64,000 nt of DNA from NCBI GenBank assembly GCA_944324305.1, contig CALUVV010000005.1, positions 1 to 64,000 of the forward strand. The letters are read 5' to 3'. Of the stretch, positions 1-64,000 are shown piece by piece; within the stretch, counting starts at the first letter, position 1, and every line of letters begins with the position of its first letter. The position numbers and the translations under genes are program-made. This DNA comes from Candidatus Gastranaerophilales bacterium. GTDB taxonomy: Bacteria > Cyanobacteriota > Vampirovibrionia > Gastranaerophilales > Gastranaerophilaceae. The notes under the pieces are model-generated. The model had not been told where the DNA came from. It made no database searches and worked only from the letters and a program-made list of their open reading frames with translations.

Positions 1-216
1 TTCTTCTTTCTTTACGCCTTCGGCACCTTCCTCTTTTTTAGGTGTCTCTGCGTTTTCTTCTTTCTTTACGCCTTCGGCACCTTCCTCTTTTTTAGGTGTC
101 TCTGCGTTTTCTTCTTTCTTTACGCCTTCGGTACCTTCTTCTTTTTTAGGTGTCTCTGCGTTTTCTTCTTTCTTTACACCTTCGGTACCTTCTTCTTTTT
201 TAGGTGTCTCTGTATT
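1..216 (-). repeat. 54-bp tandem repeat (18 aa), at least four units
   Basis: The motif tttacgcc/tttacacc recurs at 11, 65, 119 and 173, an exact 54-bp period. In the coding frame each unit reads approximately GVKKEENAETPKKEEGTE. The two left units are almost identical in DNA and the right ones carry silent or Ala/Thr changes, so the array seems to grow toward the left edge. It continues out of the window. Confidence 0.9.
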
Positions 217-693
217 TTCTTTGTTTTTAGGGGCTTCAGCACCTTCATTTTTAGCGGTTTCGGTAGTATTGCCTTTTTTAGGTTCAGGTGTTTCTGTCTT
301 CGGTTTTACATCAACATCTTCGGCTTTTTTACCTCGAATCTTGTTCCAAAGTTTTTCACCGCTTTCACCAATGCTTACAAAGAAGTTTTTAACATTACCC
401 ATAAATCCGAGTTCTTTTCCTTCTTCAGCAACAGCTTTTGTTAAAGCTTTTTTACCGACAGCGATACTCAGACCGACATATGCTGCTGCCAGTAAGCCGA
501 CTACAGTACCGATTATTGCAGGTGCTTTACTTTTTTTCTTTTCTTCGGCAGCACCTTCTTTTTCAAAAGAATCTGCGGGAGCTTCAGCTTTAGGAGCCTG
601 AGTTGTATATTTACCCGGTGAATTTATTAAGTCCTGAGCATTTACAGGAGCGGCATCACCGCGGAAATTTACATTGGAAACAGAACTTATCAT
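1..693 (-). CDS. Tagged membrane-anchored repeat protein (partial, 3' end outside window)
   Basis: The reading frame is open from an ATG at 693 (good ribosome site AAGGAGG just upstream) to the left edge, giving 231 codons with no stop. The N-terminus MISSVSNVNFRG carries the VNFRG form of the [IV]xFxG tag seen on several proteins here. A hydrophobic segment follows at about residues 55-76 (APAIIGTVVGLLAAAYVGLS), then a charged region rich in Lys, Glu, Pro and Thr that ends in at least four 18-residue tandem repeats. The likely topology is a short cytoplasmic N-terminus, one membrane helix and a long disordered tail. I do not recognise a functional family. The repeated tail may vary in length between strains. 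Confidence 0.8.
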   Translation of the reverse strand, partial: MISSVSNVNFRGDAAPVNAQDLINSPGKYTTQAPKAEAPADSFEKEGAAEEKKKSKAPAIIGTVVGLLAAAYVGLSIAVGKKALTKAVAEEGKELGFMGNVKNFFVSIGESGEKLWNKIRGKKAEDVDVKPKTETPEPKKGNTTETAKNEGAEAPKNKENTETPKKEEGTEGVKKEENAETPKKEEGTEGVKKEENAETPKKEEGAEGVKKEENAETPKKEEGAEGVKKEE

Positions 694-874
694 GGAAAAA
701 CCTCCTTTTATCTACACATATCTATTATTTCAATTTCACACCAATATAAAACGACTGATAAACTAATTTTGACGAAAAAAATAAACTTTTTCAACAATTG
801 TTACAAAAGTTTACATGAAAATTGGAATATTTTTTTTATGAGTGTCATCTTATTGAGTATAAGAGGAGAATAGT

Positions 875-3800
875 ATGGTTACAGAACAAGAAACATTAAT
901 TTACATTGAGGATCAGGATAAATTAGATGCCAGTGCGGCTGCTAATGCTTTCGCACACAAAGATACCAAAAACAGAGCTTATATTAACACGCTGGGAGCA
1001 GAACTGGCTCTTAAATATTTAGCGTCTGAAAATATTGATGTTTCCAATACTTATAATATTCATTCAATCAAAAAAATTCTGGAAGAAATGGATATTTCAG
1101 ATATCATGCTTCCGAATATTCATATTGATGTCAGAGTTGTTTTTGACGAGAACATCATTTTTATTCCGAAATCACACTTTGAATACAGCCTTGTTCCTGA
1201 TATTTACCTTGTTTTTAACCTTGCTGAAGATTTTACCCATGTTAAATTCCTCGGATTTTTTGAACCTAAACTTATAAACAAAAATAACGAAAACTCTCAA
1301 TATTATTTTATTGAAAAAGAAAAGCTCAGTTCTGCGGCAGACTTAAAAAAATATATTGAAGCATTTAACGGAAATACAAAAGAAACTCTTTCACAGGAAG
1401 ATTTAGAAAATTCCGAAAGAATTATAATTGCGATGGCTGATAATGATATTTCGGATGAGGATAAAAAATATTTAATTAAACAATTAACAAAAAGTGCAGA
1501 ACTCAGAGATAAGTTTATTGAATATGAAAACTTTGAAAATCTTTCATACAAAGCAATGACTTCTCCTGATATATCAAGAAGAGAACCCGTTAATGAAGTA
1601 ACTGATTTATCACTTCTTGACGAACTTGACAACACAAATAATGTTGAAGTTCCGAAGGAACAGACAGAAGAACCCGTAACCGATTTTTCGGAATTAACAC
1701 TCGAACCTCTAAGTGATATTGAAAATATGTCATTTGAAGAACCTGTTCAGGAAACGCAAAACGAAACACCAGGCACAACAGACGCAGATTTTATCGAAAC
1801 CTTTAGCGATGGGGCTGCTGCAGCTGCGGCGGGTGAAGTTTTTGATACTCTTGAAACGGCAGAAACAGTTTTAAATACAGTTGATACAACACTTGACATT
1901 GTTGATTCGGAACTTGAAATTTCAAAAGATTTAGTCAGCGAAGATGTAACCGCTCCCGAACCGATTTCTCTTGATGATGTTGATACGTCAGAGCTTGATA
2001 ATATTAAGCTCCCGGATGAAAAAATTGAAGAGGAGACGATTTCTCTCGGCAGCGTCGATTTGCCGGAAGAAACGGAAAATACTGATTTTATAGAACAAAT
2101 TGACAACAAGATTTCTTTTGATGATATCCAAACAGAAAGCCTTCCTGATGAGCCTATGCCGTTTAATATCGAAGAAGAAACAATATCCTTAAACGATATT
2201 GATATTTCAAATATCGTCGAGGAAGAAACAATTAACCAAAATTTTGAAGCAGAAACATTATCTTTTGATGATGTTGATACTTCAACGCTTTCAAACTCAG
2301 TTGAAATGGACGAAAATCTAACAGATAATACAATATCTTTTGACGATGTTAAACTCGATGATGAAAATGAAACTCCGCCTGTTCAAAATTTAAATGACAA
2401 TATAGAAACGGAAACTTTGTCTTTTGATAATGTTGAAGAAGCTCAAACAGATACGGAAATTGATGATTTTATGGATGATTCAATGTCATTGGATGATACC
2501 GCAATTGAAACGTTTGACGAATTTTCGGAAATACCTGAAATTTCCGATGAAGCTGTAACGGCAGAAGCATTAGAAGAAGAGAGTTTCGATACTATTGCAC
2601 AAGATACGGTTTTAGAAGCCGAACCTGCTGCGGAAGCATTGCCTGAGCCTGAGATAGTGGAGACTGCCGAAGAAGAAAGTCCTAAAAATGAAGGTTTTGG
2701 CAAAAATCTTCTTGAGAATTTGTCGGAAGAAAATATTGACGATATATCAATTGAAGATCTTGGAATTGATGAAAATATTGCTCAAAATGCCGAAGATATT
2801 TCATCTACAGACCTGTTGTCACAAATAGATGATATCCTTAATTCATCATCCGCACCTGAAACACCTGTTCAGGAAGTCCCCGCGGATGAAGTTTCGCAGA
2901 CACAATCAGAAGCAGATACACTTGACGATATCCCCGATATTGCAGATCTTGCATCGGTTGATGATATTTTATCGGCTGACACCATAAACAGCAATGAAAC
3001 AGAAAGTATTATTCCCGAAACACCTCAGATTAATGAAGTTCAGGAAGATATGCCCGAAACAGGCATTGATGAATTACTGAATTTTGATAACGGGTTTGTT
3101 TCCGAAGCGGAAGAAAATGCCCTGCCGGCTGATGAAGATAATATAGGTGTTCTATTTAATGACACTGATCCTGTTTCGGACGCGGAACTCGATTCAATCG
3201 AAGAAGAACATTTTTCCGAACCTGATATGCCTCAACAACAGGTGCCCGGAGCAGCTTTGTTTAACAAAAAACCTCAGCCTGATAAAAAGGTAATAATAGT
3301 TGCAGCAGCACTCGTAACAGTTCTGGCTGCCGCATCAGCGTTTGCAATATTTAAACCGAAAACAGATAATTCCGCGGATATAGAACCGTTAACACCTTCT
3401 CCCGCAGGGACAGCCGAAGCTGTTAATAATGAAAGCACTCCCGCTTTACCTGCGGAAACAACAGATAATGTTCTGGCAACAAATGCGCCTGATATAAGTA
3501 AATCAGCCGCTAAAGAAGTTCAGAAAGCACAACCTGCTAAAGAATTAAAAAGTACGCCGGTAAAACCAAAACAAACATCATCAGAATCGTATCTGTCCGT
3601 AAACAGATTAGTCTGGGATGTTCCGGGCACTCTTTCTTACAGTGATAAAATGCAAAATTATTTAAGAACTGCCGGAAAAAGTATAAAATTATCTTTATCT
3701 GCAGATTTACTGCTTGCAACAGAATATGCTTACACAAATCAGGTCAGGGTAAACCTGAAATTAAGTAAAGACGGCAATGTTCAGGATGCAAAAATTGCTT

Positions 3801-3931
3801 CAAGCAGCGGCTCGACACAAATTGATAACATTGTGTTACAATCTGTTAAAGATACTTTAAACGTCGTAAAACCGCCCAGCAGCGAGATTAAGACCCCTGA
3901 TTTCAATTTGAGTCTTATCATATACTTTTAA
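875..3931 (+). CDS. DUF1822-like / acidic repeat / TM / TonB_C protein
   Basis: This 1018-aa protein begins after a strong AGAGGAG site. Residues about 1-230 resemble the cyanobacterial DUF1822 family (family call is by recognition, moderate). Residues about 240-800 are very acidic and contain a degenerate repeat of the form E-[TE]-[IL]-S-[FL]-[DN]-[DN]-[VI]-[DK], at least six times. A single membrane helix lies near 805-826 (VIIVAAALVTVLAAASAFAIF). The C-terminus, about 919-1018, fits a TonB C-terminal fold (VRVNLKLSKDGNVQDAKI, SSSGSTQIDN, PPSSE). The topology would be a large cytoplasmic part and a periplasmic TonB_C domain. It is followed 37 bp later by a sigma factor, so a membrane sensor or anti-sigma role is an inference worth testing. 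Confidence 0.75.
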   Translation: MVTEQETLIYIEDQDKLDASAAANAFAHKDTKNRAYINTLGAELALKYLASENIDVSNTYNIHSIKKILEEMDISDIMLPNIHIDVRVVFDENIIFIPKSHFEYSLVPDIYLVFNLAEDFTHVKFLGFFEPKLINKNNENSQYYFIEKEKLSSAADLKKYIEAFNGNTKETLSQEDLENSERIIIAMADNDISDEDKKYLIKQLTKSAELRDKFIEYENFENLSYKAMTSPDISRREPVNEVTDLSLLDELDNTNNVEVPKEQTEEPVTDFSELTLEPLSDIENMSFEEPVQETQNETPGTTDADFIETFSDGAAAAAAGEVFDTLETAETVLNTVDTTLDIVDSELEISKDLVSEDVTAPEPISLDDVDTSELDNIKLPDEKIEEETISLGSVDLPEETENTDFIEQIDNKISFDDIQTESLPDEPMPFNIEEETISLNDIDISNIVEEETINQNFEAETLSFDDVDTSTLSNSVEMDENLTDNTISFDDVKLDDENETPPVQNLNDNIETETLSFDNVEEAQTDTEIDDFMDDSMSLDDTAIETFDEFSEIPEISDEAVTAEALEEESFDTIAQDTVLEAEPAAEALPEPEIVETAEEESPKNEGFGKNLLENLSEENIDDISIEDLGIDENIAQNAEDISSTDLLSQIDDILNSSSAPETPVQEVPADEVSQTQSEADTLDDIPDIADLASVDDILSADTINSNETESIIPETPQINEVQEDMPETGIDELLNFDNGFVSEAEENALPADEDNIGVLFNDTDPVSDAELDSIEEEHFSEPDMPQQQVPGAALFNKKPQPDKKVIIVAAALVTVLAAASAFAIFKPKTDNSADIEPLTPSPAGTAEAVNNESTPALPAETTDNVLATNAPDISKSAAKEVQKAQPAKELKSTPVKPKQTSSESYLSVNRLVWDVPGTLSYSDKMQNYLRTAGKSIKLSLSADLLLATEYAYTNQVRVNLKLSKDGNVQDAKIASSSGSTQIDNIVLQSVKDTLNVVKPPSSEIKTPDFNLSLIIYF

Positions 3932-3968
3932 TTATGCTATAATGTGGTAAGTACAAGGAAACCTTAAC

Positions 3969-4538
3969 GTGGAATTAGCTCAAGATAAAATAGATTTAAT
4001 AGAAAAAATCATAAAAAACGACAGGAAATTCGTAAATAACGAAGATTTGTACGATGACTTTTTCAACGAAACCTGTAAACGTTCTTTTCTTATCGTTAAA
4101 ACAGTAAGTTCGGATGCGACTTTGGAAGCATATTTGAAAAAAATTGCAACAACTTCTATTCTTAACGTCTTAAAAAGCGAAGGAAGATTGAGAAGAACAA
4201 GAAGCGGTTATATGTCAACTAAAGAGGTTCCTATTGAATCCGCGGTTCAGTCAAGTCTTCCCGATTATTCGAAAATCGAAGTTACTTATGAACCCGTTGA
4301 TATTCAGGATACTCCCGAGGATCTTGCAATAAAAAAAGAAATTCTGCAAAAAATTGTCGATACGGTTTACGAAATTGACGAAAGCACTCCTGATAAGAAT
4401 TATTTGAAGCTTTATGATTTAAGATATGAAAAAGGTATGACACAAAAAGAAATTGCCGAAGAATTAAATTTATCTCAATCCGAAGTTTCTAAAAGATTGT
4501 TTAAGCTTATGGAAAAAGTAAAACAAGCATTCAATTAG
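3969..4538 (+). CDS. Sigma-70 family RNA polymerase sigma factor (small, group 3/ECF-like)
   Basis: The 189-aa product ends in a typical region 4 helix-turn-helix (MTQKEIAEELNLSQSEVSKR), and the N-terminal part has a region 2-like stretch with an SILNVLKSEGRLRR basic segment. It starts at GTG, 9 nt after AAGGAA. It lies between the DUF1822/TonB_C membrane protein and a zinc-ribbon ATPase with short gaps (37 and 12 bp), so the three are probably one transcript. Cyanobacteria often place sigma-like genes next to DUF1822 genes (general knowledge). Direction to a specific regulon cannot be read from the sequence. Confidence 0.85.
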   Translation: MELAQDKIDLIEKIIKNDRKFVNNEDLYDDFFNETCKRSFLIVKTVSSDATLEAYLKKIATTSILNVLKSEGRLRRTRSGYMSTKEVPIESAVQSSLPDYSKIEVTYEPVDIQDTPEDLAIKKEILQKIVDTVYEIDESTPDKNYLKLYDLRYEKGMTQKEIAEELNLSQSEVSKRLFKLMEKVKQAFN

Positions 4539-4550
4539 GATTTTTAAATA

Positions 4551-7514
4551 ATGAAATGTCCGATTTGCAAAAAAACAATTCCTGACAATGCGCTTAAATG
4601 CCCTTATTGTAAGGCTCGTACAGGATTAATCTGTAAAAATTGCGGCACTGTAAATTCTATATTTGACTTTACCTGCAAAAAATGCGGCAAAGAAATATTA
4701 AAAGCGTGTCCGAACTGTAACGGCGTAAATTTTCCTAATGCCGAAAAATGCCGAAAATGCGGTTATTTATTCCCAACAAGCAAACCTGAGGAAGAAGACG
4801 GGCAAATAAAACTTGAATATCCCGCAAATCTTGTTTCACAACAAAGTGCAAAAAATATTCTTATTAAAGGCCTGCTTTCTAATGATAAAAAAATTTTTTC
4901 ACTAAGCGGAGAAAAAGGCATTGGAAAAAGTCTTGTGTTAAAAGCAATTATGCATGATTTAAAGCACAGAAATTTTTCATGGCTATACGGTAAATGCACT
5001 CCGATTACACAGCTGACTTCCGGAGGTCTTATTCAGGATATTTTGCTGAATATATTTAATCTGCCGAATTTCTGCTTAAATAATCTCCAGTTTAAAAAAG
5101 ATGCTTCAAAATATTTTAAAAATGAGTTTCCGCATCTCAACAGCAATGAAATTTTTGACCTTATTAACTTTCTTTATCCGCATCAGGAAGGAACGTTTGA
5201 AGAAATTGCAGCGGCAAAAAACAGAACTTTTGATTTTCTGAATAAAATTTTTGACACAATAACTCTTAACAATAAATTTGTTATAGTAATTGATAACTTT
5301 GACTTCATTGACGGTTTTTCTTATGAATTTATCAGCCGCTACATAAAAAAAGAAAATGTATGGGGAAATTTAAAATTTCTGCTTATATACAATGAGCCTA
5401 AACCTGCTAAAGGATATTTTTATTTTCCGTCAAATAAAGATGAAAATATTTATCTTGATGTCGGCATTGCTCCTCTGGAATTTAAACAGATTAATACTCT
5501 GGTTGAGCAAAAAAACAATAAAATACAAGGCTTACCGCAGTTAAGCAAATCCGAATTACTTGAAATATATAAAATAAGCCGCGGAAATCCGTCATTTATA
5601 AATCACGCACTTGATTTATGTTTTGACTGCCAGTTGAGCGGACAACAATTTGAACTTGCAACGACTTTCACAGGAGTACTTGAATATAGGCTTGCACTGC
5701 TTTCACATATTAATCCGATAGCTTACGACATTTTGCTGGGTTCTGCAATTATAGGCGATAAGATTAATATAAACCTTATTAAAGAAATTTTTGAAACAGA
5801 TGATAAAACTTTCAGAGATGTAATGATATATTTGAAAAAAATGGATTACATCACACCCGTAAATGAGCTTTATTGCGAATTCAGCTCGCTGACATTATGG
5901 GAAACAATTATAAAGACAGCCAAAAACGATATTAATTATTCAAAAATTAACAAAAAAATCTTTAATCATCTGAACGGCTTTACCCTCAATTCACACGCAA
6001 TTCTCGGGATTATTGCGCAAAATCTCAAACAGCCCGAACTTGCGCTTGATATTTGGACTAAGAATACAAGATTTGCGGCTTATGCAGGAGATTTGAACCT
6101 TTACGCAATCTCACAGAAACAATCTTTAGCACTTATAAACGAGTTTGATGAAAGTCAAACTTTAAAAATTCGTTATAATATTTCCGAACGGCTCGGAAAA
6201 CTTCTTGCAAACTCAAATCCTTCTGAAGCTATAGAATATCTGCCCGATGCAATTTCAAATGCACAGGCTGTAGGTGACAGCCCGAAAGAAATTGAACTTC
6301 TTGCATATCTTGCATCCTGCTGCAGAAAGACTGGTAATTATTTCGGTGAAGTTGAATGTGTAGATTCCGTGCTTAAAAAAGTTAAGCCCGAAGATGTCGT
6401 TGAAATTGCACTTCTCAAGACAACAAAACTTAACGCGCTTTTAAACATCGGAAATTGCGGACAAATTATAAATATGATTGACACTGAAATTATGCCTGTT
6501 CTGGACCAGTATTTCAGTAAAAAACAAAATGCCGCCGACCCGCAGTTAGGGTTTATGTATGAAACATGGCTTAAAACATATCTTGTACTTGCAAATGCTC
6601 TTGTAATGCAGGGAAATGACAGGTCTTTCGAAATATTGACAATTCTTTTTGATATCATTGACAGAAATCAAATTCAGGATGAATTGTTTATTTGCAAGTG
6701 TAAATTGACACTGGCCTTTGCAAACACAGTTAAAGGTAATTTCAAAGCTTCCGAACAGATGCTTGAAGAAGTTCTCAGATCATACCGCGAAAACGTAATG
6801 GATAATGAAACAATTTTAAGATGGAATTTCATTAACATTATAAATAACTTTTTCAGAAAACGTTATGACGGTGTTCAGGAAGATTTATTCCAGGTAGTAA
6901 CCTTTGCAAACAATAACGGTGATAACTTTACCAAGAATATTTTAAAAACTCTGCTCGGAAAAGTATTTAAAGATAATAATAATTCAAAGCAGGCAATGGA
7001 AATTTATAATGACCAGATTGCATATTTTGCTAAGGAGAAAATGGCTCTGGGAGCACTGTTAACCTGGTTTTTAATTGCGGATGCGACATTAATCACCGAA
7101 GGTCCTCAAAATGCAAGAGAAATCGCCGAACAGGCACTTGAGGTTGCTCAAAATCCGAAAATAGATAATTACTTCTTTGTAATTCTCCTAAAAATGGTTA
7201 TAGCTAAATGCTGCATAACCGTTTCGGACTTTGAAACCGCCAAATCCCATCTCGAAAGCGCAATATTAATCGCAAGAAAATTTAATATTAAAGACCTTCT
7301 ATCAAGATTATATATACTTTACGGCAAATATTTTCAGGAATTGGGTCTTATAAAGTCATCCCGCCAGCAGGAATACCTCAAAGGTGCCGAAAAAATGTAT
7401 AAGCAGGCAGAAGAATTGATTGCAAAAACAAAAAATGCTTATGTAAATTCCGATCTTAAAAAGGCTCAGAATGTTTTATCATCCTTCTGCAAGCTTAATA
7501 ATATAGAAATTTAA
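4551..7514 (+). CDS. Zinc-ribbon STAND-like ATPase with TPR-like C-terminus
   Basis: The 987-aa protein begins with two or three zinc ribbons (eight or more CxxC pairs in residues 3-75). A P-loop (GEKGIGKS) follows near residue 120, and a Walker B-type strand (FVIVIDNFDF) near 243. The remaining part, from about 480, is all-helical with TPR-like repeats. This order (sensor ribbon, NTPase, helical repeat scaffold) is that of STAND/predictor-ATPase signalling proteins. It is the last gene of the sigma factor unit. Its stop overlaps by 4 bp the convergent prepilin gene. Substrate or ligand is unknown. Confidence 0.8.
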   Translation: MKCPICKKTIPDNALKCPYCKARTGLICKNCGTVNSIFDFTCKKCGKEILKACPNCNGVNFPNAEKCRKCGYLFPTSKPEEEDGQIKLEYPANLVSQQSAKNILIKGLLSNDKKIFSLSGEKGIGKSLVLKAIMHDLKHRNFSWLYGKCTPITQLTSGGLIQDILLNIFNLPNFCLNNLQFKKDASKYFKNEFPHLNSNEIFDLINFLYPHQEGTFEEIAAAKNRTFDFLNKIFDTITLNNKFVIVIDNFDFIDGFSYEFISRYIKKENVWGNLKFLLIYNEPKPAKGYFYFPSNKDENIYLDVGIAPLEFKQINTLVEQKNNKIQGLPQLSKSELLEIYKISRGNPSFINHALDLCFDCQLSGQQFELATTFTGVLEYRLALLSHINPIAYDILLGSAIIGDKININLIKEIFETDDKTFRDVMIYLKKMDYITPVNELYCEFSSLTLWETIIKTAKNDINYSKINKKIFNHLNGFTLNSHAILGIIAQNLKQPELALDIWTKNTRFAAYAGDLNLYAISQKQSLALINEFDESQTLKIRYNISERLGKLLANSNPSEAIEYLPDAISNAQAVGDSPKEIELLAYLASCCRKTGNYFGEVECVDSVLKKVKPEDVVEIALLKTTKLNALLNIGNCGQIINMIDTEIMPVLDQYFSKKQNAADPQLGFMYETWLKTYLVLANALVMQGNDRSFEILTILFDIIDRNQIQDELFICKCKLTLAFANTVKGNFKASEQMLEEVLRSYRENVMDNETILRWNFINIINNFFRKRYDGVQEDLFQVVTFANNNGDNFTKNILKTLLGKVFKDNNNSKQAMEIYNDQIAYFAKEKMALGALLTWFLIADATLITEGPQNAREIAEQALEVAQNPKIDNYFFVILLKMVIAKCCITVSDFETAKSHLESAILIARKFNIKDLLSRLYILYGKYFQELGLIKSSRQQEYLKGAEKMYKQAEELIAKTKNAYVNSDLKKAQNVLSSFCKLNNIEI

Positions 7515-8274
7515 TAATTCATTTCCCAGCCGTCATTCAATATTTTGCCGAAACAGCCTCTAAAACGCGTACTGGATTTACACATAGAATTATATAGTCT
7601 TTCACGGGTTTCACGTGCATTGGCCGGCAAGGTGCATTCTTTCTTGATATTACAATCAGGCACAACCTCTTCTTCATCTATAGTACCGTTTTCGAAATAC
7701 GCCCAAAAGAACACATCTCTTCCGCCGATATTTGGTCCTTTCATACCATTGGTATCGACAAGAATATGGCTCCATTTAACATTATTGGAAGAATGCCCTG
7801 ACAAGGCCTCTATACACACGGAAGCACCGCTTCCGAGAACAGCACAATTAACATTGCCCCACCAATTTTTAACATTTTCTATACCGCCGCTTGAAACAGA
7901 AGCCCCGTTTAAATTTCTGTACTCACTATTTGGAATGCAGGGTGGTTCCAATTTGTCACACACGGTAACCGTCTTAAAATAAGTCTTTAAAAAATTATTT
8001 ACTTCCGTTTGGGATGTGAGTCCCGCCTCAGACAACGATACTGCATTTTTATCGGTTCTAAACTGTAAAAAAGCCTGTTGAAGTTCATTGTAAACCTTAT
8101 GAAGCTGAGTTACATAAGTCTTTTTCTGGTGATTTTGAATTAATGATGGTACAGTCATTGCGGAAACTACACCTATGATACCCAAAGTCACCAATACTTC
8201 AGCAAGAGTAAAAGCCTTGCAGGAGCCTAAAGTATGCCCCCCCCCCGAGTTACATTTCGTAATATTGTGTTCAT
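7511..8274 (-). CDS. Type IV prepilin-like protein, phase-variable (frame OFF as assembled)
   Basis: The body has the class III-type prepilin leader (KAFTLAEVLVTLGIIGVVSAM), a coiled N-helix (NHQKKTYVTQLHKVYNELQQAF), a loop DTNGMKGPNIGGRDVF that looks like a Ca-binding pseudopilin site, and ends GCFGKILNDGWEMNY. The only start with a good ribosome site (AAAGGAG, 6 nt away) is the ATG at 8274, but a run of ten G lies between it and the leader; with G10 the ATG frame stops at TAG 15 codons on. Eleven or eight G would give one continuous ORF. Without the ATG only a TTG inside the leader (8194) could start, which would lose the signal. Substrate of PilD and pilus or secretion pseudopilus is expected. 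Confidence 0.8.
8237..8246 (-). repeat. G10 homopolymer in prepilin leader
   Basis: Ten consecutive C on the plus strand, i.e. ten G in the coding sense, directly after codons for NVTR. One added G restores the frame from ATG 8274 to the FTLAEV leader. Slipped-strand mispairing is the established mechanism for such tracts. Confidence 0.95.
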
Positions 8275-8334
8275 TCCTTGCTCCTTTCTTTTATATAAAA
8301 ATTATAACATTCTTTTTAAGAATTTTCAATAAAA

Positions 8335-8363
8335 AAAAGACCCCTATATATCAGAGGTCTTTT
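8335..8363 (-). terminator. Rho-independent terminator after GGGtGRT gene
   Basis: AAAAGACC and GGTCTTTT arms with a 13-nt loop, 20 bp past the stop of the GGGtGRT gene; the stem is followed by a T-run on the minus strand. Confidence 0.8.
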
Positions 8364-8382
8364 TTAGGTAAGTTTTAATAGA

Positions 8383-9387
8383 CTATTTGCGAAGAGCACC
8401 GTCAACTGCAACTGCAACAGCTACTGTTGCACCTACCATCGGGTTGTTGCCCATACCAATGATACCCATCATTTCAACGTGAGCAGGAACTGATGAAGAA
8501 CCTGCAAACTGAGCATCACCGTGCATTCTTCCCATAGTATCGGTCATACCGTAAGAAGCTGGACCTGCAGCAACGTTATCAGGGTGTAATGTTCTGCCTG
8601 TACCGCCGCCTGATGCTACAGAGAAATATTTTCTGTCATTTTCATAGCACCATTTTTTGTAAGTACCTGCAACAGGGTGTTGGAAACGTGTCGGGTTAGT
8701 TGAGTTACCTGTAATTGATACGTCAACACCTTCGTGTATCATAATTGCAACACCTTCTGATACATCATCAGCACCGTAGCATTTTACTTTTGCTCTTTCA
8801 CCATCTGAGAATGGCTGTTCTTTAACGATTTTTAATTCGCCTGTTTTGTAATCATATTTGGTTTCAACAGAAGTAAATCCGTTAATTCTTGAGATTACAT
8901 AAGCTGCATCTTTACCCAAACCGTTTAAGATAACTCTTAAAGGATTTTTTCTGACTTTGTTAGCGTTTCTTGCAATACCGATAGCACCTTCAGCTGCGGC
9001 AAAAGATTCATGGCCTGCTAAGAAACAGAAACATTGAGTTTCTTCTCTTAAAAGCATAGCAGCAAGATTGCCGTGTCCTAAACCTACTTTTCTTGTGTCA
9101 CCTACAGAACCGGGAACACAAAATGCTTGTAAGCCTTCACCGATTAAGCTTGCGGCTTCTGCGGCATCTTTAGCACCTTTTTTAACAGCAATAGCTGCAC
9201 CTAATGTATAAGCCCAAACAGCGTTTTCAAACGCGATAGGCTGAATACCTTTAACGATAGCATCAACGTCAATACCGTTTGATAAACAAAGTTCGCGGGC
9301 TTCTTCTAAAGATTTGAAGCCGTATTCCGGAAGAACTTTATTTAATTTTGCCTGACGTCTGTCTTGTCCTTCAAATTTTACTGTCAT
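8383..9387 (-). CDS. GGGtGRT family protein
   Basis: The 334-aa sequence contains the name-giving motif ASGGGTGRTLHPDNVAAGPAS and ends with conserved Gly-rich VGATVAVAVAVDGALRK. The GGGtGRT family is typically encoded next to a NifU/IscU-like scaffold, as here (128 bp upstream on the same strand), and is thought to act in iron-sulfur cluster or related metal metabolism in anaerobes; the biochemical role is not established. Ribosome site AGAGGAAAA lies just before the ATG. The pair is closed by a terminator at 8335-8363. Confidence 0.9.
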   Translation of the reverse strand: MTVKFEGQDRRQAKLNKVLPEYGFKSLEEARELCLSNGIDVDAIVKGIQPIAFENAVWAYTLGAAIAVKKGAKDAAEAASLIGEGLQAFCVPGSVGDTRKVGLGHGNLAAMLLREETQCFCFLAGHESFAAAEGAIGIARNANKVRKNPLRVILNGLGKDAAYVISRINGFTSVETKYDYKTGELKIVKEQPFSDGERAKVKCYGADDVSEGVAIMIHEGVDVSITGNSTNPTRFQHPVAGTYKKWCYENDRKYFSVASGGGTGRTLHPDNVAAGPASYGMTDTMGRMHGDAQFAGSSSVPAHVEMMGIIGMGNNPMVGATVAVAVAVDGALRK

Positions 9388-9515
9388 TTTATTTTCCTCT
9401 TAATTTAAGTAATTCTTTTTTATCGGATTATTCGGGCTGTCGCAAAAGCGTGGTTTTGCTCCAATTTACGGGCTGGGTTCGGTTTCACCTCACACGGCGC
9501 CCTACCGAAAATCCT
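9388..9515 (-). other. Unusual GC-richer spacer inside an operon, hairpin-forming
   Basis: The 128-bp gap between the NifU-like and GGGtGRT genes contains a GC-rich core (9431-9515) unlike the AT-rich spacers around it. It holds two possible stems: GCAAAA/TTTTGC around 9443-9460 and TTCGGT/ACCGAA around 9479-9510 with a GGCGCC palindrome in the loop. I see no ORF or family match. Confidence 0.5.
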
Positions 9516-10220
9516 CTATTCTACTCTTGGATCTATCTTCTTAACCGCATCAGCAAATCTTCCGTATGTACCGGTAAATTTTTCTAAAGCTTCTGATGCG
9601 TCAACACCTTTTTTAACAGCTTCCATAAATTTACCCATATTAACGAATTTATAGCCGATAACTTCGTCGTTTTTGTCCAAGCCTAATTCCAGAACGTAAC
9701 CTTCAGCAACTTCTAAGTATCTTGGTCCTTTTTGTTTAGTTGAGAAGATAGTACCAACCTGTGAGCGAAGTCCTTTACCTAAATCTTCAAGACCAGCTCC
9801 TACAGGAAGTCCGTTATCCGAGAAAGCTGTTTGAGTTCTGCCGTAAACGATTTGTAAGAATAATTCTCTCATTGCAACGTTAATAGCATCACAAACAAGG
9901 TCAGTATTAAGAGCTTCCAAGATAGTTTTGCCCGGAAGAATTTCACCTGCCATAGCAGCAGAGTGCGTCATACCTGAGCAGCCTAAAGTTTCAACTAAAG
10001 CTTCTTGAATGATACCGTTTTTAACATTAAGAGTTAATTTACAAGTACCTTGCTGCGGTGCACAGCATCCGCATCCGTGTGTTAAACCGGAAATTTCCTT
10101 GATTTCTTTAACCTTTGTCCAATCACCTTCTTGAGGTATCGGAGCAGGTTCGCCTTTTACGCCTCTTTTGACGCAGCACATTTGTTCTACTTCATGTGTA
10201 ACTTGTATACGATCCAACAT
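9516..10220 (-). CDS. NifU/IscU-like iron-sulfur scaffold protein
   Basis: The 234-aa protein carries an IscU-type fold with a Cys-rich segment HGCGCCAPQQGTC near residues 49-60 and the conserved LVETLGCSGMTHSA (a cluster-ligand Cys) near 80-93. It is longer than IscU (about 130 aa), with an additional C-terminal part (KKGVDASEALEKF). It forms a two-gene unit with the GGGtGRT gene downstream. Promoter TTGACT/TACAAT is at 10255-10282. ATG at 10220 follows GAAGGGAG. Confidence 0.85.
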   Translation of the reverse strand: MLDRIQVTHEVEQMCCVKRGVKGEPAPIPQEGDWTKVKEIKEISGLTHGCGCCAPQQGTCKLTLNVKNGIIQEALVETLGCSGMTHSAAMAGEILPGKTILEALNTDLVCDAINVAMRELFLQIVYGRTQTAFSDNGLPVGAGLEDLGKGLRSQVGTIFSTKQKGPRYLEVAEGYVLELGLDKNDEVIGYKFVNMGKFMEAVKKGVDASEALEKFTGTYGRFADAVKKIDPRVE

Positions 10221-10254
10221 TTTTCTATACTCCCTTCGGTTATATACAAGTCTT

Positions 10255-10282
10255 ATTGTACGTGCTCAAGGGGTTAAGTCAA
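10255..10282 (-). promoter_or_regulatory. Sigma-70-type promoter for NifU-like/GGGtGRT unit
   Basis: TTGACT (10277-10282) and TACAAT (10255-10260) are separated by 16 bp on the minus strand, 35 bp before the NifU-like start. Confidence 0.6.
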
Positions 10283-10298
10283 GATTTTTGAAGGATTA

Positions 10299-11005
10299 TT
10301 AATAATTCATTTCCCAGTTATCATTTAAGAGTTTTCCAAAGCAGCCATGCCAGGTGGCGTTATCCGCATTACAGGTTGTATTAAATAAATTTTCTCTTGT
10401 GTCTTTATCGCCCGGTGCGGTTGTAAGCGCGTATTCATCAACTATCCCGTTATTAAATAAGCCGAGAATAAAAACATCACGTCCTGCAATGTTAGGTCCC
10501 TGCTGTCCGTTAATATCAACATCAAAAATTGCAACCCGATTGTTATCTGCTGTACCTGAACTGCTAATTCCATAACCGAATGATACCCCGCTCGCAATAG
10601 TGACAAATGAAGATTGACCGGAACCTTTACCCATATTATAGCCGGAAAGTTTTTTGTAACTTGAAGCAAGACATGGGGTATTACTGCCGCAATCATTAAC
10701 AACTTTAAAATAGGTTTTTACAAAATTATCTAATGCTTCATTTGAAGTCAGACCTGCTTCTCTGAGATTTACGGCATTTTTATCAGTCATATACTGCTGT
10801 GCCGCCTGTTGAAGTTCATTATAGAACTTATGCATTTGAGTGACATAAGTTTTCCTCTGGTGATTTTGCATCAATGTAGGTACAGTCATTGCGGAAACTA
10901 CACCTATGATACCTAAAGTAACCAATACTTCAGCAAGAGTAAAAGCCTTGCAGGAGCCTAAAGTATGCCCCCCCCCCGAGTTACATTTCGTAATGTTTTT
11001 CTCAT
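10299..11005 (-). CDS. Type IV prepilin-like protein, phase-variable (frame OFF as assembled)
   Basis: This close paralogue of the 27.3-kb prepilin shows KAFTLAEVLVTLGIIGVV, the loop DINGQQGPNIAGRDVF and the C-terminus GCFGKLLNDNWEMNY. The ATG at 11005 has a perfect site (AAAGGAG, 6 nt). As at 8.2 kb, a G10 run (10968-10977) puts this ATG out of frame: it stops after about 15 codons at TAG. G11 or G8 would encode a leader of about 22 residues before Phe+1. The downstream TTG at 10925 lies inside the hydrophobic leader and is not a credible start. Pilus, pseudopilus or competence role is inferred from family. Confidence 0.8.
10968..10977 (-). repeat. G10 homopolymer in prepilin leader
   Basis: Same position and length as the tract at 8237-8246. 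The flanking 80 bp (from GTAACTC to past the FTLAEV codons) is nearly identical in the two genes. Confidence 0.95.
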
Positions 11006-11030
11006 TTTTTGCTCCTTTCTAATAAAAAAA

Positions 11031-11062
11031 ACAGTCTGCCATTTTTAATTATAGCAGACTGT
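11031..11062 (-). terminator. Terminator of the pentapeptide-repeat gene
   Basis: ACAGTCTGC and GCAGACTGT arms with a 14-nt loop; on the minus strand the stem is followed by a T-rich run and then by the prepilin ribosome site. Confidence 0.85.
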
Positions 11063-11088
11063 TCAAATATTTTCAACCGTACAGCACC

Positions 11089-11622
11089 TTACCAATCTGA
11101 TGAAACTACTTCATCTTCGTCATCTTGTAATGCTGACAAATCTCTGTGGTTAGTTACGTCAAAATCTTCGGGAAGCAAATCATCATCAGGCCATATTGTA
11201 TCATCATCATAACGGCTTGCATGAAGATTTACCGAAGCTGTTAAATCCGAGTTTGATAAATCGGTTTCCGATAAAATGCAGCCTGCCATGTCCGCATCAG
11301 AAAAATTACAGTAAGTCATTTCAGCGTAACTGCAATCCGCGCCGGTCAAAAGTGCATCGGTAAAATCGCATTCCAAAACTCTTGCGCGTGTAAAATCAAC
11401 TGACGTTAAATCTGCATTGTTAAAATTAACAAAAGATAAGCTGCAGTCTGCAAAAGAACTGGAATTCAAATCAACATCGGAAAAATCTATTTCGGCAAGA
11501 TTTATATTTGAAAAATCAACTTCGGAAAGATCAACTTCTTCCTGTTCAATTTTCCATTCGTTGAATTTTTCGGGGTTTTTCTTCAATAATTCAATCAATT
11601 CCTCTTTTGTATAATCAATCAT
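11089..11622 (-). CDS. Pentapeptide-repeat protein
   Basis: The 177-aa sequence has a central block (about residues 30-130) in which every fifth position is Leu, Phe or Ile preceded by small or Asp/Asn residues (VDLSEVDFSNINLAEIDFSD and so on), the signature of a right-handed quadrilateral beta-helix. The ends are acidic and unrelated. Such proteins mimic DNA or act as scaffolds, and some protect gyrase; none of these roles can be assigned here. ATG follows AAAGGAG. It lies 15 bp after the response-regulator gene and may be read with it. Confidence 0.85.
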   Translation of the reverse strand: MIDYTKEELIELLKKNPEKFNEWKIEQEEVDLSEVDFSNINLAEIDFSDVDLNSSSFADCSLSFVNFNNADLTSVDFTRARVLECDFTDALLTGADCSYAEMTYCNFSDADMAGCILSETDLSNSDLTASVNLHASRYDDDTIWPDDDLLPEDFDVTNHRDLSALQDDEDEVVSSDW

Positions 11623-11637
11623 TTGTTCTCCTTTAAA

Positions 11638-12252
11638 TTATTTAATTAAATCTGTATGCATAGCAATAAGTACTGCCTGAGTTCTGTTTGCTACCTTCAA
11701 TTTTTTAAATATACTGTTTAAATGAGTTTTCACCGTAACTTCTTTCACAAACATCTTATCCGCAATCTGTTTATTACTTTCCCCTTTTGCAACCATTTGT
11801 AACACTTCTTTTTCCTTTGATGTTAAAAGTTCTAAGGGGGCTTGCAGGTCTGCATCGGGCTGAATTTCTTTCTGACGTACGGAGCGTCTTAATACAGCTT
11901 CCATTCTTGCCAAAAGATTAGGCAGGACAAACGGTTTTACGATATAATCATCGGCTCCGATTTTTAAACCGGTTACCATTTTTTGTTCTTCATTAACGGC
12001 TGTAAGCATTATTACAGGTAAATGTTTGGTGTGTTCGTTACGGCGGATGGCTTTCAAAGTTTCCCATCCGTTCATATTAGGCATCATAACATCAAGAAGC
12101 ACAATGTCAAATTTGTTATTTTTTACTGCAAGTTCTTTTAATGCCTGAACGCCGTCGCATGCCGTTTTAACCTCATATCCGTAAAAAGGCAGAGCGTCTT
12201 TTAAATATTTGGAATTATCGTCAACTAACAGAACACGTGTCAAGTCTGACAT
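11638..12252 (-). CDS. LuxR/NarL-type response regulator
   Basis: Residues 1-120 form a receiver domain: acidic pocket DDN near 11-13, phospho-acceptor Asp in VLLDVMMPNMNG near 54, Thr in MLTAV and Lys in VKPF. A LuxR-type HTH occupies the last 65 residues (LTSKEKEVLQMVAKGESNKQIADKM). It is the last member of a four-gene signalling operon and there is no histidine kinase in the cluster. The linker carries extra residues (RQKEIQPDADLQAPLE). Confidence 0.92.
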   Translation of the reverse strand: MSDLTRVLLVDDNSKYLKDALPFYGYEVKTACDGVQALKELAVKNNKFDIVLLDVMMPNMNGWETLKAIRRNEHTKHLPVIMLTAVNEEQKMVTGLKIGADDYIVKPFVLPNLLARMEAVLRRSVRQKEIQPDADLQAPLELLTSKEKEVLQMVAKGESNKQIADKMFVKEVTVKTHLNSIFKKLKVANRTQAVLIAMHTDLIK

Positions 12253-12273
12253 TTTGTCATTCCTTTTTTTAAA

Positions 12274-12921
12274 CTACACAATTTTATGTTTAAGGGCTTT
12301 TAGTGCTGCCTGAAGTCTGTCATCTACTTCTAATTTTTGCAGAATATTTGCAACGTGGGCTTTTGTTGTATTAATACTTATAACCAGAATTTGTGCAATT
12401 TCCATATTGCTGTAACCTTCTGTCATAAGTTTAAGAATTTGGGCTTCGCGTGAAGTCAAATCGTAATCTTTTCTGTTATTATCGCTGTCAAAAACAGGAG
12501 AGTTTGCACTGGCTTTCAAAACAATATGGGCAATACTCGGGTCAAACCATGCCGCTCCGTCGGCAACGGATTGGACAACCTGAATTAATCTTTGCGGATT
12601 AATTTCTTTTGAGCAATAAGCATTTGCTCCCGCTTTTAAACTGTTTAAAACTTCTTTTTCATCATTGTGTGAAGTTAGAATAATAATCTTTACATCCTTA
12701 TTAGAAGAACGGATTTGCTTGGTGGCCTCGATACCGTTCATATTCGGAAGCCCCAGATCCATAATTATTATATCAATATTGTTTTCGTTAAATACCTGAA
12801 TTGCGGTTTCGGCAGAATCAGCTTCGTAAATATTATCAATATAATCAACATTCTCAAAAGTTGTTTTGAGCCCGAATCTTGTTAATTCATGATCTTCTAC
12901 AATAAGAATGTTTTGTTTCAT
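12274..12921 (-). CDS. NarL-family response regulator
   Basis: Receiver domain with VEDHELTR, acceptor Asp in IIMDLGLPNMNG, Thr in ILTSH, but the usual Lys after the fifth strand is in CSKEINP. The C-terminal LuxR HTH is LTSREAQILKLMTEGYSNMEIAQ. It starts at ATG 12921, overlapping the stop of the TPR gene by 4 bp, which indicates translational coupling. It lies 21 bp before the second regulator. Cognate kinase not seen in the window. Confidence 0.92.
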   Translation of the reverse strand: MKQNILIVEDHELTRFGLKTTFENVDYIDNIYEADSAETAIQVFNENNIDIIIMDLGLPNMNGIEATKQIRSSNKDVKIIILTSHNDEKEVLNSLKAGANAYCSKEINPQRLIQVVQSVADGAAWFDPSIAHIVLKASANSPVFDSDNNRKDYDLTSREAQILKLMTEGYSNMEIAQILVISINTTKAHVANILQKLEVDDRLQAALKALKHKIV

Positions 12922-14453
12922 ATGCTTAATTCCTCTTTTGCCGGTTGATAATTCGGATTTAAACGCAGAGCCTTTTTAAAATAACCGTCGGCTATTTGTT
13001 TCATTCCCTGATTTTTTGCAATCAATCCTTGATAATAATAATATCTAAAATCATTTTCGTCAATATAGTTTGCAACAGCAAGATAATTCTTGGCGTCAGA
13101 ATAGTTTCCTCTTTCTACCGAAACACGCCCCAAATCTATCCATGCGTCTTTAAAACTGGCATTTATTGCGATTGCTTTTTTTAAGTAAGCTATTTCTTTC
13201 GACTTATCTTTCAAAGCAATTTTATAATATGCAAGGTAGCAGTCAGTGTATGTTTTAAGAATTTTTTCATAAATTTCGAGAGCTTTTTTCTCTTTTCCGA
13301 GCTGCTCATAAGTCTGTGCAACTTTTATCGGGCAGATTGAAGAAGTTTTGTCATTAGCTTCGGCATCGCGGTAATATTTTAAAGCCGTTTTATAATCTCC
13401 GCCTCTAAAACTTAAATCCCCTAAAACAAGAAGTGCAACCGGGTTGTTTCCGTCTGCCTTGTGTGCTTTTAACGCCGTATCCTGCGCCTTTTCAAAATCC
13501 TGCATATCATAATAAACTCTCGACATCAGAGCATAAACATCTTTATTATGTTTTTTCTTTGTTGTCAAAGCTCCCTGGAGTGTTCTGATTGATTTTGCAA
13601 GCTCGTTTTCGTAGTAATAATAAAAACCGAGATGATACATTTTTTCGGCATAATTTTTCTCTGACTTGTATAAAACATATTGTTCAAGAGAGTTAACTTT
13701 TCTTGTAAAATCAGCGGAATAAAGTTTCTGAGCTTTTATATATTCAACCATTTTAAACGCATTTTTAGGCTTTTTTCCCTGCGATAAAATTTCAGCTTTT
13801 AATTTTTTATAATTAAGGTTCTGCGGGTTCATTGCTATTGCCTTATCAATATAAACTCCGGCATTTGTAATATCATTTGATTTTAAATAACCCAGAGCCG
13901 CCATATAGTTCGCGTAATCCGATTGCGAAAGAAGCGATGTGTTTTTAACAAGTTCCGCAGTTGCTTCTCTGCTCTGGTCATTATAGATTATGTTTGAAAA
14001 AACTTCCCCCAGATAAATTTCATCATCTGTTTTTAGCTTTGTTGACGGGAAATAATAAATCTTAATATCACCTGCCAGAAAATCAGATAAAGTTTTATCA
14101 TCAACTTTTGAAACCGCAAGGTCAGACAGATTAAAAAATCCGATATCAGCCATTTTTTCAGCCATCTGCATATATGCATAGTCATTATTATCCATTGTTT
14201 CGATAAGGATTTTAAAATCCGCATAAGCAGACTTAACATTGCTTTGCATAAATCTGTCAAAAGCGATTACATACTGGTTATGCACGCTGTTGCGGGTAAG
14301 AGTTGCTTTTTTAATCGGCAAAGCAATTGTATTAACGGGTAAAGGCTGAGGGGCAAAAGGATCCGCAGGCCTAATGGCGTCATAGGCTCCTTCCGCACAG
14401 GCACAGGCAGCGGTAAATGCAAGTATAGCTATAGTATAAAGCAGTTTTTGCAT
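12918..14453 (-). CDS. Exported TPR-repeat protein
   Basis: The 511-aa protein has a Sec signal peptide (KLLYTIAILAFTAACACA, cleavage after ACA-EG near residue 21; the Cys could also serve as a weak lipobox). The rest is helical TPR-type, clearest at residues 270-510 (ALMSRVYYDMQDFEKAQDTA, PVALLVLGDLSFRGGDYKTA). It sits between the HD-GYP gene (7 bp upstream) and the response regulator (4 bp overlap). A periplasmic adaptor or sensing partner for the signalling genes is inferred only from position. Confidence 0.8.
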   Translation of the reverse strand: MQKLLYTIAILAFTAACACAEGAYDAIRPADPFAPQPLPVNTIALPIKKATLTRNSVHNQYVIAFDRFMQSNVKSAYADFKILIETMDNNDYAYMQMAEKMADIGFFNLSDLAVSKVDDKTLSDFLAGDIKIYYFPSTKLKTDDEIYLGEVFSNIIYNDQSREATAELVKNTSLLSQSDYANYMAALGYLKSNDITNAGVYIDKAIAMNPQNLNYKKLKAEILSQGKKPKNAFKMVEYIKAQKLYSADFTRKVNSLEQYVLYKSEKNYAEKMYHLGFYYYYENELAKSIRTLQGALTTKKKHNKDVYALMSRVYYDMQDFEKAQDTALKAHKADGNNPVALLVLGDLSFRGGDYKTALKYYRDAEANDKTSSICPIKVAQTYEQLGKEKKALEIYEKILKTYTDCYLAYYKIALKDKSKEIAYLKKAIAINASFKDAWIDLGRVSVERGNYSDAKNYLAVANYIDENDFRYYYYQGLIAKNQGMKQIADGYFKKALRLNPNYQPAKEELSI

Positions 14454-14460
14454 AAATTAA

Positions 14461-16176
14461 TTAACAACCCTCTCTGTTATTTATATTCCCTGAATAATAA
14501 AAATTAAACAATTCCGCAATATGCTTTTGTTCATCCGCTGCATTTTCGTTAATTATGTAATCGTGGATATTAAGCAGGTTATAATGACTTAAAATTTCAC
14601 AATCTTCATCTTTAAAACAATTATGGTTTTCCGTTAAGAATACTCTAATTATTTTATCAACGGAAATTCGGAGAAAAGCATCAACCAGATTACCGTCAAA
14701 GTGCTTATTTTTTCCGCTGAGAAGGATATCTATTACGTTTTGAATAGGCATTTTGTCACGATAATGACGTCTTGATGTAATTGCATCAAAAACATCGGCT
14801 ACTGCAAGAATTCGGCCGCCGTAGGGGATATCTTCACCGCTCAGATGCCTGTAATAGCCTGAACCGTCATATTTTTCGTGGTGCGAGCATGCTATTTCCG
14901 TAATCATTTTAAAATCATCGGAAGTATGAATTTTTTCCAGAATATCATGGGTTATGCGAACATGTTCCTGAATATGTTTGTACTCATCATCCGTAAGCTT
15001 GCCTTCTTTTTGAAGTACGGAATCTCTTATTCCGATTTTTCCTATATCATGCAAAATCGCGGCTTTTTCGACAAGTTCTTTAAACTTTATATCACAGCCG
15101 AGTTCATCAACAAGAAGCATCGAGTATAATTTTACACGGCTTGAGTGGCCGGCGGTAATCTTATCACGCGCATCTATTGAAGTTGCAAGAGTATCTATAA
15201 AGCTTTCGAATAATATTTTTTGTTCTTTATAAAGTTCTTTCTGCTGTTCGAATAACTGCGCGTTTTCCAGAGCAATTGAAGCACTTCCGCCTATTGCAAC
15301 CAGCAAGTCTTCATCGCCCTTTGTAAAAACTCCGCTTAACTTATTCAGAACCTGAAAAGCTCCGATAATTTCCTGGTTATTGTTTTTAATCGGCATGCAA
15401 AGAATTGTCTTTGTTCTGTATCCTGTTTCTTTATCAATATCAGGATTAAACCTCGGGTCATTATATGCATCGGGAATATTCAGAGGTTCTCCTGTTTTAA
15501 CAACATATCCGGCAAGCCCTCTGTCTGCGGGAAATCTTATTTCCTGACTGTCCATCCCGAGTGCGACTTTACTCCAGAGTTCATTTTTTTCTTTATCAAG
15601 CATAAAAACAGTACACCTGTCAGCCTGAATTGCGATTTTTGTTTCTTCGGCAATAACCTTTAAAAGTACATCAATATCGGTTACGGCAGTAATTGAACGC
15701 CCTATTTTAACGAGTGATACAAGAGGATCGCTTGTTATAGGCAGAGAAAAATCCATTCCGTTCCTGATTTGCTTAATTCTCGTCAAAACATAACCCATAA
15801 TTGAAAGTTCATCGCCCGAATTCATGGAAATGTTTTTTGCATTATCAAAGTGTATAAGTGCAATATCATTTAAGCCTTCACCGAAATACAATGTGCCCTG
15901 CGCATATTCGTTCACAAGCTTAGCCGTATCGCTTTTTGAATATTGAGCCATGTATCTTGCATCGTTAAGCATTTTTAAAGCTTCATTATAATTATTTCTG
16001 TCCAGCAAATACTTTGACATTCCCATAAGACTTAAAGTAACGGAGATTTTATCGCCCTCGTTATTTTCGCGGTAAAATCTTTCCGCATCGGCAAAAACTG
16101 CTATTGCACCTTCATAATCTTTGTTTTCTAGTATAATTAACCCTTTTTTAATAATATCAGTGTCACACGTAACCAT
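14461..16176 (-). CDS. TPR-GAF-HD-GYP cyclic-di-nucleotide phosphodiesterase-like sensor
   Basis: Residues 5-140 are TPR-like, 155-310 a GAF domain (VIAEETKIAIQADRCTVFML, DRGLAGYVVKTGEPLNIPDA), and 330-530 an HD-GYP domain with HSSRVKLYS, LHDIGKIGI, EHVRITHDIL, HHEKYDGSGYY and GGRILAVADVFDAITSRRHYR. The metal ligands and the GYx signature are intact except that Pro of GYP is Tyr (GSGYYRHL). HD-GYP enzymes cleave c-di-GMP or related dinucleotides. It is the first gene of the operon, with no signal peptide, so it is cytosolic. I chose ATG 16176; a TTG at 16191 is possible. Confidence 0.9.
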   Translation of the reverse strand: MVTCDTDIIKKGLIILENKDYEGAIAVFADAERFYRENNEGDKISVTLSLMGMSKYLLDRNNYNEALKMLNDARYMAQYSKSDTAKLVNEYAQGTLYFGEGLNDIALIHFDNAKNISMNSGDELSIMGYVLTRIKQIRNGMDFSLPITSDPLVSLVKIGRSITAVTDIDVLLKVIAEETKIAIQADRCTVFMLDKEKNELWSKVALGMDSQEIRFPADRGLAGYVVKTGEPLNIPDAYNDPRFNPDIDKETGYRTKTILCMPIKNNNQEIIGAFQVLNKLSGVFTKGDEDLLVAIGGSASIALENAQLFEQQKELYKEQKILFESFIDTLATSIDARDKITAGHSSRVKLYSMLLVDELGCDIKFKELVEKAAILHDIGKIGIRDSVLQKEGKLTDDEYKHIQEHVRITHDILEKIHTSDDFKMITEIACSHHEKYDGSGYYRHLSGEDIPYGGRILAVADVFDAITSRRHYRDKMPIQNVIDILLSGKNKHFDGNLVDAFLRISVDKIIRVFLTENHNCFKDEDCEILSHYNLLNIHDYIINENAADEQKHIAELFNFYYSGNINNREGC

Positions 16177-16276
16177 TTGTTCTTTTCTCAATCCATAAAA
16201 TATTTTTACAACTGTATGTTTTTATTGTACAATATTTTTGATAATATTACAAATTTTTTTATTAAACGGAGTTTGC

Positions 16277-16963
16277 ATGCAAAAGATTACTATACTTATA
16301 CCCGTATTTAACGAAGTAAATACATTGGATAAAATTCTTGAAAAAGTTGGAAATACCGATTTCTGCGGCCTTGAAAAAGAAATTATTCTTATAGACGATT
16401 ATTCAACTGACGGAACAAGAGATTTATATTCAAAATATCCTTATAAGGTTTTATACCACGATTACAATCAGGGTAAAGGCGCAGCGTTAAGAACAGGATT
16501 TAAAGAAGCTACCGGTGATATTATCGTAATTCAGGATGCTGATTTGGAATATGACCCTGTAGATTATGCACCTTTAATACGTCTTATATTAGACGGCAGA
16601 GCCGATGTCTGCTACGGGTCAAGACTTTCGGGAGGAAAACCTTCAAGATCTTTTATGTTTCACCACCTGTTAGGCAATAAGTTTTTATCGCTTTTGACAA
16701 ATATTTTGTACGGCTCGACATTAACCGATATGGAAACCTGCTATAAAGCGTTCAAAGCTGATTTTATAAAAGGAATTGAAATTAAATCAAACAGATTTGA
16801 TTTTGAACCTGAAATTACCGCTAAAGTTTTAAAACGCGGCGCAAGATTATATGAGCTGCCTGTCTCATACTACGGCAGGGAATTTTCTGAAGGTAAAAAA
16901 ATTACCTGGAAAGACGGAATTCACGCAATTATTGCATTAATTAAATTCAGATTTACGGATTAG
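16277..16963 (+). CDS. Family 2 glycosyltransferase (dolichyl-phosphate mannose synthase-like)
   Basis: The GT-A fold shows ITILIPVFNEVNTLDKIL, IDDYSTDGTRDL, NQGKGAALRTGFKEATGDI and the metal-binding QDADLEYDPVDY, followed by GSRLSGGKP. No C-terminal membrane domain is present, so this is the short soluble or peripheral type. It probably transfers a sugar from a nucleotide donor to a polyprenyl phosphate. The start is ATG 16277 (ACGGAG site); the upstream in-frame extension is not needed. Next gene follows after 11 bp. Confidence 0.88.
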   Translation: MQKITILIPVFNEVNTLDKILEKVGNTDFCGLEKEIILIDDYSTDGTRDLYSKYPYKVLYHDYNQGKGAALRTGFKEATGDIIVIQDADLEYDPVDYAPLIRLILDGRADVCYGSRLSGGKPSRSFMFHHLLGNKFLSLLTNILYGSTLTDMETCYKAFKADFIKGIEIKSNRFDFEPEITAKVLKRGARLYELPVSYYGREFSEGKKITWKDGIHAIIALIKFRFTD

Positions 16964-16974
16964 AGGGAATTACA

Positions 16975-17505
16975 ATGGAAGATAGTCTGGAAACATTTAT
17001 TTGTCCTGCCTGCGGATCTGAAATGACAAAAGTATTTATACCGGATAAAGGCATAAATATTGATGTTTGTGCGCAAGGATGCGGGGGAATGTATTTTGAC
17101 AATAAGGAAATTCAGGAATTCAGCGGAGAAAACGAAGATTTAAGCGATATTAAAAAGCTTTTAGCGGATAAAAACTTCATGCCCGTAGATGAAACTGCAA
17201 AGAGAATTTGTCCTTCCTGCGGGACACCTATGGCAAAAACAAATGCGCTTGGAATTCAAATTGACACCTGCTACAAGTGCGGCGGAATTTTTCTTGATAA
17301 CGGAGAATTTGAACATGTCAGAAAAAAATTCAAAAAACGCGAAAAAATACAACCTGCAGAATTAAATCAAAACAGTGATATAAATCTTCAAGAATTTTAT
17401 AAAGATGCACAGGATGAACTATACAGGGCTGAAACATACGATGATACTATCCGGTTGTTCAATAGAATAAGCCCTTTATCGATTTTATTTCGCCTGTTCT
17501 TTTAA
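16975..17505 (+). CDS. Double zf-TFIIB-type zinc-ribbon protein
   Basis: Two zinc ribbons of the zf-TFIIB type, FICPACGSEMTKVFI...CAQGCGGMYFDNKEI (residues 8-46) and ICPSCGTPMAK...CYKCGGIFLDNGEFE (79-118). Each holds CxxC plus CxxxCGG or CxxCGG followed by the G-[IM]-[FY]-[FL]-D-[NK] box. C-terminal 55 residues are unremarkable. Function of the family is unknown; single-gene or co-transcribed with the glycosyltransferase. Its last 21 bp overlap the convergent phosphohexomutase gene. Confidence 0.8.
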   Translation: MEDSLETFICPACGSEMTKVFIPDKGINIDVCAQGCGGMYFDNKEIQEFSGENEDLSDIKKLLADKNFMPVDETAKRICPSCGTPMAKTNALGIQIDTCYKCGGIFLDNGEFEHVRKKFKKREKIQPAELNQNSDINLQEFYKDAQDELYRAETYDDTIRLFNRISPLSILFRLFF

Positions 17506-18858
17506 TTTTTCCAATTTTTCTGTGCTGTCACTTTCAAAATAAATTCTCAAAAGCGGTTCCGTTCCGCTCGGACGAATAAGCATCCAGCTTGAATTATCAT
17601 CAAAGTAAAGTTTCACTCCGTCTTTAATATCAGATTTTATAACCTTGAAATCTCCGACAGACGTTTTGTTTTTGTAAGTTTCTAAAAGCGGTTTAATTTC
17701 ATCAACATTGGCAAGGTGTTTATCAATTCTGTCATTAAAAAATCTGCATCCGGCAAAATTATACAAATCATCTTGAAGTTCAACAAGAGATTTATTCTCG
17801 TATGCCATAGCCTCAAGGATAAGAAGGTTTGCGAGGATTCCGTCCTTTTCGGGAATATGCCCCTGAATACTCAAACCGCCTGACTCTTCGCCTCCGATAA
17901 TAGGATTAAATTTTCTCATAGCTTCGCCTACATGCTTAAAGCCGACTGCGGTTTCTATAACTTCAACACCGAGTTTTTCGGCAATTCTGTTAAGCAAGAG
18001 ACTTGCACCGACTGTTTTTACAAGCGAGCCCGTATAATTTTTGTGTTTTTTCAAATGCATTAAAAGTATTGCGATAATCTCGTTCGGAGAAACATACTCA
18101 CCGTTCTCGTTTATTACTCCGAACCTGTCACTGTCGCCGTCATTTGCAAAACCTGCAGAATTCGGCGTTTGTTTTACTTTTTCGATTAATTCTTTAAGAT
18201 ATTTTGGTTTCGGCTCGGGCATTCCGCCGCCGAAGTTTACGTCATGAAACATGTGAAGGCTTTCATATTTAATCCCGTGATTATCAAGTAATCTGTCAAA
18301 GTAGCCTATACTTGCCGCATAAAGCCCGTCAAAAATAATATTTTTGTTTAATTCTTTAATCTTTTTAAAATCAATAAGTTTTTCAATATGAACAAAATAA
18401 TCAGACGAAAAATCATATTTCACAACAGCTCCCTGACCTTGAATTTCGAAAGGCATATCAAGATTGTTCATAAGTTCGTCGGTAATATCCGATGTGGCAG
18501 GACCGGCATAATCAGGTATAAACTTTATCCCCAAATACTCGGGCGGATTATGAGAAGCAGTAAACATAACAGCGCATGCGTTCAGGTGTTTTGCATTGTA
18601 AGCAAGCACCGGTGTAGGAATAACTTTATCCGATAACAAAACATTAAACCCGTAACCCGCTAACTGCTCCGCAGTCATAGACGCAAACTCAAAAGCCATA
18701 TTTCTCGGATCGTATCCCGCTATAATTTTTTTATCCAATCCAAAATTATCAAAAACATATTTCCCTATTGCTTTTGTAACGGTTCTTACGTTTTCTTCGT
18801 TAAAATCTTTTCCTGTAACAGCTCTCCAGCCGTCTGTCCCGAACTTAATATTTCCCAT
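17485..18858 (-). CDS. Phosphoglucomutase/phosphomannomutase family enzyme
   Basis: All four family signatures are visible: GTDGWRA near 6-12, the phosphoserine loop TASHNPPEY near 100, the metal loop DGDSDRFG near 242, and GGEESGGLS plus the phosphate-binding RPSGTEPLLRIYFES near the C-terminus. The 457-aa length is normal. It interconverts hexose 1- and 6-phosphates; in this window it could feed glucose 1-phosphate to RmlA (inference). Start follows GAGGCAAG. Confidence 0.92.
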   Translation of the reverse strand: MGNIKFGTDGWRAVTGKDFNEENVRTVTKAIGKYVFDNFGLDKKIIAGYDPRNMAFEFASMTAEQLAGYGFNVLLSDKVIPTPVLAYNAKHLNACAVMFTASHNPPEYLGIKFIPDYAGPATSDITDELMNNLDMPFEIQGQGAVVKYDFSSDYFVHIEKLIDFKKIKELNKNIIFDGLYAASIGYFDRLLDNHGIKYESLHMFHDVNFGGGMPEPKPKYLKELIEKVKQTPNSAGFANDGDSDRFGVINENGEYVSPNEIIAILLMHLKKHKNYTGSLVKTVGASLLLNRIAEKLGVEVIETAVGFKHVGEAMRKFNPIIGGEESGGLSIQGHIPEKDGILANLLILEAMAYENKSLVELQDDLYNFAGCRFFNDRIDKHLANVDEIKPLLETYKNKTSVGDFKVIKSDIKDGVKLYFDDNSSWMLIRPSGTEPLLRIYFESDSTEKLEKLKEQAK

Positions 18859-18919
18859 TAATCTTGCCTCAATATTTTCTTTCCGTTATAATCATATTAG
18901 AAATAAGGAGTAATCGCAA

Positions 18920-19792
18920 ATGTTAAATTTAGAAACAGTTAAAACAATAGCATATTTAGGGCCTCAGGCTTCGTTTACCGAAATGGCAAAAGACCATTTT
19001 TGCAAAAAATTTAACATTAGCGCATACCCGACCCCTTTGCAGACAATCAGACAGGTTGTGGAATACGTTGACGAAACTCCAGATGCACTCGGAGTTCTGG
19101 CCGTTGAAAACTCAATTGAAGGAACAGTCAGAGAATCTCTGGACAACCTTATGGTTACTAAAAATCCTAATATTAAAATTTTAGCCGAATATTTTATGCC
19201 GATAAGCCACTGCCTGCTTGCAAGAACAACGGAATTTTCGTCAATTACCGGCGTAATCTCTCATCCTCAGGCACTTGCACAGTGTCAGGATTTTATCCAT
19301 AACGAATTACCGTTCAATGTTAATATTATTGAAGCTCCGAGTACTGCAGAAGCCGCAAGAAGCCTTCAAAATTATAATCTTACATATGGTGCAATAGGAA
19401 GCAAAAAAACAGCTGAAACTTATAACTTAAACGTATTGAAAGAAAACATAAACGATGATAAAACCAACCAGACAAGATTTATATTAATCGGAGATTTTGA
19501 AACGGAAGAAACAGGAAATGACAAAACATCAATGGCTTTCTCAACCGAAAATAAACCCGGTGCACTTTTGAATGTTCTGGAAATATTCATGGCAAATCAC
19601 ATTAATCTTTCATACATTGCATCACGCCCTTCAAAACATAAATTCGGAGAGTATATTTTTATCGTGAACTTTGACGGCCATATTCATGACCCGAAAATTA
19701 TGCATACAATCCAGCAGATTAAAGAAAAAACAACTTACATAAGATTTTTCGGATCATACAAAAAAAGCAAAGCTATTGTTCTTCAGCCGTAA
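18920..19792 (+). CDS. pheA: Prephenate dehydratase
   Basis: The N-terminal dehydratase domain shows YLGPQASFTEMA, GVLAVENSIEG, SHPQALAQC and the C-terminal end of the domain NQTRFILIG. The ACT domain (residues 205-285) has KPGALLNVLEIF and the Phe-binding site ASRPSKHKFGEYIF (the usual ESRP is ASRP here). The enzyme converts prephenate to phenylpyruvate. Mono-functional 290 aa, no chorismate mutase part. Promoter TATAAT near 18889 with AAGGAG before ATG. Last 20 bp overlap acpS. Confidence 0.95.
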   Translation: MLNLETVKTIAYLGPQASFTEMAKDHFCKKFNISAYPTPLQTIRQVVEYVDETPDALGVLAVENSIEGTVRESLDNLMVTKNPNIKILAEYFMPISHCLLARTTEFSSITGVISHPQALAQCQDFIHNELPFNVNIIEAPSTAEAARSLQNYNLTYGAIGSKKTAETYNLNVLKENINDDKTNQTRFILIGDFETEETGNDKTSMAFSTENKPGALLNVLEIFMANHINLSYIASRPSKHKFGEYIFIVNFDGHIHDPKIMHTIQQIKEKTTYIRFFGSYKKSKAIVLQP

Positions 19793-20117
19793 CAAAAGCT
19801 ATTGCCTTTGTCCTGTCATGAGATAAGCTTAATTGAAAAAGGATATTTTTTTCAAGAGATTTTAAAATGCGGATTTTCGGACAGTGTTTTTCATTGTGAA
19901 AAACTTCTATCTCGTTATAAGAAACCCCATCAATATCAAGCGCGGTTAATGCTTTAACAACAGCTTCTTTTGCACAAAAACGTGCGGCAAGATGACTTTC
20001 GGGTTTAGAAAATTTCAAACAGTATTCAAGCTCAAGAGGGGTGAAAACACGTTTAAGAAAATCATCAGATTTTCCCTTGAACCTTTCTATATCTTCAATA
20101 TCAACACCGATTGCCAT
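19773..20117 (-). CDS. acpS: Holo-[acyl-carrier-protein] synthase
   Basis: The 114-aa protein has the AcpS signature GVDIEDIERF at residues 4-13 and FCAKEAVVKAL with the catalytic Glu/Lys near 47-57, and ISLSHD-like LSLSHDRTKAIAFV. It moves 4'-phosphopantetheine from CoA to acyl carrier protein. No ribosome site precedes the ATG; instead TAAAAT ends exactly 6 nt before it, which would give a leaderless mRNA. Confidence 0.93.
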   Translation of the reverse strand: MAIGVDIEDIERFKGKSDDFLKRVFTPLELEYCLKFSKPESHLAARFCAKEAVVKALTALDIDGVSYNEIEVFHNEKHCPKIRILKSLEKNILFQLSLSHDRTKAIAFVTAEEQ

Positions 20118-20137
20118 AAAGAGATTTTAGCACAACA

Positions 20138-20167
20138 TTGACGGATTTTGCAAACACGTGATATAAT
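20138..20167 (+). promoter_or_regulatory. Promoter with CACGTG box, shared with the 62.4-kb locus
   Basis: TTGACG (20138-20143), 18 bp, TATAAT (20162-20167). A CACGTG palindrome (20155-20160) touches the -10 box. The same AAACACGTG-N-TATAAT block, followed by CAACGCCTTA or its variant and TTCATTAAATT, precedes the gene at 62472 at almost the same distance (55 and 54 nt from TATAAT to ATG). Confidence 0.75.
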
Positions 20168-20222
20168 TGATTATTCAAACGCCTTATAACATACTTCATT
20201 AAATTAGTCAGAAAGGAAATTT

Positions 20223-20900
20223 ATGGCTAATTCAATGATACCTTATTCGTTTATCCCCGGTACAAAAGCCAAAGCCGGAGAAGTTAATGCCAATTTTATC
20301 GCACTTGCCGATACTATAGAGGCTAACAGACAGACAGCAGCAGATGATATCGAAGCTGTAAATGAAGTATTAAAAACCAAAGCTGATAAAACAGAACTTA
20401 TAAACGAGCATACAGTGACGGAATCAAACACTGACCTTAATAACTATAAAACCAAAGGAACATACGTATTTACAGCTGCATACAAGCCCAAAAATATCCC
20501 CAAAGGTGATGCAGGCATGCTTATTGTAACAGGAGATGAAAAATCTTTAATTAAACAAATCTGGTTTTGTACAGAGGATAATCCCGAAATTTATACCAGA
20601 AATTTTACTGCTTCAAAGTGGAGTGACTGGCGGTCAATCTATGGGATAGTTAACAAAAATGTAACGGGATATCTGCGTCTTCAAAACGGTCTATTAATAC
20701 AATGGGGCTCGCAGGTCGGTTCTATTATTGTATATCCAATAGCATATTCAAAACTTGCCTGCCCGATTTTTTGTAAAAACGGTTTTGCAGCAAGTACAGA
20801 AAGAAGCGATACGGGGCTTACCGCACAAAGTCTTACAGGATTTACCATGACAAGCGGCGGTGTCTTTTGGAGCATGAATTGGATATCAATAGGATACTAA
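20223..20900 (+). CDS. Phage tail-fibre-like protein (pyocin-knob type)
   Basis: The 225-aa protein has an N-terminal region like a tail-fibre base (PYSFIPGTKAKAGEVNANF), a coiled middle (QTAADDIEAVNEVLKTKADK), a pyocin-knob-like domain (TDLNNYKTKGTYVFTA... SKWSDWRSIYG, about residues 73-145) and a gp53-type tip (LRLQNGLLIQWGSQVGS). No other head or tail gene is adjacent. It is probably domesticated or part of a split tailocin/GTA-like system. Ribosome site AGAAAGGAAA. Followed after 9 bp by a putative assembly partner. Confidence 0.7.
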   Translation: MANSMIPYSFIPGTKAKAGEVNANFIALADTIEANRQTAADDIEAVNEVLKTKADKTELINEHTVTESNTDLNNYKTKGTYVFTAAYKPKNIPKGDAGMLIVTGDEKSLIKQIWFCTEDNPEIYTRNFTASKWSDWRSIYGIVNKNVTGYLRLQNGLLIQWGSQVGSIIVYPIAYSKLACPIFCKNGFAASTERSDTGLTAQSLTGFTMTSGGVFWSMNWISIGY

Positions 20901-20909
20901 GGAGGAAGA

Positions 20910-21320
20910 ATGAAATATTACGGAACAAAAAATAATAAAGACTACGGCTTTTATCTTGAAAATTTTGATAATGCAATAGAAATTTCCGACGAATATTGGA
21001 ATGAACTTTTAGAAGCACAAAACAGCGGCAAAATTATTATTCTTTTTGAAAATAAAGTTGTTGCGGTAAATGAAAATGAATATTCGTTTGAAAACGGCAA
21101 ATGGACGAAATTATCTGAAGAAGAAGCAGGAATAAAACAACTGAAGATTCAAAATGCAATTCGTGCAAATGAAATTCTGGAAAAACTTGACGAGCTCGAT
21201 AAAAAGCGTATAAGAGCAATAGCAGAACCTTCACTGAAAGATGAAGAACAGACCTGGCTCGAGTATTACAATGCACAAATCAGCGGGTTAAGAGGCGAAC
21301 TTGCTGAAATAACAAAATAA
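20910..21320 (+). CDS. Putative tail-fibre assembly-type protein
   Basis: The 136-aa protein begins MKYYGTKNNKDYGFYL and has a C-terminal helical segment with EILEKLDELDKKRIRAIAEP, a pattern common in small proteins encoded right after phage tail fibres (DUF4376/tail-fibre-assembly-like). It follows the tail-fibre gene by 9 bp with AAGGAGG before ATG. The family call is weak and mostly positional. Confidence 0.5.
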   Translation: MKYYGTKNNKDYGFYLENFDNAIEISDEYWNELLEAQNSGKIIILFENKVVAVNENEYSFENGKWTKLSEEEAGIKQLKIQNAIRANEILEKLDELDKKRIRAIAEPSLKDEEQTWLEYYNAQISGLRGELAEITK

Positions 21321-21323
21321 TAT

Positions 21324-21352
21324 AAAAAGGCCGGTTAAAAAACCGGTCTTTT
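21324..21352. terminator. Bidirectional terminator
   Basis: AAAAAGGCCGGTT and AACCGGTCTTTT arms with a short A loop, between the tail-fibre pair and the convergent tagged gene. Confidence 0.85.
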
Positions 21353-21869
21353 ATTGATTAAAATATTTTTCCATAATCCTTTGGATAACTTTATTAATTT
21401 CTGCTGCGCCCTTCTTAACTTTCTCAGGCATATGAAACTGTGTAGACGTTAAATCATCAAATTCCTTATCCATTAAAAGTGCAGTATTAAAAGCTTTAGA
21501 ATTCATATACTTTTCATCACAAATGAATTCTGATTTTTCTTTTTTTATAATCTTTCTTGTTAATCTTGCCAATTCCGTAAACATAGGAAGTGTTTCATCT
21601 GTAACTTCCAATAAATTATTATTAATTGCAATCGCATCTTCAGAAGGTATAGAGTAAGTATTTATATTTAAAAAATTATCCTGAACAGGGTTTGTATACC
21701 ACCTTTTAGCCAAATTGCTTTTTTTAAAAGCCTTTCTGAATTTGTGCAAATCCCGTCCTGAAAGTTCAACATTAAGCCAGCGCTCTTTTGTAATTACATC
21801 ATTTAAATCACGCGCCTTATCAAGACAGTAGCTCATATTCTTTACACCTGTAAAGGAAATTTTATCCAT
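21351..21869 (-). CDS. Tagged hypothetical protein (ISFTG), paralogue of next gene
   Basis: The 172-aa protein starts MDKISFTGVKNMSYCLDKA and is a paralogue of the neighbour at 21890-22444: both share LSGRDLHKFRKAFKK / FNGKDLTEFRNVIKK, NNNLLEVTDETLPMF / NNELLEVNDKNLPVF and a C-terminal VNDFIQNIMNRYF-like end. No membrane helix or known domain is seen. Ribosome site AGGT 9 nt before ATG. Function unknown. Confidence 0.75.
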   Translation of the reverse strand: MDKISFTGVKNMSYCLDKARDLNDVITKERWLNVELSGRDLHKFRKAFKKSNLAKRWYTNPVQDNFLNINTYSIPSEDAIAINNNLLEVTDETLPMFTELARLTRKIIKKEKSEFICDEKYMNSKAFNTALLMDKEFDDLTSTQFHMPEKVKKGAAEINKVIQRIMEKYFNQ

Positions 21870-21889
21870 AAATTTATTACCTATAAATG

Positions 21890-22444
21890 TTATTCAAAAT
21901 ATCTGTTCATTATATTTTGTATAAAGTCGTTAACCTGCTGTGCCGAAGCTTTAACTTTATCCTTTTCAAAAAACTGACTTATAAAATTTAATCTGCTTAC
22001 GTTTGACGGAAGCTTGTCAGAAATCCTTGCACCATATATCAGAGCTTCGTCTGCAACATAATCCCTGTAATCATTGTCAACAATCATATCTTTATCATGT
22101 ATTGAACTTATTTTTCTTGTCAGTTTTGATATATAAGAAAAAACAGGTAAATTCTTATCGTTTACCTCGAGAAGCTCGTTGTTAACAAACACTCCGTCTT
22201 CAAAACGCCCCCCCCCCGAAACACACTCAATATTAAGTATTTCCGAAGAAATTTCATTATTGAATTTTGAAGGGGTGTCAGTAACTTTTTTTATCACATT
22301 ACGAAATTCCGTTAAATCTTTTCCGTTAAAATCATCTCTCAAAACCATTGAAAGACTTTTTGAAACAGTCGGTGCTTGTCTTGAAAATTCTGCCCAGGCA
22401 ATATTTCTAATTCCTGTAAAACTTACGTTATTAATCTTATCCAT
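21890..22444 (-). CDS. Tagged hypothetical protein (VSFTG) with in-frame G10 tract
   Basis: Paralogue of the downstream gene, 184 aa from ATG 22444 (MDKINNVSFTG; ATG 22453 would add three residues). Unlike its paralogue it carries an in-frame run of ten G (codons for SGGGR) in a loop region at about residue 78, where the sister protein has SIPSED. As assembled it is ON; a one-base slip would truncate it shortly after. Upstream there is no good ribosome site. Confidence 0.7.
   Translation of the reverse strand: MDKINNVSFTGIRNIAWAEFSRQAPTVSKSLSMVLRDDFNGKDLTEFRNVIKKVTDTPSKFNNEISSEILNIECVSGGGRFEDGVFVNNELLEVNDKNLPVFSYISKLTRKISSIHDKDMIVDNDYRDYVADEALIYGARISDKLPSNVSRLNFISQFFEKDKVKASAQQVNDFIQNIMNRYFE
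22208..22217 (-). repeat. G10 homopolymer, in frame
   Basis: TCG followed by nine G codons-worth, coding S-G-G-G-R. The 15-bp block TCG-G9-CGT is identical to that in the prepilin leader at 28.0 kb, though the reading frame use differs. Confidence 0.9.
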
Positions 22445-22524
22445 AGCAATCATAAAACCCGTAAAAAAAATTTTTGCGTGTGATATAATTATTTTACAGA
22501 ATTTAATAATTGGAGAAAAAGATT

Positions 22525-23748
22525 ATGGCAGAAATAAGAGAGGAATTTTTAAAACAGGCTGAGCATTTAACCCGCAATGCAGAAGTTTTGCCCGGCGGAA
22601 TTGAAGAACTTGCAATGAAACTGCAGTATTCACATGACTCAAATACCCCGCTGAGAATTAAACTCGGGATGGACCCGACAAGACCCGATTTACATTTAGG
22701 GCACACTGTTGTTATGAGAAAATTAAGAGAATTCCAAAACCTCGGACATAAAATTGTCCTGATTGTGGGCGGAGCAACGGCAATGGTCGGCGACCCGTCA
22801 GGAAAATCAGAAACACGTCCCGCATTAACTAAAGAGCAGGTTGAGGCAAATGCAAAAACTTATTTTGACCAAATGTCTAAAGTCTTAGATATAAGCAGCG
22901 CAGAAGTAGTAAATAACGCTGACTGGCTTCACAAAATGACTTTTACTGATTTGCTTAAACTTGCATCTCAGGTTACTGTTGCGCAAATGATGACACGCGA
23001 TGACTTTGCAAAACGTTACTCGGAAGGCAGACCAATCGCAATTCACGAATTTTTCTACCCGTTAATGCAGGCATACGATTCTGTTGAAATTAATTCCGAT
23101 ATAGAACTCGGCGGAACTGACCAGAGATTTAACACGCTTCTCGGCAGAGATATTCAAGCCGCTTACGGCAAAAAATATCCGCAGCTTGTAATGATGCTGC
23201 CGCTTCTTGAAGGGACAGACGGCGTTGTAAAAATGTCAAAAACATACCCCGAACACTGTATTTCATTAACTGACAGCGAAGTTGACATGTTCGGAAAATT
23301 AATGAGTATCCCCGATAATATGATTTCAAGATACTACAGCTTATTAACAGATGCTTCAAAAGACGAACTTGAAACAATAGACAAACAAATTGCGGAAGGT
23401 TCCGTTAACCCGCGTGATATTAAAATGAAACTTGCCTATACAATTACAGCCGAATACCACGGTGAAGAAGGCGCGAAACGCGGTCAGGATGCATTTATTA
23501 ATGTAGTATCAAACAAAGGAATTCCCGATAATATAGAAGAAATTTCCGGTATGAACGGCAAAGGAATACTTGATGTTCTTGTCGAACTTAAATTTACTGC
23601 CAGCAAAGGAGAAGCAAAACGCTTAATTCAAGGCGGCGGTGTAAAAGTTGGCGGTGAAAAAATTACCGATATGGCTTATACATTTAACTTTGATGAAAGC
23701 GTAGTATTACAAGCAGGAAAACGCAAGTTTGCTAAACTGGTAAAATAA
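22525..23748 (+). CDS. tyrS: Tyrosyl-tRNA synthetase
   Basis: Class I signatures: HLGH in RPDLHLGHTVVMRKL near residue 53 and the KMSKS-type loop as KMSKTYPEH near 238. C-terminal S4 RNA-binding domain (IQGGGVKVGGEKITDMAY). Charges tRNA-Tyr. The ATG at 22525 follows GGAG at 22512; the TTG at 22510 is not credible. A cysE gene follows after 2 bp. Confidence 0.95.
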   Translation: MAEIREEFLKQAEHLTRNAEVLPGGIEELAMKLQYSHDSNTPLRIKLGMDPTRPDLHLGHTVVMRKLREFQNLGHKIVLIVGGATAMVGDPSGKSETRPALTKEQVEANAKTYFDQMSKVLDISSAEVVNNADWLHKMTFTDLLKLASQVTVAQMMTRDDFAKRYSEGRPIAIHEFFYPLMQAYDSVEINSDIELGGTDQRFNTLLGRDIQAAYGKKYPQLVMMLPLLEGTDGVVKMSKTYPEHCISLTDSEVDMFGKLMSIPDNMISRYYSLLTDASKDELETIDKQIAEGSVNPRDIKMKLAYTITAEYHGEEGAKRGQDAFINVVSNKGIPDNIEEISGMNGKGILDVLVELKFTASKGEAKRLIQGGGVKVGGEKITDMAYTFNFDESVVLQAGKRKFAKLVK

Positions 23749-23750
23749 AC

Positions 23751-24395
23751 ATGTTTAAAATATTAAAACGCGGAATAATAAAAGTAAAAGAAGATATTCA
23801 GGTAATCTACGACAAAGACCCTGCCGCAGATAATTTACTTGAAGTTATACTTTGCTATCCCGGACTTCACGCACTTATAGCCTACAGGTTTGCGCACAGA
23901 TTGTACAAATGGCATATACCTTTATTACCGCGTGTAATATCTTATATAACAAGAATTATTACGGGAATTGAAATTCACCCTGCCGCAAAAATCGGACGGC
24001 GATTTTTTATAGACCACGGAGAAGGCGTTGTGATAGGTGCGACAACGGTAATAGGCGATGACGTACTCATTTATCAGCAGGTAACACTTGGCGGCACGGG
24101 TAAAGAGCACGGCAAACGCCACCCGACACTCGGACACGGCGTAATAGTAGGTGCAGGAGCAAAAGTTCTCGGGAATATTACTCTCGGCGATTATGTAAGA
24201 GTAGGTGCAGGCTCGGTTGTCGTGGAAGACGTCCCCGAATATTCAACGGTTGTAGGCGTACCGGGAAGGGTTGTACACAGAAAAATTAAAGATAAAAACG
24301 GAGTTTTAATGCACAACAGAATTCCTGATCCTGTAAAATGCGAATTAAACAGATTAAAATATGAAGTTCAGGAATTAAAAGAAAAAATTAAATAA
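23751..24395 (+). CDS. cysE: Serine O-acetyltransferase
   Basis: The 214-aa protein has the CysE hexapeptide beta-helix (IHPAAKIGRRFFIDHGEGVVIG, QQVTLGGTGKEHGKRHPTLG, VIVGAGAKVLGNITLGDYVRVGAGSVV). First step of cysteine synthesis, serine plus acetyl-CoA to O-acetylserine. It has the short N-terminal helical domain. Co-transcribed with tyrS (2-bp gap). Confidence 0.93.
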   Translation: MFKILKRGIIKVKEDIQVIYDKDPAADNLLEVILCYPGLHALIAYRFAHRLYKWHIPLLPRVISYITRIITGIEIHPAAKIGRRFFIDHGEGVVIGATTVIGDDVLIYQQVTLGGTGKEHGKRHPTLGHGVIVGAGAKVLGNITLGDYVRVGAGSVVVEDVPEYSTVVGVPGRVVHRKIKDKNGVLMHNRIPDPVKCELNRLKYEVQELKEKIK

Positions 24396-24396
24396 T

Positions 24397-24729
24397 CTAT
24401 TTTGCAGTTATAAATTTTGAATATATATATATTTTTTCAATTTCACTGTCATCGGCTTTGTTTATAATATATTCCAATTCTTTTTTTAAAGCATTAATAT
24501 CAGTCTTGCCCTCAAACAAAAACAGTTCGTAAATATGCATACCGAAAGCATCGGCAAAACGTGAAAGCAAATCAATCGACGGAAAGCTTAAACCATTTTC
24601 AATACAACTGATATGTTTTGCCTCAACATCAACAATTTCAGCAAGTTGTGATTGCGTAAGCCTGCGGGCTGTACGAATTCTTCTTATAAGCTCTCCAAAA
24701 TTTTGCCTTAATTCGTAATTTTTTTGCAT
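24397..24729 (-). CDS. XRE-family transcription regulator, divergent from a prepilin
   Basis: The 110-aa protein has an N-terminal HTH_XRE (FGELIRRIRTARRLTQSQLAEIVDVEAKHISCIENGLSFPSIDLLSRFADAF) and a short acidic helical tail. It is encoded divergently from the prepilin at 24875, with a symmetric palindrome over that gene's promoter. An autoregulating repressor of the prepilin is the simple reading (inference). Confidence 0.85.
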   Translation of the reverse strand: MQKNYELRQNFGELIRRIRTARRLTQSQLAEIVDVEAKHISCIENGLSFPSIDLLSRFADAFGMHIYELFLFEGKTDINALKKELEYIINKADDSEIEKIYIYSKFITAK

Positions 24730-24794
24730 AATTTACCTCATAAGTTAGTTTATTCTACACAAATGCCTGTTTTAAAGAACTTATCAGGTAATAA

Positions 24795-24830
24795 TTGACA
24801 AATAATGAAATATAAAGTAATATTACTTTA
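24795..24830 (+). promoter_or_regulatory. Prepilin promoter overlapped by an 18-bp perfect palindrome
   Basis: TTGACA (24795-24800), 17 bp, TAATAT (24818-24823). The 18-bp perfect palindrome TAAAGTAATATTACTTTA (24813-24830) covers the -10 region, a typical repressor operator position. Confidence 0.75.
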
Positions 24831-24874
24831 GAAAAGTAAATTTATTAGAATTATTACTTATAAGGTACAATATA

Positions 24875-25534
24875 ATGATTAAAAACTTTATTTACACAAA
24901 CAGTACAAAACCGGGCTTCACACTTGCGGAAGTTTTGATAACTGTGGGCATAATAGGCGTTGTTGCTGCGCTAACAATGCCAGTATTAGTAGGTAATTAC
25001 CAGAAAAAACAAACTGTAACAAAATTAAAAAGAGCTTTTTCTGTTCTTTCGCAGGCTGTCCTAATGTCTGAACTTGATAATGGAAGTACGGAGTTTTGGA
25101 ATTATAATCTTGAAGCAAAAGAATTTTATGATATATATCTGAAAAAATACTTAATTACTACAGAAGACGTTCAATTTTCAGAAATAAGAAAAGTTGTAAC
25201 ATACAGATACTTAAATAATGTCGAGGCTGAGGGAGCCATAGGAAATAACAATTCATACGCTATTAAATTAAACGACGGCACATTTGTTATCATTGACGGC
25301 TGGTTCGACGCAATTGAAGGCAATCATCGAAATATTATATTTGATATAAACGGTCTTGCGAAACCAAATAAAATAGGCAGGGACGTTTTTTATTTTCGAC
25401 TATACAAAAAAAAGGGACTTATAGGTTACGACGAAAGCGGAGACCAGGGTTGTGAAAGAAATGCATCAGGATATAGCTGTAGTCAAAAAATAATGGAAGA
25501 CGGCTGGGAGATTAAAGATGATTACCCCTGGTAA
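24875..25534 (+). CDS. Type IV prepilin-like protein, XRE-controlled
   Basis: The 219-aa protein has leader KPGFTLAEVLITVGIIGVVAALTMP (cleavage after PG, Phe+1 and Glu+5 present), a helix with QKKQTVTKLKRAF, the Asn-Gly loop DINGLAKPNKIGRDVFYFRLY and the end CSQKIMEDGWEIKDDYPW. No G tract in the leader. The divergent XRE gene and the promoter palindrome suggest on/off control by a repressor instead of slippage. Confidence 0.88.
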   Translation: MIKNFIYTNSTKPGFTLAEVLITVGIIGVVAALTMPVLVGNYQKKQTVTKLKRAFSVLSQAVLMSELDNGSTEFWNYNLEAKEFYDIYLKKYLITTEDVQFSEIRKVVTYRYLNNVEAEGAIGNNNSYAIKLNDGTFVIIDGWFDAIEGNHRNIIFDINGLAKPNKIGRDVFYFRLYKKKGLIGYDESGDQGCERNASGYSCSQKIMEDGWEIKDDYPW

Positions 25535-25581
25535 ATAATAATCTTTTTTTTATGATAAAATAAAATAAAAAGGAGATATAT

Positions 25582-25782
25582 ATGTACCATGTTTACACAA
25601 TTAAAAACCGTTCAGAATTTTCAAAAACATTAGTTGCAGAAACAAAAGATTATGATTTAGCTCTACAAAAAGCCCAAAAAGCTGTTGAAGGTAAAGAAGG
25701 CTACAATTATGTAGTTGAAGAAACCGACGGATCAATGAACAGTTACGGAGAATTAATAGCAACAGTTGTTGCCGAGGGCTAG
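25582..25782 (+). CDS. Small hypothetical protein (66 aa)
   Basis: ATG follows AAGGAG at proper distance. Sequence YHVYTIKNRSEFSKTLVAET... YNYVVEETDGSMNSYGELIATVV looks like a compact alpha/beta domain. Reading through its TAG stop continues in frame into a piece that resembles the C-terminal tail of GyrA (next feature). Family unknown. Confidence 0.6.
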   Translation: MYHVYTIKNRSEFSKTLVAETKDYDLALQKAQKAVEGKEGYNYVVEETDGSMNSYGELIATVVAEG

Positions 25783-25851
25783 GAGCATAAGCCATTACGG
25801 GCTAATTCGGCTAATATTAAGCAGACAAGTTTGTTAGATGATAAAGAATAA
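25783..25851 (+). pseudogene. GyrA C-terminal tail-like remnant
   Basis: In the same frame as the 66-aa gene, directly after its stop, codons read SANIKQTSLLDDKE then TAA. The end of GyrA (52784-52825) reads [14 protein letters not shown]. About 35 of 42 nt agree. It may be a duplicated gene end or a conserved functional tail that has been cut off by the TAG. Confidence 0.5.
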
Positions 25852-25878
25852 AAAAGGCGGATATAAACCCGCCTTTTA
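25851..25878. terminator. Bidirectional terminator
   Basis: AAAAAGGCGG and CCGCCTTTT arms with a 9-nt loop between convergent genes. Confidence 0.85.
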
Positions 25879-26145
25879 AATTTCAATACTTAGATTTTGC
25901 TGCTTGTTTAATTCATTCAACTCTTTATTAACTTTCAAAAAATTATACGATGCAAATAACGAACTAAGAAACCCAAAAGTTATAAGTGCAAGACCTGCAA
26001 CATTATTTTTAACAGGCTGCGACAATCCAAGCATTCCTAATCCAGACGCCCCTAGAAGCATAGATAAATTTCGTTTTTGTTTAAGTTGCTCCCGACGATT
26101 ATTTACAGCATTTACATTTCCAACACCTACAGCACTAATAGACAT
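25876..26145 (-). CDS. Small membrane protein behind MRC leader element
   Basis: The 89-aa product starts MSISAVGVGNVNAVNN and has two hydrophobic segments (LSMLLGASGLGMLGL and VAGLALITFGFLSSLFASYNF) and a coiled acidic/basic end. Start at 26145 follows AAAGGGAAAATC. Its 5' region carries one of five copies of the dispersed leader element (26164-26294). Function unknown. Confidence 0.65.
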   Translation of the reverse strand: MSISAVGVGNVNAVNNRREQLKQKRNLSMLLGASGLGMLGLSQPVKNNVAGLALITFGFLSSLFASYNFLKVNKELNELNKQQNLSIEI

Positions 26146-26163
26146 GATTTTCCCTTTCTTTTG

Positions 26164-26229
26164 TTATATATCCTGCACACTTATATAAAAAGTCCTTGCC
26201 CTTAAATTATTGCTACTCGGGCATCGCAT
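26164..26229 (-). CDS. Upstream ORF of MRC leader element, copy A (21 codons)
   Basis: Begins MRCPSSNN at the end of the GGATA repeats and ends 18 nt before the ATG of the 89-aa gene. Like copies C and D it has Asn7-Asn8 and Phe14. Too short to prove by composition; the case rests on recurrence in five copies. Confidence 0.4.
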   Translation of the reverse strand: MRCPSSNNLRARTFYISVQDI

Positions 26230-26294
26230 CCTATCCTATGAGACAGTATAAGCGGATTTCAGACATTCTTAAATTCATTTTTACATTTCTTAAT
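26214..26294 (-). promoter_or_regulatory. Dispersed MRC leader element, copy A (GGATA x2)
   Basis: Core matches the other four copies: CCGCTTATACTGTCTC, repeats of GGATA and GGATGCGATGCCCGAGT. This copy has only two pentamer units, versus four in the others, and keeps only the second TGTAA box (AATGTAAA). Confidence 0.8.
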
Positions 26295-26331
26295 ACTTGT
26301 TTATGCTAAAGTCCTTTATGAGGAGAAGATT

Positions 26332-27297
26332 ATGAAAGCTGTAGTATTTGATGAAGGATTAAAGTTAGTAAATAATTATGAAAAACCTGTTCCGCAAAAG
26401 GGTGAGGCATTAGTTCGCGTAACTCTTGCGGGAATTTGCAACACAGATTACGAAATTACAAAAGGCTATATGGGTTACAAGGGTATTTTGGGTCATGAAG
26501 CTGTCGGGGTTGTTGAAGAAATTAATGATGAAGATCAGTCACTCCTTGGCAAACGTATTGTGGCGGAAATCAGCTACGGCTGCAAAAAGCCTGATTGCCC
26601 CTACTGTGCTGAAAAATTATACCGTCACTGCCCTGACAGGCACACATTAGGAATTTGGCGAAAAGACGGAGTTTTTGCCGAATATTTCACTATGCCTCTG
26701 GAAGTTCTTTTTGAAGTTCCCGATAACGTAACCGATGAACAGGCAGTGTTTGTCGAACCTCTTGCGGCTGCATGTGAAATAACGGAACAATTACATATAA
26801 AACCGTTTGAAAAAGTTATTGTATTAGGTGACGGCAAATTAGGTTTGATTACAGCATTAACTCTAAATGCTCAAAACATTGACGTAACTCTTGTCGGAAA
26901 ACATCAAAATAAACTTGATATTGCCAAAGCTCAAGGAGTTCAAACAAAACTTTTAAACGATTTAAAAGTTGAAAAAATTTATGATGTTGTTGTCGAAGCT
27001 ACAGGATCAATTTCAGGTTTTGAGACAGCTCTTGCATTGACAAAACCGCGGGGAGTTTTAGTTTTAAAAAGTACTGTCGCGGCTTCAAAAGAGTTTAATC
27101 TTGCCCCTATAGTAATTGATGAAATTACGGTACTGGGTTCAAGATGCGGTCAATTCCCTGCGGCATTAAGACTTTTAAAATCCGAAAAAATAGATTTTTC
27201 TCCTATGATTTCAGGGAAATACAAAGCGGATGATGCAATTGAAGCTTTTGAAAAAAACAAAGAAAAAGATACTTTAAAAGTTTTAATCGAATTCTGA
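26332..27297 (+). CDS. Zinc-type medium-chain alcohol dehydrogenase family protein
   Basis: MDR fold: N-terminal GICNTDYEI (the Cys is a catalytic zinc-ligand position), GHEAVGVVEE, a Cys-rich structural zinc loop (YGCKKPDCPYCAEKLYRHC), and Rossmann Gly motif VLGDGKLGLITAL near 165. The 321-aa length is slightly short for the class. Substrate cannot be called from this. Ribosome site AGGAGAAG. Terminator at 27299-27326 follows. Confidence 0.88.
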   Translation: MKAVVFDEGLKLVNNYEKPVPQKGEALVRVTLAGICNTDYEITKGYMGYKGILGHEAVGVVEEINDEDQSLLGKRIVAEISYGCKKPDCPYCAEKLYRHCPDRHTLGIWRKDGVFAEYFTMPLEVLFEVPDNVTDEQAVFVEPLAAACEITEQLHIKPFEKVIVLGDGKLGLITALTLNAQNIDVTLVGKHQNKLDIAKAQGVQTKLLNDLKVEKIYDVVVEATGSISGFETALALTKPRGVLVLKSTVAASKEFNLAPIVIDEITVLGSRCGQFPAALRLLKSEKIDFSPMISGKYKADDAIEAFEKNKEKDTLKVLIEF

Positions 27298-27298
27298 T

Positions 27299-27326
27299 AA
27301 AAAGCCCGATTATAATCGGGCTTTTT
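27299..27326. terminator. Bidirectional terminator
   Basis: AAAAAGCCCGATT and AATCGGGCTTTTT arms between the dehydrogenase and the convergent prepilin. Confidence 0.85.
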
Positions 27327-27328
27327 GC

Positions 27329-28038
27329 TTAATAGTTCATTTCAAAATTGTCATTTAAAAGTTTGCCGAAGCAGCCTGTCCAAGAGCCGTTATCTGAAGT
27401 ACAATTAGCAGTAAACAAATTTTCTCTTGTATCCTTATCACCCGGGGCGGTTGCAAGCTCGTATTCATCCACTATTCCGTTATTGAACAAGCCCAGTATA
27501 AATACGTCACGTCCTGCAATATTAGGACCTTGCGGTCCGTTTATATCTACATCAAAAATTGCAATCCTGTTGTTATCTGCGATACCGGTGTTTGTAATGC
27601 CGAAACCGAACGATGCTCCGCTTGCAATAGTAACATTCAATTGTTGTCCTGTACCTTTCCCGAGATCAGTCCCTGATATCTTTCTGTAATTTGCGGCAAA
27701 GCAGGGCTGCTGAGAAGCTCCGCAATCATTAACAACTTTAAAATATGTTTTTACAAAATTATCTAACGCTTCATTTGAAGTCAGACCTGCTTCTCTTAGA
27801 TTTACGGCATTTTTATCAGTCATATACTGCTGTGCTGCCTGTTGAAGCTCATTATAAACTTTATGAATTTGCGTCACATACGTCTTTTTTTGATGATTTT
27901 GCATCAAAGTAGGTACGGTCATTGCGGAAACTACACCAATTATACCTAGAGTAACAAGAACCTCAGCAAGAGTAAAAGCTTTGCAGGAGCCTAAAGTACG
28001 CCCCCCCCCCGAGTTACATAACTTAATAAATCTTTCAT
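27329..28038 (-). CDS. Type IV prepilin-like protein, phase-variable (frame OFF from true ATG)
   Basis: Close paralogue of the 10.3-kb prepilin (same AGLTSNEALDNFVKTYFKVVND, DINGPQGPNIAGRDVF and GCFGKLLNDNFEMNY). The ATG at 28038 has AAGGAG at ideal distance but with G10 (28001-28010) it ends at TAG after 15 codons. A GTG at 28045 is in frame with the body, but it overlaps the ribosome site itself, so it can hardly start. G11 or G8 would put the ATG in frame. Same logic as the other two tracts. Confidence 0.8.
28001..28010 (-). repeat. G10 homopolymer in prepilin leader
   Basis: Third tract of exactly ten G at the same codon position in a prepilin leader (after GTAACTC, before CGTACTTTAGG). 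Confidence 0.95.
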
Positions 28039-28101
28039 AAAACACTCCTTTTATTCTTTTTACAATATTATTTTAACATTGTTTCCAAACTTTTACAATA
28101 T

Positions 28102-28130
28102 TTGATTAATAAATTTGTTTCCATTATGAT
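28102..28130 (+). promoter_or_regulatory. Promoter giving a leaderless lptF/G transcript
   Basis: TTGATT (28102-28107), 17 bp, TATGAT (28125-28130), then exactly 6 nt and ATG at 28137. There is no ribosome-binding sequence before the ATG, so transcription should begin at the A of the start codon. Confidence 0.75.
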
Positions 28131-28136
28131 TAAGTT

Positions 28137-29267
28137 ATGGAAACCGAAGTAAAGGAAAAAGAATTCTCAGGAAAAGTTACACTTCTTGATAAATACATTT
28201 TAAGACAGGTAATTGAAATGTTTATTATGGGAGTGTGCGTTTTTACATCAATAATCTTTGCTTCCGATACTTTTATTACACTAATCAAACAGATATCACT
28301 ATTCGGTATACCTTTTAAGGTTGCACTAATGATGATTATCTTAAACCTTCCGCAGGTTATCGTAATGACAATTCCTATGGGGGTTTTGCTTGCTACGGTT
28401 ATGACACTTAACGGCTTAAGCTTAAAATCCGAAATTACGGTAATGAGAGCTTGCGGTATAGGTTTAAACAGAATTGCAAAACCTATTTTTATCTTTGCAC
28501 TTGTCATGTCTATTTGCAGTTTCATAATAAATGAAACAGTTGTACCCGTAATGACAAAACAGTCAAAAGATTTGGCTTTATGGTCACTGGGGCAGAAAAA
28601 TATTCCGGAAGGCAAACAAAATTTTGTATTTAAAGAGCTTAACGACGGCGGAAGTATTAAAAGACTATTTTACGTAGGTTTTTGCGAAGATAAAATTTTG
28701 CATAATATTACGGTTCTTGATACTTCAAAAGACGGAACAATTCAGGTTTTACAGGCTGATGAAGGGAAGACATCTCCCGAAGGATGGGAATTTCAAAAGG
28801 GTGCCGTTTACACGGTTGACGATGACGGAAAAATTTTAAATACAACTTTATTTGACAGTTCAATTGTTAAATTCGGACTGGATATGTCAAAGGAATTAAA
28901 CAAAAACGTTGCCAAAGAAATGAATTTTACAAAACTTATTGACTACATAAGACATAATCATATTGATGACAAACAGAGAAATGCAATTCATATTGAATTA
29001 TATGATAAACTTGCGCTGCCTTTGACAACAATAGCACTTGTTTTAATAGGTGTTCCTCTTGCAATTACTCCGCCGAGAGTACGATACAACAGAGGTTTCT
29101 TATTCAGCATTTTAATCATATTTGCATACTATCTGATAAGAGCACTTTCAATTTCATTTGGAGAAGCCGGAACGTTACAGCCGTTTTTGGCAGCATGGAT
29201 GCCAAATATTGTTTTAACAATTATCGGTACAATGTTGTACTATAAAAAGGTATACACAATTGAATAG
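28137..29267 (+). CDS. LptF/LptG family permease
   Basis: The 376-aa protein has three N-terminal membrane helices (VIEMFIMGVCVFTSIIFA, ALMMIILNLPQVIVMTIPMG, PIFIFALVMSICSFII), a periplasmic beta-jellyroll region (about 130-270) and three C-terminal helices (LTTIALVLIGVPLAI, FLFSILIIFAYYLI, IVLTIIGTMLYY). This is the YjgP/YjgQ pattern of the inner-membrane part of the LPS exporter, consistent with an outer membrane. Only one of the F/G pair is present here. Start is leaderless (see promoter). Confidence 0.9.
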   Translation: METEVKEKEFSGKVTLLDKYILRQVIEMFIMGVCVFTSIIFASDTFITLIKQISLFGIPFKVALMMIILNLPQVIVMTIPMGVLLATVMTLNGLSLKSEITVMRACGIGLNRIAKPIFIFALVMSICSFIINETVVPVMTKQSKDLALWSLGQKNIPEGKQNFVFKELNDGGSIKRLFYVGFCEDKILHNITVLDTSKDGTIQVLQADEGKTSPEGWEFQKGAVYTVDDDGKILNTTLFDSSIVKFGLDMSKELNKNVAKEMNFTKLIDYIRHNHIDDKQRNAIHIELYDKLALPLTTIALVLIGVPLAITPPRVRYNRGFLFSILIIFAYYLIRALSISFGEAGTLQPFLAAWMPNIVLTIIGTMLYYKKVYTIE

Positions 29268-29341
29268 GAGCGTAGCCGCTCCACCCGACACACAGGTACT
29301 GCATAAACTTGAACAGTCTAAACTAAAGAAGGAGCGTAGCC
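29266..29341 (+). repeat. Dispersed repeat, copy 1 (hairpin GGAGCG/CGCTCC)
   Basis: Starts with the perfect stem GGAGCG-TAGC-CGCTCC, then CACCCGACACACAGGTA..., CATAAACTTGAACAG..., CTAAACTAAAGAA and again a GGAGCGTAGCC half. About 70 bp match the copy at 35789-35860. It lies between lptF/G and the next gene. Confidence 0.85.
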
Positions 29342-29353
29342 ACATCCAAAGAC

Positions 29354-29926
29354 ATGAAAAATAATTTATTCACAAACAAAAGGTTAAACGATTATGATTT
29401 AAATATTTTAAATGACAACTCATTTAAAGATTTAGATGATAAAACTTTGAAATTAGAATGTCTGATTGCGGAAAAAGAAGAAGCTCTTGAAAATTTGAAT
29501 AACAAAATCAAAGGTGCAGAACTTTTAGGAAAGCTTCTTGATGTAATGGATTTAAAAATTCAGGCAAAGCAGATTGAAAACGAACTTACAGACCTGAAAG
29601 AACAGTACTCTAAAAGAAATATAACAGAAAAACTTGCTGACGCCGTAACTCCTAAAAAAAGCAAGCCTAAACTTTCCCCGATCAGACGTTTAGCACGTTT
29701 TGTTTCAAGAAAAATTATTGCAAAAATGTCAACAAAAGTTCAATCTATTTTGGACTTAAGCGACTCTTTAGACACTTTGACAAGTATAAATGAAAACGTT
29801 GATGAGCTTATTGCAATGAAAGTTCCTTACGGAGAAACAAAAGCAAATTACGAAAAGCTCACAAACTATCTTTACCGTGCAAACAGAATTCATTCGCAAA
29901 TCAGCAAAAAAATGCAAAGCTTTTAA
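29354..29926 (+). CDS. Coiled-coil hypothetical protein
   Basis: The 190-aa protein has a strong heptad-like region (DDKTLKLECLIAEKEEALENL ... KQIENELTDLKEQYSKRN) and a basic middle (SPIRRLARFVSRKIIAKMS). No membrane helix or known domain is seen. The site before ATG is poor; the nearest GGAG is 20 nt away, inside the dispersed repeat. Weak expression or coupling to lptF/G is possible. Confidence 0.65.
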   Translation: MKNNLFTNKRLNDYDLNILNDNSFKDLDDKTLKLECLIAEKEEALENLNNKIKGAELLGKLLDVMDLKIQAKQIENELTDLKEQYSKRNITEKLADAVTPKKSKPKLSPIRRLARFVSRKIIAKMSTKVQSILDLSDSLDTLTSINENVDELIAMKVPYGETKANYEKLTNYLYRANRIHSQISKKMQSF

Positions 29927-29986
29927 CTTGCTAAACAGTTATTTTTGTCATAAAATTTTTTTATAAGACTAGCTTAAGGAGATATT

Positions 29987-31450
29987 ATGAACGAGCTTTT
30001 AAAAAAATCAGCTGCTGAGCAAAGCAAAGCTTTAAAAAATAAAGAGATTTCCGCTGTAGAATTAACAAACGCAGCTTTTGAAAGAATTAACGAAGTTGAC
30101 GGTAAATTAGGCGCTTTCAATTCTTTGACAAAAGAAGCGGCACTTGATACGGCTAAAAAAGTTGATGAAAAAATTGCTAAAGGAGAAGAATTACCGCTGC
30201 TTGCAGGTATTCCTCTCGCTTTGAAAGATAACATGAATATGAAGGGTTCAAAAACAACGGCTTCTTCCAAAATTCTGGAAAACTTTGTTTCACCTTTCAA
30301 CGCTACAATTACGGAAAAATTATTGGGCAACCTTGTTCCCATTGTCGGAAAAGCAAACTTAGATGAATTTGCGATGGGTTCTTCAAATGAGAACTCAGCT
30401 TTTAAAAAAGTTCATAATCCGTGGGATTTGAAAAAAGTTCCGGGCGGTTCGTCAGGCGGTTCTGCAGCTTCCGTTGCAGCCTGCGAAGCAACTCTTGCTT
30501 TGGGTTCCGATACGGGCGGTTCTATCAGATTACCCGCATCTTTCTGCGGTATTGTAGGTATGAAACCGACTTACGGACGTGTTTCAAGATACGGACTTAT
30601 AGCTTTTGCATCTTCTTTAGACCAAATCGGACCTTTTGCGAGAACTGTTGAGGATGCCGCAAATTTACTCGAAGTTATTTCCGGTCATGACCCTAAAGAC
30701 AGCACTTCTTTAGATTTGCCAGTTGAACATTATGCTGCAAACTTAAATAAAGATATTAAAGGATTAAAAGTCGGTGTTATAAAAGAACTTATGACAGAAG
30801 GCTTGTCGGAAGACGTTCAGAAAGCAATGGAAAAAGCCATTGAAGATTACAAAAAACTCGGTTGTGAAATTGTTGAAATTTCATTGCCAAACTTAAAACA
30901 TTCAATAGGCATCTACTATATTTTAGCAACAGCTGAATGTTCATCAAATTTAGCACGTTTTGACGGTGTAAAATACGGTTACAGAACAGCTGATGCAAAA
31001 AATCTTATGGAAATGTACACAAAAACAAGAGCGGAAGGTTTCGGCCCCGAAGTTAAACGCCGTATAATGCTCGGAACTTATGCATTATCATCAGGTTATT
31101 ATGATGCATATTATAAAAAAGCACAGCAAATGAGAGCACTGGTTGCTCAGGATTTTGCTGAAGCTTTCAAGAAAGTTGATATTTTAATTTCACCGACCTG
31201 CCCAAATACAGCGTTTGAACTCGGTGCAAAATCATCAGATCCGCTTGCAATGTATTTAACCGATATTGCAACAATTTCGGCAAACCTTGCAGGAATTCCG
31301 GGTATGAGCGTTCCTGCCGGATTTGATAAAGACGGAATGCCAATAGGCTTGCAGATACTTGCTCCGCAATTACAGGAAAGCAGGTTATTTAATGCGGCTC
31401 ATAAATTTGAAAGAGCAAACGATTATTATTTACAGTTAGCTAATATATAA
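29987..31450 (+). CDS. gatA: Asp-tRNA(Asn)/Glu-tRNA(Gln) amidotransferase subunit A
   Basis: Amidase signature: catalytic Lys in GIPLALKDNMNMKG, GGSSGGSAASVAA and Ser-cisSer-Lys triad strand GSDTGGSIRLPASFCG. Length 487 aa is normal. It liberates ammonia from Gln to amidate mischarged tRNA. The GatB and GatC partners are not in the window. AAGGAG precedes ATG. Terminator 31456-31487. Confidence 0.95.
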   Translation: MNELLKKSAAEQSKALKNKEISAVELTNAAFERINEVDGKLGAFNSLTKEAALDTAKKVDEKIAKGEELPLLAGIPLALKDNMNMKGSKTTASSKILENFVSPFNATITEKLLGNLVPIVGKANLDEFAMGSSNENSAFKKVHNPWDLKKVPGGSSGGSAASVAACEATLALGSDTGGSIRLPASFCGIVGMKPTYGRVSRYGLIAFASSLDQIGPFARTVEDAANLLEVISGHDPKDSTSLDLPVEHYAANLNKDIKGLKVGVIKELMTEGLSEDVQKAMEKAIEDYKKLGCEIVEISLPNLKHSIGIYYILATAECSSNLARFDGVKYGYRTADAKNLMEMYTKTRAEGFGPEVKRRIMLGTYALSSGYYDAYYKKAQQMRALVAQDFAEAFKKVDILISPTCPNTAFELGAKSSDPLAMYLTDIATISANLAGIPGMSVPAGFDKDGMPIGLQILAPQLQESRLFNAAHKFERANDYYLQLANI

Positions 31451-31455
31451 AATCC

Positions 31456-31487
31456 AAAAGGCGGTTTAAATACCGCCTTTTATTTAT
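31456..31487. terminator. Bidirectional terminator
   Basis: AAAAGGCGGTTTAAATACCGCCTTTT; it ends gatA and, on the other strand, the AbrB-like gene whose stop lies in it. Confidence 0.85.
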
Positions 31488-31644
31488 TATCATTTTCTTT
31501 ATATTTTTTAAGCTTGATAGTATCACCATCCATTGTAATACTCATTTCATCAAGTACGGGATTAATGTTCAAACTTTCCAAAAATGACTTTGGAATAACA
31601 ATTGACCAACTATTACCAGCCTGTCTTAATTTTTTATGCAGCAT
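31480..31644 (-). CDS. AbrB/MazE-like DNA-binding protein (54 aa)
   Basis: Short ORF below the usual length cut-off: starts MLHKKLRQAGNSWSIVIPK and has the swapped-hairpin signature GNSWSIVIPKSFLESLNINP, then SITMDGDTIKLKK. The GNS-x-x-[IV]-x-[IV]-P motif is that of SpoVT/AbrB antitoxin-like domains. It is divergent from an XRE gene. No toxin gene is beside it. It may control itself and the XRE gene. Confidence 0.7.
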   Translation of the reverse strand: MLHKKLRQAGNSWSIVIPKSFLESLNINPVLDEMSITMDGDTIKLKKYKENDNK

Positions 31645-31697
31645 GTGTCTACTCCAGTGTATATTTTGTGCTTACTTTTTATTTTAACATTTATATC

Positions 31698-31726
31698 TTG
31701 ACATAGGTGTACATTTAATGTACATT
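31698..31726 (+). promoter_or_regulatory. Promoter with 17-bp operator for the XRE gene
   Basis: TTGACA (31698-31703), 17 bp, TACATT (31721-31726). Inverted repeat TGTACAT-TTA-ATGTACA at 31708-31724 fills the spacer and -10 box. Confidence 0.7.
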
Positions 31727-31748
31727 TAGATATACATAAGGAGTAAGT

Positions 31749-31967
31749 ATGACTTATCAGAAATATTCGCAGGCAGCACGCAAAAAAGTTAAGGAAATCA
31801 GGATTGCTAAAAATATGACAGTAAAGCAATTAGCCGGAGCCGCAGAGCTCTCAGTTTCCACAATTTACAGAATTGAAAATGGAAAAGCAGAGATTAATCT
31901 TTATACGCTTTACAGATTATGCACGGCTTTTAATATAAAGGCCTCGGATTTTATAAAATCTTTATAG
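31749..31967 (+). CDS. Small XRE-family regulator
   Basis: 72 aa, almost entirely an HTH_XRE domain (VKEIRIAKNMTVKQLAGAAELSVSTIYRIENGKAEINLYTLYRLCTAF). AAGGAGTAAGT precedes ATG. Divergent from the AbrB-like gene with an operator palindrome between. Confidence 0.85.
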   Translation: MTYQKYSQAARKKVKEIRIAKNMTVKQLAGAAELSVSTIYRIENGKAEINLYTLYRLCTAFNIKASDFIKSL

Positions 31968-31995
31968 AAAAGGCAGTATTTAAACCGCCTTTTTA
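31968..31995. terminator. Bidirectional terminator
   Basis: AAAAGGC...GCCTTTTT arms with a loop of about 12 nt between convergent genes. Confidence 0.75.
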
Positions 31996-32232
31996 TTATT
32001 TACCATAGTTATTAATATCTTGAATAATTTGCTGATATTCGTATGCGAGTACAGCTGCAACTTCCAAATCACCCTTCGTTCGTGCGAGCTGAACCTGCCG
32101 TAATTTTAAATTTGCATTACGTTTTAAGTCCGCCAAATTTTTAGGCTGTTTGATTTGACTTTTTAAATATTGCTGGGCTTTATCATAATTTCGGTTTGAA
32201 ACATTATTACCGTATTGAATACCGTCTATCAA
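31996..32232 (-). CDS. Small hypothetical protein (78 aa)
   Basis: MIDGIQYGNNVSNRNYDKAQ followed by basic helical segments rich in Lys, Gln and Leu. GGAGAT before ATG. It follows the MRC-leader gene by 9 bp in the same direction, so the two are an operon. No known domain. Confidence 0.65.
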   Translation of the reverse strand: MIDGIQYGNNVSNRNYDKAQQYLKSQIKQPKNLADLKRNANLKLRQVQLARTKGDLEVAAVLAYEYQQIIQDINNYGK

Positions 32233-32241
32233 AAAAATCTC

Positions 32242-32583
32242 CTATACTTTTTCCTGTTTCTCTATATCAAAAATACTTTTATCCATAGGAATATGTGAAG
32301 CTGCATTATTTTCATTTTGCTTGTTTACTTGTCCTTCTTCATTCTTGATATGAGAGGCATCTGCAATTTGTTTGCGCATATTCTCATCTTGTATTGAATT
32401 TAAAAATCTCTTACCCTCTTTTTTGGCAGCAAAAACTGATAAATCTTTATCATTTAAAGCGGCTAATCTTGATAAATCAACGGTATCAGATTTTTTATAA
32501 TTCGTTTTTCCTGTCAAACGTCTAATCTTTGCCGGTTCAAAATTCGGATCATACTGAAATAAATCTTTAACTGTAATTGACAT
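32242..32583 (-). CDS. Hypothetical protein behind MRC leader element
   Basis: 113 aa from ATG 32583 (SITVKDLFQYDPNF), site GGAAAGGA at suitable distance; an ATG at 32592 is too near to that site. Polar and charged, no membrane helix. Copy B of the leader element lies upstream (32600-32741). Confidence 0.65.
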   Translation of the reverse strand: MSITVKDLFQYDPNFEPAKIRRLTGKTNYKKSDTVDLSRLAALNDKDLSVFAAKKEGKRFLNSIQDENMRKQIADASHIKNEEGQVNKQNENNAASHIPMDKSIFDIEKQEKV

Positions 32584-32599
32584 AACAACCATCCTTTCC

Positions 32600-32665
32600 T
32601 TATAAACTTCCTGACAAGTAAATAAAAAAATTTTCCCGAAAAATATTGCTATATCGGCATCGCAT
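32600..32665 (-). CDS. Upstream ORF of MRC leader element, copy B (21 codons)
   Basis: Starts MRCRYSNIF and contains FFIY at 13-16, matching the SFIY of copies C and D with different codons. Ends 16 nt before the gene start. Confidence 0.4.
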   Translation of the reverse strand: MRCRYSNIFRENFFIYLSGSL

Positions 32666-32741
32666 CCTATCCTATCCTATCCTATGAGGCAGTATAAGCG
32701 GATTTCAGCCCATTTAAAAGTCGTTTTTACATTTCGTTACA
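32653..32741 (-). promoter_or_regulatory. Dispersed MRC leader element, copy B (GGATA x4)
   Basis: Contains TGTAACGAAATGTAAA (two TGTAA boxes 10 bp apart), GGCTGAAATCCGCTTATACT, four GGATA units and GGATGCGATGCC. Confidence 0.85.
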
Positions 32742-32764
32742 ATTAAAAAATATTCAAATTTGCT

Positions 32765-32986
32765 TTACAAATCAATTCCTTTAAAAAATTCTTCCATTGG
32801 GAGTGCTAATGCTTTTGACATTTTAAACAAAGCTAATGCAGTCGGGGATGTGAGCCCCTGTTCTAATTTACTTATATAACTCAAGCTCATATCTATCATT
32901 TCCGCAAATTCTTCCTGAGTTATATCTTTTCGTATTCTTTCTATCTTTATATTACGCCCTAATTTATATTTAATATCATCCTTCAT
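32765..32986 (-). CDS. XRE-family regulator divergent from prepilin (leaderless start)
   Basis: From ATG 32986 the product is 73 aa, nearly all HTH_XRE (GRNIKIERIRKDITQEEFAEMIDMSLSYISKLEQGLTSPTALALFKMS). The longer frame upstream is hydrophobic and improbable. TATAAT ends 6 nt before this ATG, which suggests leaderless translation. Divergent from the prepilin at 33090 with a large symmetric operator between. Confidence 0.8.
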   Translation of the reverse strand: MKDDIKYKLGRNIKIERIRKDITQEEFAEMIDMSLSYISKLEQGLTSPTALALFKMSKALALPMEEFFKGIDL

Positions 32987-33003
32987 TAGAAAATTATATA
33001 ATC

Positions 33004-33058
33004 TTGACAATAGTAATATAAGTGAATATAATGACATTATCATCAATATATTACTATT
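33004..33058 (+). promoter_or_regulatory. Consensus prepilin promoter inside nested symmetric operator
   Basis: TTGACA (33004-33009), 17 bp, TATAAT (33027-33032), a full consensus. ATAATG-A-CATTAT (33028-33040) is centred near 33034, and 12-bp arms AATAGTAATATA (33009-33020) and TATATTACTATT (33047-33058) share the same centre. Confidence 0.8.
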
Positions 33059-33089
33059 TAATAACAACATATTGATAGAAGGAGCATAT

Positions 33090-33710
33090 ATGAATTTTAG
33101 AGCTTTTACATTAGCTGAAACATTAATTACTATTGGTATAATTGGAATTATTGCCGCCCTGACATTACCGTCTTTAATTGAAAAGCATCAAAAAAAAGTT
33201 ACAGTGACAAGACTTAAGGCTTTTAATTCAATAATGGCACAAGCGTTCCAGACTGCAAAATTAGAGTATGGAGATTGGGAAAATTGGGATAACAACAACT
33301 TTGGAGAAAGCAGCTCTGATAAAGGAGACGGCAAGCAACAATTATTATGGCTTGAAAAATATTTATTTCCGAACATTAAACACATTGATGCATACTCTAA
33401 AGGCAAATACGCTGTAGTAGCTTTGTCAAACGGTTCCGGTTTCTCAACATATAACAGTCTTTACTTTTTTTGTGTGAAATATTCTGATTGTAAAAAGGTT
33501 ATGGAAGATTATGATACTCGTTCAAGATTTATTTTTCAATTTTCATCCGTAAACGGCTTTGAGCCTTATAACTGCGGCTGGAAAGGAACAAGAGAAGAAC
33601 TGTTTACAACTAATTCATGCAGACATTTGTGTTCCAAAACGAGCAGCGGCATGTGTGCAAAATTAATACAGTATGACGGATGGGAAATTAGAGATGATTA
33701 TCCATGGTAA
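33090..33710 (+). CDS. Type IV prepilin-like protein, XRE-controlled
   Basis: 206 aa from ATG 33090 (MNFRAFTLAETLITIGIIG), with site AGAAGGAG; the TTG start further up is not needed. Shares the EKHQKKVTVTRLKAFNSIM helix and C-terminal DGWEIRDDYPW with the prepilin at 24875. No G tract. Its promoter is overlapped by a symmetric operator next to an XRE gene. Confidence 0.88.
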   Translation: MNFRAFTLAETLITIGIIGIIAALTLPSLIEKHQKKVTVTRLKAFNSIMAQAFQTAKLEYGDWENWDNNNFGESSSDKGDGKQQLLWLEKYLFPNIKHIDAYSKGKYAVVALSNGSGFSTYNSLYFFCVKYSDCKKVMEDYDTRSRFIFQFSSVNGFEPYNCGWKGTREELFTTNSCRHLCSKTSSGMCAKLIQYDGWEIRDDYPW

Positions 33711-33745
33711 AAAAATCCGGCTTTTATTACAAAAGCCGGATTTTT
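33711..33745. terminator. Bidirectional terminator
   Basis: AAAAATCCGGCTTTT and AAAAGCCGGATTTTT arms, perfect, 5-nt loop. Confidence 0.9.
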
Positions 33746-33768
33746 ATTCAGGTGTTTAGATTATTGAA

Positions 33769-35604
33769 TTATTCTTTTGTATATTCAGCATCAATTACAT
33801 CATCATCTTTTTTATCTTCAGTGGTTGAAGATGCATTTTCTGAATTTGCTGTTGACTGTTCTTCTTTTTGAACAGCTTCGTAAGCTTTTTGTGAAATGCT
33901 GAACATTGTCTGCTGTAATTCATCCGACAATTTTTTCAATTCATCAGCAGGTTTGTTTTCGTCTAAAGCTTTTTGAAGTGCTGCTTTTTGTTCATCAAGT
34001 TTTGATTTATCCGCATCATCGATTTTACCTTCAAAATCTTTTACTATTCTGTCGGCAGAACCTATTAAACTTGCCGCATTATTTTTAATTTCAGCTTCTT
34101 CTTTTTTCTTCTTATCTTCAGCCGCGTTAGCTTCAGCTTCTTTGACCATCTTATCAATATCAGCTTCTGAAAGGTTAGAAGAATTTGTAATTGTAATTTT
34201 CTGTTCTTTGTTAGTAGCTTTATCTTTAGCAGAAACATTTACAATACCGTTAGCGTCAATGTCGAATGTAACTTCGATTTGAGGCAAACCTCTCATTGCC
34301 GGCGGAATACCGTCAAGTCTGAACATACCTAAAGATTTATTATCTTTAGCCATGGGTCTTTCACCTTGAAGTACGTGAATATCAACGGCTGTCTGGTTAT
34401 TTTCTGCAGTTGAGAACACCTGAGATTTAGAAACAGGAATTGTAGTGTTTCTCGGAACAAGAGGGGTCATAACTCCGCCTAATGTTTCAATACCCAGTGT
34501 CAAAGGAGTTACGTCAAGAAGTACGATATCTTTAACTTCACCTGCAAGAACACCAGCCTGAACGGCTGCACCAACCGCTACAACTTCATCAGGGTTAACT
34601 GACTGGTTAGGTTCTTTGCCTGTGTATTCTTTAACTAACTGTTGAACAGCCGGAATACGTGTTGAACCGCCGACCAATACAACTTCGTTAATATCATTTT
34701 TTGTAATTCCTGCATCTTTTAAAGCGTTTTCAACAGGAGTTTTACATCTGTTTAAAAGGTCGCGGCAAAGATCTTCAAACTTAGCTCTTGTAAGGTTTAA
34801 ATCTAAGTGTTTAGGACCGTTTGCATCAGCTGTAATGAACGGTAAGTTAATATTTGTTTCCATAACGGATGACAATTCGCATTTAGCTTTTTCAGCAGCT
34901 TCTTTAACACGCTGCATAGCCTGTTTGTCACCGCGAAGGTCAATACCTTCCTGTTTTTTGAATTCATCGCAAATCCAATCCATTACTTTCTGGTCAAAGT
35001 CGTCACCGCCTAAGTGAGTGTCGCCTGATGTTGAAAGAACTTCGTGAACGCCGTCACCGATTTCAAGGATAGATACATCGAAAGTACCGCCGCCTAAGTC
35101 AAATACAAGAACTTTTTCACTCTTTTCTTTTTCAAGACCGTAAGCAAGAGCAGCAGCTGTCGGTTCGTTTACGATACGTAAAACATCTAAACCTGCAATT
35201 CTTCCGGCATCTTTAGTAGCCTGTCTTTGCGCATCGTTAAAGTACGCGGGAACAGTAATTACCGCAGATGTAACCTTTTCGCCCAAATAACTGGAAGCAT
35301 CATCGGCTAATTTTCGCAAAATCATAGCTGAGATTTCTTGCGGCGTATAATCTTTTCCGTCAATATTTACTTTATAATCTTCGCCCATATGTCTTTTAAT
35401 AGAAGCGATAGTTTTATCAGGGTTAAGAATAGCTTGACGTTTAGCCAACTGACCTACCAATTTTTCCCCTGTTTTAGAAAAGCCAACGATTGAAGGGGTA
35501 GTTCTTGAACCTTCCGCATTGGCAATAACCGTAGGCTTACCGCCTTCCATGACCGCTACAACCGAGTTTGTTGTACCAAGGTCAATACCAATTGTTTTTG
35601 CCAT
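33769..35604 (-). CDS. dnaK: Chaperone DnaK (Hsp70)
   Basis: 611 aa with [18 protein letters not shown], the phosphate loops [14 protein letters not shown] and [14 protein letters not shown], and a substrate-binding region ending in a C-terminal lid. Tail is Glu/Asp-rich ([12 protein letters not shown]). Standard chaperone for nascent chains. grpE and dnaJ are not adjacent. Good AAAGGAGAT site. Confidence 0.97.
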
Positions 35605-35788
35605 AATTAATTATCTCCTTTACTAATTATATTCATGCCACATTATTGTTATAACATCGTTTTTTGAAATTATTAAAAAAATAAACAAAAAATTAATAAT
35701 TGCGCGAACGAGCTGAGGCTGAAGCGCTTTTGCGATTGTGTTGAAAACACAAGAGCAAAACGCGGAATTGCCGTTAAACGCGAGTGAG

Positions 35789-35860
35789 CAGGAGCGTAGC
35801 CGCTCCACCCGACACACAGGTATGCATAAACTTGAACAGCCTAAACTAAAGAAAAAGCGC
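35789..35860 (+). repeat. Dispersed repeat, copy 2
   Basis: Same block as at 29266-29341 beginning with the GGAGCG-TAGC-CGCTCC stem, then CCACCCGACACACAGGTA, TGCATAAACTTGAACAG and CTAAACTAAAGAA. Confidence 0.85.
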
Positions 35861-35872
35861 AGCCGCGTGCAT

Positions 35873-35903
35873 AAAAAAGACGGGTTAAATGCCCCGTCTT
35901 TTT
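35873..35903 (-). terminator. Terminator of 105-aa secreted protein gene
   Basis: AAAAAGACGGG and CCCGTCTTTTT arms, just after the stop. Confidence 0.85.
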
Positions 35904-35906
35904 CAG

Positions 35907-36224
35907 CTATTCTAACACATCACCACCCGGCTCCACACCCGGAAGGCACACCCCGAATTGGCAGTTAGAGTTGTAATCATTGGTCGGAGGTTGAACCAAG
36001 TCTTCTTCAGTATTAATTAAAGCGTCATGATACGGTTTCACATAAGTAGGCTGAAATGCATCCGTGCGTTTTAAATCACGAAGTCTGTCAGGAACGTACT
36101 TTTGCTGGAGAGATTTTGACTCCCAGTTTGATGTTGCCGAGCAAGCTCCCCCTGTTATGCTGCAAACGGCAAAAACAGGCAGAGAAGCGGCAAACAGCAT
36201 TAAGAATAATATATATTTTTTCAT
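35907..36224 (-). CDS. Secreted hypothetical protein with Cys residues
   Basis: 105 aa. Sec signal KKYILFLMLFAASLPVFAVC with cleavage after FAV or VFA. The mature part has Cys at about 21, 28, 88 and 93 (CSITGGAC near start, CQFGVC near end), which could form disulfides. No known family. AAAGGCTGG site before ATG is moderate. Confidence 0.75.
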   Translation of the reverse strand: MKKYILFLMLFAASLPVFAVCSITGGACSATSNWESKSLQQKYVPDRLRDLKRTDAFQPTYVKPYHDALINTEEDLVQPPTNDYNSNCQFGVCLPGVEPGGDVLE

Positions 36225-36349
36225 ATTTACCAGCCTTTCAAAATATTCTACATAATCAGCTTAAACGACAATGACGAATTTTTCATTGCCCGAAAGTAGC
36301 AAAAAAATTTATGTTGGCATTTTATTTTTTTTACAAAGGAGTTTACATT

Positions 36350-36946
36350 ATGAACAATATAAGTTTTCAAGGGCACTCAAGCCTTATTCTCAACCCCAAA
36401 GCATACGATAAAGCAAGAATTACAACTTCAAACGCATACAGACATCTTACCTCTGCAAATAATTGCAAACTTACTAACGGTAAAGTGTTTACCTCTAAAG
36501 CGGATGCTCAAAATCTAGCCGTTATAATCAGAAATGAAAAAGACGGAATTATAAAACATGTACCTGTAAACGGCAGAATTCAAAAAGTTGTTGACGAAAT
36601 AGCACAAAAAGTTGACGAATTAAAAGAAATGTCCAAAGGTAAACTGACAGCCTGGATTATCGGCGGTGAAAACATAGGAAGTCCAAACGGCGGAAAAACA
36701 ATCGAAGCAGTTAATAAAATAGCGGATGTAATTTGCGACAGACCTGATATTGATACTTCAATACTCGCAGGCAGCAGAAGCGGCGAGGACAGAATAGTCC
36801 TTCACACTTTGAATAATCAATTGGAAATTACTCTCGATAAGTTTGTAAAACTTAACCCCGAAACTAAAAAACCTGTTATATCAGAATTAGAAAAATACTT
36901 TGATATAGTAGAACTTAATAATACCGAACTTTCAGGGACGGTATAA
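36350..36946 (+). CDS. Tagged hypothetical protein (ISFQG)
   Basis: 198 aa from ATG 36350 after AAAGGAG. Starts MNNISFQGHSSLILNPKAYD; no signal peptide or membrane helix. The middle contains TAWIIGGENIGSPNGGKTIEAVNKIADVI. Function unknown. Overlaps the convergent YkgJ-like gene by 15 bp. Confidence 0.75.
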   Translation: MNNISFQGHSSLILNPKAYDKARITTSNAYRHLTSANNCKLTNGKVFTSKADAQNLAVIIRNEKDGIIKHVPVNGRIQKVVDEIAQKVDELKEMSKGKLTAWIIGGENIGSPNGGKTIEAVNKIADVICDRPDIDTSILAGSRSGEDRIVLHTLNNQLEITLDKFVKLNPETKKPVISELEKYFDIVELNNTELSGTV

Positions 36947-37360
36947 ATTTTTAGCTTTTTTCGCGGTTTTTTCAAGAACTTCGCAAAACGGCACAATCGG
37001 CTCCATCTTATAACCGCAGTCATCTGACAGCGCACCGCCCATAGAAAATAATTCTTCCTGCGGATATCTTCTGCAAATTCCCGGACGCGTTTTATGTATT
37101 TTACATTTGTGAGTAACGGGATCAAGGTTTTGACATTCAAAAATTAAGCCGATATCGTCTTTGCCTATAATTTTCAAATAACCGTAAAAACGATGAAGAT
37201 ATTGAAGTTTCTCAAATTCTTTTTCATCCTGCACAACATGCTTGTAATGCTTTACGTAAATTTGCGTACAGCATTTTCCGCATGCTTTGCACTTTCCCGT
37301 CCTGTAATACTTCCTTTTAAGAACTTTTGATAAGAAAAATTTTTTCAGTTTTTCAAACAT
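36932..37360 (-). CDS. YkgJ-family Cys-cluster protein
   Basis: Residues about 19-100 show CKACGKCCTQIYV, FECQNLDPVTHKCKIHKTRPGICRRYPQE and CGYKM, the Zn/Fe-chelating CxxCxxCC...CxxH...CxxYP pattern of YkgJ. Start chosen at ATG 37360; earlier starts lie in a poor context. Role of the family is not established. Confidence 0.75.
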   Translation of the reverse strand: MFEKLKKFFLSKVLKRKYYRTGKCKACGKCCTQIYVKHYKHVVQDEKEFEKLQYLHRFYGYLKIIGKDDIGLIFECQNLDPVTHKCKIHKTRPGICRRYPQEELFSMGGALSDDCGYKMEPIVPFCEVLEKTAKKAKNLYRP

Positions 37361-37494
37361 ACCACTATGATAACATAAAGTTTTGTAAACTTTTACTGCC
37401 GACATGGCAAATCTCAATCTTGAGGATAATTATAAAAAATGTAAAACCCGAAAACAATTATAATAACTATAACATAACCAAAATAACCAACCTT

Positions 37495-37522
37495 GACCTC
37501 TCTGATATAAGAGGTCTTTTTC
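37495..37522 (+). terminator. Terminator-like hairpin
   Basis: GACCTC and GAGGTC arms followed by TTTTTC, in the gap before rubrerythrin. The stretch 37418-37649 holds nothing else that I can name besides the rubrerythrin promoter. Confidence 0.6.
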
Positions 37523-37649
37523 TTATGAGTAAATATTTTTCAGAAAAAATGATAATAATTCCTACTTTACAAAAAGAATTTTGTATTGTATTATAAAACA
37601 TGTAGAAAAGAGGCAAAACATTTTTTGAATTAAGAAAGGTGGTAAAAAA

Positions 37650-38192
37650 ATGGCAAAATTCGTATGTACAGTATGCGGCTGGTCTACAGAAGCAGATAAA
37701 GCTCCCGAAAGATGTCCTTTATGCGGAGCAACAACTTTCAAAGAAATAAACACTGCAGAAGGCAAAGTCTATGCTTGCGAACATAAAGTAGGCGACGGAC
37801 AGGTTGAAGATAAAGAAGTAATGGACGGATTAAGAGCTCACTTTGCGGGTGAATGCACAGAAGTAGGCATGTACCTTGCAATGGCAAGAGTTGCTGAAAG
37901 AGAAGGATATCCGGAAGTTGCAGAAGCTTATAAAAGATATGCATTTGAAGAAGCTGAACACGCAGCAAAATTTGCTGAATTATTAGGCGAAGTAGTAACA
38001 GATTCTACAAAGAAAAACCTTGAATTACGTGCAGAAGCAGAACACGGCGCATGCGAAGGTAAACTTGCAATTGCAGCCCGTGCAAAACAATTAGGCTACG
38101 ATGCAATTCATGATACGGTTCATGAGATGGCAAAAGACGAAGCACGCCATGGTAAAGGTTTTGACGGACTTTTAAAAAGATATTTCTCATAA
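37650..38192 (+). CDS. Rubrerythrin-type protein, rubredoxin domain first
   Basis: 180 aa. N-terminal rubredoxin-like CTVCGW...CPLCGA (residues 6-27) followed by a ferritin-like diiron domain with two ExxH motifs ([47 protein letters not shown]). This inverted order is that of reverse rubrerythrins/NADH peroxidases of anaerobes. It removes peroxide. Strong AAAGGTGG site. Confidence 0.92.
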
Positions 38193-38217
38193 TTGATGTC
38201 ATAATCTAACACACAAA

Positions 38218-38248
38218 AACAGACGGATTAATTACCGTCTGTTTTTTT
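38218..38248. terminator. Bidirectional terminator
   Basis: AACAGACGG and CCGTCTGTT arms with T-run. Confidence 0.85.
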
Positions 38249-38253
38249 ATTAT

Positions 38254-38670
38254 TTACCTTCTGTCAAGCTCAATATTATTTTCGTAAAGAAGTTGTTTTC
38301 TTTTTATTCTGTATAAGTCGTTTTTTTGATTTTCAATGTTTCGTAATTCCGCATAACAAGAAGCTTTTGCATCATCTGCAAGGTTGTTGCAGCTGTTCAG
38401 GTAACTTTCGAAACTTACGCGTCTTTCTGCCCAGTAATTCTTTTTAACGCGTTCGGATTTGACAAAACTAAAAATGTTAAAAATATCATGGCTGTTTTTA
38501 TAAACCGCATTTTCGTAGCCCAATTCACAAAAATCAGTCCATTTAGGCGGTAATACTACGGGCTTTACATTCTCAGCAGGCGTTTGTACGGCTTTTTCTT
38601 CTTCCGAAAATACGGGTAAAACAGTGCAAACCAAAAGTAATGCACCTATAAATAATATTTTTTGCTTCAT
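38254..38670 (-). CDS. Secreted hypothetical protein
   Basis: 138 aa with a Sec signal (KQKILFIGALLLVCTVLPVFS, cleavage after VFS-EE). Mature region is helical, with three Cys (DFCELG, NSCNNL, ASCYAE). No family recognised. GGAG site before ATG. It follows the acyl-CoA ligase-like gene by 12 bp in the same direction. Confidence 0.7.
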   Translation of the reverse strand: MKQKILFIGALLLVCTVLPVFSEEEKAVQTPAENVKPVVLPPKWTDFCELGYENAVYKNSHDIFNIFSFVKSERVKKNYWAERRVSFESYLNSCNNLADDAKASCYAELRNIENQKNDLYRIKRKQLLYENNIELDRR

Positions 38671-38682
38671 GATGTCTCCAAT

Positions 38683-40356
38683 TTATGCGTTTACAAATTC
38701 CTTTACCTCTTTGCGTTTAACTTTTCTGGTTGTTGTTCTCGGCAAAGGTTCTTTCCTGACTATTATATTAATAGGACGTTTGTATGCTGTCAACCGTAAA
38801 GAAAGTTTTTTAACCTCATTTTTAACAAGTTTTTCTACGGTATCCCAATCATATTTTCCGCAGATTTCCTCTGACGGAACTATTACAGCTGTAATTTCTT
38901 CTGTCCCGTCTTTTACGCCGAAAGTTTTAGATATTCCGAGAACACAAACTTCGCTGAAATAAGAACTTTTTTCCAGGACGGCTTCAACTTCTTCGGGAAA
39001 AACTTTTTTACCTCCCGAAAGTACAATCATATTTTTAATTCTTCCGGTAATATAAATATGCCCTTCTTTGCTTATTTCCGCGATATCACCCGTATGGAGC
39101 CAGCCGTCGGCATCAATAATCTGCGATGTCATTTCGGGCTGATTATGATAACCCTTCATTACGGAAGGGCCTTTAAGAATTAATTCGCCTGTTTCCTTAT
39201 CAATTTTAGCCTGAAATGTGCTTAGCGGCCTGCCGACAGAAGCAATATCGCCGCGTCTGTCAACATTAACTGATACAACGGGGCTGGCTTCGGAAAGACC
39301 GTAACCCTGATAAACTTTTATTCCTATTCTTTCAAAGAATTCTCCGACGGCAATATCCAGAGGTGCTCCGCCTGAAATACAGCCTGAAAAATGCCCGCCG
39401 AATTTTGCATGAATTTTCTTAAACATCAGCTTTTTAATTCTGTATGACGGAATAAATTTTGCAAGCTTAAACATAATATTGAATGCGGTCTTAATGGCTT
39501 TCGGCGAGTTATTTAATTCCGCCTCAATCCCTGTTTTTAAAAGCTTTAAAAAAGCAGGAACAACAATCATAAATTCAACCTGTTTTTCGCGCATTATGCT
39601 CAAAACGTCTTTAGGCTTTAAGCTCGGAGTGTAATACACGGAAAAACCGAAATTCAAAAATGTTGAAAAGCCGACCGTCATTTCAAAAAGATGGTTCATA
39701 GGCAGAATAGATAAAATATTAACATGTTTATAAGGCAATATTTTATCAAGAGCGATTTTTAAATCGTCAAGCTGCGCCATCATGTTTTCGAAAGTAATTT
39801 CAACTCCCTTAGGCGCCCCTGTTGTTCCTGACGTATAAATAATAAACGCGGTTGCTTTAGAACTCCTCAAACTCCATTTGCATTCATAGTTATCGGGAAG
39901 TTGATAAATGCTTGTTACATCAACATTATAAGAAGGTTCGTCAATAACAAGGATTTCTCTTATTGAAGGAATTTCACTTTGCAAAAACTTAGCCATTTCC
40001 AAATGCGACTTAGAAACCAGCATTACAGAAGGTTCGCTGTCTGAAAGAATAGATTTCAATTCGTATTTGGTAAGCTTTATATCCAGAGGAACCGTTATCA
40101 TTCCTGAGATTACTGAAGCAAATACGCAGGCTCCGTATTCGGGCTTGGATTCCGACAAAATAGCAAGTCTGTCGCCTTTTTTTACATTTAATTCAGTAAG
40201 AAGATAATGCGCCAGTTTTCTTGACAGAAGCCCGACACCGCGATAAGTCAGTTCTTTCCAGCCGTACTGCGTTTTCATTCCTAATGCAACTTTATCCGCA
40301 TATTTTTCCGTTCTCTCATGCAGAAGCATTAATACGTTTTTTCTGCTTAACCCCAT
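38683..40356 (-). CDS. Long-chain acyl-CoA synthetase-like AMP-binding protein
   Basis: 557 aa from ATG 40356 (AAAGGTG site). Adenylate-forming signatures IIYTSGTTGAPKGVEIT, GYGLSEASPVVS, GWLHTGDIAEISKEGHIYITGR and the C-terminal catalytic Lys (LPRTTTRKVKRK). It activates a carboxylate with ATP, likely a fatty acid to CoA or ACP. A 68-aa upstream extension in the open frame is a spurious leader. Confidence 0.9.
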   Translation of the reverse strand: MGLSRKNVLMLLHERTEKYADKVALGMKTQYGWKELTYRGVGLLSRKLAHYLLTELNVKKGDRLAILSESKPEYGACVFASVISGMITVPLDIKLTKYELKSILSDSEPSVMLVSKSHLEMAKFLQSEIPSIREILVIDEPSYNVDVTSIYQLPDNYECKWSLRSSKATAFIIYTSGTTGAPKGVEITFENMMAQLDDLKIALDKILPYKHVNILSILPMNHLFEMTVGFSTFLNFGFSVYYTPSLKPKDVLSIMREKQVEFMIVVPAFLKLLKTGIEAELNNSPKAIKTAFNIMFKLAKFIPSYRIKKLMFKKIHAKFGGHFSGCISGGAPLDIAVGEFFERIGIKVYQGYGLSEASPVVSVNVDRRGDIASVGRPLSTFQAKIDKETGELILKGPSVMKGYHNQPEMTSQIIDADGWLHTGDIAEISKEGHIYITGRIKNMIVLSGGKKVFPEEVEAVLEKSSYFSEVCVLGISKTFGVKDGTEEITAVIVPSEEICGKYDWDTVEKLVKNEVKKLSLRLTAYKRPINIIVRKEPLPRTTTRKVKRKEVKEFVNA

Positions 40357-40479
40357 ATAATACACACCTTTCAACCATTTATTTCCACAATAATATTTTA
40401 TACTGCAAAAGTCAAGTATATTAAGTATTTTTGTATTATAATTTACATAGAAAAAGTATAAATAGCAGGAATAAAACAA

Positions 40480-41802
40480 ATGAAATACGTATACATTGAA
40501 ACAATGGGCTGCCAGATGAATAAATCCGACACTGAAAGAATGCTCGGAATGCTTTCCCATTTTGATTATGAAGAAACAAAAGACCCCGAAAAAGCTGATT
40601 TGTTAATGGTTAACACCTGTTCAATCAGACAGCTGAGCGAAGATAAAGCTTTCAGCCAGCTTGGTGTTTGGGGGAAATGGAAACAGGAAGGAAAAAATAT
40701 AAAAATAGGCATTTGCGGATGTGTGGCGCAGCAGAAAACAAATAAAATTTTCTCAAGAGCACCTTACGTTGACTTTGTACTCGGCACACATAAAATTTAT
40801 TCACTGCCCGAAGTAATCAAAAGAATTAATAACGGTGAAAGAGTTTGCGAATGCGAAGAAACAAACCTGCCGACAGTAAATGAAGAAGGTTACCGGATTA
40901 ACCGCGTAAAATCAACAAACGCATGGGTAAATATTACGGAAGGCTGCAACAACTTCTGTACATACTGTATTGTACCCTATACCAGAGGCCGCGAACGCTC
41001 AAGACTTCCCGAAACAATTATCAAAGAAGTAAAAGACGCTTTAAATGCAGGCTTCAAAGAAATTACATTATTGGGCCAGAATGTAGACAGTTACGGCAAA
41101 GACTTCAAAGACAAATCTTACCGTTTAGCCGATTTGCTCAGAGAAATCAACTCAATTCAAGGTAATTTCAGAATTAGATTTGTAACATCATATCCGACTG
41201 ATATTACTGATGAACTTATTGAAACTGCAGTTGAACTTGACAAAGTTTGTGAATATTTCCATATTCCCATGCAATCGGGAAGTTCCGCCGTATTAAAAGC
41301 TATGAACAGACGCTATGACAGAGAAACATACGCAAAAATTGTTGAAAAAGTCCGCAAAATGGTTCCCGATGTAACAATCACCAGCGACTTTATTGCGGGT
41401 TTCCCCGGAGAAACAGAGGAACAGTTCGCAGAAACACTTACGGCAATTGATGAGTTTGAACTTGATTACTGCAATGTTGCGGCGTACTCCCCGCGCGAAA
41501 AAACCGTTGCCGCAAAATGGGTTGACAAATTTATTCCGGAAGATGTAAAAGACGAAAGATTTCAGCGGTTAAACAAAAAAATTCAGGAAAACTGTCTAAA
41601 ATCAAATCTTAAATACGTCGGACGCGAAATGGAAGTTCTTGTTGAAAACTTTTATGAACATAAAGGAAAAATGATTAATACAGGCAAAACAAGAAACTTC
41701 AAAACGGTTCATATACCTTGCGATAAAGATTTGACAGGAGAATTTGTAAACGTAAAAATTACGGGCGCAAAAACCTGGTACTTACAAGGTGAACTAGTTT
41801 AA
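40480..41802 (+). CDS. miaB: tRNA-2-methylthio-N6-dimethylallyladenosine synthase
   Basis: 440 aa. N-terminal UPF0004 cluster Cys (ETMGCQMNKSD, VNTCSIR, GICGCVAQQ), radical-SAM CxxxCxxC (CNNFCTYCIVPYTRGRERSR) and C-terminal TRAM domain. Methylthiolates i6A37 in tRNA. Site AGGA 11 nt before ATG. Confidence 0.95.
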   Translation: MKYVYIETMGCQMNKSDTERMLGMLSHFDYEETKDPEKADLLMVNTCSIRQLSEDKAFSQLGVWGKWKQEGKNIKIGICGCVAQQKTNKIFSRAPYVDFVLGTHKIYSLPEVIKRINNGERVCECEETNLPTVNEEGYRINRVKSTNAWVNITEGCNNFCTYCIVPYTRGRERSRLPETIIKEVKDALNAGFKEITLLGQNVDSYGKDFKDKSYRLADLLREINSIQGNFRIRFVTSYPTDITDELIETAVELDKVCEYFHIPMQSGSSAVLKAMNRRYDRETYAKIVEKVRKMVPDVTITSDFIAGFPGETEEQFAETLTAIDEFELDYCNVAAYSPREKTVAAKWVDKFIPEDVKDERFQRLNKKIQENCLKSNLKYVGREMEVLVENFYEHKGKMINTGKTRNFKTVHIPCDKDLTGEFVNVKITGAKTWYLQGELV

Positions 41803-41865
41803 GCACGTAAGATATGGAAAAATTTGTATAACACACAAATGTCTACGTGCGCGGCATAAAAAAAG

Positions 41866-41889
41866 GGCTGAATTATATATAATTCAGCC
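41866..41889. terminator. Bidirectional terminator, perfect 24-bp palindrome
   Basis: GGCTGAATTATA repeated as its complement TATAATTCAGCC, followed by T-run on the plus strand and preceded by A-run; between miaB and the convergent gene. Confidence 0.9.
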
Positions 41890-41918
41890 TATATTTTTTT
41901 GGTGAAAAAATATAAAAG

Positions 41919-42437
41919 TTATGCATCAAAGTCAGTTTTCATGACATTGTGCGCAAAACCAGTTAAAAAGCCTACGCCTGCACCTGCAACAAGGAACGGT
42001 ACAGCGGGTCTTTTGATTTTAAGCATAACATGGTATGCGGTTGTAAAACGTCTTGTTAAACTCTTAGACATTTCATCAACATTTCTGATAATTCCGCGGA
42101 ATTCTTTACCTGCAACGGAATTTTCTCCGCCGAGAGCCTTAACTTTAGCAGTAATACTCTTACTTGTAAAAGCATCCTTGTCGTTGGAATCAATCATTTT
42201 AATAAAAACATCCTGAGCTTTTGATTTTATACCGTTGCCTCTGAAATCATCAGCTTTAGCCCTGTTTGTTACTTTACGGCAGTAATTAAGCATTGAACGG
42301 CGGCTTATATTATCTTCCTGTTTTTGAACAGGATAAAGATATTTTAAAGCATATCCGCCTGCCATCCCCACTGCTGTTGATTTAACAACCGTATAAAGTT
42401 TTGAATTTTCATTTTGTCCTACTGCACTTACTGTCAT
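41919..42437 (-). CDS. Membrane-linked hypothetical protein
   Basis: 172 aa, starts MTVSAVGQNENSKLY, similar to MSISAVGVGN of the 25.9-kb gene. A Gly-rich N-terminal segment and a C-terminal hydrophobic segment (RPAVPFLVAGAGVGFLTGF). AAAGG site. Family unknown. The 186-bp upstream gap has a GTTGAGT/ACTCAAC stem at 42488-42510 and a 22-codon ORF on the plus strand (42526-42594) without a good start site. Confidence 0.65.
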   Translation of the reverse strand: MTVSAVGQNENSKLYTVVKSTAVGMAGGYALKYLYPVQKQEDNISRRSMLNYCRKVTNRAKADDFRGNGIKSKAQDVFIKMIDSNDKDAFTSKSITAKVKALGGENSVAGKEFRGIIRNVDEMSKSLTRRFTTAYHVMLKIKRPAVPFLVAGAGVGFLTGFAHNVMKTDFDA

Positions 42438-42623
42438 AGCTAATAAACCTTTACTTAACTAATACACGTAATAGTATTCATCATTCCGTTGAGTTCTTCT
42501 TATACTCAACACAGAGAATACATATATGGCAGATTTACACTTAAATATTTTGAACTCTTATCCCGTGAAAACGACATGGCTCAAAACTGAGTAATTAAAT
42601 CCACATGGGATGATAACATATAA

Positions 42624-43655
42624 TTATTTTTTTGTCAATACCTTGATAAAGTTTAGTAACAACATGACAATAACAATGGCGACAATATACATAAAATAGT
42701 GCTTTATAGCCGCAGAACCCATAAATAAAGATGCAATAGCTCCCGCAATAATAGCAACCGATGTTAAAATCAGCACTGTTTTTTTCTGTGAAAATCCTGC
42801 ATGTAAAAGTTTATGATGAATATGTTCGGCATCAGCCACAAACGGAGATTTGCCTTTTGCAATTCTTCTTAAAGAAGAAAATGTAATATCCATAATAGGA
42901 ACGGCAAGAACCAGAAAAGGCAGAAGAATAGCCAGTGTAGCGGCTTTCATTACACCCGTAATCGATATTGCAGCAAGCAAAAAGCCTGAAAATAACGCTC
43001 CGCTGTCGCCCATAAATATTTTAGCGGGATTAAAGTTATAGGTTAAGAATGCAAGCATAGAACCCGCAAGGATAAAACCGATAAGCGCGCTGATAGGATT
43101 TGAAGGTGTCATAGCAACGGCAATAATCGCAAGAGTTACCGCATTAACCGTAACAACAGACCCCGCAAGCCCGTCAACACCGTCAATAAAGTTTAAAGCA
43201 TTTGAAATCCCCACAATCCATAAAAGAGTTATCGGGTAAGAAAATATTCCGATATTACCTATAAAAGGAATGTTATTAATCTGAACGCCCAGCAAATAAA
43301 CAAGTGTTGCAATCGAAATTTGCAAGAATAATTTGAATTTTGCATCAAGGTTGTAAATATCATCAACAAGCCCGAGCAAAAACATCAAAGAGCCGCCGAG
43401 AAGAATTCCGGATAAAAGGCTTCCGTAAGGATAATAGCTCATAAATACAAGACACAAAAATGTAAGCATTGTACTTGCCCAGATAGCAACACCGCCTATA
43501 CGCGATATAGGTTTGGTATGAATTTTTCTTTCGTTAGGAACGTCAACAAGCCCTTCTTTTTTAGAAAAACTTATTACCAGAGGCACAAGACATACCCCTA
43601 TCAAATATGCTATTACTGTTCCAATTACGTGAGCATGTGTCAGTTTGATTAACAT
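42624..43655 (-). CDS. Undecaprenyl-phosphate glycosyl-1-phosphate transferase (WecA/TagO-like)
   Basis: 343 aa, about 10-11 membrane helices. Family signatures PNERKIHTKPISRIGG, LGLVDDIYNLDAKFK, NALNFIDGVDGLAGS and FMGDSGALFSGF. It transfers a sugar phosphate (GlcNAc-1-P in WecA) to C55-P at the inner membrane to begin surface glycan. AAAGGA site. Close to glyA (6 bp). Fits with the rml cluster nearby. Confidence 0.9.
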   Translation of the reverse strand: MLIKLTHAHVIGTVIAYLIGVCLVPLVISFSKKEGLVDVPNERKIHTKPISRIGGVAIWASTMLTFLCLVFMSYYPYGSLLSGILLGGSLMFLLGLVDDIYNLDAKFKLFLQISIATLVYLLGVQINNIPFIGNIGIFSYPITLLWIVGISNALNFIDGVDGLAGSVVTVNAVTLAIIAVAMTPSNPISALIGFILAGSMLAFLTYNFNPAKIFMGDSGALFSGFLLAAISITGVMKAATLAILLPFLVLAVPIMDITFSSLRRIAKGKSPFVADAEHIHHKLLHAGFSQKKTVLILTSVAIIAGAIASLFMGSAAIKHYFMYIVAIVIVMLLLNFIKVLTKK

Positions 43656-43661
43656 TATAAA

Positions 43662-44903
43662 TTATCCTTTGTATATCGGGTATTTTTTACACAGTTTAAG
43701 AGAACGTTCTCTCAGATTTTGTAATCCCAATTCATTATCTGATGAAAATATTGCAGATGCAATAATTTTTGCAACTTCAGTCATATCTTCTTCTTTAAAC
43801 CCTCTTGTGGTTACCGCCGGAACACCTAATCTTATGCCGCTTGTAACAAACGGGCTTTGAGGATCGTTTGGAACCGTATTTTTGTTTGCGGTAATACCGA
43901 CACGCTCTAAGACATTTGCCATATCTTTTCCTGTTTTTCCGGTTTTTCTTAAATCCAAAGTCATTAAGTGGTTTTCGGTCATTCCGCCCACGATATCCAT
44001 GCCTTCATCTATAAGTCCTTGCGCAAGAGCTTTTGCGTTTTTAAGAATTTGTTCCGCATAAGTTTTAAATTCAGGCTTGGAAGCTTCCAACAGAGCAACG
44101 GCTTTTCCTGCAATTATATGTTCAAGCGGGCCGCCTTGCAAACCGGGAAAAACCGCTTTATCAATAATTTGTGCAAATTCCGCATCACACATTGTAATTC
44201 CGCCTCTGGGACCTCTCAAAGATTTGTGGGTTGTGGTAGTTACAAATTGCGCATAACCTGCAGGCGAAGGATGCAGTCCTGCTGCAACAAGCCCTGCAAT
44301 ATGAGCAATATCCGCAAGCAGATATGCACCGACTTCATCTGCAATCTCTCTGAACTTTTTAAAATCAATAATTTTGGAATAGTTACTTGCACCGCAAATA
44401 ATCAATTTTGGTTTATGCTCAAGAGCCATTTGACGAACATTTTCGTAATCTATATTTCCGTATTCGTCAACACCGTAGCTTTTTACATCAAAGTAAAGCC
44501 CCGAGAAATTAACAGGTGAACCGTGAGAGAGGTGGCCGCCGTTTGATAAGTCCATACCTAAAACTTTATCACCGGGTTTTAAAACAGCCATAAACACAGC
44601 CATATTAGCCTGAGCACCGCTGTGCGGCTGAACATTGGCATGATCCATTTTGAAAAGTTCACATGCTCTTTTCTGTGCAATTTCTTCAATCACATCAACA
44701 TGCTCACAGCCGTTATAAAAACGTTTATGCGGTTTACCTTCCGCGTATTTGTTTGTCAAAACGCTTCCGCAGGCTTCCATTACAGCACGTGATGTAATAT
44801 TTTCACTTGCAATAAGTTCTATTGTATTCTGCTGTCTTTCAAATTCCAACTCAATTTGTTCCGCAACAACAGGGTCAATTTTTTTTATATTTTCAATATT
44901 CAT
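43662..44903 (-). CDS. glyA: Serine hydroxymethyltransferase
   Basis: PLP enzyme, 413 aa. Signatures: [43 protein letters not shown] and the PLP Lys in [14 protein letters not shown]. Makes Gly and methylene-THF from Ser. ATG 44903 after GAGGGG; GTG 44909 is too close to it. Confidence 0.96.
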
Positions 44904-44955
44904 GCTCACCCCTCACTTTATCTGTCAGAGTAATTATAGGTTAAAATAAAAAATC

Positions 44956-45834
44956 TTACAACCTGTTAAGCATATCTTTTACATAGTTAAAATATTCGTT
45001 GTTATTGTACTTTTCAACGGTGTTTTGCAAATCTTCTTTTGTTACAAAGCCCATACGGAAAGCGACTTCTTCAAGGCAGGCAATTTTAATCCCCTGATTT
45101 TCTTCAACTGTTTGAACAAACTGTCCCGCCTGTAAAAGTGAATGATGTGTCCCCGTATCAAGCCATGCAAACCCGCGTCCGAGAAGTTCGACGCTTAAAT
45201 TACCGTTCTCGAGATAAATATTATTTAAATCCGTAATTTCCAATTCTCCGCGTGCAGAAGGTTTCAAATTCTTCGCGTATTCAACAACCCTGTTGTCATA
45301 GAAATATAAACCCGTAACAGCGTAATTTGATTTCGGATTTTGCGGTTTTTCCTCAATGGAAAGAACTTTGCCGTCATTATCGAATTCCACCACGCCAAAC
45401 CTTTGCGGATCTTTAACAGGATATCCGAAAACAGTTGCACCGCCGTTATTTTTAATATCCTGAACAACACGTTTTAATTTCCCTGAAAAACCGCCGCCGT
45501 AAAAAATATTATCACCGAGCACAAGTGCGGCATCATCATTTCCGATAAATTCTTCTCCGAGAATAAAAGCCTGCGCAAGCCCGTCCGGTGAGGGCTGTTC
45601 TTTATAGGAAAATTTTACTCCGAATTGGCTTCCGTCGCCCAAAAGCCTTTTAAAATTCGGCAAATCAACAGGGGTAGAGATAATAAGAATATCTCTTATA
45701 CCTGCAAGCATAAGCACAGAAATAGGGTGATAAATCATAGGTTTGTCATAAATAGGCAAAAGCTGTTTGGAAACAGCAATAGTGCTCGGGTGTAATCTTG
45801 TTCCTGCTCCGCCTGCTAATACAATACCTTTCAT
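44956..45834 (-). CDS. rmlA: Glucose-1-phosphate thymidylyltransferase
   Basis: 292 aa with [43 protein letters not shown] and [12 protein letters not shown]. First step of dTDP-L-rhamnose synthesis. GAGG site before ATG. It is separated from rmlD by two small HTH genes. Confidence 0.95.
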
Positions 45835-45856
45835 AAATACCTCACTGTACGTTATT

Positions 45857-46075
45857 TTACTTAAAATTCAAAAGATTTTCAATATCCGTTCCCAAATACT
45901 GTGAGAGCTCAAGGACTTTGGCTAACGACATATTTGCTTTGCCATTCTCTATGCTTGATAAATAATTCACAGATACATCCATTGTTTCAGCAAGCTGCTC
46001 TCTTGTTAAGTCTTTTTTTATTCTTTCAATTTTTACATTTTTACCGAATTTTTTTAATAAAGTTTCTTTGTTCAT
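45857..46075 (-). CDS. Small XRE-family regulator
   Basis: 72 aa: [53 protein letters not shown]. Divergent from a second HTH-like gene with TTATAA(C/G)T sites in between. Its own ATG lacks a ribosome site; TATACT lies 8 nt upstream (near-leaderless). Located inside the rml cluster. Confidence 0.85.
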
Positions 46076-46095
46076 AATTTATAAGTATATATTTG

Positions 46096-46148
46096 TTGAC
46101 TTATAACTTAAATCATGTTATAAGTTTAATATTAGAATTTATAACTTA
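46096..46148 (+). promoter_or_regulatory. Promoter with three TTATAA(C/G)T sites
   Basis: TTGACT (46096-46101), 17 bp, TATAAG (46119-46124). ACTTATAAC (46099-46107) and GTTATAAGT (46117-46125) form an inverted repeat of 9-bp arms over both boxes; a third copy is at 46139-46148. Confidence 0.75.
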
Positions 46149-46159
46149 CAAGGTAAAAC

Positions 46160-46375
46160 ATGAACATACAACACGAAATAACCGAAAGACTTAAAGAAAA
46201 AAATTTTACTCTGCAAGAAATTGCGCGTCAAATCTCCACAGGTGAAAGAAAAGTTTCAGCCAAAAATCTTGCAAAAAACCTTGCATCAGGCAAAATCAGA
46301 TTTCAAGATGCGCAAATTATCCTTGACATTTTAGGATACAAGATAAATCTTGTAAAAACCTCTAAAAATTCCTGA
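46160..46375 (+). CDS. Small HTH-like protein
   Basis: 71 aa: ITERLKEKNFTLQEIARQIS ... KNLASGKIRFQDAQIILDILGYKINLV. N-terminal helix-turn-helix and a C-terminal half like lambda Cro-type controllers. AAGGT site. Its 3' end overlaps the convergent rmlD by 14 bp. Together with the divergent XRE gene it may be a two-regulator switch. Confidence 0.65.
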   Translation: MNIQHEITERLKEKNFTLQEIARQISTGERKVSAKNLAKNLASGKIRFQDAQIILDILGYKINLVKTSKNS

Positions 46376-47180
46376 GCTCCATATAATCCTTTAACGCCGC
46401 CTGCCAGTTTCTGCAAATTTTGCCGTTATCCATTACACTATGCGCGGGACGTTTTGCAGGACGCGGAAATTCTTCCGTTGTACAAGGCTGAAGATTAACA
46501 TTCAAACCCGCCTGAGAAAATATTTCTTTTGCAAAACCGTACCATGTTGTTGAGCCGGAACCGCATACGTGGTATGTACCGTAAGGTTTTGAAAGAAGTT
46601 TTAATATTCCGTTCGCAAGCTCAACCGTCCAAGTAGGACAGCCTGTCTGATCATCTACAACTTTTATTTCAGGCTTATCGGCAAGGCTTAACATGGTTTC
46701 TACAAAATTTTTCCCGTGATGGCCGTAAAGCCATGATGTACGTGCAATATAATATTTTTCACAAAGGCTTCTGACTGCTTCTTCACCTTCATATTTGGTA
46801 ATTCCGTAATTATTTATAGGATTAGGCCTGTCATCGGGTTTATACGGGTCTTTTTTAGTGCCGTCAAATACATAATCAGTTGAAATATAAACAAGAGTAA
46901 TACCAAGTTTTCCGCAAGCTTCCGCGATATTTTCCGTTCCCGTAACGTTAATCATTTCGGCGGTTTTCAAATCTTCTTCCGCCTTATCAACGTTTGTATA
47001 AGCCGCACAGTGAACAACCAGATCAGGTCTTATATCGGATAAAACCTGTTTAACCTGCCCTGCATTTGTAATATCAAGCGTATCAACATCCGTTTCTATA
47101 ACAAAAGCTCCGGCATCTTCAAATATAGGGCATAAGTCCTGCCCGAGCATCCCGTTTGCACCTGTCACCAATACTTTCAT
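46362..47180 (-). CDS. rmlD: dTDP-4-dehydrorhamnose reductase
   Basis: 272 aa. VTGANGMLGQDL at the N-terminus, HCAAYTNVDKAEED, ISTDYVFDGTKK and catalytic YGITKYEGE. Last step of dTDP-L-rhamnose synthesis, NADPH-dependent. AGGTAAA before ATG. Confidence 0.94.
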   Translation of the reverse strand: MKVLVTGANGMLGQDLCPIFEDAGAFVIETDVDTLDITNAGQVKQVLSDIRPDLVVHCAAYTNVDKAEEDLKTAEMINVTGTENIAEACGKLGITLVYISTDYVFDGTKKDPYKPDDRPNPINNYGITKYEGEEAVRSLCEKYYIARTSWLYGHHGKNFVETMLSLADKPEIKVVDDQTGCPTWTVELANGILKLLSKPYGTYHVCGSGSTTWYGFAKEIFSQAGLNVNLQPCTTEEFPRPAKRPAHSVMDNGKICRNWQAALKDYMELRNF

Positions 47181-47203
47181 ATTAATTTACCTCCGGTAAA
47201 TTA

Positions 47204-47621
47204 GCAGCTAAGCAGTTAAGAAGCTAAGCAGCTAAGTTATTTAACCTTTCCTTCTATTTTATTTTTTAAAGCATTTATTCTATAAGATAAAACATTACAT
47301 CTTTCATGTAATTTATTGTCACATACTATAAAACCCAAAGCTTCACATATAGATAAACAAGCTTCTGTCTCTGCTAAAGAAGCAGCAGACATATTTAAGA
47401 AATGAGAAAAATCTTTTGCTGATTTCCTTGTCTTATCTTCTGCAATATTTAACGCAACTGAAACAACCGCACGTTTCATTTGAGCTTTTAAATTAAATTC
47501 TTCAGATTTAGGCAGTAAATCTGCAACTTTATATATATCTTGAATTAACAATATTGCATCATTCCAAATATCTAAATTTTTATACACTCTTAGCTGCCCC
47601 GCTTCTTAACTGCTTAGCCGC
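47204..47621 (-). mobile_element. 418-bp TIR-bounded unit with a four-helix-bundle gene
   Basis: 33-bp terminal inverted repeats (47204-47236 and 47589-47621; 29 of 33 bases agree; each contains GCTAAGCAGTTAAGAAGC) enclose exactly one ORF: the stop abuts the left repeat and the GTG is 1 nt inside the right repeat. TA dinucleotides flank both outer edges. The right repeat forms the last 13 codons of rmlB. No transposase. Confidence 0.6.
47237..47587 (-). CDS. Four-helix-bundle protein (S23/IVS family)
   Basis: 116 aa: YKNLDIWNDAILLIQDIYKVADLLPKSEEFNLKAQMKRAVVSVALNIAED ... FLNMSAASLAETEACLSICEALGFI. This is the 23S rRNA intervening-sequence (S23) protein family, related in fold to the Avd protein of diversity-generating retroelements. 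GTG start inside the repeat, weak site. Probably a passenger of the TIR unit; function of the family is unknown. Confidence 0.85.
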   Translation of the reverse strand: MYKNLDIWNDAILLIQDIYKVADLLPKSEEFNLKAQMKRAVVSVALNIAEDKTRKSAKDFSHFLNMSAASLAETEACLSICEALGFIVCDNKLHERCNVLSYRINALKNKIEGKVK

Positions 47622-48575
47622 TACATTATTCATCCATTCCTGATTATTTAAATACCAGTCAATAGTAATTTTTATACCTTCTTCAAAAGTTAAAGACGGT
47701 TTCCAGCCGAGTTCGGATTGAATTTTGTCGTTACAAATCGCATAACGCCTGTCATGCCCGAGCCTGTCATCAACATATTTAATTGAAGTTTCGTCTTTGC
47801 CCATAGCCTCAAGTATTAAATGCGTAATTTCCATATTAGTTTTTTCGTTATGTCCGCCTATGTTGTAGACTTCGCCGACCCTGCCTTTATGTAAAACAGT
47901 ATCAATTGCGGCACAGTGGTCATAAACGTATAACCAGTCACGAACGTTCATTCCGTCGCCGTAAACGGGAACTTTGTCACCTTTAAGCAATTGAGAAATA
48001 AAAAACGGAATAAGTTTTTCGGGATATTGATAAGGTCCGTAATTATTCGAACATCTGGTTGTCAAAACAGGCATATTATATGTTTCATGGTAAGCTCTGA
48101 CAAGCATATCGGCAGAAGCTTTTGATGCGGAATACGGACTGTTCGGAGCAAGCGGAGTGGTTTCCATGAAATAACCCGTTTTTCCCAAAGTTCCGTAAAC
48201 TTCATCAGTTGAAACCTGCAAATATCTGTCCGTTTTAAATTGCCTTGCCGCCTGAAGCAAATTCAAAGTACCTTTAACGTTCGTTTCTATAAAGATTTCA
48301 GGTCCGGTAATTGAGCGGTCAACATGAGATTCTGCGGCAAAATTCACAACGGCATCAACCTGTTCAACAAGCTCGGGAACAAGTTTTTTATCACAAATGC
48401 TGCCGTGAACAAATGTATAATTCGGGTTATCTTTTACATCATTAAGATTTTCAATATTTCCCGCATAAGTCAAAGCATCCAAATTTATAATTTTATAATC
48501 GGGATGACTTTTTAACATATGTCTTACAAAACAGCTTCCGATAAATCCAGCACCGCCCGTTACAAGTATTCTCAT
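47580..48575 (-). CDS. rmlB: dTDP-glucose 4,6-dehydratase
   Basis: 331 aa. VTGGAGFIGSCFVRHML at the N-terminus, STDEVYGTLG, YSASKASADMLVRAY with catalytic Tyr-Lys. Second step to dTDP-rhamnose. The last 13 or so residues (AAKQLRSGAAKSV) are encoded by the inverted repeat of the inserted unit and replace the natural end. Overlaps rmlC start by 4 bp. Confidence 0.95.
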   Translation of the reverse strand: MRILVTGGAGFIGSCFVRHMLKSHPDYKIINLDALTYAGNIENLNDVKDNPNYTFVHGSICDKKLVPELVEQVDAVVNFAAESHVDRSITGPEIFIETNVKGTLNLLQAARQFKTDRYLQVSTDEVYGTLGKTGYFMETTPLAPNSPYSASKASADMLVRAYHETYNMPVLTTRCSNNYGPYQYPEKLIPFFISQLLKGDKVPVYGDGMNVRDWLYVYDHCAAIDTVLHKGRVGEVYNIGGHNEKTNMEITHLILEAMGKDETSIKYVDDRLGHDRRYAICNDKIQSELGWKPSLTFEEGIKITIDWYLNNQEWMNNVAAKQLRSGAAKSV

Positions 48576-49129
48576 ATTAACTCCTCTTTATTTATATCTT
48601 TTAATAACGGCTGAACTTTGTCTTTCTCTGACAAAATCGGCTCAAAATCAATTTCCCAATCGATATTTATGTCTTTGTCACGCCACAAAACTCCTCTGTC
48701 AGCAGAGGGGGCATATTCACCGCTTGCTTTATAAAGAAGTTCCGCCTCATCCGACAATACAACAAAACCATGGGCAAAACCTTCAGGTATAAACAACATA
48801 TGCTTGTTTTCCTCAGAAAGTTCAACTTTCACATACTGCCCGAAAGTTTCGGAATTCGGTCTGATGTCAACCGCAACATCATAAATCCTTCCGCGTCCGC
48901 ATCTTACAAGTTTAGCCTGTCCGTAAGGCTTTGCCTGATAGTGAAGCCCGCGCAAAACATGCGCTGTTGAACGGGAATGGTTATCCTGATTAAACTCGAC
49001 ATCTATTCCGTTGGCATAAAAATCCGATTTTTTATAGCTTTCCATAAAAAAACCGCGGTTATCACCAAAAACTTTCGGCTTAACCAGAATTACATCTTTT
49101 ATTTTTTGTCGTTCAAATTCAAATGGCAT
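48572..49129 (-). CDS. rmlC: dTDP-4-dehydrorhamnose 3,5-epimerase
   Basis: 185 aa cupin. VFGDNRGFFMESYKKSDF, NQDNHSRSTAHVLRGLHYQ, GRGRIYDVAVDIR and FIPEGFAHGFVVLSDEAE. Third step of the pathway and first gene of the operon (overlaps rmlB by 4 bp). Confidence 0.95.
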   Translation of the reverse strand: MPFEFERQKIKDVILVKPKVFGDNRGFFMESYKKSDFYANGIDVEFNQDNHSRSTAHVLRGLHYQAKPYGQAKLVRCGRGRIYDVAVDIRPNSETFGQYVKVELSEENKHMLFIPEGFAHGFVVLSDEAELLYKASGEYAPSADRGVLWRDKDINIDWEIDFEPILSEKDKVQPLLKDINKEELI

Positions 49130-49236
49130 AATAAAGTTCCCTCTAATAAATATTATTATACAATAAACAAACGGGCAATAGAAATATCAAAATAATAATC
49201 AGATAATATTAAAGCAGTCAAAAGAAAGGTGAGATT

Positions 49237-49779
49237 ATGAATAAACTTTTAAAAACAGGCTTAATAATTTTAAATTTACTTACACTTACACCATGCGCCG
49301 TCTTTGCGCAGGTTGATAAAATCAAATTCGACAAACAGACATTTAACCTTTCAAACCCTGACAGTAAAACAAAAAGTTACGACTACTTATTAAAAGATGA
49401 AAATGCGGGAAACTGGCATACAAAAATTCAACTTACAAATTTCCCTGACCTGACTAATCCAACAGAAGCAGCAGCCCAATATGCCCATGAAATACAGGAA
49501 AAAACAAAAGGCGCATCGGTTCTTGTTTATCCTGACGCGGCAATAGTAGGATATTTGACATTCCCCGGGACAAAAGAGTATTACGAATACGATACCGCAA
49601 TATATCAGCCCGCCAAAACAAAAGGCCTTGACAGATTTTTATATGCAAAACGTTTTTACGCCTCGGAACTCGGAGGAGCTGAAAACGCCCGCAAAGCTGC
49701 AATAGAATTTGCAGAAAAAAATAACAAAAAATACATGGAAATGGTTAACAAAGAAGCTCCGAAATACAAAGTTGATTAA
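49237..49779 (+). CDS. Secreted hypothetical protein
   Basis: 180 aa with a Sec signal (KLLKTGLIILNLLTLTPCAVFA, cleavage VFA-QV). Mature part mixed alpha/beta with many Tyr (KEYYEYDTAIYQ); no family recognised. AAAGGTGAG site. Followed after 27 bp by a small membrane protein. Confidence 0.7.
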   Translation: MNKLLKTGLIILNLLTLTPCAVFAQVDKIKFDKQTFNLSNPDSKTKSYDYLLKDENAGNWHTKIQLTNFPDLTNPTEAAAQYAHEIQEKTKGASVLVYPDAAIVGYLTFPGTKEYYEYDTAIYQPAKTKGLDRFLYAKRFYASELGGAENARKAAIEFAEKNNKKYMEMVNKEAPKYKVD

Positions 49780-49806
49780 TTTCGGATTAAATGATAAACT
49801 TTTTAC

Positions 49807-50178
49807 ATGTTTCGCAATACTTTAACTTTTAAATTCGGAAAAACAATAGGGCTTTTTTATTTATTATGTATAGCAGCAGGTACAATTACAATACTTGCCG
49901 AAAAATTGTACTATGCAATTAAGCATATTACACCGCCCGATTACGGACTTTTCTTTGCCGTAGTACTGCTTATGAATGCCGCCGTAATTCTTATTGCAAA
50001 CTTCTTTTTTATTCAAATAATTCTATTTTTAATCGACTGCGTAAGGCTGAAAAAAATTATCAAAATGCCTGTGGTTAATACTCCAATGCCGAAACAAATT
50101 TATGAATACTTTTTATTTGCACTTTCCGTAATCATCCCTATAGGCTACATCGCAGCAATCCTGCCCAATATAAAATAA
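49807..50178 (+). CDS. Small membrane protein
   Basis: 123 aa with three hydrophobic helices (FYLLCIAAGTITIL, LFFAVVLLMNAAVILIANFFFIQIILFLI and FLFALSVIIPIGYIAAIL). No family recognised; ribosome site weak. Possibly translated with the secreted protein upstream. Confidence 0.6.
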   Translation: MFRNTLTFKFGKTIGLFYLLCIAAGTITILAEKLYYAIKHITPPDYGLFFAVVLLMNAAVILIANFFFIQIILFLIDCVRLKKIIKMPVVNTPMPKQIYEYFLFALSVIIPIGYIAAILPNIK

Positions 50179-50269
50179 CATACTTTTTGTAAAGATTATT
50201 TTAAAATTACAAAATTGCATGTGTTTGTGATACAATAGTATCAAGAGTTATACAAGCTGGGGAGAAAAG

Positions 50270-52825
50270 ATGAGCAACCAACAAAGTATGTTTAGTGACG
50301 GAAAAATCGTTCCCGTTAATATAAGAGAAGAAATGAAGCGATCATATATTGATTATGCGATGAGTGTAATCGTAGGACGTGCGCTGCCTGACGTCAGGGA
50401 CGGTTTGAAACCTGTTCACAGACGTATTCTATACGCTATGAATGAACTGGGGATGACACCTGACAAACCTTTTAAGAAATGTGCCCGTATTGTCGGTGAA
50501 GTTCTCGGTAAATATCACCCGCACGGCGATACCGCTGTTTATGAAGCATTGGTTCGTATGGCGCAGGACTTCTCTACAAGATATTTAACCGTAGACGGAC
50601 ACGGGAACTTCGGTTCTGTTGACGGCGACGGTGCTGCCGCTATGAGGTATACAGAGGCAAGAATGCATAAAATTACACAATCAATGCTTGCCGATATTGA
50701 CTGTGAAACAGTTGAATTTGAACCGAACTTTGACGGTTCTTTGCTTGAACCTTCCGTACTTCCCGTAAGACTACCGATGCTTTTATTAAACGGTGTTTCA
50801 GGTATTGCGGTCGGTATGGCTACAAATATTCCCCCTCATAACGTTTGTGAAATCGTTGACGGTACTATAGCTTTAATCGACAATCCGAATATTACCGTAA
50901 CCGAACTTATGGAATATATTAAAGGCCCTGATTTCCCGACAGCCGCTACCATTATCGGTTTAAGCGATATAAAACAGGCTTACGAAACAGGCAGAGGTTC
51001 AATAAAAATGCAGGCCGTTGCAAGCTTTGAGGAAATTGCAGGCGGCGGCGGACGCCAGGGACGTACTGCAATTGTTGTTACAGAAATTCCTTATCAGGTT
51101 AATAAAGCCGTATTAATCGAAAAAATTGCAGAACTCGTTAAAGACCAGAGAATTACTGGCATTTCCGACATTCGCGACGAATCCGACAGGGAAGGTATGC
51201 GTATTGTTATCGAACTTAAACGCGACGCTAAACCTGATGTTGTTAAAAATAATTTATTTAAATATACACAGCTTGCCACCACTTTTGGTGTAAACATGCT
51301 TGCATTATGCGGTAAACAGCCCAGATTAATGAATTTATACGAAGTTTTATCGGAATTCGTTGAACACAGGGTTGAAATTGTTACAAGAAGAACTATTTTC
51401 TTCCTTAAAAAAGCTAAAATCAGAGCTCATATTTTGGCCGGTTTAATAATTGCACTGGGTTCAATTGACGAAGTTATTGAGCTTATCAAAAAATCAAAAA
51501 CAACCGATGAAGCAAGAGTGGGCTTAATGAGCCGTTTCGGACTTGACGTTGACCAGTCAAACGCAATTCTTGAAATGCAATTAAGAAGATTGACAGGATT
51601 GGAACAAGACAAAGTTAAAGCAGAATACGACGAACTCGTTAAGAAAATAGCAGAGTATGAAGAAATTCTTGCAAGCCGTCAGAAAATTCTTGACATAATC
51701 AAGGGCGAACTTCTTGAAGATAAAGAAAAATACGGCGATGACAGAAAAACTCAAATTCTTCCCGAACAGGGTGAAGTTACTATTGAAGATTTAACTCCGA
51801 ATACTCCTATGGCCGTATTTATTACACATCAGGGATATTTGAAACGTATTTCACTTGATACATTCGAAAGACAGAACCGTGCAACACGCGGCAAATCAGG
51901 TATGAAAACTAAAGAAGATGATGATATTCAACATTTCTTTACCGCAATGATGCATGATAAAGTTCTGTTCTTCTCGTCTAAAGGAACAGTATACAGCCTG
52001 AATGTATATGACTTCCCCGAAGGCGGACGTCAGGCAAAAGGTTTGCCTATTGTTAACGTTCTTCCGATAGATCAGGATGAAAGAATTACGGCAGTTGTGC
52101 CTGTAAGCCAGTTCTCACATGAATTGAACTTAATCATGCTTACTAAAAAAGGCTACATAAAACGTATTGAACTTGATAACTTCTCAAATATCAGAAGAAA
52201 CGGTATTATAGCAATCGGTCTGGAAGACAATGACGAATTGAACTGGGTTAAACTTGCAACTGCAAGAGATGAAATTATTATCGGTACATCCTGCGGTATG
52301 GCTATACGTTTCCCGATTGAAGATTTAAGACCGCTCGGAAGAAGCGCAAGAGGTGTTACATCAATGAAATTACGCACAGGCGATGAAATTGTGGGATGCG
52401 ACATTGTACCGCGTGATTACGATGCTGATTTGCTTGTGGTAACTTCAGACGGGTTCGGAAAACGTACAAAGCTTTCTGAATTCAGAAGCCAGAACAGAGG
52501 CGGTATAGGTTTAATCGCAACCAAGTTTAAATCAACTTCATCAAAACTTGTAGCATTGACTATCGTAAAAGAATCTGATGATATTATGATGGTAACTGCA
52601 AACGGAGTTGTAACCAGACTTAACGCAGGTTCAATCTCACGTCAGGGACGCCCTGCAACAGGTGTCAGAGCACAAAACCTGACAGATAACGACACTGTTG
52701 TTTCTGTTAACAAAATCTTAAATCCAGATGAGGATGAACAGGTTAAGAAGGATGTTGCGGCAATGGATGCTCAAGAGGCGCAATCCAATATTTCACAGAC
52801 AAGCCTCTTAGATGATAATGAATAA
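50270..52825 (+). CDS. gyrA: DNA gyrase subunit A
   Basis: 851 aa. N-terminal [19 protein letters not shown], active-site Tyr in AMRYTEARM, and six beta-pinwheel repeats in the C-terminal domain; GyrA-box region is [10 protein letters not shown]. At the quinolone-determining positions it has [10 protein letters not shown], i.e. Thr and Glu where E. coli has Ser83 and Asp87. It ends QTSLLDDNE, a tail that resembles beta-clamp-binding pentapeptides. Promoter has TACAAT inside the palindrome TGATACAATAGTATCA near 50228-50243. Good GGGGAG site. Confidence 0.97.
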
Positions 52826-52832
52826 ATAAAAG

Positions 52833-52866
52833 AACAGCCACCTTTATTAAAAGGTGGTTGTTTTTT
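52833..52866 (+). terminator. gyrA terminator
   Basis: AACAGCCACCTTT and AAAGGTGGTTGTT arms followed by T-run. Confidence 0.9.
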
Positions 52867-52984
52867 ATCAATCAATTTACATATATTCCACTGTCATGCG
52901 ATTTCATTAACCTGTTATGTTTGTTCCATGGCTTATTTTTTATATCCTTTTCAATATCTTCTTCAAAATATTTTTCTTCTTCAA

Positions 52985-53362
52985 CTAAACGGCCGTTTTC
53001 ATATTTTTTGTCAGTATTACATCATTGTAACCATCTCCATCCTCATCAATAAATTCCTTTGAGGTATGAATTTCTTTACCGCTGTCATCTGCTTCATAAT
53101 AATGATTAGTTACGGAAGTAAGTTTTTCTTTGCCATTCTCACCGGTTTTATAAACAGTCTCTTTATTTAGAATTCCGTTTATATATGTTTTCTTTGTATA
53201 TGTTCCGTCAGCGTTCATCTTAACAATTTCTTTTTTATTGTCAGAGCGCGAACCGTTAAACAAATTATCAATCTTGTCATGAAAACCTGCATTAACAGAT
53301 TTTTGATTAACCACCTGAGGTTTCTGCGTTCCGTTTACACCGTCGAAATTAATAAGTCCCAT
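52985..53362 (-). CDS. Tagged protein with Ca-loop motif (INFDG)
   Basis: 125 aa from ATG 53362 (MGLINFDGVNG). The end has an EF-hand-like loop DEDGDGYND. Copy C of the MRC leader lies upstream, and its whole 5' region (to the ribosome site) is a near-copy of that of the next gene (53617-54108). No membrane helix. Function unknown. Confidence 0.7.
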   Translation of the reverse strand: MGLINFDGVNGTQKPQVVNQKSVNAGFHDKIDNLFNGSRSDNKKEIVKMNADGTYTKKTYINGILNKETVYKTGENGKEKLTSVTNHYYEADDSGKEIHTSKEFIDEDGDGYNDVILTKNMKTAV

Positions 53363-53386
53363 GCGCAAATCTCCTTTCTTAATATC

Positions 53387-53449
53387 TCATAAATTGCACA
53401 TGTATATAAACGACATTTCCTGAAAATTATTGACACTCGGGCATCGCAT
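53387..53449 (-). CDS. Upstream ORF of MRC leader element, copy C (20 codons)
   Basis: MRCPSVNNFQEM then SFIY; ends with TGA 24 nt before the gene start. Identical in protein to copy D. Confidence 0.45.
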   Translation of the reverse strand: MRCPSVNNFQEMSFIYMCNL

Positions 53450-53525
53450 CCTATCCTATCCTATCCTAGGAGACAGTATAAGCGGATTTCAGCCATCTTT
53501 AAACTCAACTTTACATTCCGTTACA
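53434..53525 (-). promoter_or_regulatory. Dispersed MRC leader element, copy C (GGATA x4)
   Basis: TGTAACGGAATGTAAA, GGCTGAAATCCGCTTATACT, four GGATA-type units (one mutated to CTAGG form) and GGATGCGATGCCCGAGTG. Confidence 0.85.
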
Positions 53526-53576
53526 TTAACATATTAAATAACGCGCATTACAAAGAAATTTAACACATGATAATTT

Positions 53577-53604
53577 AAAAGCGGGATAAAATTCCCGCTT
53601 TTTT
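53577..53604 (-). terminator. Terminator
   Basis: AAAAGCGGGA and TCCCGCTTTTTT arms after the 53617-54108 gene on the minus strand. Confidence 0.8.
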
Positions 53605-53616
53605 AGATTTGCTATT

Positions 53617-54108
53617 TTATATAGACCATTCTGTCGAAGCATTATTTTCAGAGCCATATACATTACTCATTTTAAGCTCATCGGTTTTAAATTTTTGATT
53701 TAACTTATGTATGGTTTCATTTCCGGTCCAGTCGCTTTCAACTATCTCATCATAATATCCGTCATTATCAGTATCTCTGTATTCTTTTGTATTGCTTGAT
53801 TTAGATGTCGGATGATAAAATTTAATTGAAATTGCTTCTGAGTTGTCAAAATTACCGTCACTATTTCTATCGGCAAATACAGATGTTCTAATCACCTGCC
53901 CCATGCTGTTATAGGCTGTTTCCACTTTTTTTCCGTTTTCTATAACTGTCTCAACTTTAGAAACTTTACATAGCTCTTTAACGGAAACAGGTTTAATAGT
54001 AGCAAACAGTGAAGATAGATCCAACTGTTCAGTTTCAGCTTTTTGCTTACTTGATTTCGGCGGAATATCCTGATTACCTCCGATACCGTTTATACCTAAA
54101 AATCCCAT
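53617..54108 (-). CDS. Ca-loop repeat protein behind MRC leader
   Basis: 163 aa from ATG 54108 (MGFLGINGIGGNQDIPP). Two EF-hand/thrombospondin-type loops: DRNSDGNFDNSE (about 100-111) and DTDNDGYYDE (about 125-134). It is related to the downstream gene by 5' region and by the final loop. No membrane helix. Confidence 0.7.
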   Translation of the reverse strand: MGFLGINGIGGNQDIPPKSSKQKAETEQLDLSSLFATIKPVSVKELCKVSKVETVIENGKKVETAYNSMGQVIRTSVFADRNSDGNFDNSEAISIKFYHPTSKSSNTKEYRDTDNDGYYDEIVESDWTGNETIHKLNQKFKTDELKMSNVYGSENNASTEWSI

Positions 54109-54130
54109 GCAAATCTCCTTTCTTAATATC

Positions 54131-54193
54131 TCATAAATTGCACATGTATATAAACGACATTTCCTGAAAATTATTGACACTCGGGCACCGCAT
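54131..54193 (-). CDS. Upstream ORF of MRC leader element, copy D (20 codons)
   Basis: Same peptide as copy C, one synonymous base difference (CGG for CGA). Ends 22 nt before the gene start. Confidence 0.45.
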   Translation of the reverse strand: MRCPSVNNFQEMSFIYMCNL

Positions 54194-54267
54194 CCTATCC
54201 TATCCTATCCTATGAGACAGTATAAACGGATTTCAGCCATTTTTAAACTCAACTTTACATTTCTTAA
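54177..54267 (-). promoter_or_regulatory. Dispersed MRC leader element, copy D (GGATA x4)
   Basis: GGCTGAAATCCGTTTATACT, four GGATA units and GGATGCGGTGCCCGAGTG. The first TGTAA box is replaced by the stop region of the upstream gene. Confidence 0.85.
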
Positions 54268-54671
54268 TTAACATAAAATTCAGCTGATGCAAAAATTTTG
54301 TGCGGATTGTCTTTCGAATAAACTCTCATGAAATAATACCCGCTTTCATTTAGTACAAAGTAGTCTGTAAAATAATTAATTTCTTCATCTTTCAATCTTA
54401 TATTTCTTGTTTGAATGAGATTATATCCGAATTGCCCGTATTTATTATCTTTTTTTACTATTTGAATATATAGATATCTGGACTCCACTTTTTCAGGCAT
54501 AAGAATTACATAATATATTCTTGAATTTGCCTTAAAAACAGTTGAATAATCATAAATATTTTTTTCGGTAATCGGGTATTTATTAAAAAGTATTGAAGCC
54601 CTGTCACGTACACAGGCTGTTGTTGTAAGTATCAGAAATATTGCCAGACAGGTTAATATTAATTTTTTCAT
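54264..54671 (-). CDS. Putative lipoprotein
   Basis: 135 aa with a lipobox in the signal peptide (KKLILTCLAIFLILTTTAC|V, Cys near 20). Mature part is beta-rich with many Tyr (YYVILMPEKVESRYLYIQIV). It starts inside the end of the TPR gene (4-bp overlap), so the two are co-translated. Likely an outer-membrane or periplasmic partner of the TPR protein. Confidence 0.75.
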   Translation of the reverse strand: MKKLILTCLAIFLILTTTACVRDRASILFNKYPITEKNIYDYSTVFKANSRIYYVILMPEKVESRYLYIQIVKKDNKYGQFGYNLIQTRNIRLKDEEINYFTDYFVLNESGYYFMRVYSKDNPHKIFASAEFYVN

Positions 54672-56698
54672 TTTTCCAGATTTTTAATTTTCTGCTGAAC
54701 AATTTGCGCTAAATCTTCATCTTTAGTCTGCGTTAAGAATATTTTATAATTATTTAATGCCTCTTTTTTATTACCGTCCTGTTCGTAGGCTATTCCGAGC
54801 GCATAGTATGCATAACTGTAATTCGGATTTAAAGTTATTACATGATGGAAACACTCCTTAGCTTTGCCGTTGCTGTTATCGGAAGCATAGCCAAGACCGA
54901 GATTAAACCAGCCGTCCGCGTAATTCGGATTGACAACGATTGATTTTTTATAGAAACTGATTGCGTTTTTATTATCATTTTTAATTTTATATATATTGCC
55001 GAGTTTCAAAAGTGTTACTTCATCAGACGGATTAATTTTTAAAGCGTCTTGATAATTACGGATTGAAACATCATAATTTTTCTTTTTGTAATTCTCGTCA
55101 CCGATAGCGATTAAATCTTTGTTATGCTGAGCATCATCAGCTTCAACTTTATCAGCCTCATCCATTGTAAGTGTAACCTCTTTTATTTCTGCAGGCTGAC
55201 CTTCGGTTTTCACATCAACGGTTTTTTGGGTTGATGAAATAAATTCCGCAAATTCATTACTGTATTCAACCCTTTCAGGCTCCATGGAAATTGCTTTTTC
55301 GTAATATTCAGCGGCTTTATCATCAATTCCGCAGGCTCTGTAAGATTTTGCAAGACCGTAGTATGCATAACTGTCTTTTGTTCCGCGTTCAATTGCCCGT
55401 TCAAAAGTTTCAGTCGCAAGCGAATAGTTATGAGCCTGCAAGTATTCATCACCGAGAGATACCAGTGCAGCCGTCAAATTCGTTTGAATATTCGAATTAT
55501 CCTTCTCTGTCAAAAGCTGTGTGTATATAGCAGCCGCATCATTATATTCTTTCATTGCATGAAGCACAAGAGCTTTATTGTATCTTATGTCATAGTCATC
55601 TTTTTTTACCAGAAGAACTTCATCATAATATTTTAAAGCGTTCGGATAATCCTTTTTAAGATGATAGCACTCCGCCAAATCTTCAACAAGCTCAATATCT
55701 TTTTTATCCGTTTGAAGAGTAAGAGCTTTTTCGTAGTTTGCAATTGTATCATCAAGTTTATTCAAACGTTTGTAAACAACACCGATATTTTGATAAGCAC
55801 GAGGGTCATTCGGGTAATTCTCAATATAAATTTTATAATTTTCGATTGCAGCTTCATCCTGCCCCATATCAGCAAGAAGATTTCCGTAATCGAAGCGGAT
55901 TGAATGCAAAGAAGGCTGCTGTCTGAAAACAACATCATATTGCGCAAGCGCTAAATCACTTTTATCAAGTTCCTGATATGACAATGCAAGGTTTATATGT
56001 GCCGATGTATTTTCCGGGTCGGCATCAACAGCTTTTTCCAAAAATTCTGAAGCTTTTTGATAATCTTTCACTTCAAACAGGGCAAGACCGTAATTCGCAA
56101 AGTCTTTAAATCCTGCGGGATTTCTGGAATAGAGATTTTCATATTCGTTTGCGGCATTCTCATAATTTCTGTTACTGATATAAGATGCGGCAAGATTTTC
56201 GCGGGCTTCCCAGTGCTGTGAATATGTTGACAAAAATTTGTTGTAATTTTCAATTGCAGATTTATAATCTCTTAACTGGTACTGAACATTTGCAATATTT
56301 AAATAGTTATAAAGATACTCGGGGCACATTTCCATAACTTTATTATAAGCATTTAGAGCTTCGATATATTTACCCTGATTTTCATAAATACTTCCTATAC
56401 TGAGATAAATATAGCCGTCAGCAGGTTTAAGTTCGGCAACTTTTGCATAAGCGGCAAGAGCTTTTTCATACTCTCCCATTTCGCTGTAAACACCCGCAAG
56501 TTTTGTATAAATCATTACATCATTTGCAGAAAGATTTAAAGCCTGCAACAATTTACTTACCGCTGTTTGATAATCTTCTTTATACTCTGCGGAACAAGCC
56601 TGCTGGTATAGTGCATTAGCTTCGGGAACCATACAAAATCCCTGAGTACCCGAAAACATGAAAACTAATAATGCCGAAACTAATAATTTCTTATTTAT
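54668..56698 (-). CDS. Exported TPR-repeat protein (apparent AUA start)
   Basis: About 676 aa of TPR repeats (for instance YTKLAGVYSEMGEYEKALAAYAKV, AHINLALSYQELDKSDLALA). The in-frame ATG at 56659 falls in the middle of a hydrophobic segment. Thirteen codons upstream, an ATA at 56698 begins NKKLLVSALLVFMFSGTQGFC, a good Sec signal, 9 nt after AGGAGAG. So initiation at AUA (or a recent ATG to ATA change) is the best reading. A downstream lipoprotein gene overlaps by 4 bp. Confidence 0.7.
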   Translation of the reverse strand: MNKKLLVSALLVFMFSGTQGFCMVPEANALYQQACSAEYKEDYQTAVSKLLQALNLSANDVMIYTKLAGVYSEMGEYEKALAAYAKVAELKPADGYIYLSIGSIYENQGKYIEALNAYNKVMEMCPEYLYNYLNIANVQYQLRDYKSAIENYNKFLSTYSQHWEARENLAASYISNRNYENAANEYENLYSRNPAGFKDFANYGLALFEVKDYQKASEFLEKAVDADPENTSAHINLALSYQELDKSDLALAQYDVVFRQQPSLHSIRFDYGNLLADMGQDEAAIENYKIYIENYPNDPRAYQNIGVVYKRLNKLDDTIANYEKALTLQTDKKDIELVEDLAECYHLKKDYPNALKYYDEVLLVKKDDYDIRYNKALVLHAMKEYNDAAAIYTQLLTEKDNSNIQTNLTAALVSLGDEYLQAHNYSLATETFERAIERGTKDSYAYYGLAKSYRACGIDDKAAEYYEKAISMEPERVEYSNEFAEFISSTQKTVDVKTEGQPAEIKEVTLTMDEADKVEADDAQHNKDLIAIGDENYKKKNYDVSIRNYQDALKINPSDEVTLLKLGNIYKIKNDNKNAISFYKKSIVVNPNYADGWFNLGLGYASDNSNGKAKECFHHVITLNPNYSYAYYALGIAYEQDGNKKEALNNYKIFLTQTKDEDLAQIVQQKIKNLEK

Positions 56699-56747
56699 AG
56701 TGCCACTCTCCTAATCTTTTTTACTATAACGATATTATAACAAAAAA

Positions 56748-57662
56748 TTATATTTGTGTAAAACTGTGGGAATATATTTCGCGATTAAGCAAAATCCCCG
56801 CGGTTTTTATAATTTTAAGCTGTTCTTTATCGGTTCTGTCAAATTCTACATCCTCAAGTCCGCCGAAATCTTTAATCATTTGAGCAAGGTTCACATACAA
56901 ATTATCAATATCAGAGTTCGGAGAATTCTCATCGAGCATTTTTAAAATTCTTACAAGCTCAAAATCTTTAGCGTCAATTATAGCGGCATCAAGTCCGGCA
57001 CCGAATGCAAGACAGGCATAAACACGGTTTATAAGCGGTCTTATTTCTTTCGGGCAGCCGTTAGAAATATTTGAAAGTCCGATAACGGTTTTTACAGGCG
57101 GGTCAAAACTTTCCTTAATCATTTTAATAGTGTTAATTGCTTCCAAACCTTGTGACTGTTCGACATTTACAGGTAAAATTAACGGGTCAAAAAATAATTT
57201 TTCACTTTCAATCTCTTTTTCCAAACATTTTTCATAAATGTTAAACGCGATTTCCAATCGTCCGTCAGCAGTTTTCGGAATACCCGTTTCTTTTGAAAGA
57301 GTTAAAGCAATAAGATTACTTCCGAATTCCACAGCTAAATCAGTCATTCTGCTTAAGCGCGGTTCATCTGATGATGTGCTGTTTATAAAAGTTTTACCGT
57401 CAAAATTTTCCAAACCCTTTTTCATTTCATCAGAATTCGTCGTGTCAAAAGATATATCTAAATCCGAATATTTTTTTACAAGCTCTGCGAGCCATACTAA
57501 TACACCTTCCGCAGCTCCCTTCGCAGGTCCGACGTTTAAATCAATAAAATCCATATTTGATTGACTTTTTATTAATTCAGAAATAAAAATTTCATCACGA
57601 TTTATAAGTGCTTCTCTTACCTGTTTTGAAATAACGTGTATATTTTCTCCGATTAAAATCAT
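56748..57662 (-). CDS. Pterin-binding methyltransferase (AcsE/MeTr-like)
   Basis: 304 aa TIM-barrel of the pterin-binding family: LIGENIHVISKQV, DFIDLNVGPAKGAAEG, FINSTSSD and the MeTr-type VIGLSNISNGCPKE. It is closer to corrinoid methyltransferases (methyl-THF to corrinoid protein) than to dihydropteroate synthase. No corrinoid partner or acs gene in the window. TAAAAT ends 6 nt before ATG (leaderless). Confidence 0.8.
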   Translation of the reverse strand: MILIGENIHVISKQVREALINRDEIFISELIKSQSNMDFIDLNVGPAKGAAEGVLVWLAELVKKYSDLDISFDTTNSDEMKKGLENFDGKTFINSTSSDEPRLSRMTDLAVEFGSNLIALTLSKETGIPKTADGRLEIAFNIYEKCLEKEIESEKLFFDPLILPVNVEQSQGLEAINTIKMIKESFDPPVKTVIGLSNISNGCPKEIRPLINRVYACLAFGAGLDAAIIDAKDFELVRILKMLDENSPNSDIDNLYVNLAQMIKDFGGLEDVEFDRTDKEQLKIIKTAGILLNREIYSHSFTQI

Positions 57663-57783
57663 AAAAAAATTTTATCATAAAAATTAATATTCTGATTACC
57701 TTATCGGGTAATTGAAATATTCCTATACTACATTTATTATTTTGATGTCGATATTGCATCCAAAATTATTTACAAAAATTTAC

Positions 57784-57817
57784 ATCAAAATTTTGCGGAC
57801 ACAGCGCAAATTTTGAT
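57784..57817. promoter_or_regulatory. Long inverted repeat in a divergent promoter region
   Basis: ATCAAAATTTTGCG (57784-57797) and CGCAAATTTTGAT (57805-57817), one unpaired base, 7-nt loop, between the MeTr-like gene and a small basic ORF. No T-run, so an operator or RNA structure is more likely than a terminator. Confidence 0.6.
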
Positions 57818-57921
57818 ACGTTCACGTTTTTATGCCACTAGAAAAACTTGTCAACATATGTTATAATTTTAACAAGAATTATATATGGGGTCACTAATGG
57901 AAACAAAAAAGGAGTAGGTCT

Positions 57922-58083
57922 ATGACAGTGTTAGTTTCGAAAACCAAAAAGGAAAAAAGGACTAAATCAAAATTTAATGATGAATTTGAAAATTATTTAA
58001 AAAATCAATGCTTAAAAACAACTTTTAACGGTCTTGAGCTTGAAACATTCTCGTGGTATAAAAAAGTTTTGGGTTTAATATAA
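57922..58083 (+). CDS. Small basic protein (53 aa)
   Basis: MTVLVSKTKKEKRTKSKFN then DEFENYLKNQCLKTTFNGLELETFSWYKK. Start follows AAAGGAG; a mini-ORF METKKE ends with TAG inside that site. Promoter TATAAT near 57860 with palindrome AACATATGTT. Family unknown. Confidence 0.6.
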   Translation: MTVLVSKTKKEKRTKSKFNDEFENYLKNQCLKTTFNGLELETFSWYKKVLGLI

Positions 58084-58128
58084 CGCTTTAAAGGATTTTA
58101 AGGGATATTAAAAAATTTTTAATTCTAC

Positions 58129-58162
58129 AAAAAACCAACAGTCATCGAATGTTGGTTTTTTA
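58129..58162 (+). terminator. Terminator
   Basis: AAAAACCAACA and TGTTGGTTTTTT arms. Confidence 0.85.
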
Positions 58163-58186
58163 TGATGTTTATAATAAAATGTAATT

Positions 58187-58963
58187 ATGGAAATTATTTT
58201 ACCTGTAATTGAAGAATTTAAACAAATTGAAGATGTTAAAGCAATAGCTCTTGCAGGTTCAAGAGCAGCTAACAGCGATGATGAAACATCAGATTTTGAT
58301 ATCTATATTTACTCGGATAAAGAAATTGATATTCAAAAAAGAACAAAAATTGCCCAACAATTTTCTGACCGATATGAGATTAATAATTGTTTCTTCGGCC
58401 CCGGTGATGAATGGTTTTTGAAAAACTCGTCCGTTCAGATTGATTTGATGTACAGGTCAAGAGAATGGATGGAGAATTCCATTGAAAATACCTGGGTTAA
58501 ACATTACCCTTGTGTAGGCTACTCAACCTGTTTTGTATTTAATATTAAAAATTCCGAAATCATTTATGACCCCGAAGGCTGGTACAAAAATTTACAAGAA
58601 AAAGTTTGTACGAATTATCCTGACGAACTTTCGAAAAATATCGTAAACAATAACCTGCCGCTTTTAAAAAATAAAATAGCCGCATCTTTTTACGAACAGG
58701 TCGAAAAAGCTTTAAAAAGAAAAGATTATGTAAGTCTAAACCACAGAATTTCCGCGTTTCTCGCAAGTTATTTTGATATACTTTTTGCGGTAAACAAAGT
58801 TCTTCACCCCGGAGAAAAAAGACTTGTACAGTACACAAAACTGCATTGCAAAAAAATTCCCCAAAACTTTGAAGAAGATATAAATAACTTAACAAGATAT
58901 CCGCTTGAAAATACTTTGGAAATACTTTCAAGACTGAACGAAAATCTTTTAAAAATTATTTAG
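58187..58963 (+). CDS. DUF4037-type nucleotidyltransferase
   Basis: 258 aa. GSRAANSDDETSDFDIYIYS holds the GS...DxD nucleotidyltransferase metal site near residue 24-43. A long helical part follows. Family members are related to aminoglycoside nucleotidyltransferases, but substrate is unknown. TAAAAT ends 6 nt before ATG and TTGGTT is 17 bp up, so it is a leaderless start. Overlaps the convergent gene by 8 bp. Confidence 0.8.
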   Translation: MEIILPVIEEFKQIEDVKAIALAGSRAANSDDETSDFDIYIYSDKEIDIQKRTKIAQQFSDRYEINNCFFGPGDEWFLKNSSVQIDLMYRSREWMENSIENTWVKHYPCVGYSTCFVFNIKNSEIIYDPEGWYKNLQEKVCTNYPDELSKNIVNNNLPLLKNKIAASFYEQVEKALKRKDYVSLNHRISAFLASYFDILFAVNKVLHPGEKRLVQYTKLHCKKIPQNFEEDINNLTRYPLENTLEILSRLNENLLKII

Positions 58964-60446
58964 TTTCTTTTAATGTTGAAGACTTTATTATTTTTATAAG
59001 GTCTTCAACTTTTACACCAAGACCTTTTTCATAAGCCTCCGCATTTTCGGTAATTTCCCGAATAAGTGCTTCAGCACGTTTAGGTTCTACGCCCATTGAC
59101 ATATCATATATAAAGTTTGTGTATTTATACTTCGGTAAATTTTTATCCCTGTAAAAGCTCAGCCATCTGCCTGAAGGGGAATGCGTGTCCGTGCAGCCCC
59201 AATCCATTTCAACCAGACCGCGCCCCTCAATAGTTCCTTTTGGTTTTAGACCTCTTTCAAACAGCATTTGTCTTATAGCTGTCATTTCTTCCACATTACA
59301 ACCGCAATTGGAATCAAGTAAATCACGAATTATTTTTTGTTCGAATTCGGGATTTTCTTGTGCAAATCCTATCAGTTCTTTCGCAAAGGCAGTATTTCTT
59401 CCTTTTTCAAACTCAAGATTAAATACACCATCGCAGTCATCAGGTTTTGCATATTTTTTAATATTTTCGAGCAGTTTTGCGAGTAACTCTGTTTTTTGTT
59501 CAGGGTTTTCAAGAAGCATTATTTCTTTTTTTACAGAATGAATTAATTTATTCATTTCCTTCCCTGACTTACCTTCCATTGCCGCAAGGTTAGCATTAAT
59601 TAATTCCAAACCTTTAAGCACGGGGATCGGCTCATCAGCTTTTCTCAAAATAACGCCCATATCTTCAAGTTTAGCCCGAATAATATTTTTTTCTTCATTA
59701 CTCATGCCCATAGCACTTGTAATATACCTGCCGTCTTTTTCAAATACTAAACGCATACTCTTTTCTTTGCCGTCCGCTGACTTTTCTTTATAGAACCATG
59801 CCCGTTTAGGTTCACGGTCAGAACCTGATTTCGGAATAAATTCACCTTCTTCTAATAAAGTTGTCCTGCCGTCGGCAAATCTTTCTTCGATTTTCAGGTT
59901 TCCTTTATTATCAAGGGATTTTACGGTAGTTGATAATAAATCTCCGTCTTTATATTCTTTTATTTCCACACCTGCTTTGTGTTCGTCTTTTATAATATCA
60001 ACAGTTTCAGAACCGTTCTTTAAAGTTCCGTCAGGGTTTGTAAATTTTGCGGGAACATCCGGAGTATTTTTAGTTTTAGGGGGAACCTCTCCGCCTGTTT
60101 CTCCGCTTGATTTAGGGTTAACATCATCGGATGCACCTTTTCCTTTAGACGAAACATCATTTATAATTTCTCCGCCTTTTTTCTCGCCGGCTTCTGCTAT
60201 ATCATCTGCTGATTTTTTAGCACCGCCAAGCAATTTTTGCACGCCTTCCCCAAGGTGGCCTTTACGTCCCGCAATGCCAAGCCCGATTACTGCAGCCAAA
60301 GCCGTTGCTCCGATCATATATTTTGCGGCATTTGATTTTTCTTTATCAGCAGGCTCAACCTGTTTTTGAGTTTCGTCTTTTCTTGCTTCCTGCTGTACTT
60401 GTGTCGGTGTTTCAACGCCCTTAAATGCAATTTTATCAATAGACAA
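58956..60446 (-). CDS. Large tagged membrane protein (IAFKG) behind MRC leader
   Basis: 496 aa from TTG 60446 (AAGGAG 9 nt away): MSIDKIAFKGVETPTQ. A hydrophobic segment (AAKYMIGATALAAVIGLGIAG) near 40-60, then a disordered Gly/Lys/Pro linker, and a helical C-terminal region (ELIGFAQENPEFEQKIIRDLL). Family unknown. Copy E of the leader element is upstream. Confidence 0.7.
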   Translation of the reverse strand: MSIDKIAFKGVETPTQVQQEARKDETQKQVEPADKEKSNAAKYMIGATALAAVIGLGIAGRKGHLGEGVQKLLGGAKKSADDIAEAGEKKGGEIINDVSSKGKGASDDVNPKSSGETGGEVPPKTKNTPDVPAKFTNPDGTLKNGSETVDIIKDEHKAGVEIKEYKDGDLLSTTVKSLDNKGNLKIEERFADGRTTLLEEGEFIPKSGSDREPKRAWFYKEKSADGKEKSMRLVFEKDGRYITSAMGMSNEEKNIIRAKLEDMGVILRKADEPIPVLKGLELINANLAAMEGKSGKEMNKLIHSVKKEIMLLENPEQKTELLAKLLENIKKYAKPDDCDGVFNLEFEKGRNTAFAKELIGFAQENPEFEQKIIRDLLDSNCGCNVEEMTAIRQMLFERGLKPKGTIEGRGLVEMDWGCTDTHSPSGRWLSFYRDKNLPKYKYTNFIYDMSMGVEPKRAEALIREITENAEAYEKGLGVKVEDLIKIIKSSTLKETK

Positions 60447-60476
60447 CTTGGATACTCCTTATATTTTTCCCTATGT

Positions 60477-60524
60477 TTATATAAAAACATGAAGATAAAA
60501 AAAATTGATACGTCCGCACCGCAT
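60477..60524 (-). CDS. Upstream ORF of MRC leader element, copy E (15 codons)
   Basis: Starts MRCGRIN; Asn7, Phe9 and Phe14 agree with the other copies. Ends 30 nt before the TTG start. Confidence 0.35.
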   Translation of the reverse strand: MRCGRINFFYLHVFI

Positions 60525-60600
60525 CCTATCCTATCCTATCCTATGAGACAGTATAAAAGGGTTTCAGCCTATTTGAAATTCAAATTTACATTCTGTTACA
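60511..60600 (-). promoter_or_regulatory. Dispersed MRC leader element, copy E (GGATA x4)
   Basis: TGTAACAGAATGTAAA, GGCTGAAACCCTTTTATACT, four GGATA units, GGATGCGGTGC. It abuts the stop codon of the TPR gene at 60601. Confidence 0.85.
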
Positions 60601-62358
60601 TTAAGAAATAGCTCTTATCATTTCCTGTGCTTCTTCACATTCGGGGAAAGCATCAACAACTTTATCCAATGCTGCAAGAGCTGCATCTTTATCATTTAAT
60701 TTTTCATAACATCTTGCGCTGTTTAGCAGGAGATTTACATTTAAAGGATTTTGATCAAGGAGATGTTTGAAAATATTATTTGCCTGTTCATAATCTCCGA
60801 GCTCAAAGTAACAAAGACCGAGCATATTTTCGCAGTCGTGTGTTTTTTCCAGTTCGTAAGATTTCACAAGGTACATTTTTGCATCTTCAAATTGCCCCTG
60901 CAAAAATCTGATCTTCCCTGCAATAAAAAACATAAAACCGTTATTTGCATCATGCTCAAGAACATGTTCAATTTGTTCGTAAGCCTTATCCAAATCTTTT
61001 AAATGAATTTTATTCAAAGCTGAAAAGCCCAGCGCATCAGTATCATGCGGTTTAATTTCCAGAGCTTTTTGATAATATTCGTCAGCCTTCTCAAAGTTCG
61101 TTGTCGAATGAAGATAATTTGCATACTCAAACAGAATATCAAAATCATCAGGAGCAAGTTTCAAAGCCTGATTAAATTCATCTTCCGCATAATCAAACAG
61201 TCTTTTGCTCAAATACAATACGCCCAGATCCTTATGAGCCGGAGCGAATTCGGGATTAAGCTCAACAACTTTTTTCAAAATCTTTTCGGCTTTATCCATG
61301 TCATCTGTTTTAACGCACAAATGCGCAAATTCATAATAAATTTCAAAAGACACATTGCCTTGAATAAGAATTTTTTCATAAAGTGCTTTTGCATTAGCAA
61401 ACTGATTAATTTTCACATAAATGCTTGCCAGTTTTCTGAGCATGGAAACTGATTTCGGATTTAACAAAACCAGATGAGCAAGAATTGCTATAGCACTTGA
61501 ATATTCGCCAGCCGCATCATAGCAGCAGGCAAGATTGTATTGAAAATTAGTTTTTTCGGGATGATGCGAAATCAGCATTTTGTAATGTTTTATAGCTTCT
61601 TCAAGCTGATTTGATTTAACTTCCGATAACGCAAGAGCAACAAGGTAGTTATCCGACTGTTCGATAGAATATGCTTTTCTGAAGTAATCACAAGCTTCTT
61701 TATGTTTGTTTTGAAGCTGAAGGATTGACGCGATATTAAAATAAGTTATCGAATTATCAGGGTCATATTCACTTGCTTTCAAAAAGTTTTCATAAGCTTT
61801 TTCGAGATTTCCCACTGTTACATAACATGTTCCAAGATTGTTATAAAGCTGTGAATGTTCGGGGTTTAACTCCAGTGCTTTTTCCAAATATTGCACTGCT
61901 TCTTCAAACTTTTTCAAAGCCATGCAGGCAGTACCTGCTATATAATAGACAGTATAATCATCCTTTACGTAATCAAGAGCCTTTACAACGGTATCCACGG
62001 CTTTTTGCGGTTCTTTATTTTTAACATATACAACAGCAAGATTTTTGTATGCATCAACATAACTGCTTCTTAATCTCAAGACTTCCGAATAAGCAGAGAT
62101 TGCATGCAGATAATCATCCTGATTATCATAACAGTTTGCAAGATAAAACCAGCCTGTTGCATCATCGTTATATTTTACAACAGTTTCAAATACAGCCTGT
62201 CCCTCTTTAAACTCATTAAGATTTATATGGCATAATCCCAAAAGTTTTAAAGCTTCCACATCTTTTTCTTCATCACTGATTAATGCTTTTAATTCTTCTT
62301 TAGCTTCCGCATATTTTTTATTATTTATAAGCTCGTTAATTCTGTCTAAATTTTCCAT
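60601..62358 (-). CDS. Cytosolic TPR-repeat protein
   Basis: 585 aa from ATG 62358, without signal peptide; TPR repeats throughout (YKNLAVVYVKNKEPQKAVDTV, YYIAGTACMALKKFEEAVQYL, LYNNLGTCYVTVGNLEKAYENF). TATAAT ends 6 nt before ATG (62365-62370), a leaderless arrangement. Distinct from the exported TPR protein at 54.7 kb. Confidence 0.85.
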   Translation of the reverse strand: MENLDRINELINNKKYAEAKEELKALISDEEKDVEALKLLGLCHINLNEFKEGQAVFETVVKYNDDATGWFYLANCYDNQDDYLHAISAYSEVLRLRSSYVDAYKNLAVVYVKNKEPQKAVDTVVKALDYVKDDYTVYYIAGTACMALKKFEEAVQYLEKALELNPEHSQLYNNLGTCYVTVGNLEKAYENFLKASEYDPDNSITYFNIASILQLQNKHKEACDYFRKAYSIEQSDNYLVALALSEVKSNQLEEAIKHYKMLISHHPEKTNFQYNLACCYDAAGEYSSAIAILAHLVLLNPKSVSMLRKLASIYVKINQFANAKALYEKILIQGNVSFEIYYEFAHLCVKTDDMDKAEKILKKVVELNPEFAPAHKDLGVLYLSKRLFDYAEDEFNQALKLAPDDFDILFEYANYLHSTTNFEKADEYYQKALEIKPHDTDALGFSALNKIHLKDLDKAYEQIEHVLEHDANNGFMFFIAGKIRFLQGQFEDAKMYLVKSYELEKTHDCENMLGLCYFELGDYEQANNIFKHLLDQNPLNVNLLLNSARCYEKLNDKDAALAALDKVVDAFPECEEAQEMIRAIS

Positions 62359-62404
62359 AACATAATTATAGCTCAAACAAAAATTACTTTACAGATTTCA
62401 AAAA

Positions 62405-62417
62405 CACGTGGTATAAT
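62405..62417 (+). promoter_or_regulatory. CACGTG-TATAAT promoter, twin of that at 20.1 kb
   Basis: CACGTG (62405-62410), G, TATAAT (62412-62417), then CAACGCCTTA and TTCATTAAATT as upstream of the tail-fibre gene. Confidence 0.75.
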
Positions 62418-62471
62418 ATTATATCAACGCCTTAAAAAATTCATTAAATTTTTGTTCGGAAAGGAACAAAA

Positions 62472-63170
62472 ATGGGAAAATCATCAAAATATCCTTCTTA
62501 TTCATCGGGAAGCATTTACATAAACGGCCAGAATAAAGCAACTACAAGCAAAAACGGTAATACGGTTACGACCAATTATAATATGTCCGAAGATGAAAGA
62601 AGAGCTTATGAATACGCACAAAAATCTTTTGCGGATTCTCTTTCAAAAGTAAATGTTTTTGATGAAGACACGAAAAAAAATCTTCAGTCACAGCTCGAAG
62701 CCTACACGTTAAACGGGCAGAAAATCATTAATAATATATATGAACCCATGTTGGATGACCTTAAAACAGACGTTGCATCCCGTTTCGGAAACTTCGACAA
62801 CTCTGTATTCATGGACAACCTGAATTCAATAGAAGAAAACAGAGCAGAATCCATTAACAATCTGGCACAGGATGTTATGGCAAAACGCGATGAACTGATA
62901 AGCAACGAATTAGCTCAAAGATATACTTATCTCGGCTTCTTACAGGATATTCAAAATCAAATGAATTCAAATATTTTAAACTATATAGGAGCATCGCAGC
63001 AAAACAGCGCGTCCGGAAACAGCTATAATGCACAGGCTTACGCGGCAAATCAATCCGGAAGCAGCACTTTCGGCAACTACGCAAACCTTGCGTCCGGAGC
63101 ATTAAGTATGATGGGGCCTTACGGAATGGCCGCATCCGCAGCATTACAAATTGCAAAACAATACGTATAA
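62472..63170 (+). CDS. Phage virion-like protein (internal or tail type)
   Basis: 232 aa: SSGSIYINGQNKATTSKNGNTVTTNYNMSEDERRAY, a long helical centre (LEAYTLNGQKIINNIYEPMLDDLKTDVASRFG) and a Gly/Ala/Ser-rich end with MMGPYGMAASAALQIAKQYV. The build resembles small virion proteins of tailed phages. Single gene, GGAAAGGAA site; shares its promoter and leader with the tail-fibre locus. Confidence 0.5.
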   Translation: MGKSSKYPSYSSGSIYINGQNKATTSKNGNTVTTNYNMSEDERRAYEYAQKSFADSLSKVNVFDEDTKKNLQSQLEAYTLNGQKIINNIYEPMLDDLKTDVASRFGNFDNSVFMDNLNSIEENRAESINNLAQDVMAKRDELISNELAQRYTYLGFLQDIQNQMNSNILNYIGASQQNSASGNSYNAQAYAANQSGSSTFGNYANLASGALSMMGPYGMAASAALQIAKQYV

Positions 63171-63179
63171 ATATTCTTA

Positions 63180-63212
63180 AAACGGGCTTTTTTATAAAAA
63201 GTCCGTTTTTTT
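63180..63212 (+). terminator. Terminator
   Basis: AACGGGCTTTTT and AAAAAGTCCGTT arms with one G-T pair, then T-run. Confidence 0.75.
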
Positions 63213-63228
63213 GATGTATAATTTGTTT

Positions 63229-64000
63229 ATGAATATCTTGCAGGAATTTGACACAATAGCAGCGATTGCTACGCCTATAGGCACAGGCGGGGTCGGAGTT
63301 ATACGTATTTCCGGAGATAAAAGTTTTGAAATTATTGATAAAATCTATTCAAAGCATAACCTTGAAGCAGGAAAAATTTCTCACGGATGGATTGTTGACG
63401 GAGATAAAAAAATAGATGAAGTTTTACTCCTGCCATTCAAAAATCCGCACAGCTACACGGGTGAAGATGTAATTGAAATTCACTGCCACGGCGGCATTAA
63501 CGTGGTAAGAAATGTTCTTGACGTTGTTTTAAAAAACGGGGCAAGAATTGCCGAACGCGGAGAATTTACAAAACGTGCATTTCTCAATAAAAAAATGGAT
63601 TTGTCACAGGCAGAAGCCGTTGCGGATTTAATTCATGCAAAAACAAAAGATTTTGCAAAACAGTCAGCAAAAAATCTTTCCGGAGTTTTAAGCACAAAAA
63701 TAAAAGAAATTCGTACAGATATATTTAATGTTTTATCAAAAATTATTGCGGGAATTGATTTTCCGGAAGACGTCGCAGAGCCTGAATATGATTATATAAT
63801 TTCGGAATTCGAAAAAGCACTTGATAAAATAAACAAAATACTATCCTGCGCAAATTCTTCAAACGTAATGCGACAGGGTGTAAAAATTGCTATTGTCGGG
63901 AAGCCTAATGTCGGGAAATCCTCACTTTTCAATACATTGTTAAATGTTGAACGTGCAATCGTTACAGATATTGCAGGCACTACACGGGATGTTTTAAAAG
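63229..64000 (+). CDS. mnmE: tRNA modification GTPase MnmE (partial, 3' end outside)
   Basis: The first 257 codons: [58 protein letters not shown], and the start of the G domain [16 protein letters not shown] and DIAGTTRD. Modifies U34 in tRNA with MnmG. TATAAT (63217-63222) ends 6 nt before ATG, no ribosome site: leaderless. Confidence 0.95.

Follow-up and report, generated by a model that had tools for sequence, protein, structure and literature searches.

How can a prepilin be made from a locus at which the ribosome-binding site and start codon lie in one reading frame and the mature protein lies in another? The question is raised by a minus-strand gene of the window, that is, the whole stretch of 64,000 nucleotides analysed (contig CALUVV010000005.1, positions 1 to 64,000), which comes from the Candidatus Gastranaerophilales species under study, here called G000. 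At this locus (window 7511-8287) a leader of 15 codons, opened by AAAGGAG and ATG 8274, runs into a tract of ten G (8246-8237), and the TAG of the leader frame, with its lowest coordinate at 8227, follows just 3' of the tract. The prepilin body begins with FTLAEVLVTLG at 8212 and is open in the -1 frame to a stop at 7511. Below, d denotes how far the frame that is open beyond the tract is shifted relative to the Shine-Dalgarno-linked start.

8281 to 8287, minus strand: Shine-Dalgarno sequence AAAGGAG of prepilin 1, from the sequence.
8227 to 8274, minus strand: leader reading frame of prepilin 1 from ATG 8274, MNTILRNVTRGGGIL, ending in TAG directly past the tract.
8237 to 8246, minus strand: G10 tract (C-G10-C) in the prepilin 1 leader; frame broken, body in the -1 frame, d=2.
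7511 to 8212, minus strand: body of prepilin 1, FTLAEVLVTLG... to stop, 233 aa, PF07963/TIGR02532.

The sequence-only reading had described a G10 tract separating a strong start, ATG 8274, from a prepilin body in another frame, and this arrangement was confirmed in the sequence. No ATG, GTG or TTG was found in the body frame between the upstream stop and the cleavage motif, and the earliest candidate start in that frame, TTG 8194, lies within the mature protein. The frames are joined by adding one G or removing two at 8237-8246, as claimed. The proposed position of the tract, in a prepilin leader and 5' of the cleavage motif, is borne out by the matches of the body and its upstream frame to PF07963 and TIGR02532, both above cut-off.

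The window contains exactly four runs of at least eight G or C, every one of them G10 and every one on the minus strand; matches to G8 number 12, against a chance expectation of 0.27 (100 shuffles, the largest count being 3). The remaining three tracts and their genes are as follows.

10968 to 10977, minus strand: G10 tract in the leader of prepilin 2 (ATG 11005), phase broken as in prepilin 1.
10299 to 11005, minus strand: prepilin 2 from the start of its leader through the stop codon, the body of 214 aa opening with FTLAEV at 10943.
28001 to 28010, minus strand: G10 tract in the leader of prepilin 3 (ATG 28038), phase broken as in prepilin 1.
27329 to 28038, minus strand: prepilin 3 from the start of its leader through the stop codon, the body of 215 aa opening with FTLAEV at 27976.
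22208 to 22217, minus strand: G10 tract within a coding sequence, in frame (S-GGG-R), of the class that we call deep, default ON.
21890 to 22453, minus strand: gene in which this in-frame tract lies, encoding 187 aa that match no Pfam family.

The window prepilins pass both PF07963 (22.3-22.6 bits, cut-off 21.2) and TIGR02532 (21.1-21.3, cut-off 16.3), and in 3/3 the frame from start codon to cleavage site is interrupted at G10. Poly-G contingency loci are recognised by runs of at least eight G or C close to the start of genes for surface proteins, and such runs are present here.

The locus had been read as a single silenced pilin; instead, it belongs to a genome-wide set of about 175 tracts whose length is not random. 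Exact-length counts over the whole G000 assembly (2.197 Mb, 16 contigs) gave no G9, 169 G10 and six G11, in genomes that are probably metagenome-assembled and in which length variation may be hidden by the consensus. Across 464 kb of G000, G runs of five and six number 81 and two, those of seven to nine are absent, and those of ten, eleven and thirteen number 61, one and one. A G13 that lacks the 5' C (contig C2, L020:16371), longer than any other G tract in the sampled part of G000, interrupts a short frame resembling what we take to be a candidate RelE-type toxin. In about 0.8-0.9 Mb of sequence, from stretches picked partly around tracts, the exact word C-G10-C accounts for 115/116 G10 tracts, with C on the 5' side in 115/116 and on the 3' side in 116/116; shorter G runs have C on either side in 19-44%. 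This 12-mer is strictly kept in unrelated genes as well. The G strand is constant per locus, no locus of G000 carrying G10 tracts of opposite strands.

A regular phase relates leader to body. Frame statistics cover 122 of the roughly 175 G000 tracts, with starts assigned automatically (Shine-Dalgarno plus ATG) and some checked by hand. Among G000 prepilin leaders with ten G or C on the coding strand, d is 2 in 87/88 and 0 in 1/88, and at G11 the frames are joined (d=0) in 4/5. Prepilin leaders of congeners likewise have d=2 at G10, in 29/29 cases in G007 and 26/27 in G026. The G9 tracts of relatives are mostly at d=1 and their G11 tracts mostly at d=0, with no compensating changes, and a change of one unit toggles the frame; in several species, length alone sets the frame, as had been proposed, G11 joining and G9 giving the third frame. 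The rule is common to G-coding and C-coding tracts, and the distances from ATG to tract span all three phases. Leader length itself varies, mainly by steps that preserve phase, and about ten tract-free prepilins in 464 kb have short leaders and are in frame. Prepilin paralogues share ancestry, and these counts are of non-independent events; the independence of the phase is supported by the agreement of C-coding with G-coding leaders, of leaders differing in phase, of non-pilin genes and of unrelated deep genes. A metalloprotease-like gene, weakly resembling Peptidase_M91 below the cut-off, has d=2 in four species, as we read their leaders, whereas two further species have it in frame and with no tract, so the rule extends beyond pilins. 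Exceptions occur in G014, where two paralogues with C10 are joined through an indel adjoining the tract (L030:5651 and L032:6990; -2 bases / +1 base), which the related C10 loci L031:3555 and L037:9540 do not have; each of the two joined loci looks as though a mutation of its own had fixed it in the ON state.

Tracts far within the coding sequences of G000 are in frame at 10 G in 12/12 cases. The family matches among these deep-tract genes include glycosyltransferase families 2 and 9 (heptosyltransferase), PMT_2, NAD-dependent sugar epimerase and a matrixin-type protease; they are mostly surface-glycan genes, with typical phase-variable surface functions. One orthologous deep tract has 10 G and is in frame in G000, and has 11 G and is frameshifted in the sister species G004. 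A family-2 glycosyltransferase of G000, G004, G020 and G003 contains ATG-NNG-GGG-GGG-GGG-CAG, where tract-free orthologues have, for example, ATG-GTT-GGA-GGA-AAG-CAA. Birth of the tract by simple insertion was rejected, since the glycosyltransferase tract arose via substitution at unchanged length. A long frame on contig C4 of G000 contains two G10 tracts (L225:16842 and L225:18008), the first in frame and the second at d=2, followed by a 719-nt open frame.

The orientation of the word was followed in G007, a well-assembled congener, using third-codon GC and TA skew computed separately for the genes of each strand. By this measure 69/69 C-G10-C words lie on the leading strand. On the large contigs the orientation switches at two places only, C1 176-349 kb and C2 581-638 kb, and the sign of the skew is reversed near C1 310-325 kb, with the pattern of an origin, and near C2 590-610 kb, with that of a terminus. 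Because these flips coincide with the skew-defined origin and terminus, the G strand is the leading strand. The strands of C-G10-C in G026 fall into blocks of the same pattern. The G007 interval at C1 176-349 kb leaves about 173 kb round the inferred origin without the word, against a genome average of one per 28 kb.

Such a distribution invites the explanation that C-G10-C is an oriented chromosome motif, a 12-bp recognition word that, like Chi or the sequences that orient FtsK, would be read at the replication fork and sited where coding permits, the effect on pilins being secondary. The strict 12-mer in unrelated genes, the leading-strand and block-wise patterns of G007 and G026, the tract-free stretch round the G007 origin and the creation of the glycosyltransferase tract in place by substitution all argue for it. 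However, the density is not similar among congeners, which have from 0 to about 175 copies per genome, and this leaves no constant function. Moreover, prepilin leaders hold most of the copies, and the motif does not explain a common broken phase in frames that nearby indels easily mend, as at L030 and L032 of G014. We regard this explanation as quite unlikely.

For the strand rule, a cause at the level of replication is supported by the leading-strand dependence of mutagenesis at short G tracts (PMC12344412), although the T-to-G effect itself is not visible here. At GnT hotspots, T is substituted by G after short G tracts, and mutability depends on leading-strand position and on the neighbouring bases (PMC12344412). 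The dependence on leading strand and flank is alike, whereas the switch proposed for the present tracts would be of the indel type, at 10 G, and 3' T is not lost. In a test for such hotspots, G4 and G5 runs on the leading strand retained 32-41% T, and GnT substitution was rejected as the origin of the C flanks, T 3' of short leading-strand G runs being undiminished. An inserted element, G10-N8-AGCT, common to both gene orientations was also dropped: AGCT in C-coding leaders represents KAL(R/K)V codons with synonymous changes, and AGCT near the tract in G-coding leaders may reflect ancestry. Spread of the tract by phage was likewise set aside, the extended element giving no match in IMG/VR.

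In the comparison of G000 with G004, the median dN/dS is 0.18 (0.14-0.35) for nine prepilin pairs of which both members carry a leader tract, 0.13 for one tract-free prepilin pair and 0.043 for other genes. As a ratio near 0.18 is well below 1, the prepilins whose frame is broken in the consensus of both species are constrained: they are under purifying selection and not dead. This value stands against decayed genes, and 10 G at the same loci in different species, the existence of longer tracts and the in-frame state of deep tracts at 10 speak against a sequencing or assembly artefact. Illumina reads do misbehave past G tracts (PMC9187656), and duplicated joins in G004 fit misreading, but artefact or decay was already disfavoured and is most improbable. 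At the joins concerned (G004 L024:14634-14671 and L040:10055-10093) the tract is repeated and bases past it are read as G (G13actctagg...G11cgtactctagg), which is consistent with Illumina misreading after G tracts; a G11 or G13 in a draft genome should not be trusted where the next base is A. Contig breaks at tracts were rejected as a sign of population heterogeneity, since such misreading looks alike (PMC9187656).

Comparison among relatives places the tracts in one genus and its family, where they are frequent; other families of the order are nearly without them. Most congeners also peak at exactly 10 G. The sequence-only reading had named an unvarying length in reads and relatives as a refutation, and on this point the relatives give a mixed answer: a few orthologues in G004 do differ by one, but nearly all stay at exactly 10. 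Lengths that differ between loci and strains were seen only in the congener G002, G10 making up 169/175 tracts in G000. The G002 tracts have 9-16 G, occur on both strands inside one contig and, in prepilin leaders of the same family with the tract in the same place, leave the body in all three phases. The sister genus G034 has tracts of 9-12 G with strands mixed and with non-C flanks. Ordinary length-variable tracts thus occur in the family, and the strict C-G10-C form is a distinct state. Loss of mismatch repair was rejected, the MutL family being present in 42/44 genomes searched, G000 and G002 among them.

These tracts might still be ordinary contingency loci whose uniform length is the population mode delivered by metagenome assembly, and the sequence-only reading had indeed called the tract a classic contingency locus. 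Part of that description stands: joined as well as broken loci exist, surface functions and precedents are known, a mixed-population consensus would display the mode, and G002 has plain variable tracts at the same position. Yet one phase at nearly all loci, strict C flanks and strict strand are not expected of such loci, and together with the uniform length they exceed the classic pattern. We consider the ordinary form very unlikely.

Constant phase and length could alternatively reflect a coding requirement. By programmed recoding, G10 itself would be expressed, either via a -1 ribosomal shift or via an RNA polymerase that adds one nucleotide. A homopolymer slippery site with a conserved phase is present, the phase rule holds in three species over three leader phases and both coding orientations, leaders vary mainly in phase-keeping steps, orthologues hold 10, and the out-of-frame genes are under purifying selection. 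Recoding leaves without account, however, the leading-strand placement, the C flanks and the exact G10 of non-coding and in-frame deep tracts, while relatives carry uncompensated G9 and G11 and G002 has no phase rule. The one candidate for a stimulatory pairing that was examined, Shine-Dalgarno with GCTC, appears in 15/55 predicted folds. On these sequence grounds recoding seems unlikely.

The explanation that we tentatively favour, though we would put it a little short of an even chance, is a genome-wide switchboard operated by replication slippage, with a set-point of G10 at which pilins are OFF and glycan genes ON by default. The resting state would be C-G10-C on the leading strand. In the leaders of pilins, and in a small number of further surface genes, 10 G would mean OFF and 11 G (or 8) ON, and in surface-glycan genes with deep tracts 10 G would mean ON. 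A slip of +1 would turn on one pilin in a cell lineage and a return to 10 would turn it off, each cell thereby expressing a sparse, changing subset of many pilins. Slippage as the switching agent, the minority status of ON cells and the return to 10 are inferred from sequence. Joining leader and body by slippage appears simplest, and slippage is favoured because of a pilin precedent in Bifidobacterium breve (PMC9187656), the surface functions and the uncompensated G9 and G11 alleles. Selection for pilins OFF and glycans ON by default is proposed as the reason for the two phase classes. The exact word and its strand imply one of three things: a common mutational set-point seen as the consensus mode, selection for one usefully switching sequence and orientation, or a maintaining factor.

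Several findings sit uneasily with a slippage switchboard. One length accounts for 97% of tracts and the frame is broken at about 95% of prepilin loci, and plain slippage gives no account of the C flanks or of the absence of d=1 (ON at 9). An OFF phase opened by +1 only fits G000, with six G11 and no G9, but not the genus as a whole, in which the genomes counted have 102 G9 and 105 G11. A dedicated, replication-coupled system might instead read leading-strand C-G10-C and hold or reset exactly ten, with a specific +1 change, or else regulated -1 recoding, releasing the pilins from their common broken phase; judged from the sequence, such a programmable global register is a doubtful but serious possibility.

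The contingency loci of Campylobacter, Helicobacter and Neisseria resemble this set in having poly-G inside the coding sequence of surface genes, a frame set by length and a common OFF state. Ordinary contingency tracts have spread lengths and an ON share near neutral drift. Those of the three genera differ from the present set, which comprises about 175 loci and has one exact length, fixed C flanks, the leading strand only and, in leaders, a single OFF phase. The vlhA genes of Mycoplasma gallisepticum are also alike, in that they are numerous paralogues encoding surface proteins, whose expression depends on one exact number of repeats; their repeat is a trinucleotide, (GAA)n, in the promoter, acts on transcription and differs in length among silent loci. 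Campylobacter tracts are about 52% G9 and 30% G10, and C. jejuni has a genome median of about 20 phase-variable tracts (PMC6321876). The precedent in B. breve, a gut commensal, is ON/OFF switching by G-tract slippage in the first pilin gene (bbr_0113 / bbr_1889), where a G tract near the pilin start parts the signal-sequence reading frame from the body, the reference is OFF and slippage joins the two (PMC9187656). It differs in comprising two sortase-pilus loci with lengths of 10-12 between loci and strains and no strand or flank rule reported, whereas many type IV prepilins are involved here (PMC9187656).

If the switchboard exists, it would be an unusually large set of slippage-type switches, in uncultured gut bacteria that are relatives of cyanobacteria. 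Its three regularities, one exact word, one strand and one phase, are undescribed for such switches in the literature found, from a search in which most subscription journals lay outside coverage. The set makes testable the constancy of homopolymer length at about 170 loci with inducible pilins, and replication strand as a determinant of slippage. Gene callers will annotate most pilins of the genus as truncated or false-started.

The leaders have further features. The Shine-Dalgarno sequences of tract-bearing G000 prepilins are GGAGC/T/A in G-coding leaders, with GGAGG in 0/74, and GGAGG in 17/18 C-coding leaders; sequestration of the Shine-Dalgarno sequence by GCTCC was rejected, pairing being predicted in just 15/55 folds. 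Long leader variants (L010:6403, L012:15568, L013:188, L018:4755 and L005:19444) contain small palindromic repeats, for example GTGCCGGGTCAAGCGGCAC and CTACGCACGTAG, in phase-keeping multiples, and the cleaved prepilin leader seems to be a harbour for such tiny repeats. Finally, the cleavage motif looks duplicated in the prepilin bodies at L071, L149 and L232, where FTLAEGATH... stands ahead of FTLAEVL.

What the first reader, a model, noticed from the sequence alone, without database searches (positions are those of the whole stretch)
36350..36380. Short N-terminal [IV]xFxG tag shared by unrelated proteins
VNFRG (693), ISFTG (21869), VSFTG (22444), ISFQG (36350), INFDG (53362) and IAFKG (60446) all appear within the first 12 residues, after a polar start and without a signal peptide. 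The bodies share no visible homology except for the tandem pair. A common N-terminal tag on diverse proteins suggests a sorting or secretion signal, for example for an unrecognised export route to host or prey.
Basis: partly seen in the sequence, partly recalled or inferred. Interest (0 to 1): 0.75.

Follow-up and report, generated by a model that had tools for sequence, protein, structure and literature searches.

The report
Shared N-terminal sorting tag in Gastranaerophilales
Unrelated proteins of these non-photosynthetic gut relatives of cyanobacteria begin with the same short, unfolded and strongly conserved peptide, which looks like an address label, most likely for a flagellum-type protein exporter that has no flagellar filament.

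Summary
The tag is real. The strict [IV]xFxG form is not enriched genome-wide (elsewhere 3 seen, 2.1 expected). It is the short form of a wider two-part N-terminal signal: M-x-[IV]-x-x-[IV]-[NSQ], then a variable polar linker, then [STNA]F[TQKG][GSNR]. About 2-5% of Gastranaerophilales N-termini fit this. In genomes other than this one, 19/765 real starts fit versus 14/4088 internal-Met decoys (p 4e-8); other orders show no excess. In the named protein (36350+) every ortholog keeps the tag at 30-84% identity, through synonymous codon changes. AlphaFold leaves exactly residues 1-8 disordered; the rest folds like the deamidase CheD. Best mechanism, inferred: an export signal of a divergent flagellar-type type III system. 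The genome has FlhA, FlhB, FliO/P/Q/R, FliE/F/H and rod genes but no flagellin. A soluble duplicate of the FlhA docking domain is almost restricted to this order and sits directly upstream of a tagged MalQ in 28/30 genomes. Tagged cargo includes two MalQ-like enzymes, a glycogen-synthase-like enzyme, ADP-ribosylglycohydrolase, an mTERF protein and AAA ATPases. Export itself is unproven.

The parts
36350..36373 (+). Tag MNNISFQG (short form) of the 198-aa protein; predicted disordered
36374..36946 (+). Body of the tagged protein: CheD-like fold, no conserved Cys or His near the expected CheD active-site position (inferred from an approximate offset)
21846..21869 (-). Tag MDKISFTG of the 172-aa protein 21351-21869
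22412..22453 (-). Tag MIAMDKINNVSFTG of the 187-aa paralog 21890-22453; the two starts differ by a short insertion between MDKI and SFTG
53339..53362 (-). Tag MGLINFDG of the 125-aa protein 52985-53362
60417..60446 (-). Tag MSIDKIAFKG of the 496-aa protein 58956-60446 (TTG start); a hydrophobic segment follows
658..693 (-). Tag MISSVSNVNFRG of a repeat-rich protein with a hydrophobic segment that runs off the window start

Best explanation
The peptide is a two-part, intrinsically disordered N-terminal sorting signal (short linear motif) of Gastranaerophilales: M-x-[IV]-x-x-[IV]-[NSQ], a freely varying polar linker of 0 to about 35 residues, then [STNA]F[TQKG][GSNR]; in the compact form the two parts merge (MNNISFQG). 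Shown here: the tag exists, is enriched at real N-termini, is conserved in orthologs and is predicted to be unfolded in the one protein modelled. Inferred: it is read in the cytosol by the export gate of a divergent flagellar-type type III system (FlhA/FlhB/FliPQR with FliE/F/H and a rod but no flagellin), with the soluble protein that carries a FlhA cytoplasmic domain behind a coiled coil as receptor or adaptor that hands tagged cargo to membrane FlhA. The cargo (MalQ-like and glycogen-synthase-like enzymes, ADP-ribosylglycohydrolase, M16 peptidase, hydrolases, small membrane proteins) would leave the cytosol uncleaved. Where it ends up (periplasm, gut lumen, host or protist cell) is unknown.
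For: Tag: 15 of 15 members of the 36350 family from the genome search keep [IV][SN]F[QT]G at 30-84% identity, with F and G invariant while codons vary synonymously. AlphaFold puts exactly residues 1-8 below pLDDT 50 while the body is confident, mean pLDDT 86.4 overall. All 30 tagged MalQ orthologs keep F at the tag position with linkers of different length. The 1027/921-aa glycogen-synthase-like pair keeps MRVYSVMP and [IL][ST]FTGN around a diverged linker. Composite tag in Gastranaerophilales other than G000: 19/765 starts versus 14/4088 decoys, p 4e-8; other orders 2/525 versus 5/2606, not significant. Exporter: FlhA, FliE, FliF, FliH, FliP and the FliO-P-Q-R locus, FlhB, FliM/N, FlgB/C and FlgF/G-type rod genes, no flagellin. 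The divergent FlhA is near universal in the family and coexists with a second, flagellar-type FlhA in some genomes, so it is not simply a decayed flagellum. Link: a soluble FlhA-C protein in 99 of 99 sampled genomes of the order and, outside it, only matches that look like full-length FlhA; it resembles the divergent FlhA (E about 1e-42) more than the flagellar one (about 1e-20). It lies 32-98 nt upstream of tagged MalQ, same strand, in 28/30 genomes, and the next gene also carries a tag-like N-terminus in most. A tagged gene lies next to FliR. G000 has one untagged and two tagged MalQ-like proteins. Precedent: Chlamydia GlgA, GlgB, GlgX, GlgP and MalQ carry type III signals (PMC4829429).
Against: No secretion or localisation data exist. 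Known type III signals lack a clear consensus, so a conserved motif is atypical. Some tagged proteins are multi-span membrane proteins or Cdc48-like AAA ATPases, odd cargo for injection. No outer-membrane channel was identified or searched for. FlhA outside the order (for example in f9 and f6) is not accompanied by the tag, so the link rests on the soluble FlhA-C protein, and that association is essentially one clade-level event plus one operon. A few genomes lack either FlhA or the soluble protein in the assembly (G156, G257, G278; G169, G262, G269).
Confidence: 0.45

Rival explanations
1. The tag targets proteins to an internal scaffold or compartment (glycogen body, protein shell or membrane patch), and the soluble FlhA-C protein is a repurposed scaffold unit with no export role.
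For: Several tagged proteins are storage-polysaccharide enzymes (two MalQ-like, one glycogen-synthase-like); others are ATP-dependent AAA machines or membrane proteins that could stay inside the cell.
Against: No shell or encapsulin genes were noticed; tags also sit on ADP-ribosylglycohydrolase, an mTERF protein and hydrolases that do not form one pathway; the neighbouring FlhA-C domain is a docking domain in characterised relatives (own knowledge).
Confidence: 0.2
2. The tag is a docking motif for another route or partner: a chaperone, an envelope complex, or the inner membrane for the many tagged proteins with a hydrophobic segment behind the tag.
For: Tagged proteins with a following hydrophobic segment are common (window 60446 and 693, L006:16731, L017:17787, the gene next to MalQ).
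Against: Many tagged proteins are soluble enzymes with no hydrophobic segment; no other receptor is linked by gene order.
Confidence: 0.15
3. Chance and composition: AT-rich genomes give N- and S-rich N-termini, and F-x-G is a common string.
For: The strict motif is not enriched outside the window; a 5-residue matrix gives only weak genome-wide excess.
Against: Conserved in every ortholog with synonymous codon changes; composite signal enriched 5-7 fold over internal-Met decoys in the same genomes and not in equally AT-rich f9.
Confidence: 0.07
4. The start is conserved for translation or as part of the folded domain, not as a sorting signal.
For: N-terminal codons often carry expression constraints (own knowledge).
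Against: Synonymous changes throughout the tag; predicted disorder; linkers of any length between the two parts.
Confidence: 0.05

Closest known systems
Type III secretion N-terminal signals (injectisome effectors and flagellar export substrates)
   Same: Located at the extreme N-terminus, polar and disordered, not a Sec signal peptide, on unrelated cargo, in a genome with a full type III export gate.
   Different: Known signals have no clear sequence consensus; here there is a recognisable two-part motif conserved across unrelated proteins and genera.
Chlamydia type III-secreted glycogen enzymes (GlgA, GlgB, GlgX, GlgP, MalQ; PMC4829429)
   Same: Glycogen-metabolism enzymes turned into type III cargo through a signal; small membrane proteins with a signal followed by a hydrophobic segment recall Inc proteins (own knowledge).
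   Different: Chlamydia uses an injectisome with a secretin and SctV; here the FlhA falls below both the FlhA and SctV curated cut-offs, and export is unproven.
Non-flagellar or filament-less flagellar type III systems (Myxo systems of Abby and Rocha, PMC3459982; Buchnera basal bodies, own knowledge)
   Same: Core export gate and basal body without filament.
   Different: Has an additional soluble FlhA cytoplasmic-domain paralog and coexists with a flagellar-type FlhA in some genomes.
CheD chemoreceptor deamidase fold (2f9z chain C)
   Same: The body of the 36350 protein matches it (VIA-align Z 9.9, 128 residues, 3.0 A).
   Different: The family has one invariant Cys (C129), far from the expected CheD site, and no invariant His; the CheD match covers residues 31-165 only.

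Membership tests
Type III secretion signal | Within the first ~30 residues of unrelated cargo, not a Sec signal peptide | tested here: met
   some linkers extend to about residue 50
Type III secretion signal | Unstructured N-terminus | tested here: met
   AlphaFold pLDDT < 50 for residues 1-8 only, one family tested
Type III secretion signal | Directs export through a type III apparatus | not testable with these tools
   needs secretion assay or proteomics
Flagellar/non-flagellar type III apparatus | Core gate FlhA, FlhB, FliP, FliQ, FliR plus FliF ring | tested here: met
   FlhA, FlhB, FliP, FliF (21) by profile; FliQ and FliR only from gene order and appearance next to FliP
Flagellar/non-flagellar type III apparatus | FliI/SctN ATPase | not tested
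   not searched by profile
Flagellum (motility organelle) | Flagellin | tested here: not met
   no PF00669 match in the 99.98% complete genome, controls positive
Injectisome (NF-T3SS, SctV type) | SctV above the curated equivalog cut-off | tested here: not met
   TIGR01399 585 < 692 bits; TIGR01398 FlhA 702 < 772 bits as well
Injectisome (NF-T3SS) | Outer-membrane secretin SctC | not tested
   not searched
Sec/Tat secreted proteins | Hydrophobic signal peptide at the N-terminus | tested here: not met
   tagged N-termini are polar; judged from hydropathy, no SignalP available
CheD deamidase | CheD fold | tested here: met
   Foldseek E 9.9e-5, VIA Z 9.9
CheD deamidase | Catalytic Cys and His in CheD positions | tested here: inconclusive
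   no invariant Cys at residues 50-60 and no invariant His in 16 sequences, but residue equivalence was inferred from an approximate offset, not from a residue-level structural alignment

The most novel reading that the evidence does not exclude
Gastranaerophilales, including human-gut species, run a filament-less flagellar-type exporter with its own soluble FlhA-domain receptor, and address dozens of unrelated proteins to it with a consensus two-part N-terminal motif, so that the secretome of a widespread, almost uncultured gut lineage could be read directly from sequence.
Probability: 0.35. Interest if true: 0.85.

Novelty: new variant of a known kind. Interest (0 to 1): 0.68.

Why it matters
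Gastranaerophilales are widespread in animal and human guts and their host interactions are unknown. Their leftover flagellar genes have been described only as an incomplete set that would not make a functional flagellum (PMC4040986). A sequence-readable sorting tag gives a list of candidate exported proteins and a specific receptor to test. If it is a type III signal, it would be a rare one with a real consensus, which would help the long-standing question of how type III substrates are recognised. It would also be a parallel to Chlamydia's export of glycogen enzymes in a lineage related to cyanobacteria.

Tried and rejected
Strict [IV].F.G as the signal: not enriched outside the window. Unsupervised three-residue pattern search: dominated by pilin-like families and signal peptides; after their removal [GAS]F.[GAS] was 49 versus 20 expected clusters. 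A five-residue weight matrix from the confirmed families gave only weak genome-wide excess. Internal copies of the motif in tagged proteins: only 2, no clear excess. Pfam and NCBIfam: no family for any of the five complete window proteins; NagA_N on the 36350 family is below cut-off. Plain ORF choice for ortholog N-termini failed because loci are not all oriented alike; redone with tblastn. The search for related loci set used MNNISFQG as a seed, so its 16 hits are biased for the tag; I rely on the genome search set instead. No paper found in the held library describes such a tag or a secretion role for these genes.

Full report
Setting. The window is bases 1-64000 of contig C5 of a 2.2 Mb, 99.98% complete genome. 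Orthologs of the named protein lie in Candidatus Gastranaerophilales MAGs, the closest (94%) on a contig labelled Fusobacterium sp. CAG:439, so the genome is a gut Gastranaerophilales.

The observation. All six peptides are present at the stated positions. Within the window [IV].F.G at residues 2-12 occurs in 7 of 70 genes versus 0.31 expected, but in 400 kb elsewhere it occurs in 3 of 419 versus 2.1 expected. Taken literally, the motif is local. Reading other N-termini showed why: most tagged proteins have a longer form with a start such as MKITGIN, MRVLGIN or MQVQKIS, a polar linker and then SFTG, NFQG, TFKR, SFGR and the like.

Statistics. A composite rule (hydrophobic residues near positions 3 and 6, an F-motif within 30 residues, polar and non-hydrophobic N-terminus) was set up after looking mainly at the window's genome. 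In four other Gastranaerophilales genomes it fits 19 of 765 real starts and 14 of 4088 internal-Met decoys (odds ratio 7.4, p 4e-8); in five genomes of other orders 2 of 525 versus 5 of 2606 (not significant); in the window's genome 18 of 927 versus 19 of 4565 (p 7e-6). Some ortholog N-termini of G004 had been seen before the rule was fixed, so the test is not fully blind. About a quarter of the matches are probably chance (for example an ABC transporter subunit). Gene starts come from a simple caller of my own, not from a standard annotation.

Conservation. Fourteen orthologs of the 36350 protein found by whole-genome search, 30-84% identical, all keep [IV][SN]F[QT]G; F and G are invariant in 31 sequences, although 16 of these came from a search seeded with the tag. 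Codons vary synonymously. All 30 tagged MalQ orthologs keep the F with linkers of different length. Other ortholog pairs keep both parts and not the linker: MIYPISNIN...NINFKG / MIHPINIYN...NPNFTG (alpha/beta hydrolase), MRVYSVMP...LSFTGN / MRVYSVMP...ITFTGN (glycogen-synthase-like), MSVKAIN...QSFTGSF / MVVKAIN...LSFQGSF.

Structure. AlphaFold of the 36350 family: residues 1-8, exactly MNNISFQG, have pLDDT below 50; the body is confident (overall mean 86.4, pTM 0.87). The body matches CheD of Thermotoga (VIA Z 9.9, 128 residues, 3.0 A) and NTAN1 (Z 9.7), more weakly other deamidase-like folds. The family has no conserved Cys or His near the position expected for the CheD site (approximate equivalence), so it may be a pseudoenzyme. 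A disordered yet invariant segment is the mark of a short linear motif.

A candidate route. The genome has no flagellin but has FlhA with FliE, FliF and FliH beside it, FliM/N, FliO, FliP and by gene order FliQ and FliR, FlhB and FlgB/FlgC and FlgF/G-like rod genes. FlhA scores below the curated cut-offs for both FlhA and SctV. This divergent FlhA (about 730 bits) is near universal in the family, and genomes such as G167, G204, G210 and G255 also carry a second, flagellar-type FlhA of about 870 bits. So this is not merely a decaying flagellum, as earlier gene inventories suggested (PMC4040986).

A receptor candidate. A 490-aa soluble protein with the FlhA cytoplasmic domain behind an unrelated N-terminal part is present in 99 of 99 sampled genomes of the order; outside the order only matches that look like full-length FlhA appear. 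It occurs in all four families of the order; G169, G262 and G269 have FlhA but not this protein, and G156, G257 and G278 the reverse. It is closer to the divergent FlhA than to the flagellar one in the same genomes. In 28 of 30 genomes it lies 32-98 nt upstream of the tagged MalQ on the same strand, and the following convergent gene, a membrane protein, also has a tag-like, fast-changing N-terminus in most. Another tagged gene adjoins FliR. No excess of the tag was seen in families f5 (no FlhA), f9 and f6 (FlhA but no soluble paralog).

Cargo. Tagged proteins include two MalQ-like proteins, while a third MalQ in the same genome has no tag, a glycogen-synthase-like protein, an alpha/beta hydrolase and an mTERF-domain protein, an ADP-ribosylglycohydrolase, an M16 peptidase, a metallophosphoesterase and Cdc48-like AAA ATPases, and membrane proteins. 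In Chlamydia, fusions of GlgA, GlgB, GlgX, GlgP and MalQ are secreted in a type III-dependent way (PMC4829429).

Judgement. Shown: tag, conservation, predicted disorder in one family, exporter genes, the soluble FlhA-C protein and its operon-like arrangement with a tagged gene. Inferred: that the tag is the signal for that exporter (0.45). The order-level co-occurrence counts as one event, several tagged proteins are odd cargo, and an outer-membrane exit was not looked for. An internal scaffold or compartment remains the main rival (0.2).

Noticed in passing
window 7511-8194, 10299-10925, 24875-25534, 27329-28045, 33072-33710: Very large expansion of type IV pilin-like proteins (TLAEVLVTLGIIGVVSAMTVP...), at least 57 of 850 sampled proteins of the genome.
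   Followed up: no
L018:10549-11610, L029:155-1912, L044:14468-16135, L046:6065-7315 and L046:4424-4750: Several proteins of different length share an N-terminus such as MGMAASQARYLGLTARKTNVEYEGQQINQ, with no Pfam family where scanned; possibly another class of substrate or structural subunit of the same exporter.
   Followed up: partly
L045:10096-11574: The soluble FlhA cytoplasmic-domain protein has an unrelated ~130-residue N-terminal part that looks partly coiled-coil; it may be the actual tag reader.
   Followed up: partly
L013:1942-2889: Tagged bacterial protein with an mTERF domain (E 2.9e-10), a family known mainly from eukaryotic organelles (the last part own knowledge).
   Followed up: no
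window 25876-26145 and 41919-42437: Two short membrane proteins start with M(S/T)(I/V)SAVG, a possible further variant of the tag.
   Followed up: no
window 52985-53362 and 53617-54180: Two neighbouring proteins, possibly related, with D-x-D-G stretches in their C-terminal halves and starts MGLINFDG and MGFLGINGIGG.
   Followed up: no
window 1-250: Tandem repeat coding for KKEEGAEGVKKEENAETP in the tagged gene that runs off the window start.
   Followed up: no

Follow-up and report, generated by a model that had tools for sequence, protein, structure and literature searches.

The dispersed element that precedes a set of small genes in Candidatus Gastranaerophilales is a composite promoter, and it is neither a mobile repeat nor a structured leader RNA. 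From upstream to downstream, it consists of an 18 bp tandem site of the HLR1 type, a σ70-type promoter (P1), an array of 5 bp repeats, and a second promoter (P2). We analyzed the element in a stretch of 64,000 nucleotides (the window) from contig 5 of a 2.2 Mb genome in 16 contigs. A gene in the window shows 54%–89% protein identity to genomes of the Gastranaerophilales, a non-photosynthetic gut lineage of the Cyanobacteriota. Close relatives of this gene are also held in public records titled Fusobacterium sp. CAG:439, Clostridiaceae, and Heliobacteriaceae, which are probably mislabelled Gastranaerophilales.

Architecture and distribution of the element

A preliminary description of the window had reported near-identical blocks before five small genes, at 26214, 32653, 53434, 54177, and 60511, all on the minus strand. 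The five copies are present at these places: the 20-nt core is found five times at up to 3 mismatches and never in 100 shuffled sequences. It is exact only at 32691 and 53475, and the remaining three copies carry 1, 1, and 3 mismatches. Near-identity describes the copies at 53434 and 54177, which agree at 97% over 153 nt; the others are 60%–89% identical to the reference copies. The blocks do not end 16–30 nt before the start codon, as had been thought; the conserved DNA extends into a promoter-like second module and ends 25–39 nt before the start codon. The original term "leader element" fits part of the conserved DNA and is only partly right, because promoter makes up half of that DNA and the analysis showed no conserved RNA fold.

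In all five copies, every feature is on the minus strand. In the copy at 53434, the HLR1-like tandem site AATGTAACGGAATGTAAA (53510–53527) has 0 mismatches to WWTGTAAM-NN-WWTGTAAM. It is followed by a P1 −35-like TTTAAA (53498–53503, assigned from the family profile) with a 17 bp spacer to the −10 TATACT (53475–53480), by the array (TAGGA)4T from the predicted P1 start site (53448–53468), and by a promoter-like P2 of class A (TCAATAATTTTC-N-TTTATATA; 53402–53433; profile and pattern match). The gene behind it (MGLINFDGVNG..., 52985–53362) starts with an ATG at 53362. The copy at 54177 has a site whose first box is degenerate (TTAATTAAGAAATGTAAA, 54254–54271, 3 mismatches), a −35 at 54242–54247, a −10 TATACT at 54219–54224, 4.4 units of GGATA at 54192–54213, and a class A P2 (54146–54177, pattern match) before the gene MGFLGINGIGG... 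(53617–54108). At 60511, the site AATGTAACAGAATGTAAA (60585–60602) has 0 mismatches and is followed by the −35 (60573–60578), the −10 TATACT (60550–60555), 4.4 units (60523–60544), a class A P2 (60477–60508, pattern match), and a 496 aa gene with a TTG start (SIDKIAFKG..., 58956–60446). The copy at 32653 likewise has a site with 0 mismatches (ATTGTAACGAAATGTAAA, 32726–32743), a −35 at 32714–32719, a −10 TATACT at 32691–32696, 4.4 units at 32664–32685, a class A P2 at 32618–32649, and a gene of 116 aa (32242–32592). The copy at 26214 combines a site with a degenerate first box (26280–26297, 3 mismatches), a −35 at 26268–26273, a −10 TATACT at 26245–26250, a short array of 2.4 units (26228–26239), a class A P2 (26181–26213, pattern match), and a gene of 89 aa (25876–26145). 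No Pfam domain was found in the five products (in the 496 aa protein, for the first 472 aa).

A sequence profile search of the genome found 16 copies, which stand well clear of the noise (E values of 7.5e-6 and 3.8e-4), and a control pattern gave no match. Fifteen of the 16 lie upstream of a co-oriented open reading frame, with the start codon mostly 101–125 nt from where the −10 begins; for two copies, the automatic count of start codons also gives an earlier alternative, at 44 and at 65. The suggestion that the copies form a regulon, to be abandoned if most copies in the genome lay away from genes or were oriented at random, stood up to this comparison, and the same architecture was found again in the family. 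The element is present in about half of the family genomes in each of two samples (33 of 60 and 146 of 288), and the copy count per genome ranges from 0 to 29; the large searches used stricter filters, which makes the counts lower bounds. In other families of the class, none of 48 sampled genomes carried it.

The only copy of the 16 with no downstream open reading frame (C2:266227–266251) has a GAATA array, a σ28-like P2, and, some 130 nt downstream, a hairpin resembling a terminator; it is possibly a small RNA or the remnant of a lost gene. The window holds other repeats as well: 40-nt inverted repeats, 85% complementary, around a 116 aa open reading frame (47197–47628, with the frame at 47237–47587); a dispersed repeat in two copies with the near-palindrome GGAGCGTAGCCGCTCC (29251–29357 and 35775–35880); and a 54 bp tandem repeat in at least 4 copies (1–270).

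The pentanucleotide array

The preliminary description had listed (GGATA)n among the motifs of the element. The repeat is there, in about 4.4 copies in four of the window elements and 2.4 in that at 26214, but it is an interchangeable 5 bp array and not a fixed motif. In 131 of 135 elements, the array begins 3–6 nt after the −10, which is at the predicted start site. Other elements hold ATAGC, ATAGA, ATATG, GTATG, or TTATG units at this place, and most arrays are homogeneous inside. Unit types swap between copies and genomes, and sometimes inside one genome and one gene family; genes of the MGLSAGQAR type carry AGGAT, AGCAT, or ATGGT arrays. A second short 5 bp repeat (GATGC, GGGGC, or GGTGG) often follows. 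The motif GGATGCGATGCC, described at the outset as common to all copies, is partly one such case; it is exact in three window copies and is replaced by GGTGC in those at 54177 and 60511.

Across the 135 elements, the array has 1.8 to 15.6 units, mostly 4–5. Paralogous promoters whose 55-nt upstream flanks are 95%–98% identical differ in unit number (4 versus 7, 5.2 versus 3.4, 9 versus 5.2, and 5.2 versus 7.2), a variation between paralogues rather than in one gene across strains of one species. The unit changes from copy to copy and from genome to genome, most arrays are uniform inside, and the number of units varies; the array therefore appears to be prone to slippage, with repeated slippage at one fixed place.

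A simple repeat that varies in copy number between two predicted promoters is the arrangement of the hmw type. In Haemophilus influenzae, 7 bp repeats lie between promoters P2 and P1 of hmw1A and hmw2A, and more repeats give lower expression (PMC8262952). By analogy, we regard hmw1A as the nearest experimental parallel: in both cases, a simple-sequence repeat separates two promoters and forms part of the 5′ UTR (here predicted) of the transcript from the upstream one. The present arrays differ in that their 5 bp units are of several kinds, are anchored at the predicted start site, and do not overlap the −10; in that genomes across a family have them at many loci; and in that a predicted response-regulator site lies upstream and the second promoter is predicted to be of a different σ class. 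At sabA of Helicobacter pylori, the repeat is a homopolymer T tract upstream of the promoter, whereas the array here is a predicted transcribed pentanucleotide. The two systems share a repeat tract in the promoter region, which at sabA tunes an adhesin gene (PMC4081817) and is here only proposed to tune.

In the same composite promoter, the array could instead have a fixed function within the initially transcribed sequence, its spread in copy number being only tolerated. The array might then act in promoter escape, in σ-dependent pausing at overlapping −10-like TANNRT hexamers, or in the stability of the mRNA 5′ end. The anchoring of the array at the predicted start site fits this reading, as does the clustering at 4–5 units, which is tighter than expected of a rheostat that slips freely. 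Every recurrent unit also retains a TA step (NTAKV), which produces overlapping TANNRT or TANNTT hexamers; however, the unit types number only six and each differs from another by a single step, and so the retention could be due to chance, and the copy number ranges from about 2 to 16. We consider a fixed array rather unlikely, with roughly one chance in four of being correct, and favor an array that changes by slippage.

The HLR1-type site and P1

A profile of 37 distinct copies places the conserved blocks of P1 at WTGTAACRAAATGTAAA, TTTNAA, GCTGAAAYCC within the 17 bp spacer, and TATAMT. The earlier reading of TATACT as −10-like holds, with a weak −35 (TTTNAA) at 17 bp. A σ54 promoter was rejected by eye, as the GG-to-GC spacing falls short by one base and lacks conservation.

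Two TGTAA boxes exactly 10 bp apart, which had been likened to a tandem activator site, are seen in the copies at 53434, 32653, and 60511; in those at 26214 and 54177, the first box is degenerate (ATTAA), with 3 mismatches to the 18 bp consensus. The likeness is strengthened by two results: the boxes match WWTGTAAM-NN-WWTGTAAM, which is HLR1, the motif of cyanobacterial RpaB (KTTACAWW-N2-KTTACAWW; PMC13421787), in reverse complement, and RpaB is encoded in the genome. Of the 135 elements, 99 have a site with 0 mismatches and 118 one with no more than 1, and the best match in shuffled upstream DNA has at least 3. Most of these elements were found with a model built on HLR1-bearing copies, which inflates the perfect fraction outside the subset found by the array only. 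As the model contains the HLR1 boxes, the fair figure is that of this family subset, which involved no selection on HLR1 and in which 15 of 21 sites are perfect. The fraction in this genome is lower, at 5 of 16 copies (3 of 5 in the window). TGTAA pairs are spaced by 10 bp in 108 cases and by 11 bp in none. Tandem sites of the WalR/YycF or PhoB type have an 11 bp period between half-sites, and were rejected on this ground.

The predicted site spans about −58 to −41 from the predicted start, which fits only approximately the range of −66 to −45 in which HLR1 activates in cyanobacteria (PMC13421787). The genome encodes four regulators of the OmpR family. Only one of them passes the cut-off of the RpaB equivalog model (NCBIfam NF045944; 363 bits against 330), and two others score 204–209 bits, below the cut-off. 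Since there are three further regulators, two of them with such scores, another regulator could bind the site. Related regulators bind TGTAA-like repeats, and another member of the OmpR family (RpaA-like) might be the activator in place of RpaB. The 10 bp period and the 18 bp consensus are those of HLR1, and with the single regulator above the cut-off they lead us to regard an activator other than RpaB as unlikely.

RpaB remains the preferred candidate. The match to the NblS-RpaB regulon of cyanobacteria includes the 18 bp motif, its 10 bp period, its position upstream of the predicted start site, and the presence of RpaB. In contrast to that regulon, the host is a non-photosynthetic gut bacterium, the predicted targets, small genes of which most have no known domain, are not photosystem genes, and a repeat array and a second promoter are joined to the site. 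RpaB and NblS were reported to be retained in Melainabacteria, where RpaA was noted as well, and their role was left open in 2013–2014 (PMC3787301, PMC4040986). In the open-access literature, we found neither the element nor an RpaB regulon in this group.

The second promoter, the downstream genes, and a model

The P2 that follows the array falls into two classes. Class B has the form TAAAG-N15-GCCG, which is the σ28 consensus; it occurs in 23 of 96 elements when matched loosely (1.5 in shuffled sequences) and in 11 of 96 in the strict GCCG form (0.4 in shuffled sequences). TAAA-N15-GCCGATAA is accompanied by a σ factor of the FliA type (FliA_WhiG, 243.7 bits against a cut-off of 189.6), and the flagellar proteins FlhA, FliE, FliF, and FliH are also encoded. 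Class B resembles FliA promoters in its TAAA-N15-GCCG-like sequence and in the presence of FliA/WhiG, and differs from them in being preceded by a separate RpaB-type promoter and a repeat array. Apart from the full-length flhA (C1:369300), the genome has a second gene of the FlhA family (C11:46522–47541) whose match to FlhA is confined to the C-terminal half, the cytoplasmic part, with no membrane region matched.

Class A has the form KCAAY..TTT-N-TTTATAWA with fixed spacing. It also stands alone before other small genes, without P1, and is therefore an independent module; the pattern search gave 31 real matches, some of them double counts, against 8 with a reversed control pattern. At eight loci, the stand-alone form (GCAATTWTTT...TTTATAWA) has neither P1 nor array, and these promoters are possibly a separate alternative-σ regulon. 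Class A is probably read by an alternative σ factor other than that of class B; a SigF-like factor is present in the genome. A count of P2 with a different regular expression left 35 of 135 elements unclassified, and the shares of the two classes are therefore lower bounds.

The downstream genes are small and mostly uncharacterized, and a Pfam search of 14 of their products gave nothing above the gathering cut-off. Genes of the MG[LM]xAxQAR type sit behind a class B P2, including one (L337) that the regular expression left unclassified and that reads as class B by eye. Their products have conserved ends and a variable center, a layout like that of flagellin and flagellar axial proteins, the likeness seen being one of layout. 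Comparison of the MGLSAGQAR proteins with solved structures gave only chance matches of the coiled-coil type and was discarded as a guide to their identity. Many paralogous prepilin-like genes (FTLAEVLVTLGIIGVVSAMTVPSLMQNHQRKTYVTQLHKVYNE...) are scattered through the genome.

The region between P1 and the gene could act as RNA. In most copies in this genome, the predicted 5′ UTR contains four AGGAU units, which might serve as a sequence-specific site of a CsrA-like AGGA type, in anti-Shine-Dalgarno pairing, or as a two-layer G-quadruplex. AGCAT, AATAG, ATATG, ATGGT, and ATGTT occupy the same place in other elements, also within one genome and gene family, and because such swaps remove the GGA or the GG tracts, we dropped these three readings as very unlikely; a reader of one particular GGATA sequence, in RNA or DNA, is disfavored. 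TRAP-like UAG triplets were tried separately and fail for ATATG and GTATG units. That the sequence between P1 and the gene is conserved would also suit a riboswitch-like cis-regulatory leader. Of the five leaders, however, two fold worse than nearly all shuffled sequences, two are unremarkable, and only one is better; Rfam gave no match at the gathering score in the window, and the conserved downstream part occurs alone as P2, which together make a structured leader highly improbable. A mobile or REP/MITE-type repeat lying upstream of genes by chance would explain the many and variable copies per genome, but can be dismissed almost completely, as the copies share neither common ends nor terminal inverted repeats, conservation is confined to the promoter-like blocks with variable bases between them, the copies are co-oriented with genes at a narrow distance, and no exact match to the array was found in viral contigs.

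The model that we favor, and hold to be moderately probable as a whole, is that of an RpaB-activated P1 with array-tuned output that was added upstream of an independent P2. RpaB would bind the tandem site and activate P1, whose −35 is poor. Transcription from P1 would start at or within one base of the first unit, and the transcript would thus begin with the array. As units are gained or lost, between about 2 and 16, the output of P1 and the distance between P1 and P2 would change, and the result would be a heritable, gradual tuning of each gene that leaves the reading frame untouched. P2 would act as an independent promoter, σ28-like before the MG[LM]xAxQAR family and some other genes and of the other class before the rest, and the P1-array module would bring a gene already expressible from P2 under RpaB control and make it mutable as well.

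A wider proposal, which we put forward only tentatively and judge less likely than not to be correct, is a tuning system of the whole family in which repetition itself, and not the sequence of the unit, is conserved, and in which arrays anchored at start sites and replaced wholesale link an RpaB-responsive promoter to flagellar-σ and other promoters. An array of interchangeable units that appears prone to slippage and recurs at predicted start sites of many loci is an unusual architecture, one that would join two-component control, σ factor switching, and heritable variation. If the proposal is true, each gene of a large set of exported or surface proteins would drift in expression independently of the others. 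The known task of RpaB and NblS is control by light, and both were reported to be kept in relatives of cyanobacteria that lack photosynthesis. The element provides a concrete candidate regulon for RpaB in these relatives, in which, on the wider proposal, a regulator best known for photosynthesis genes would control genes directed at the host or the cell surface.
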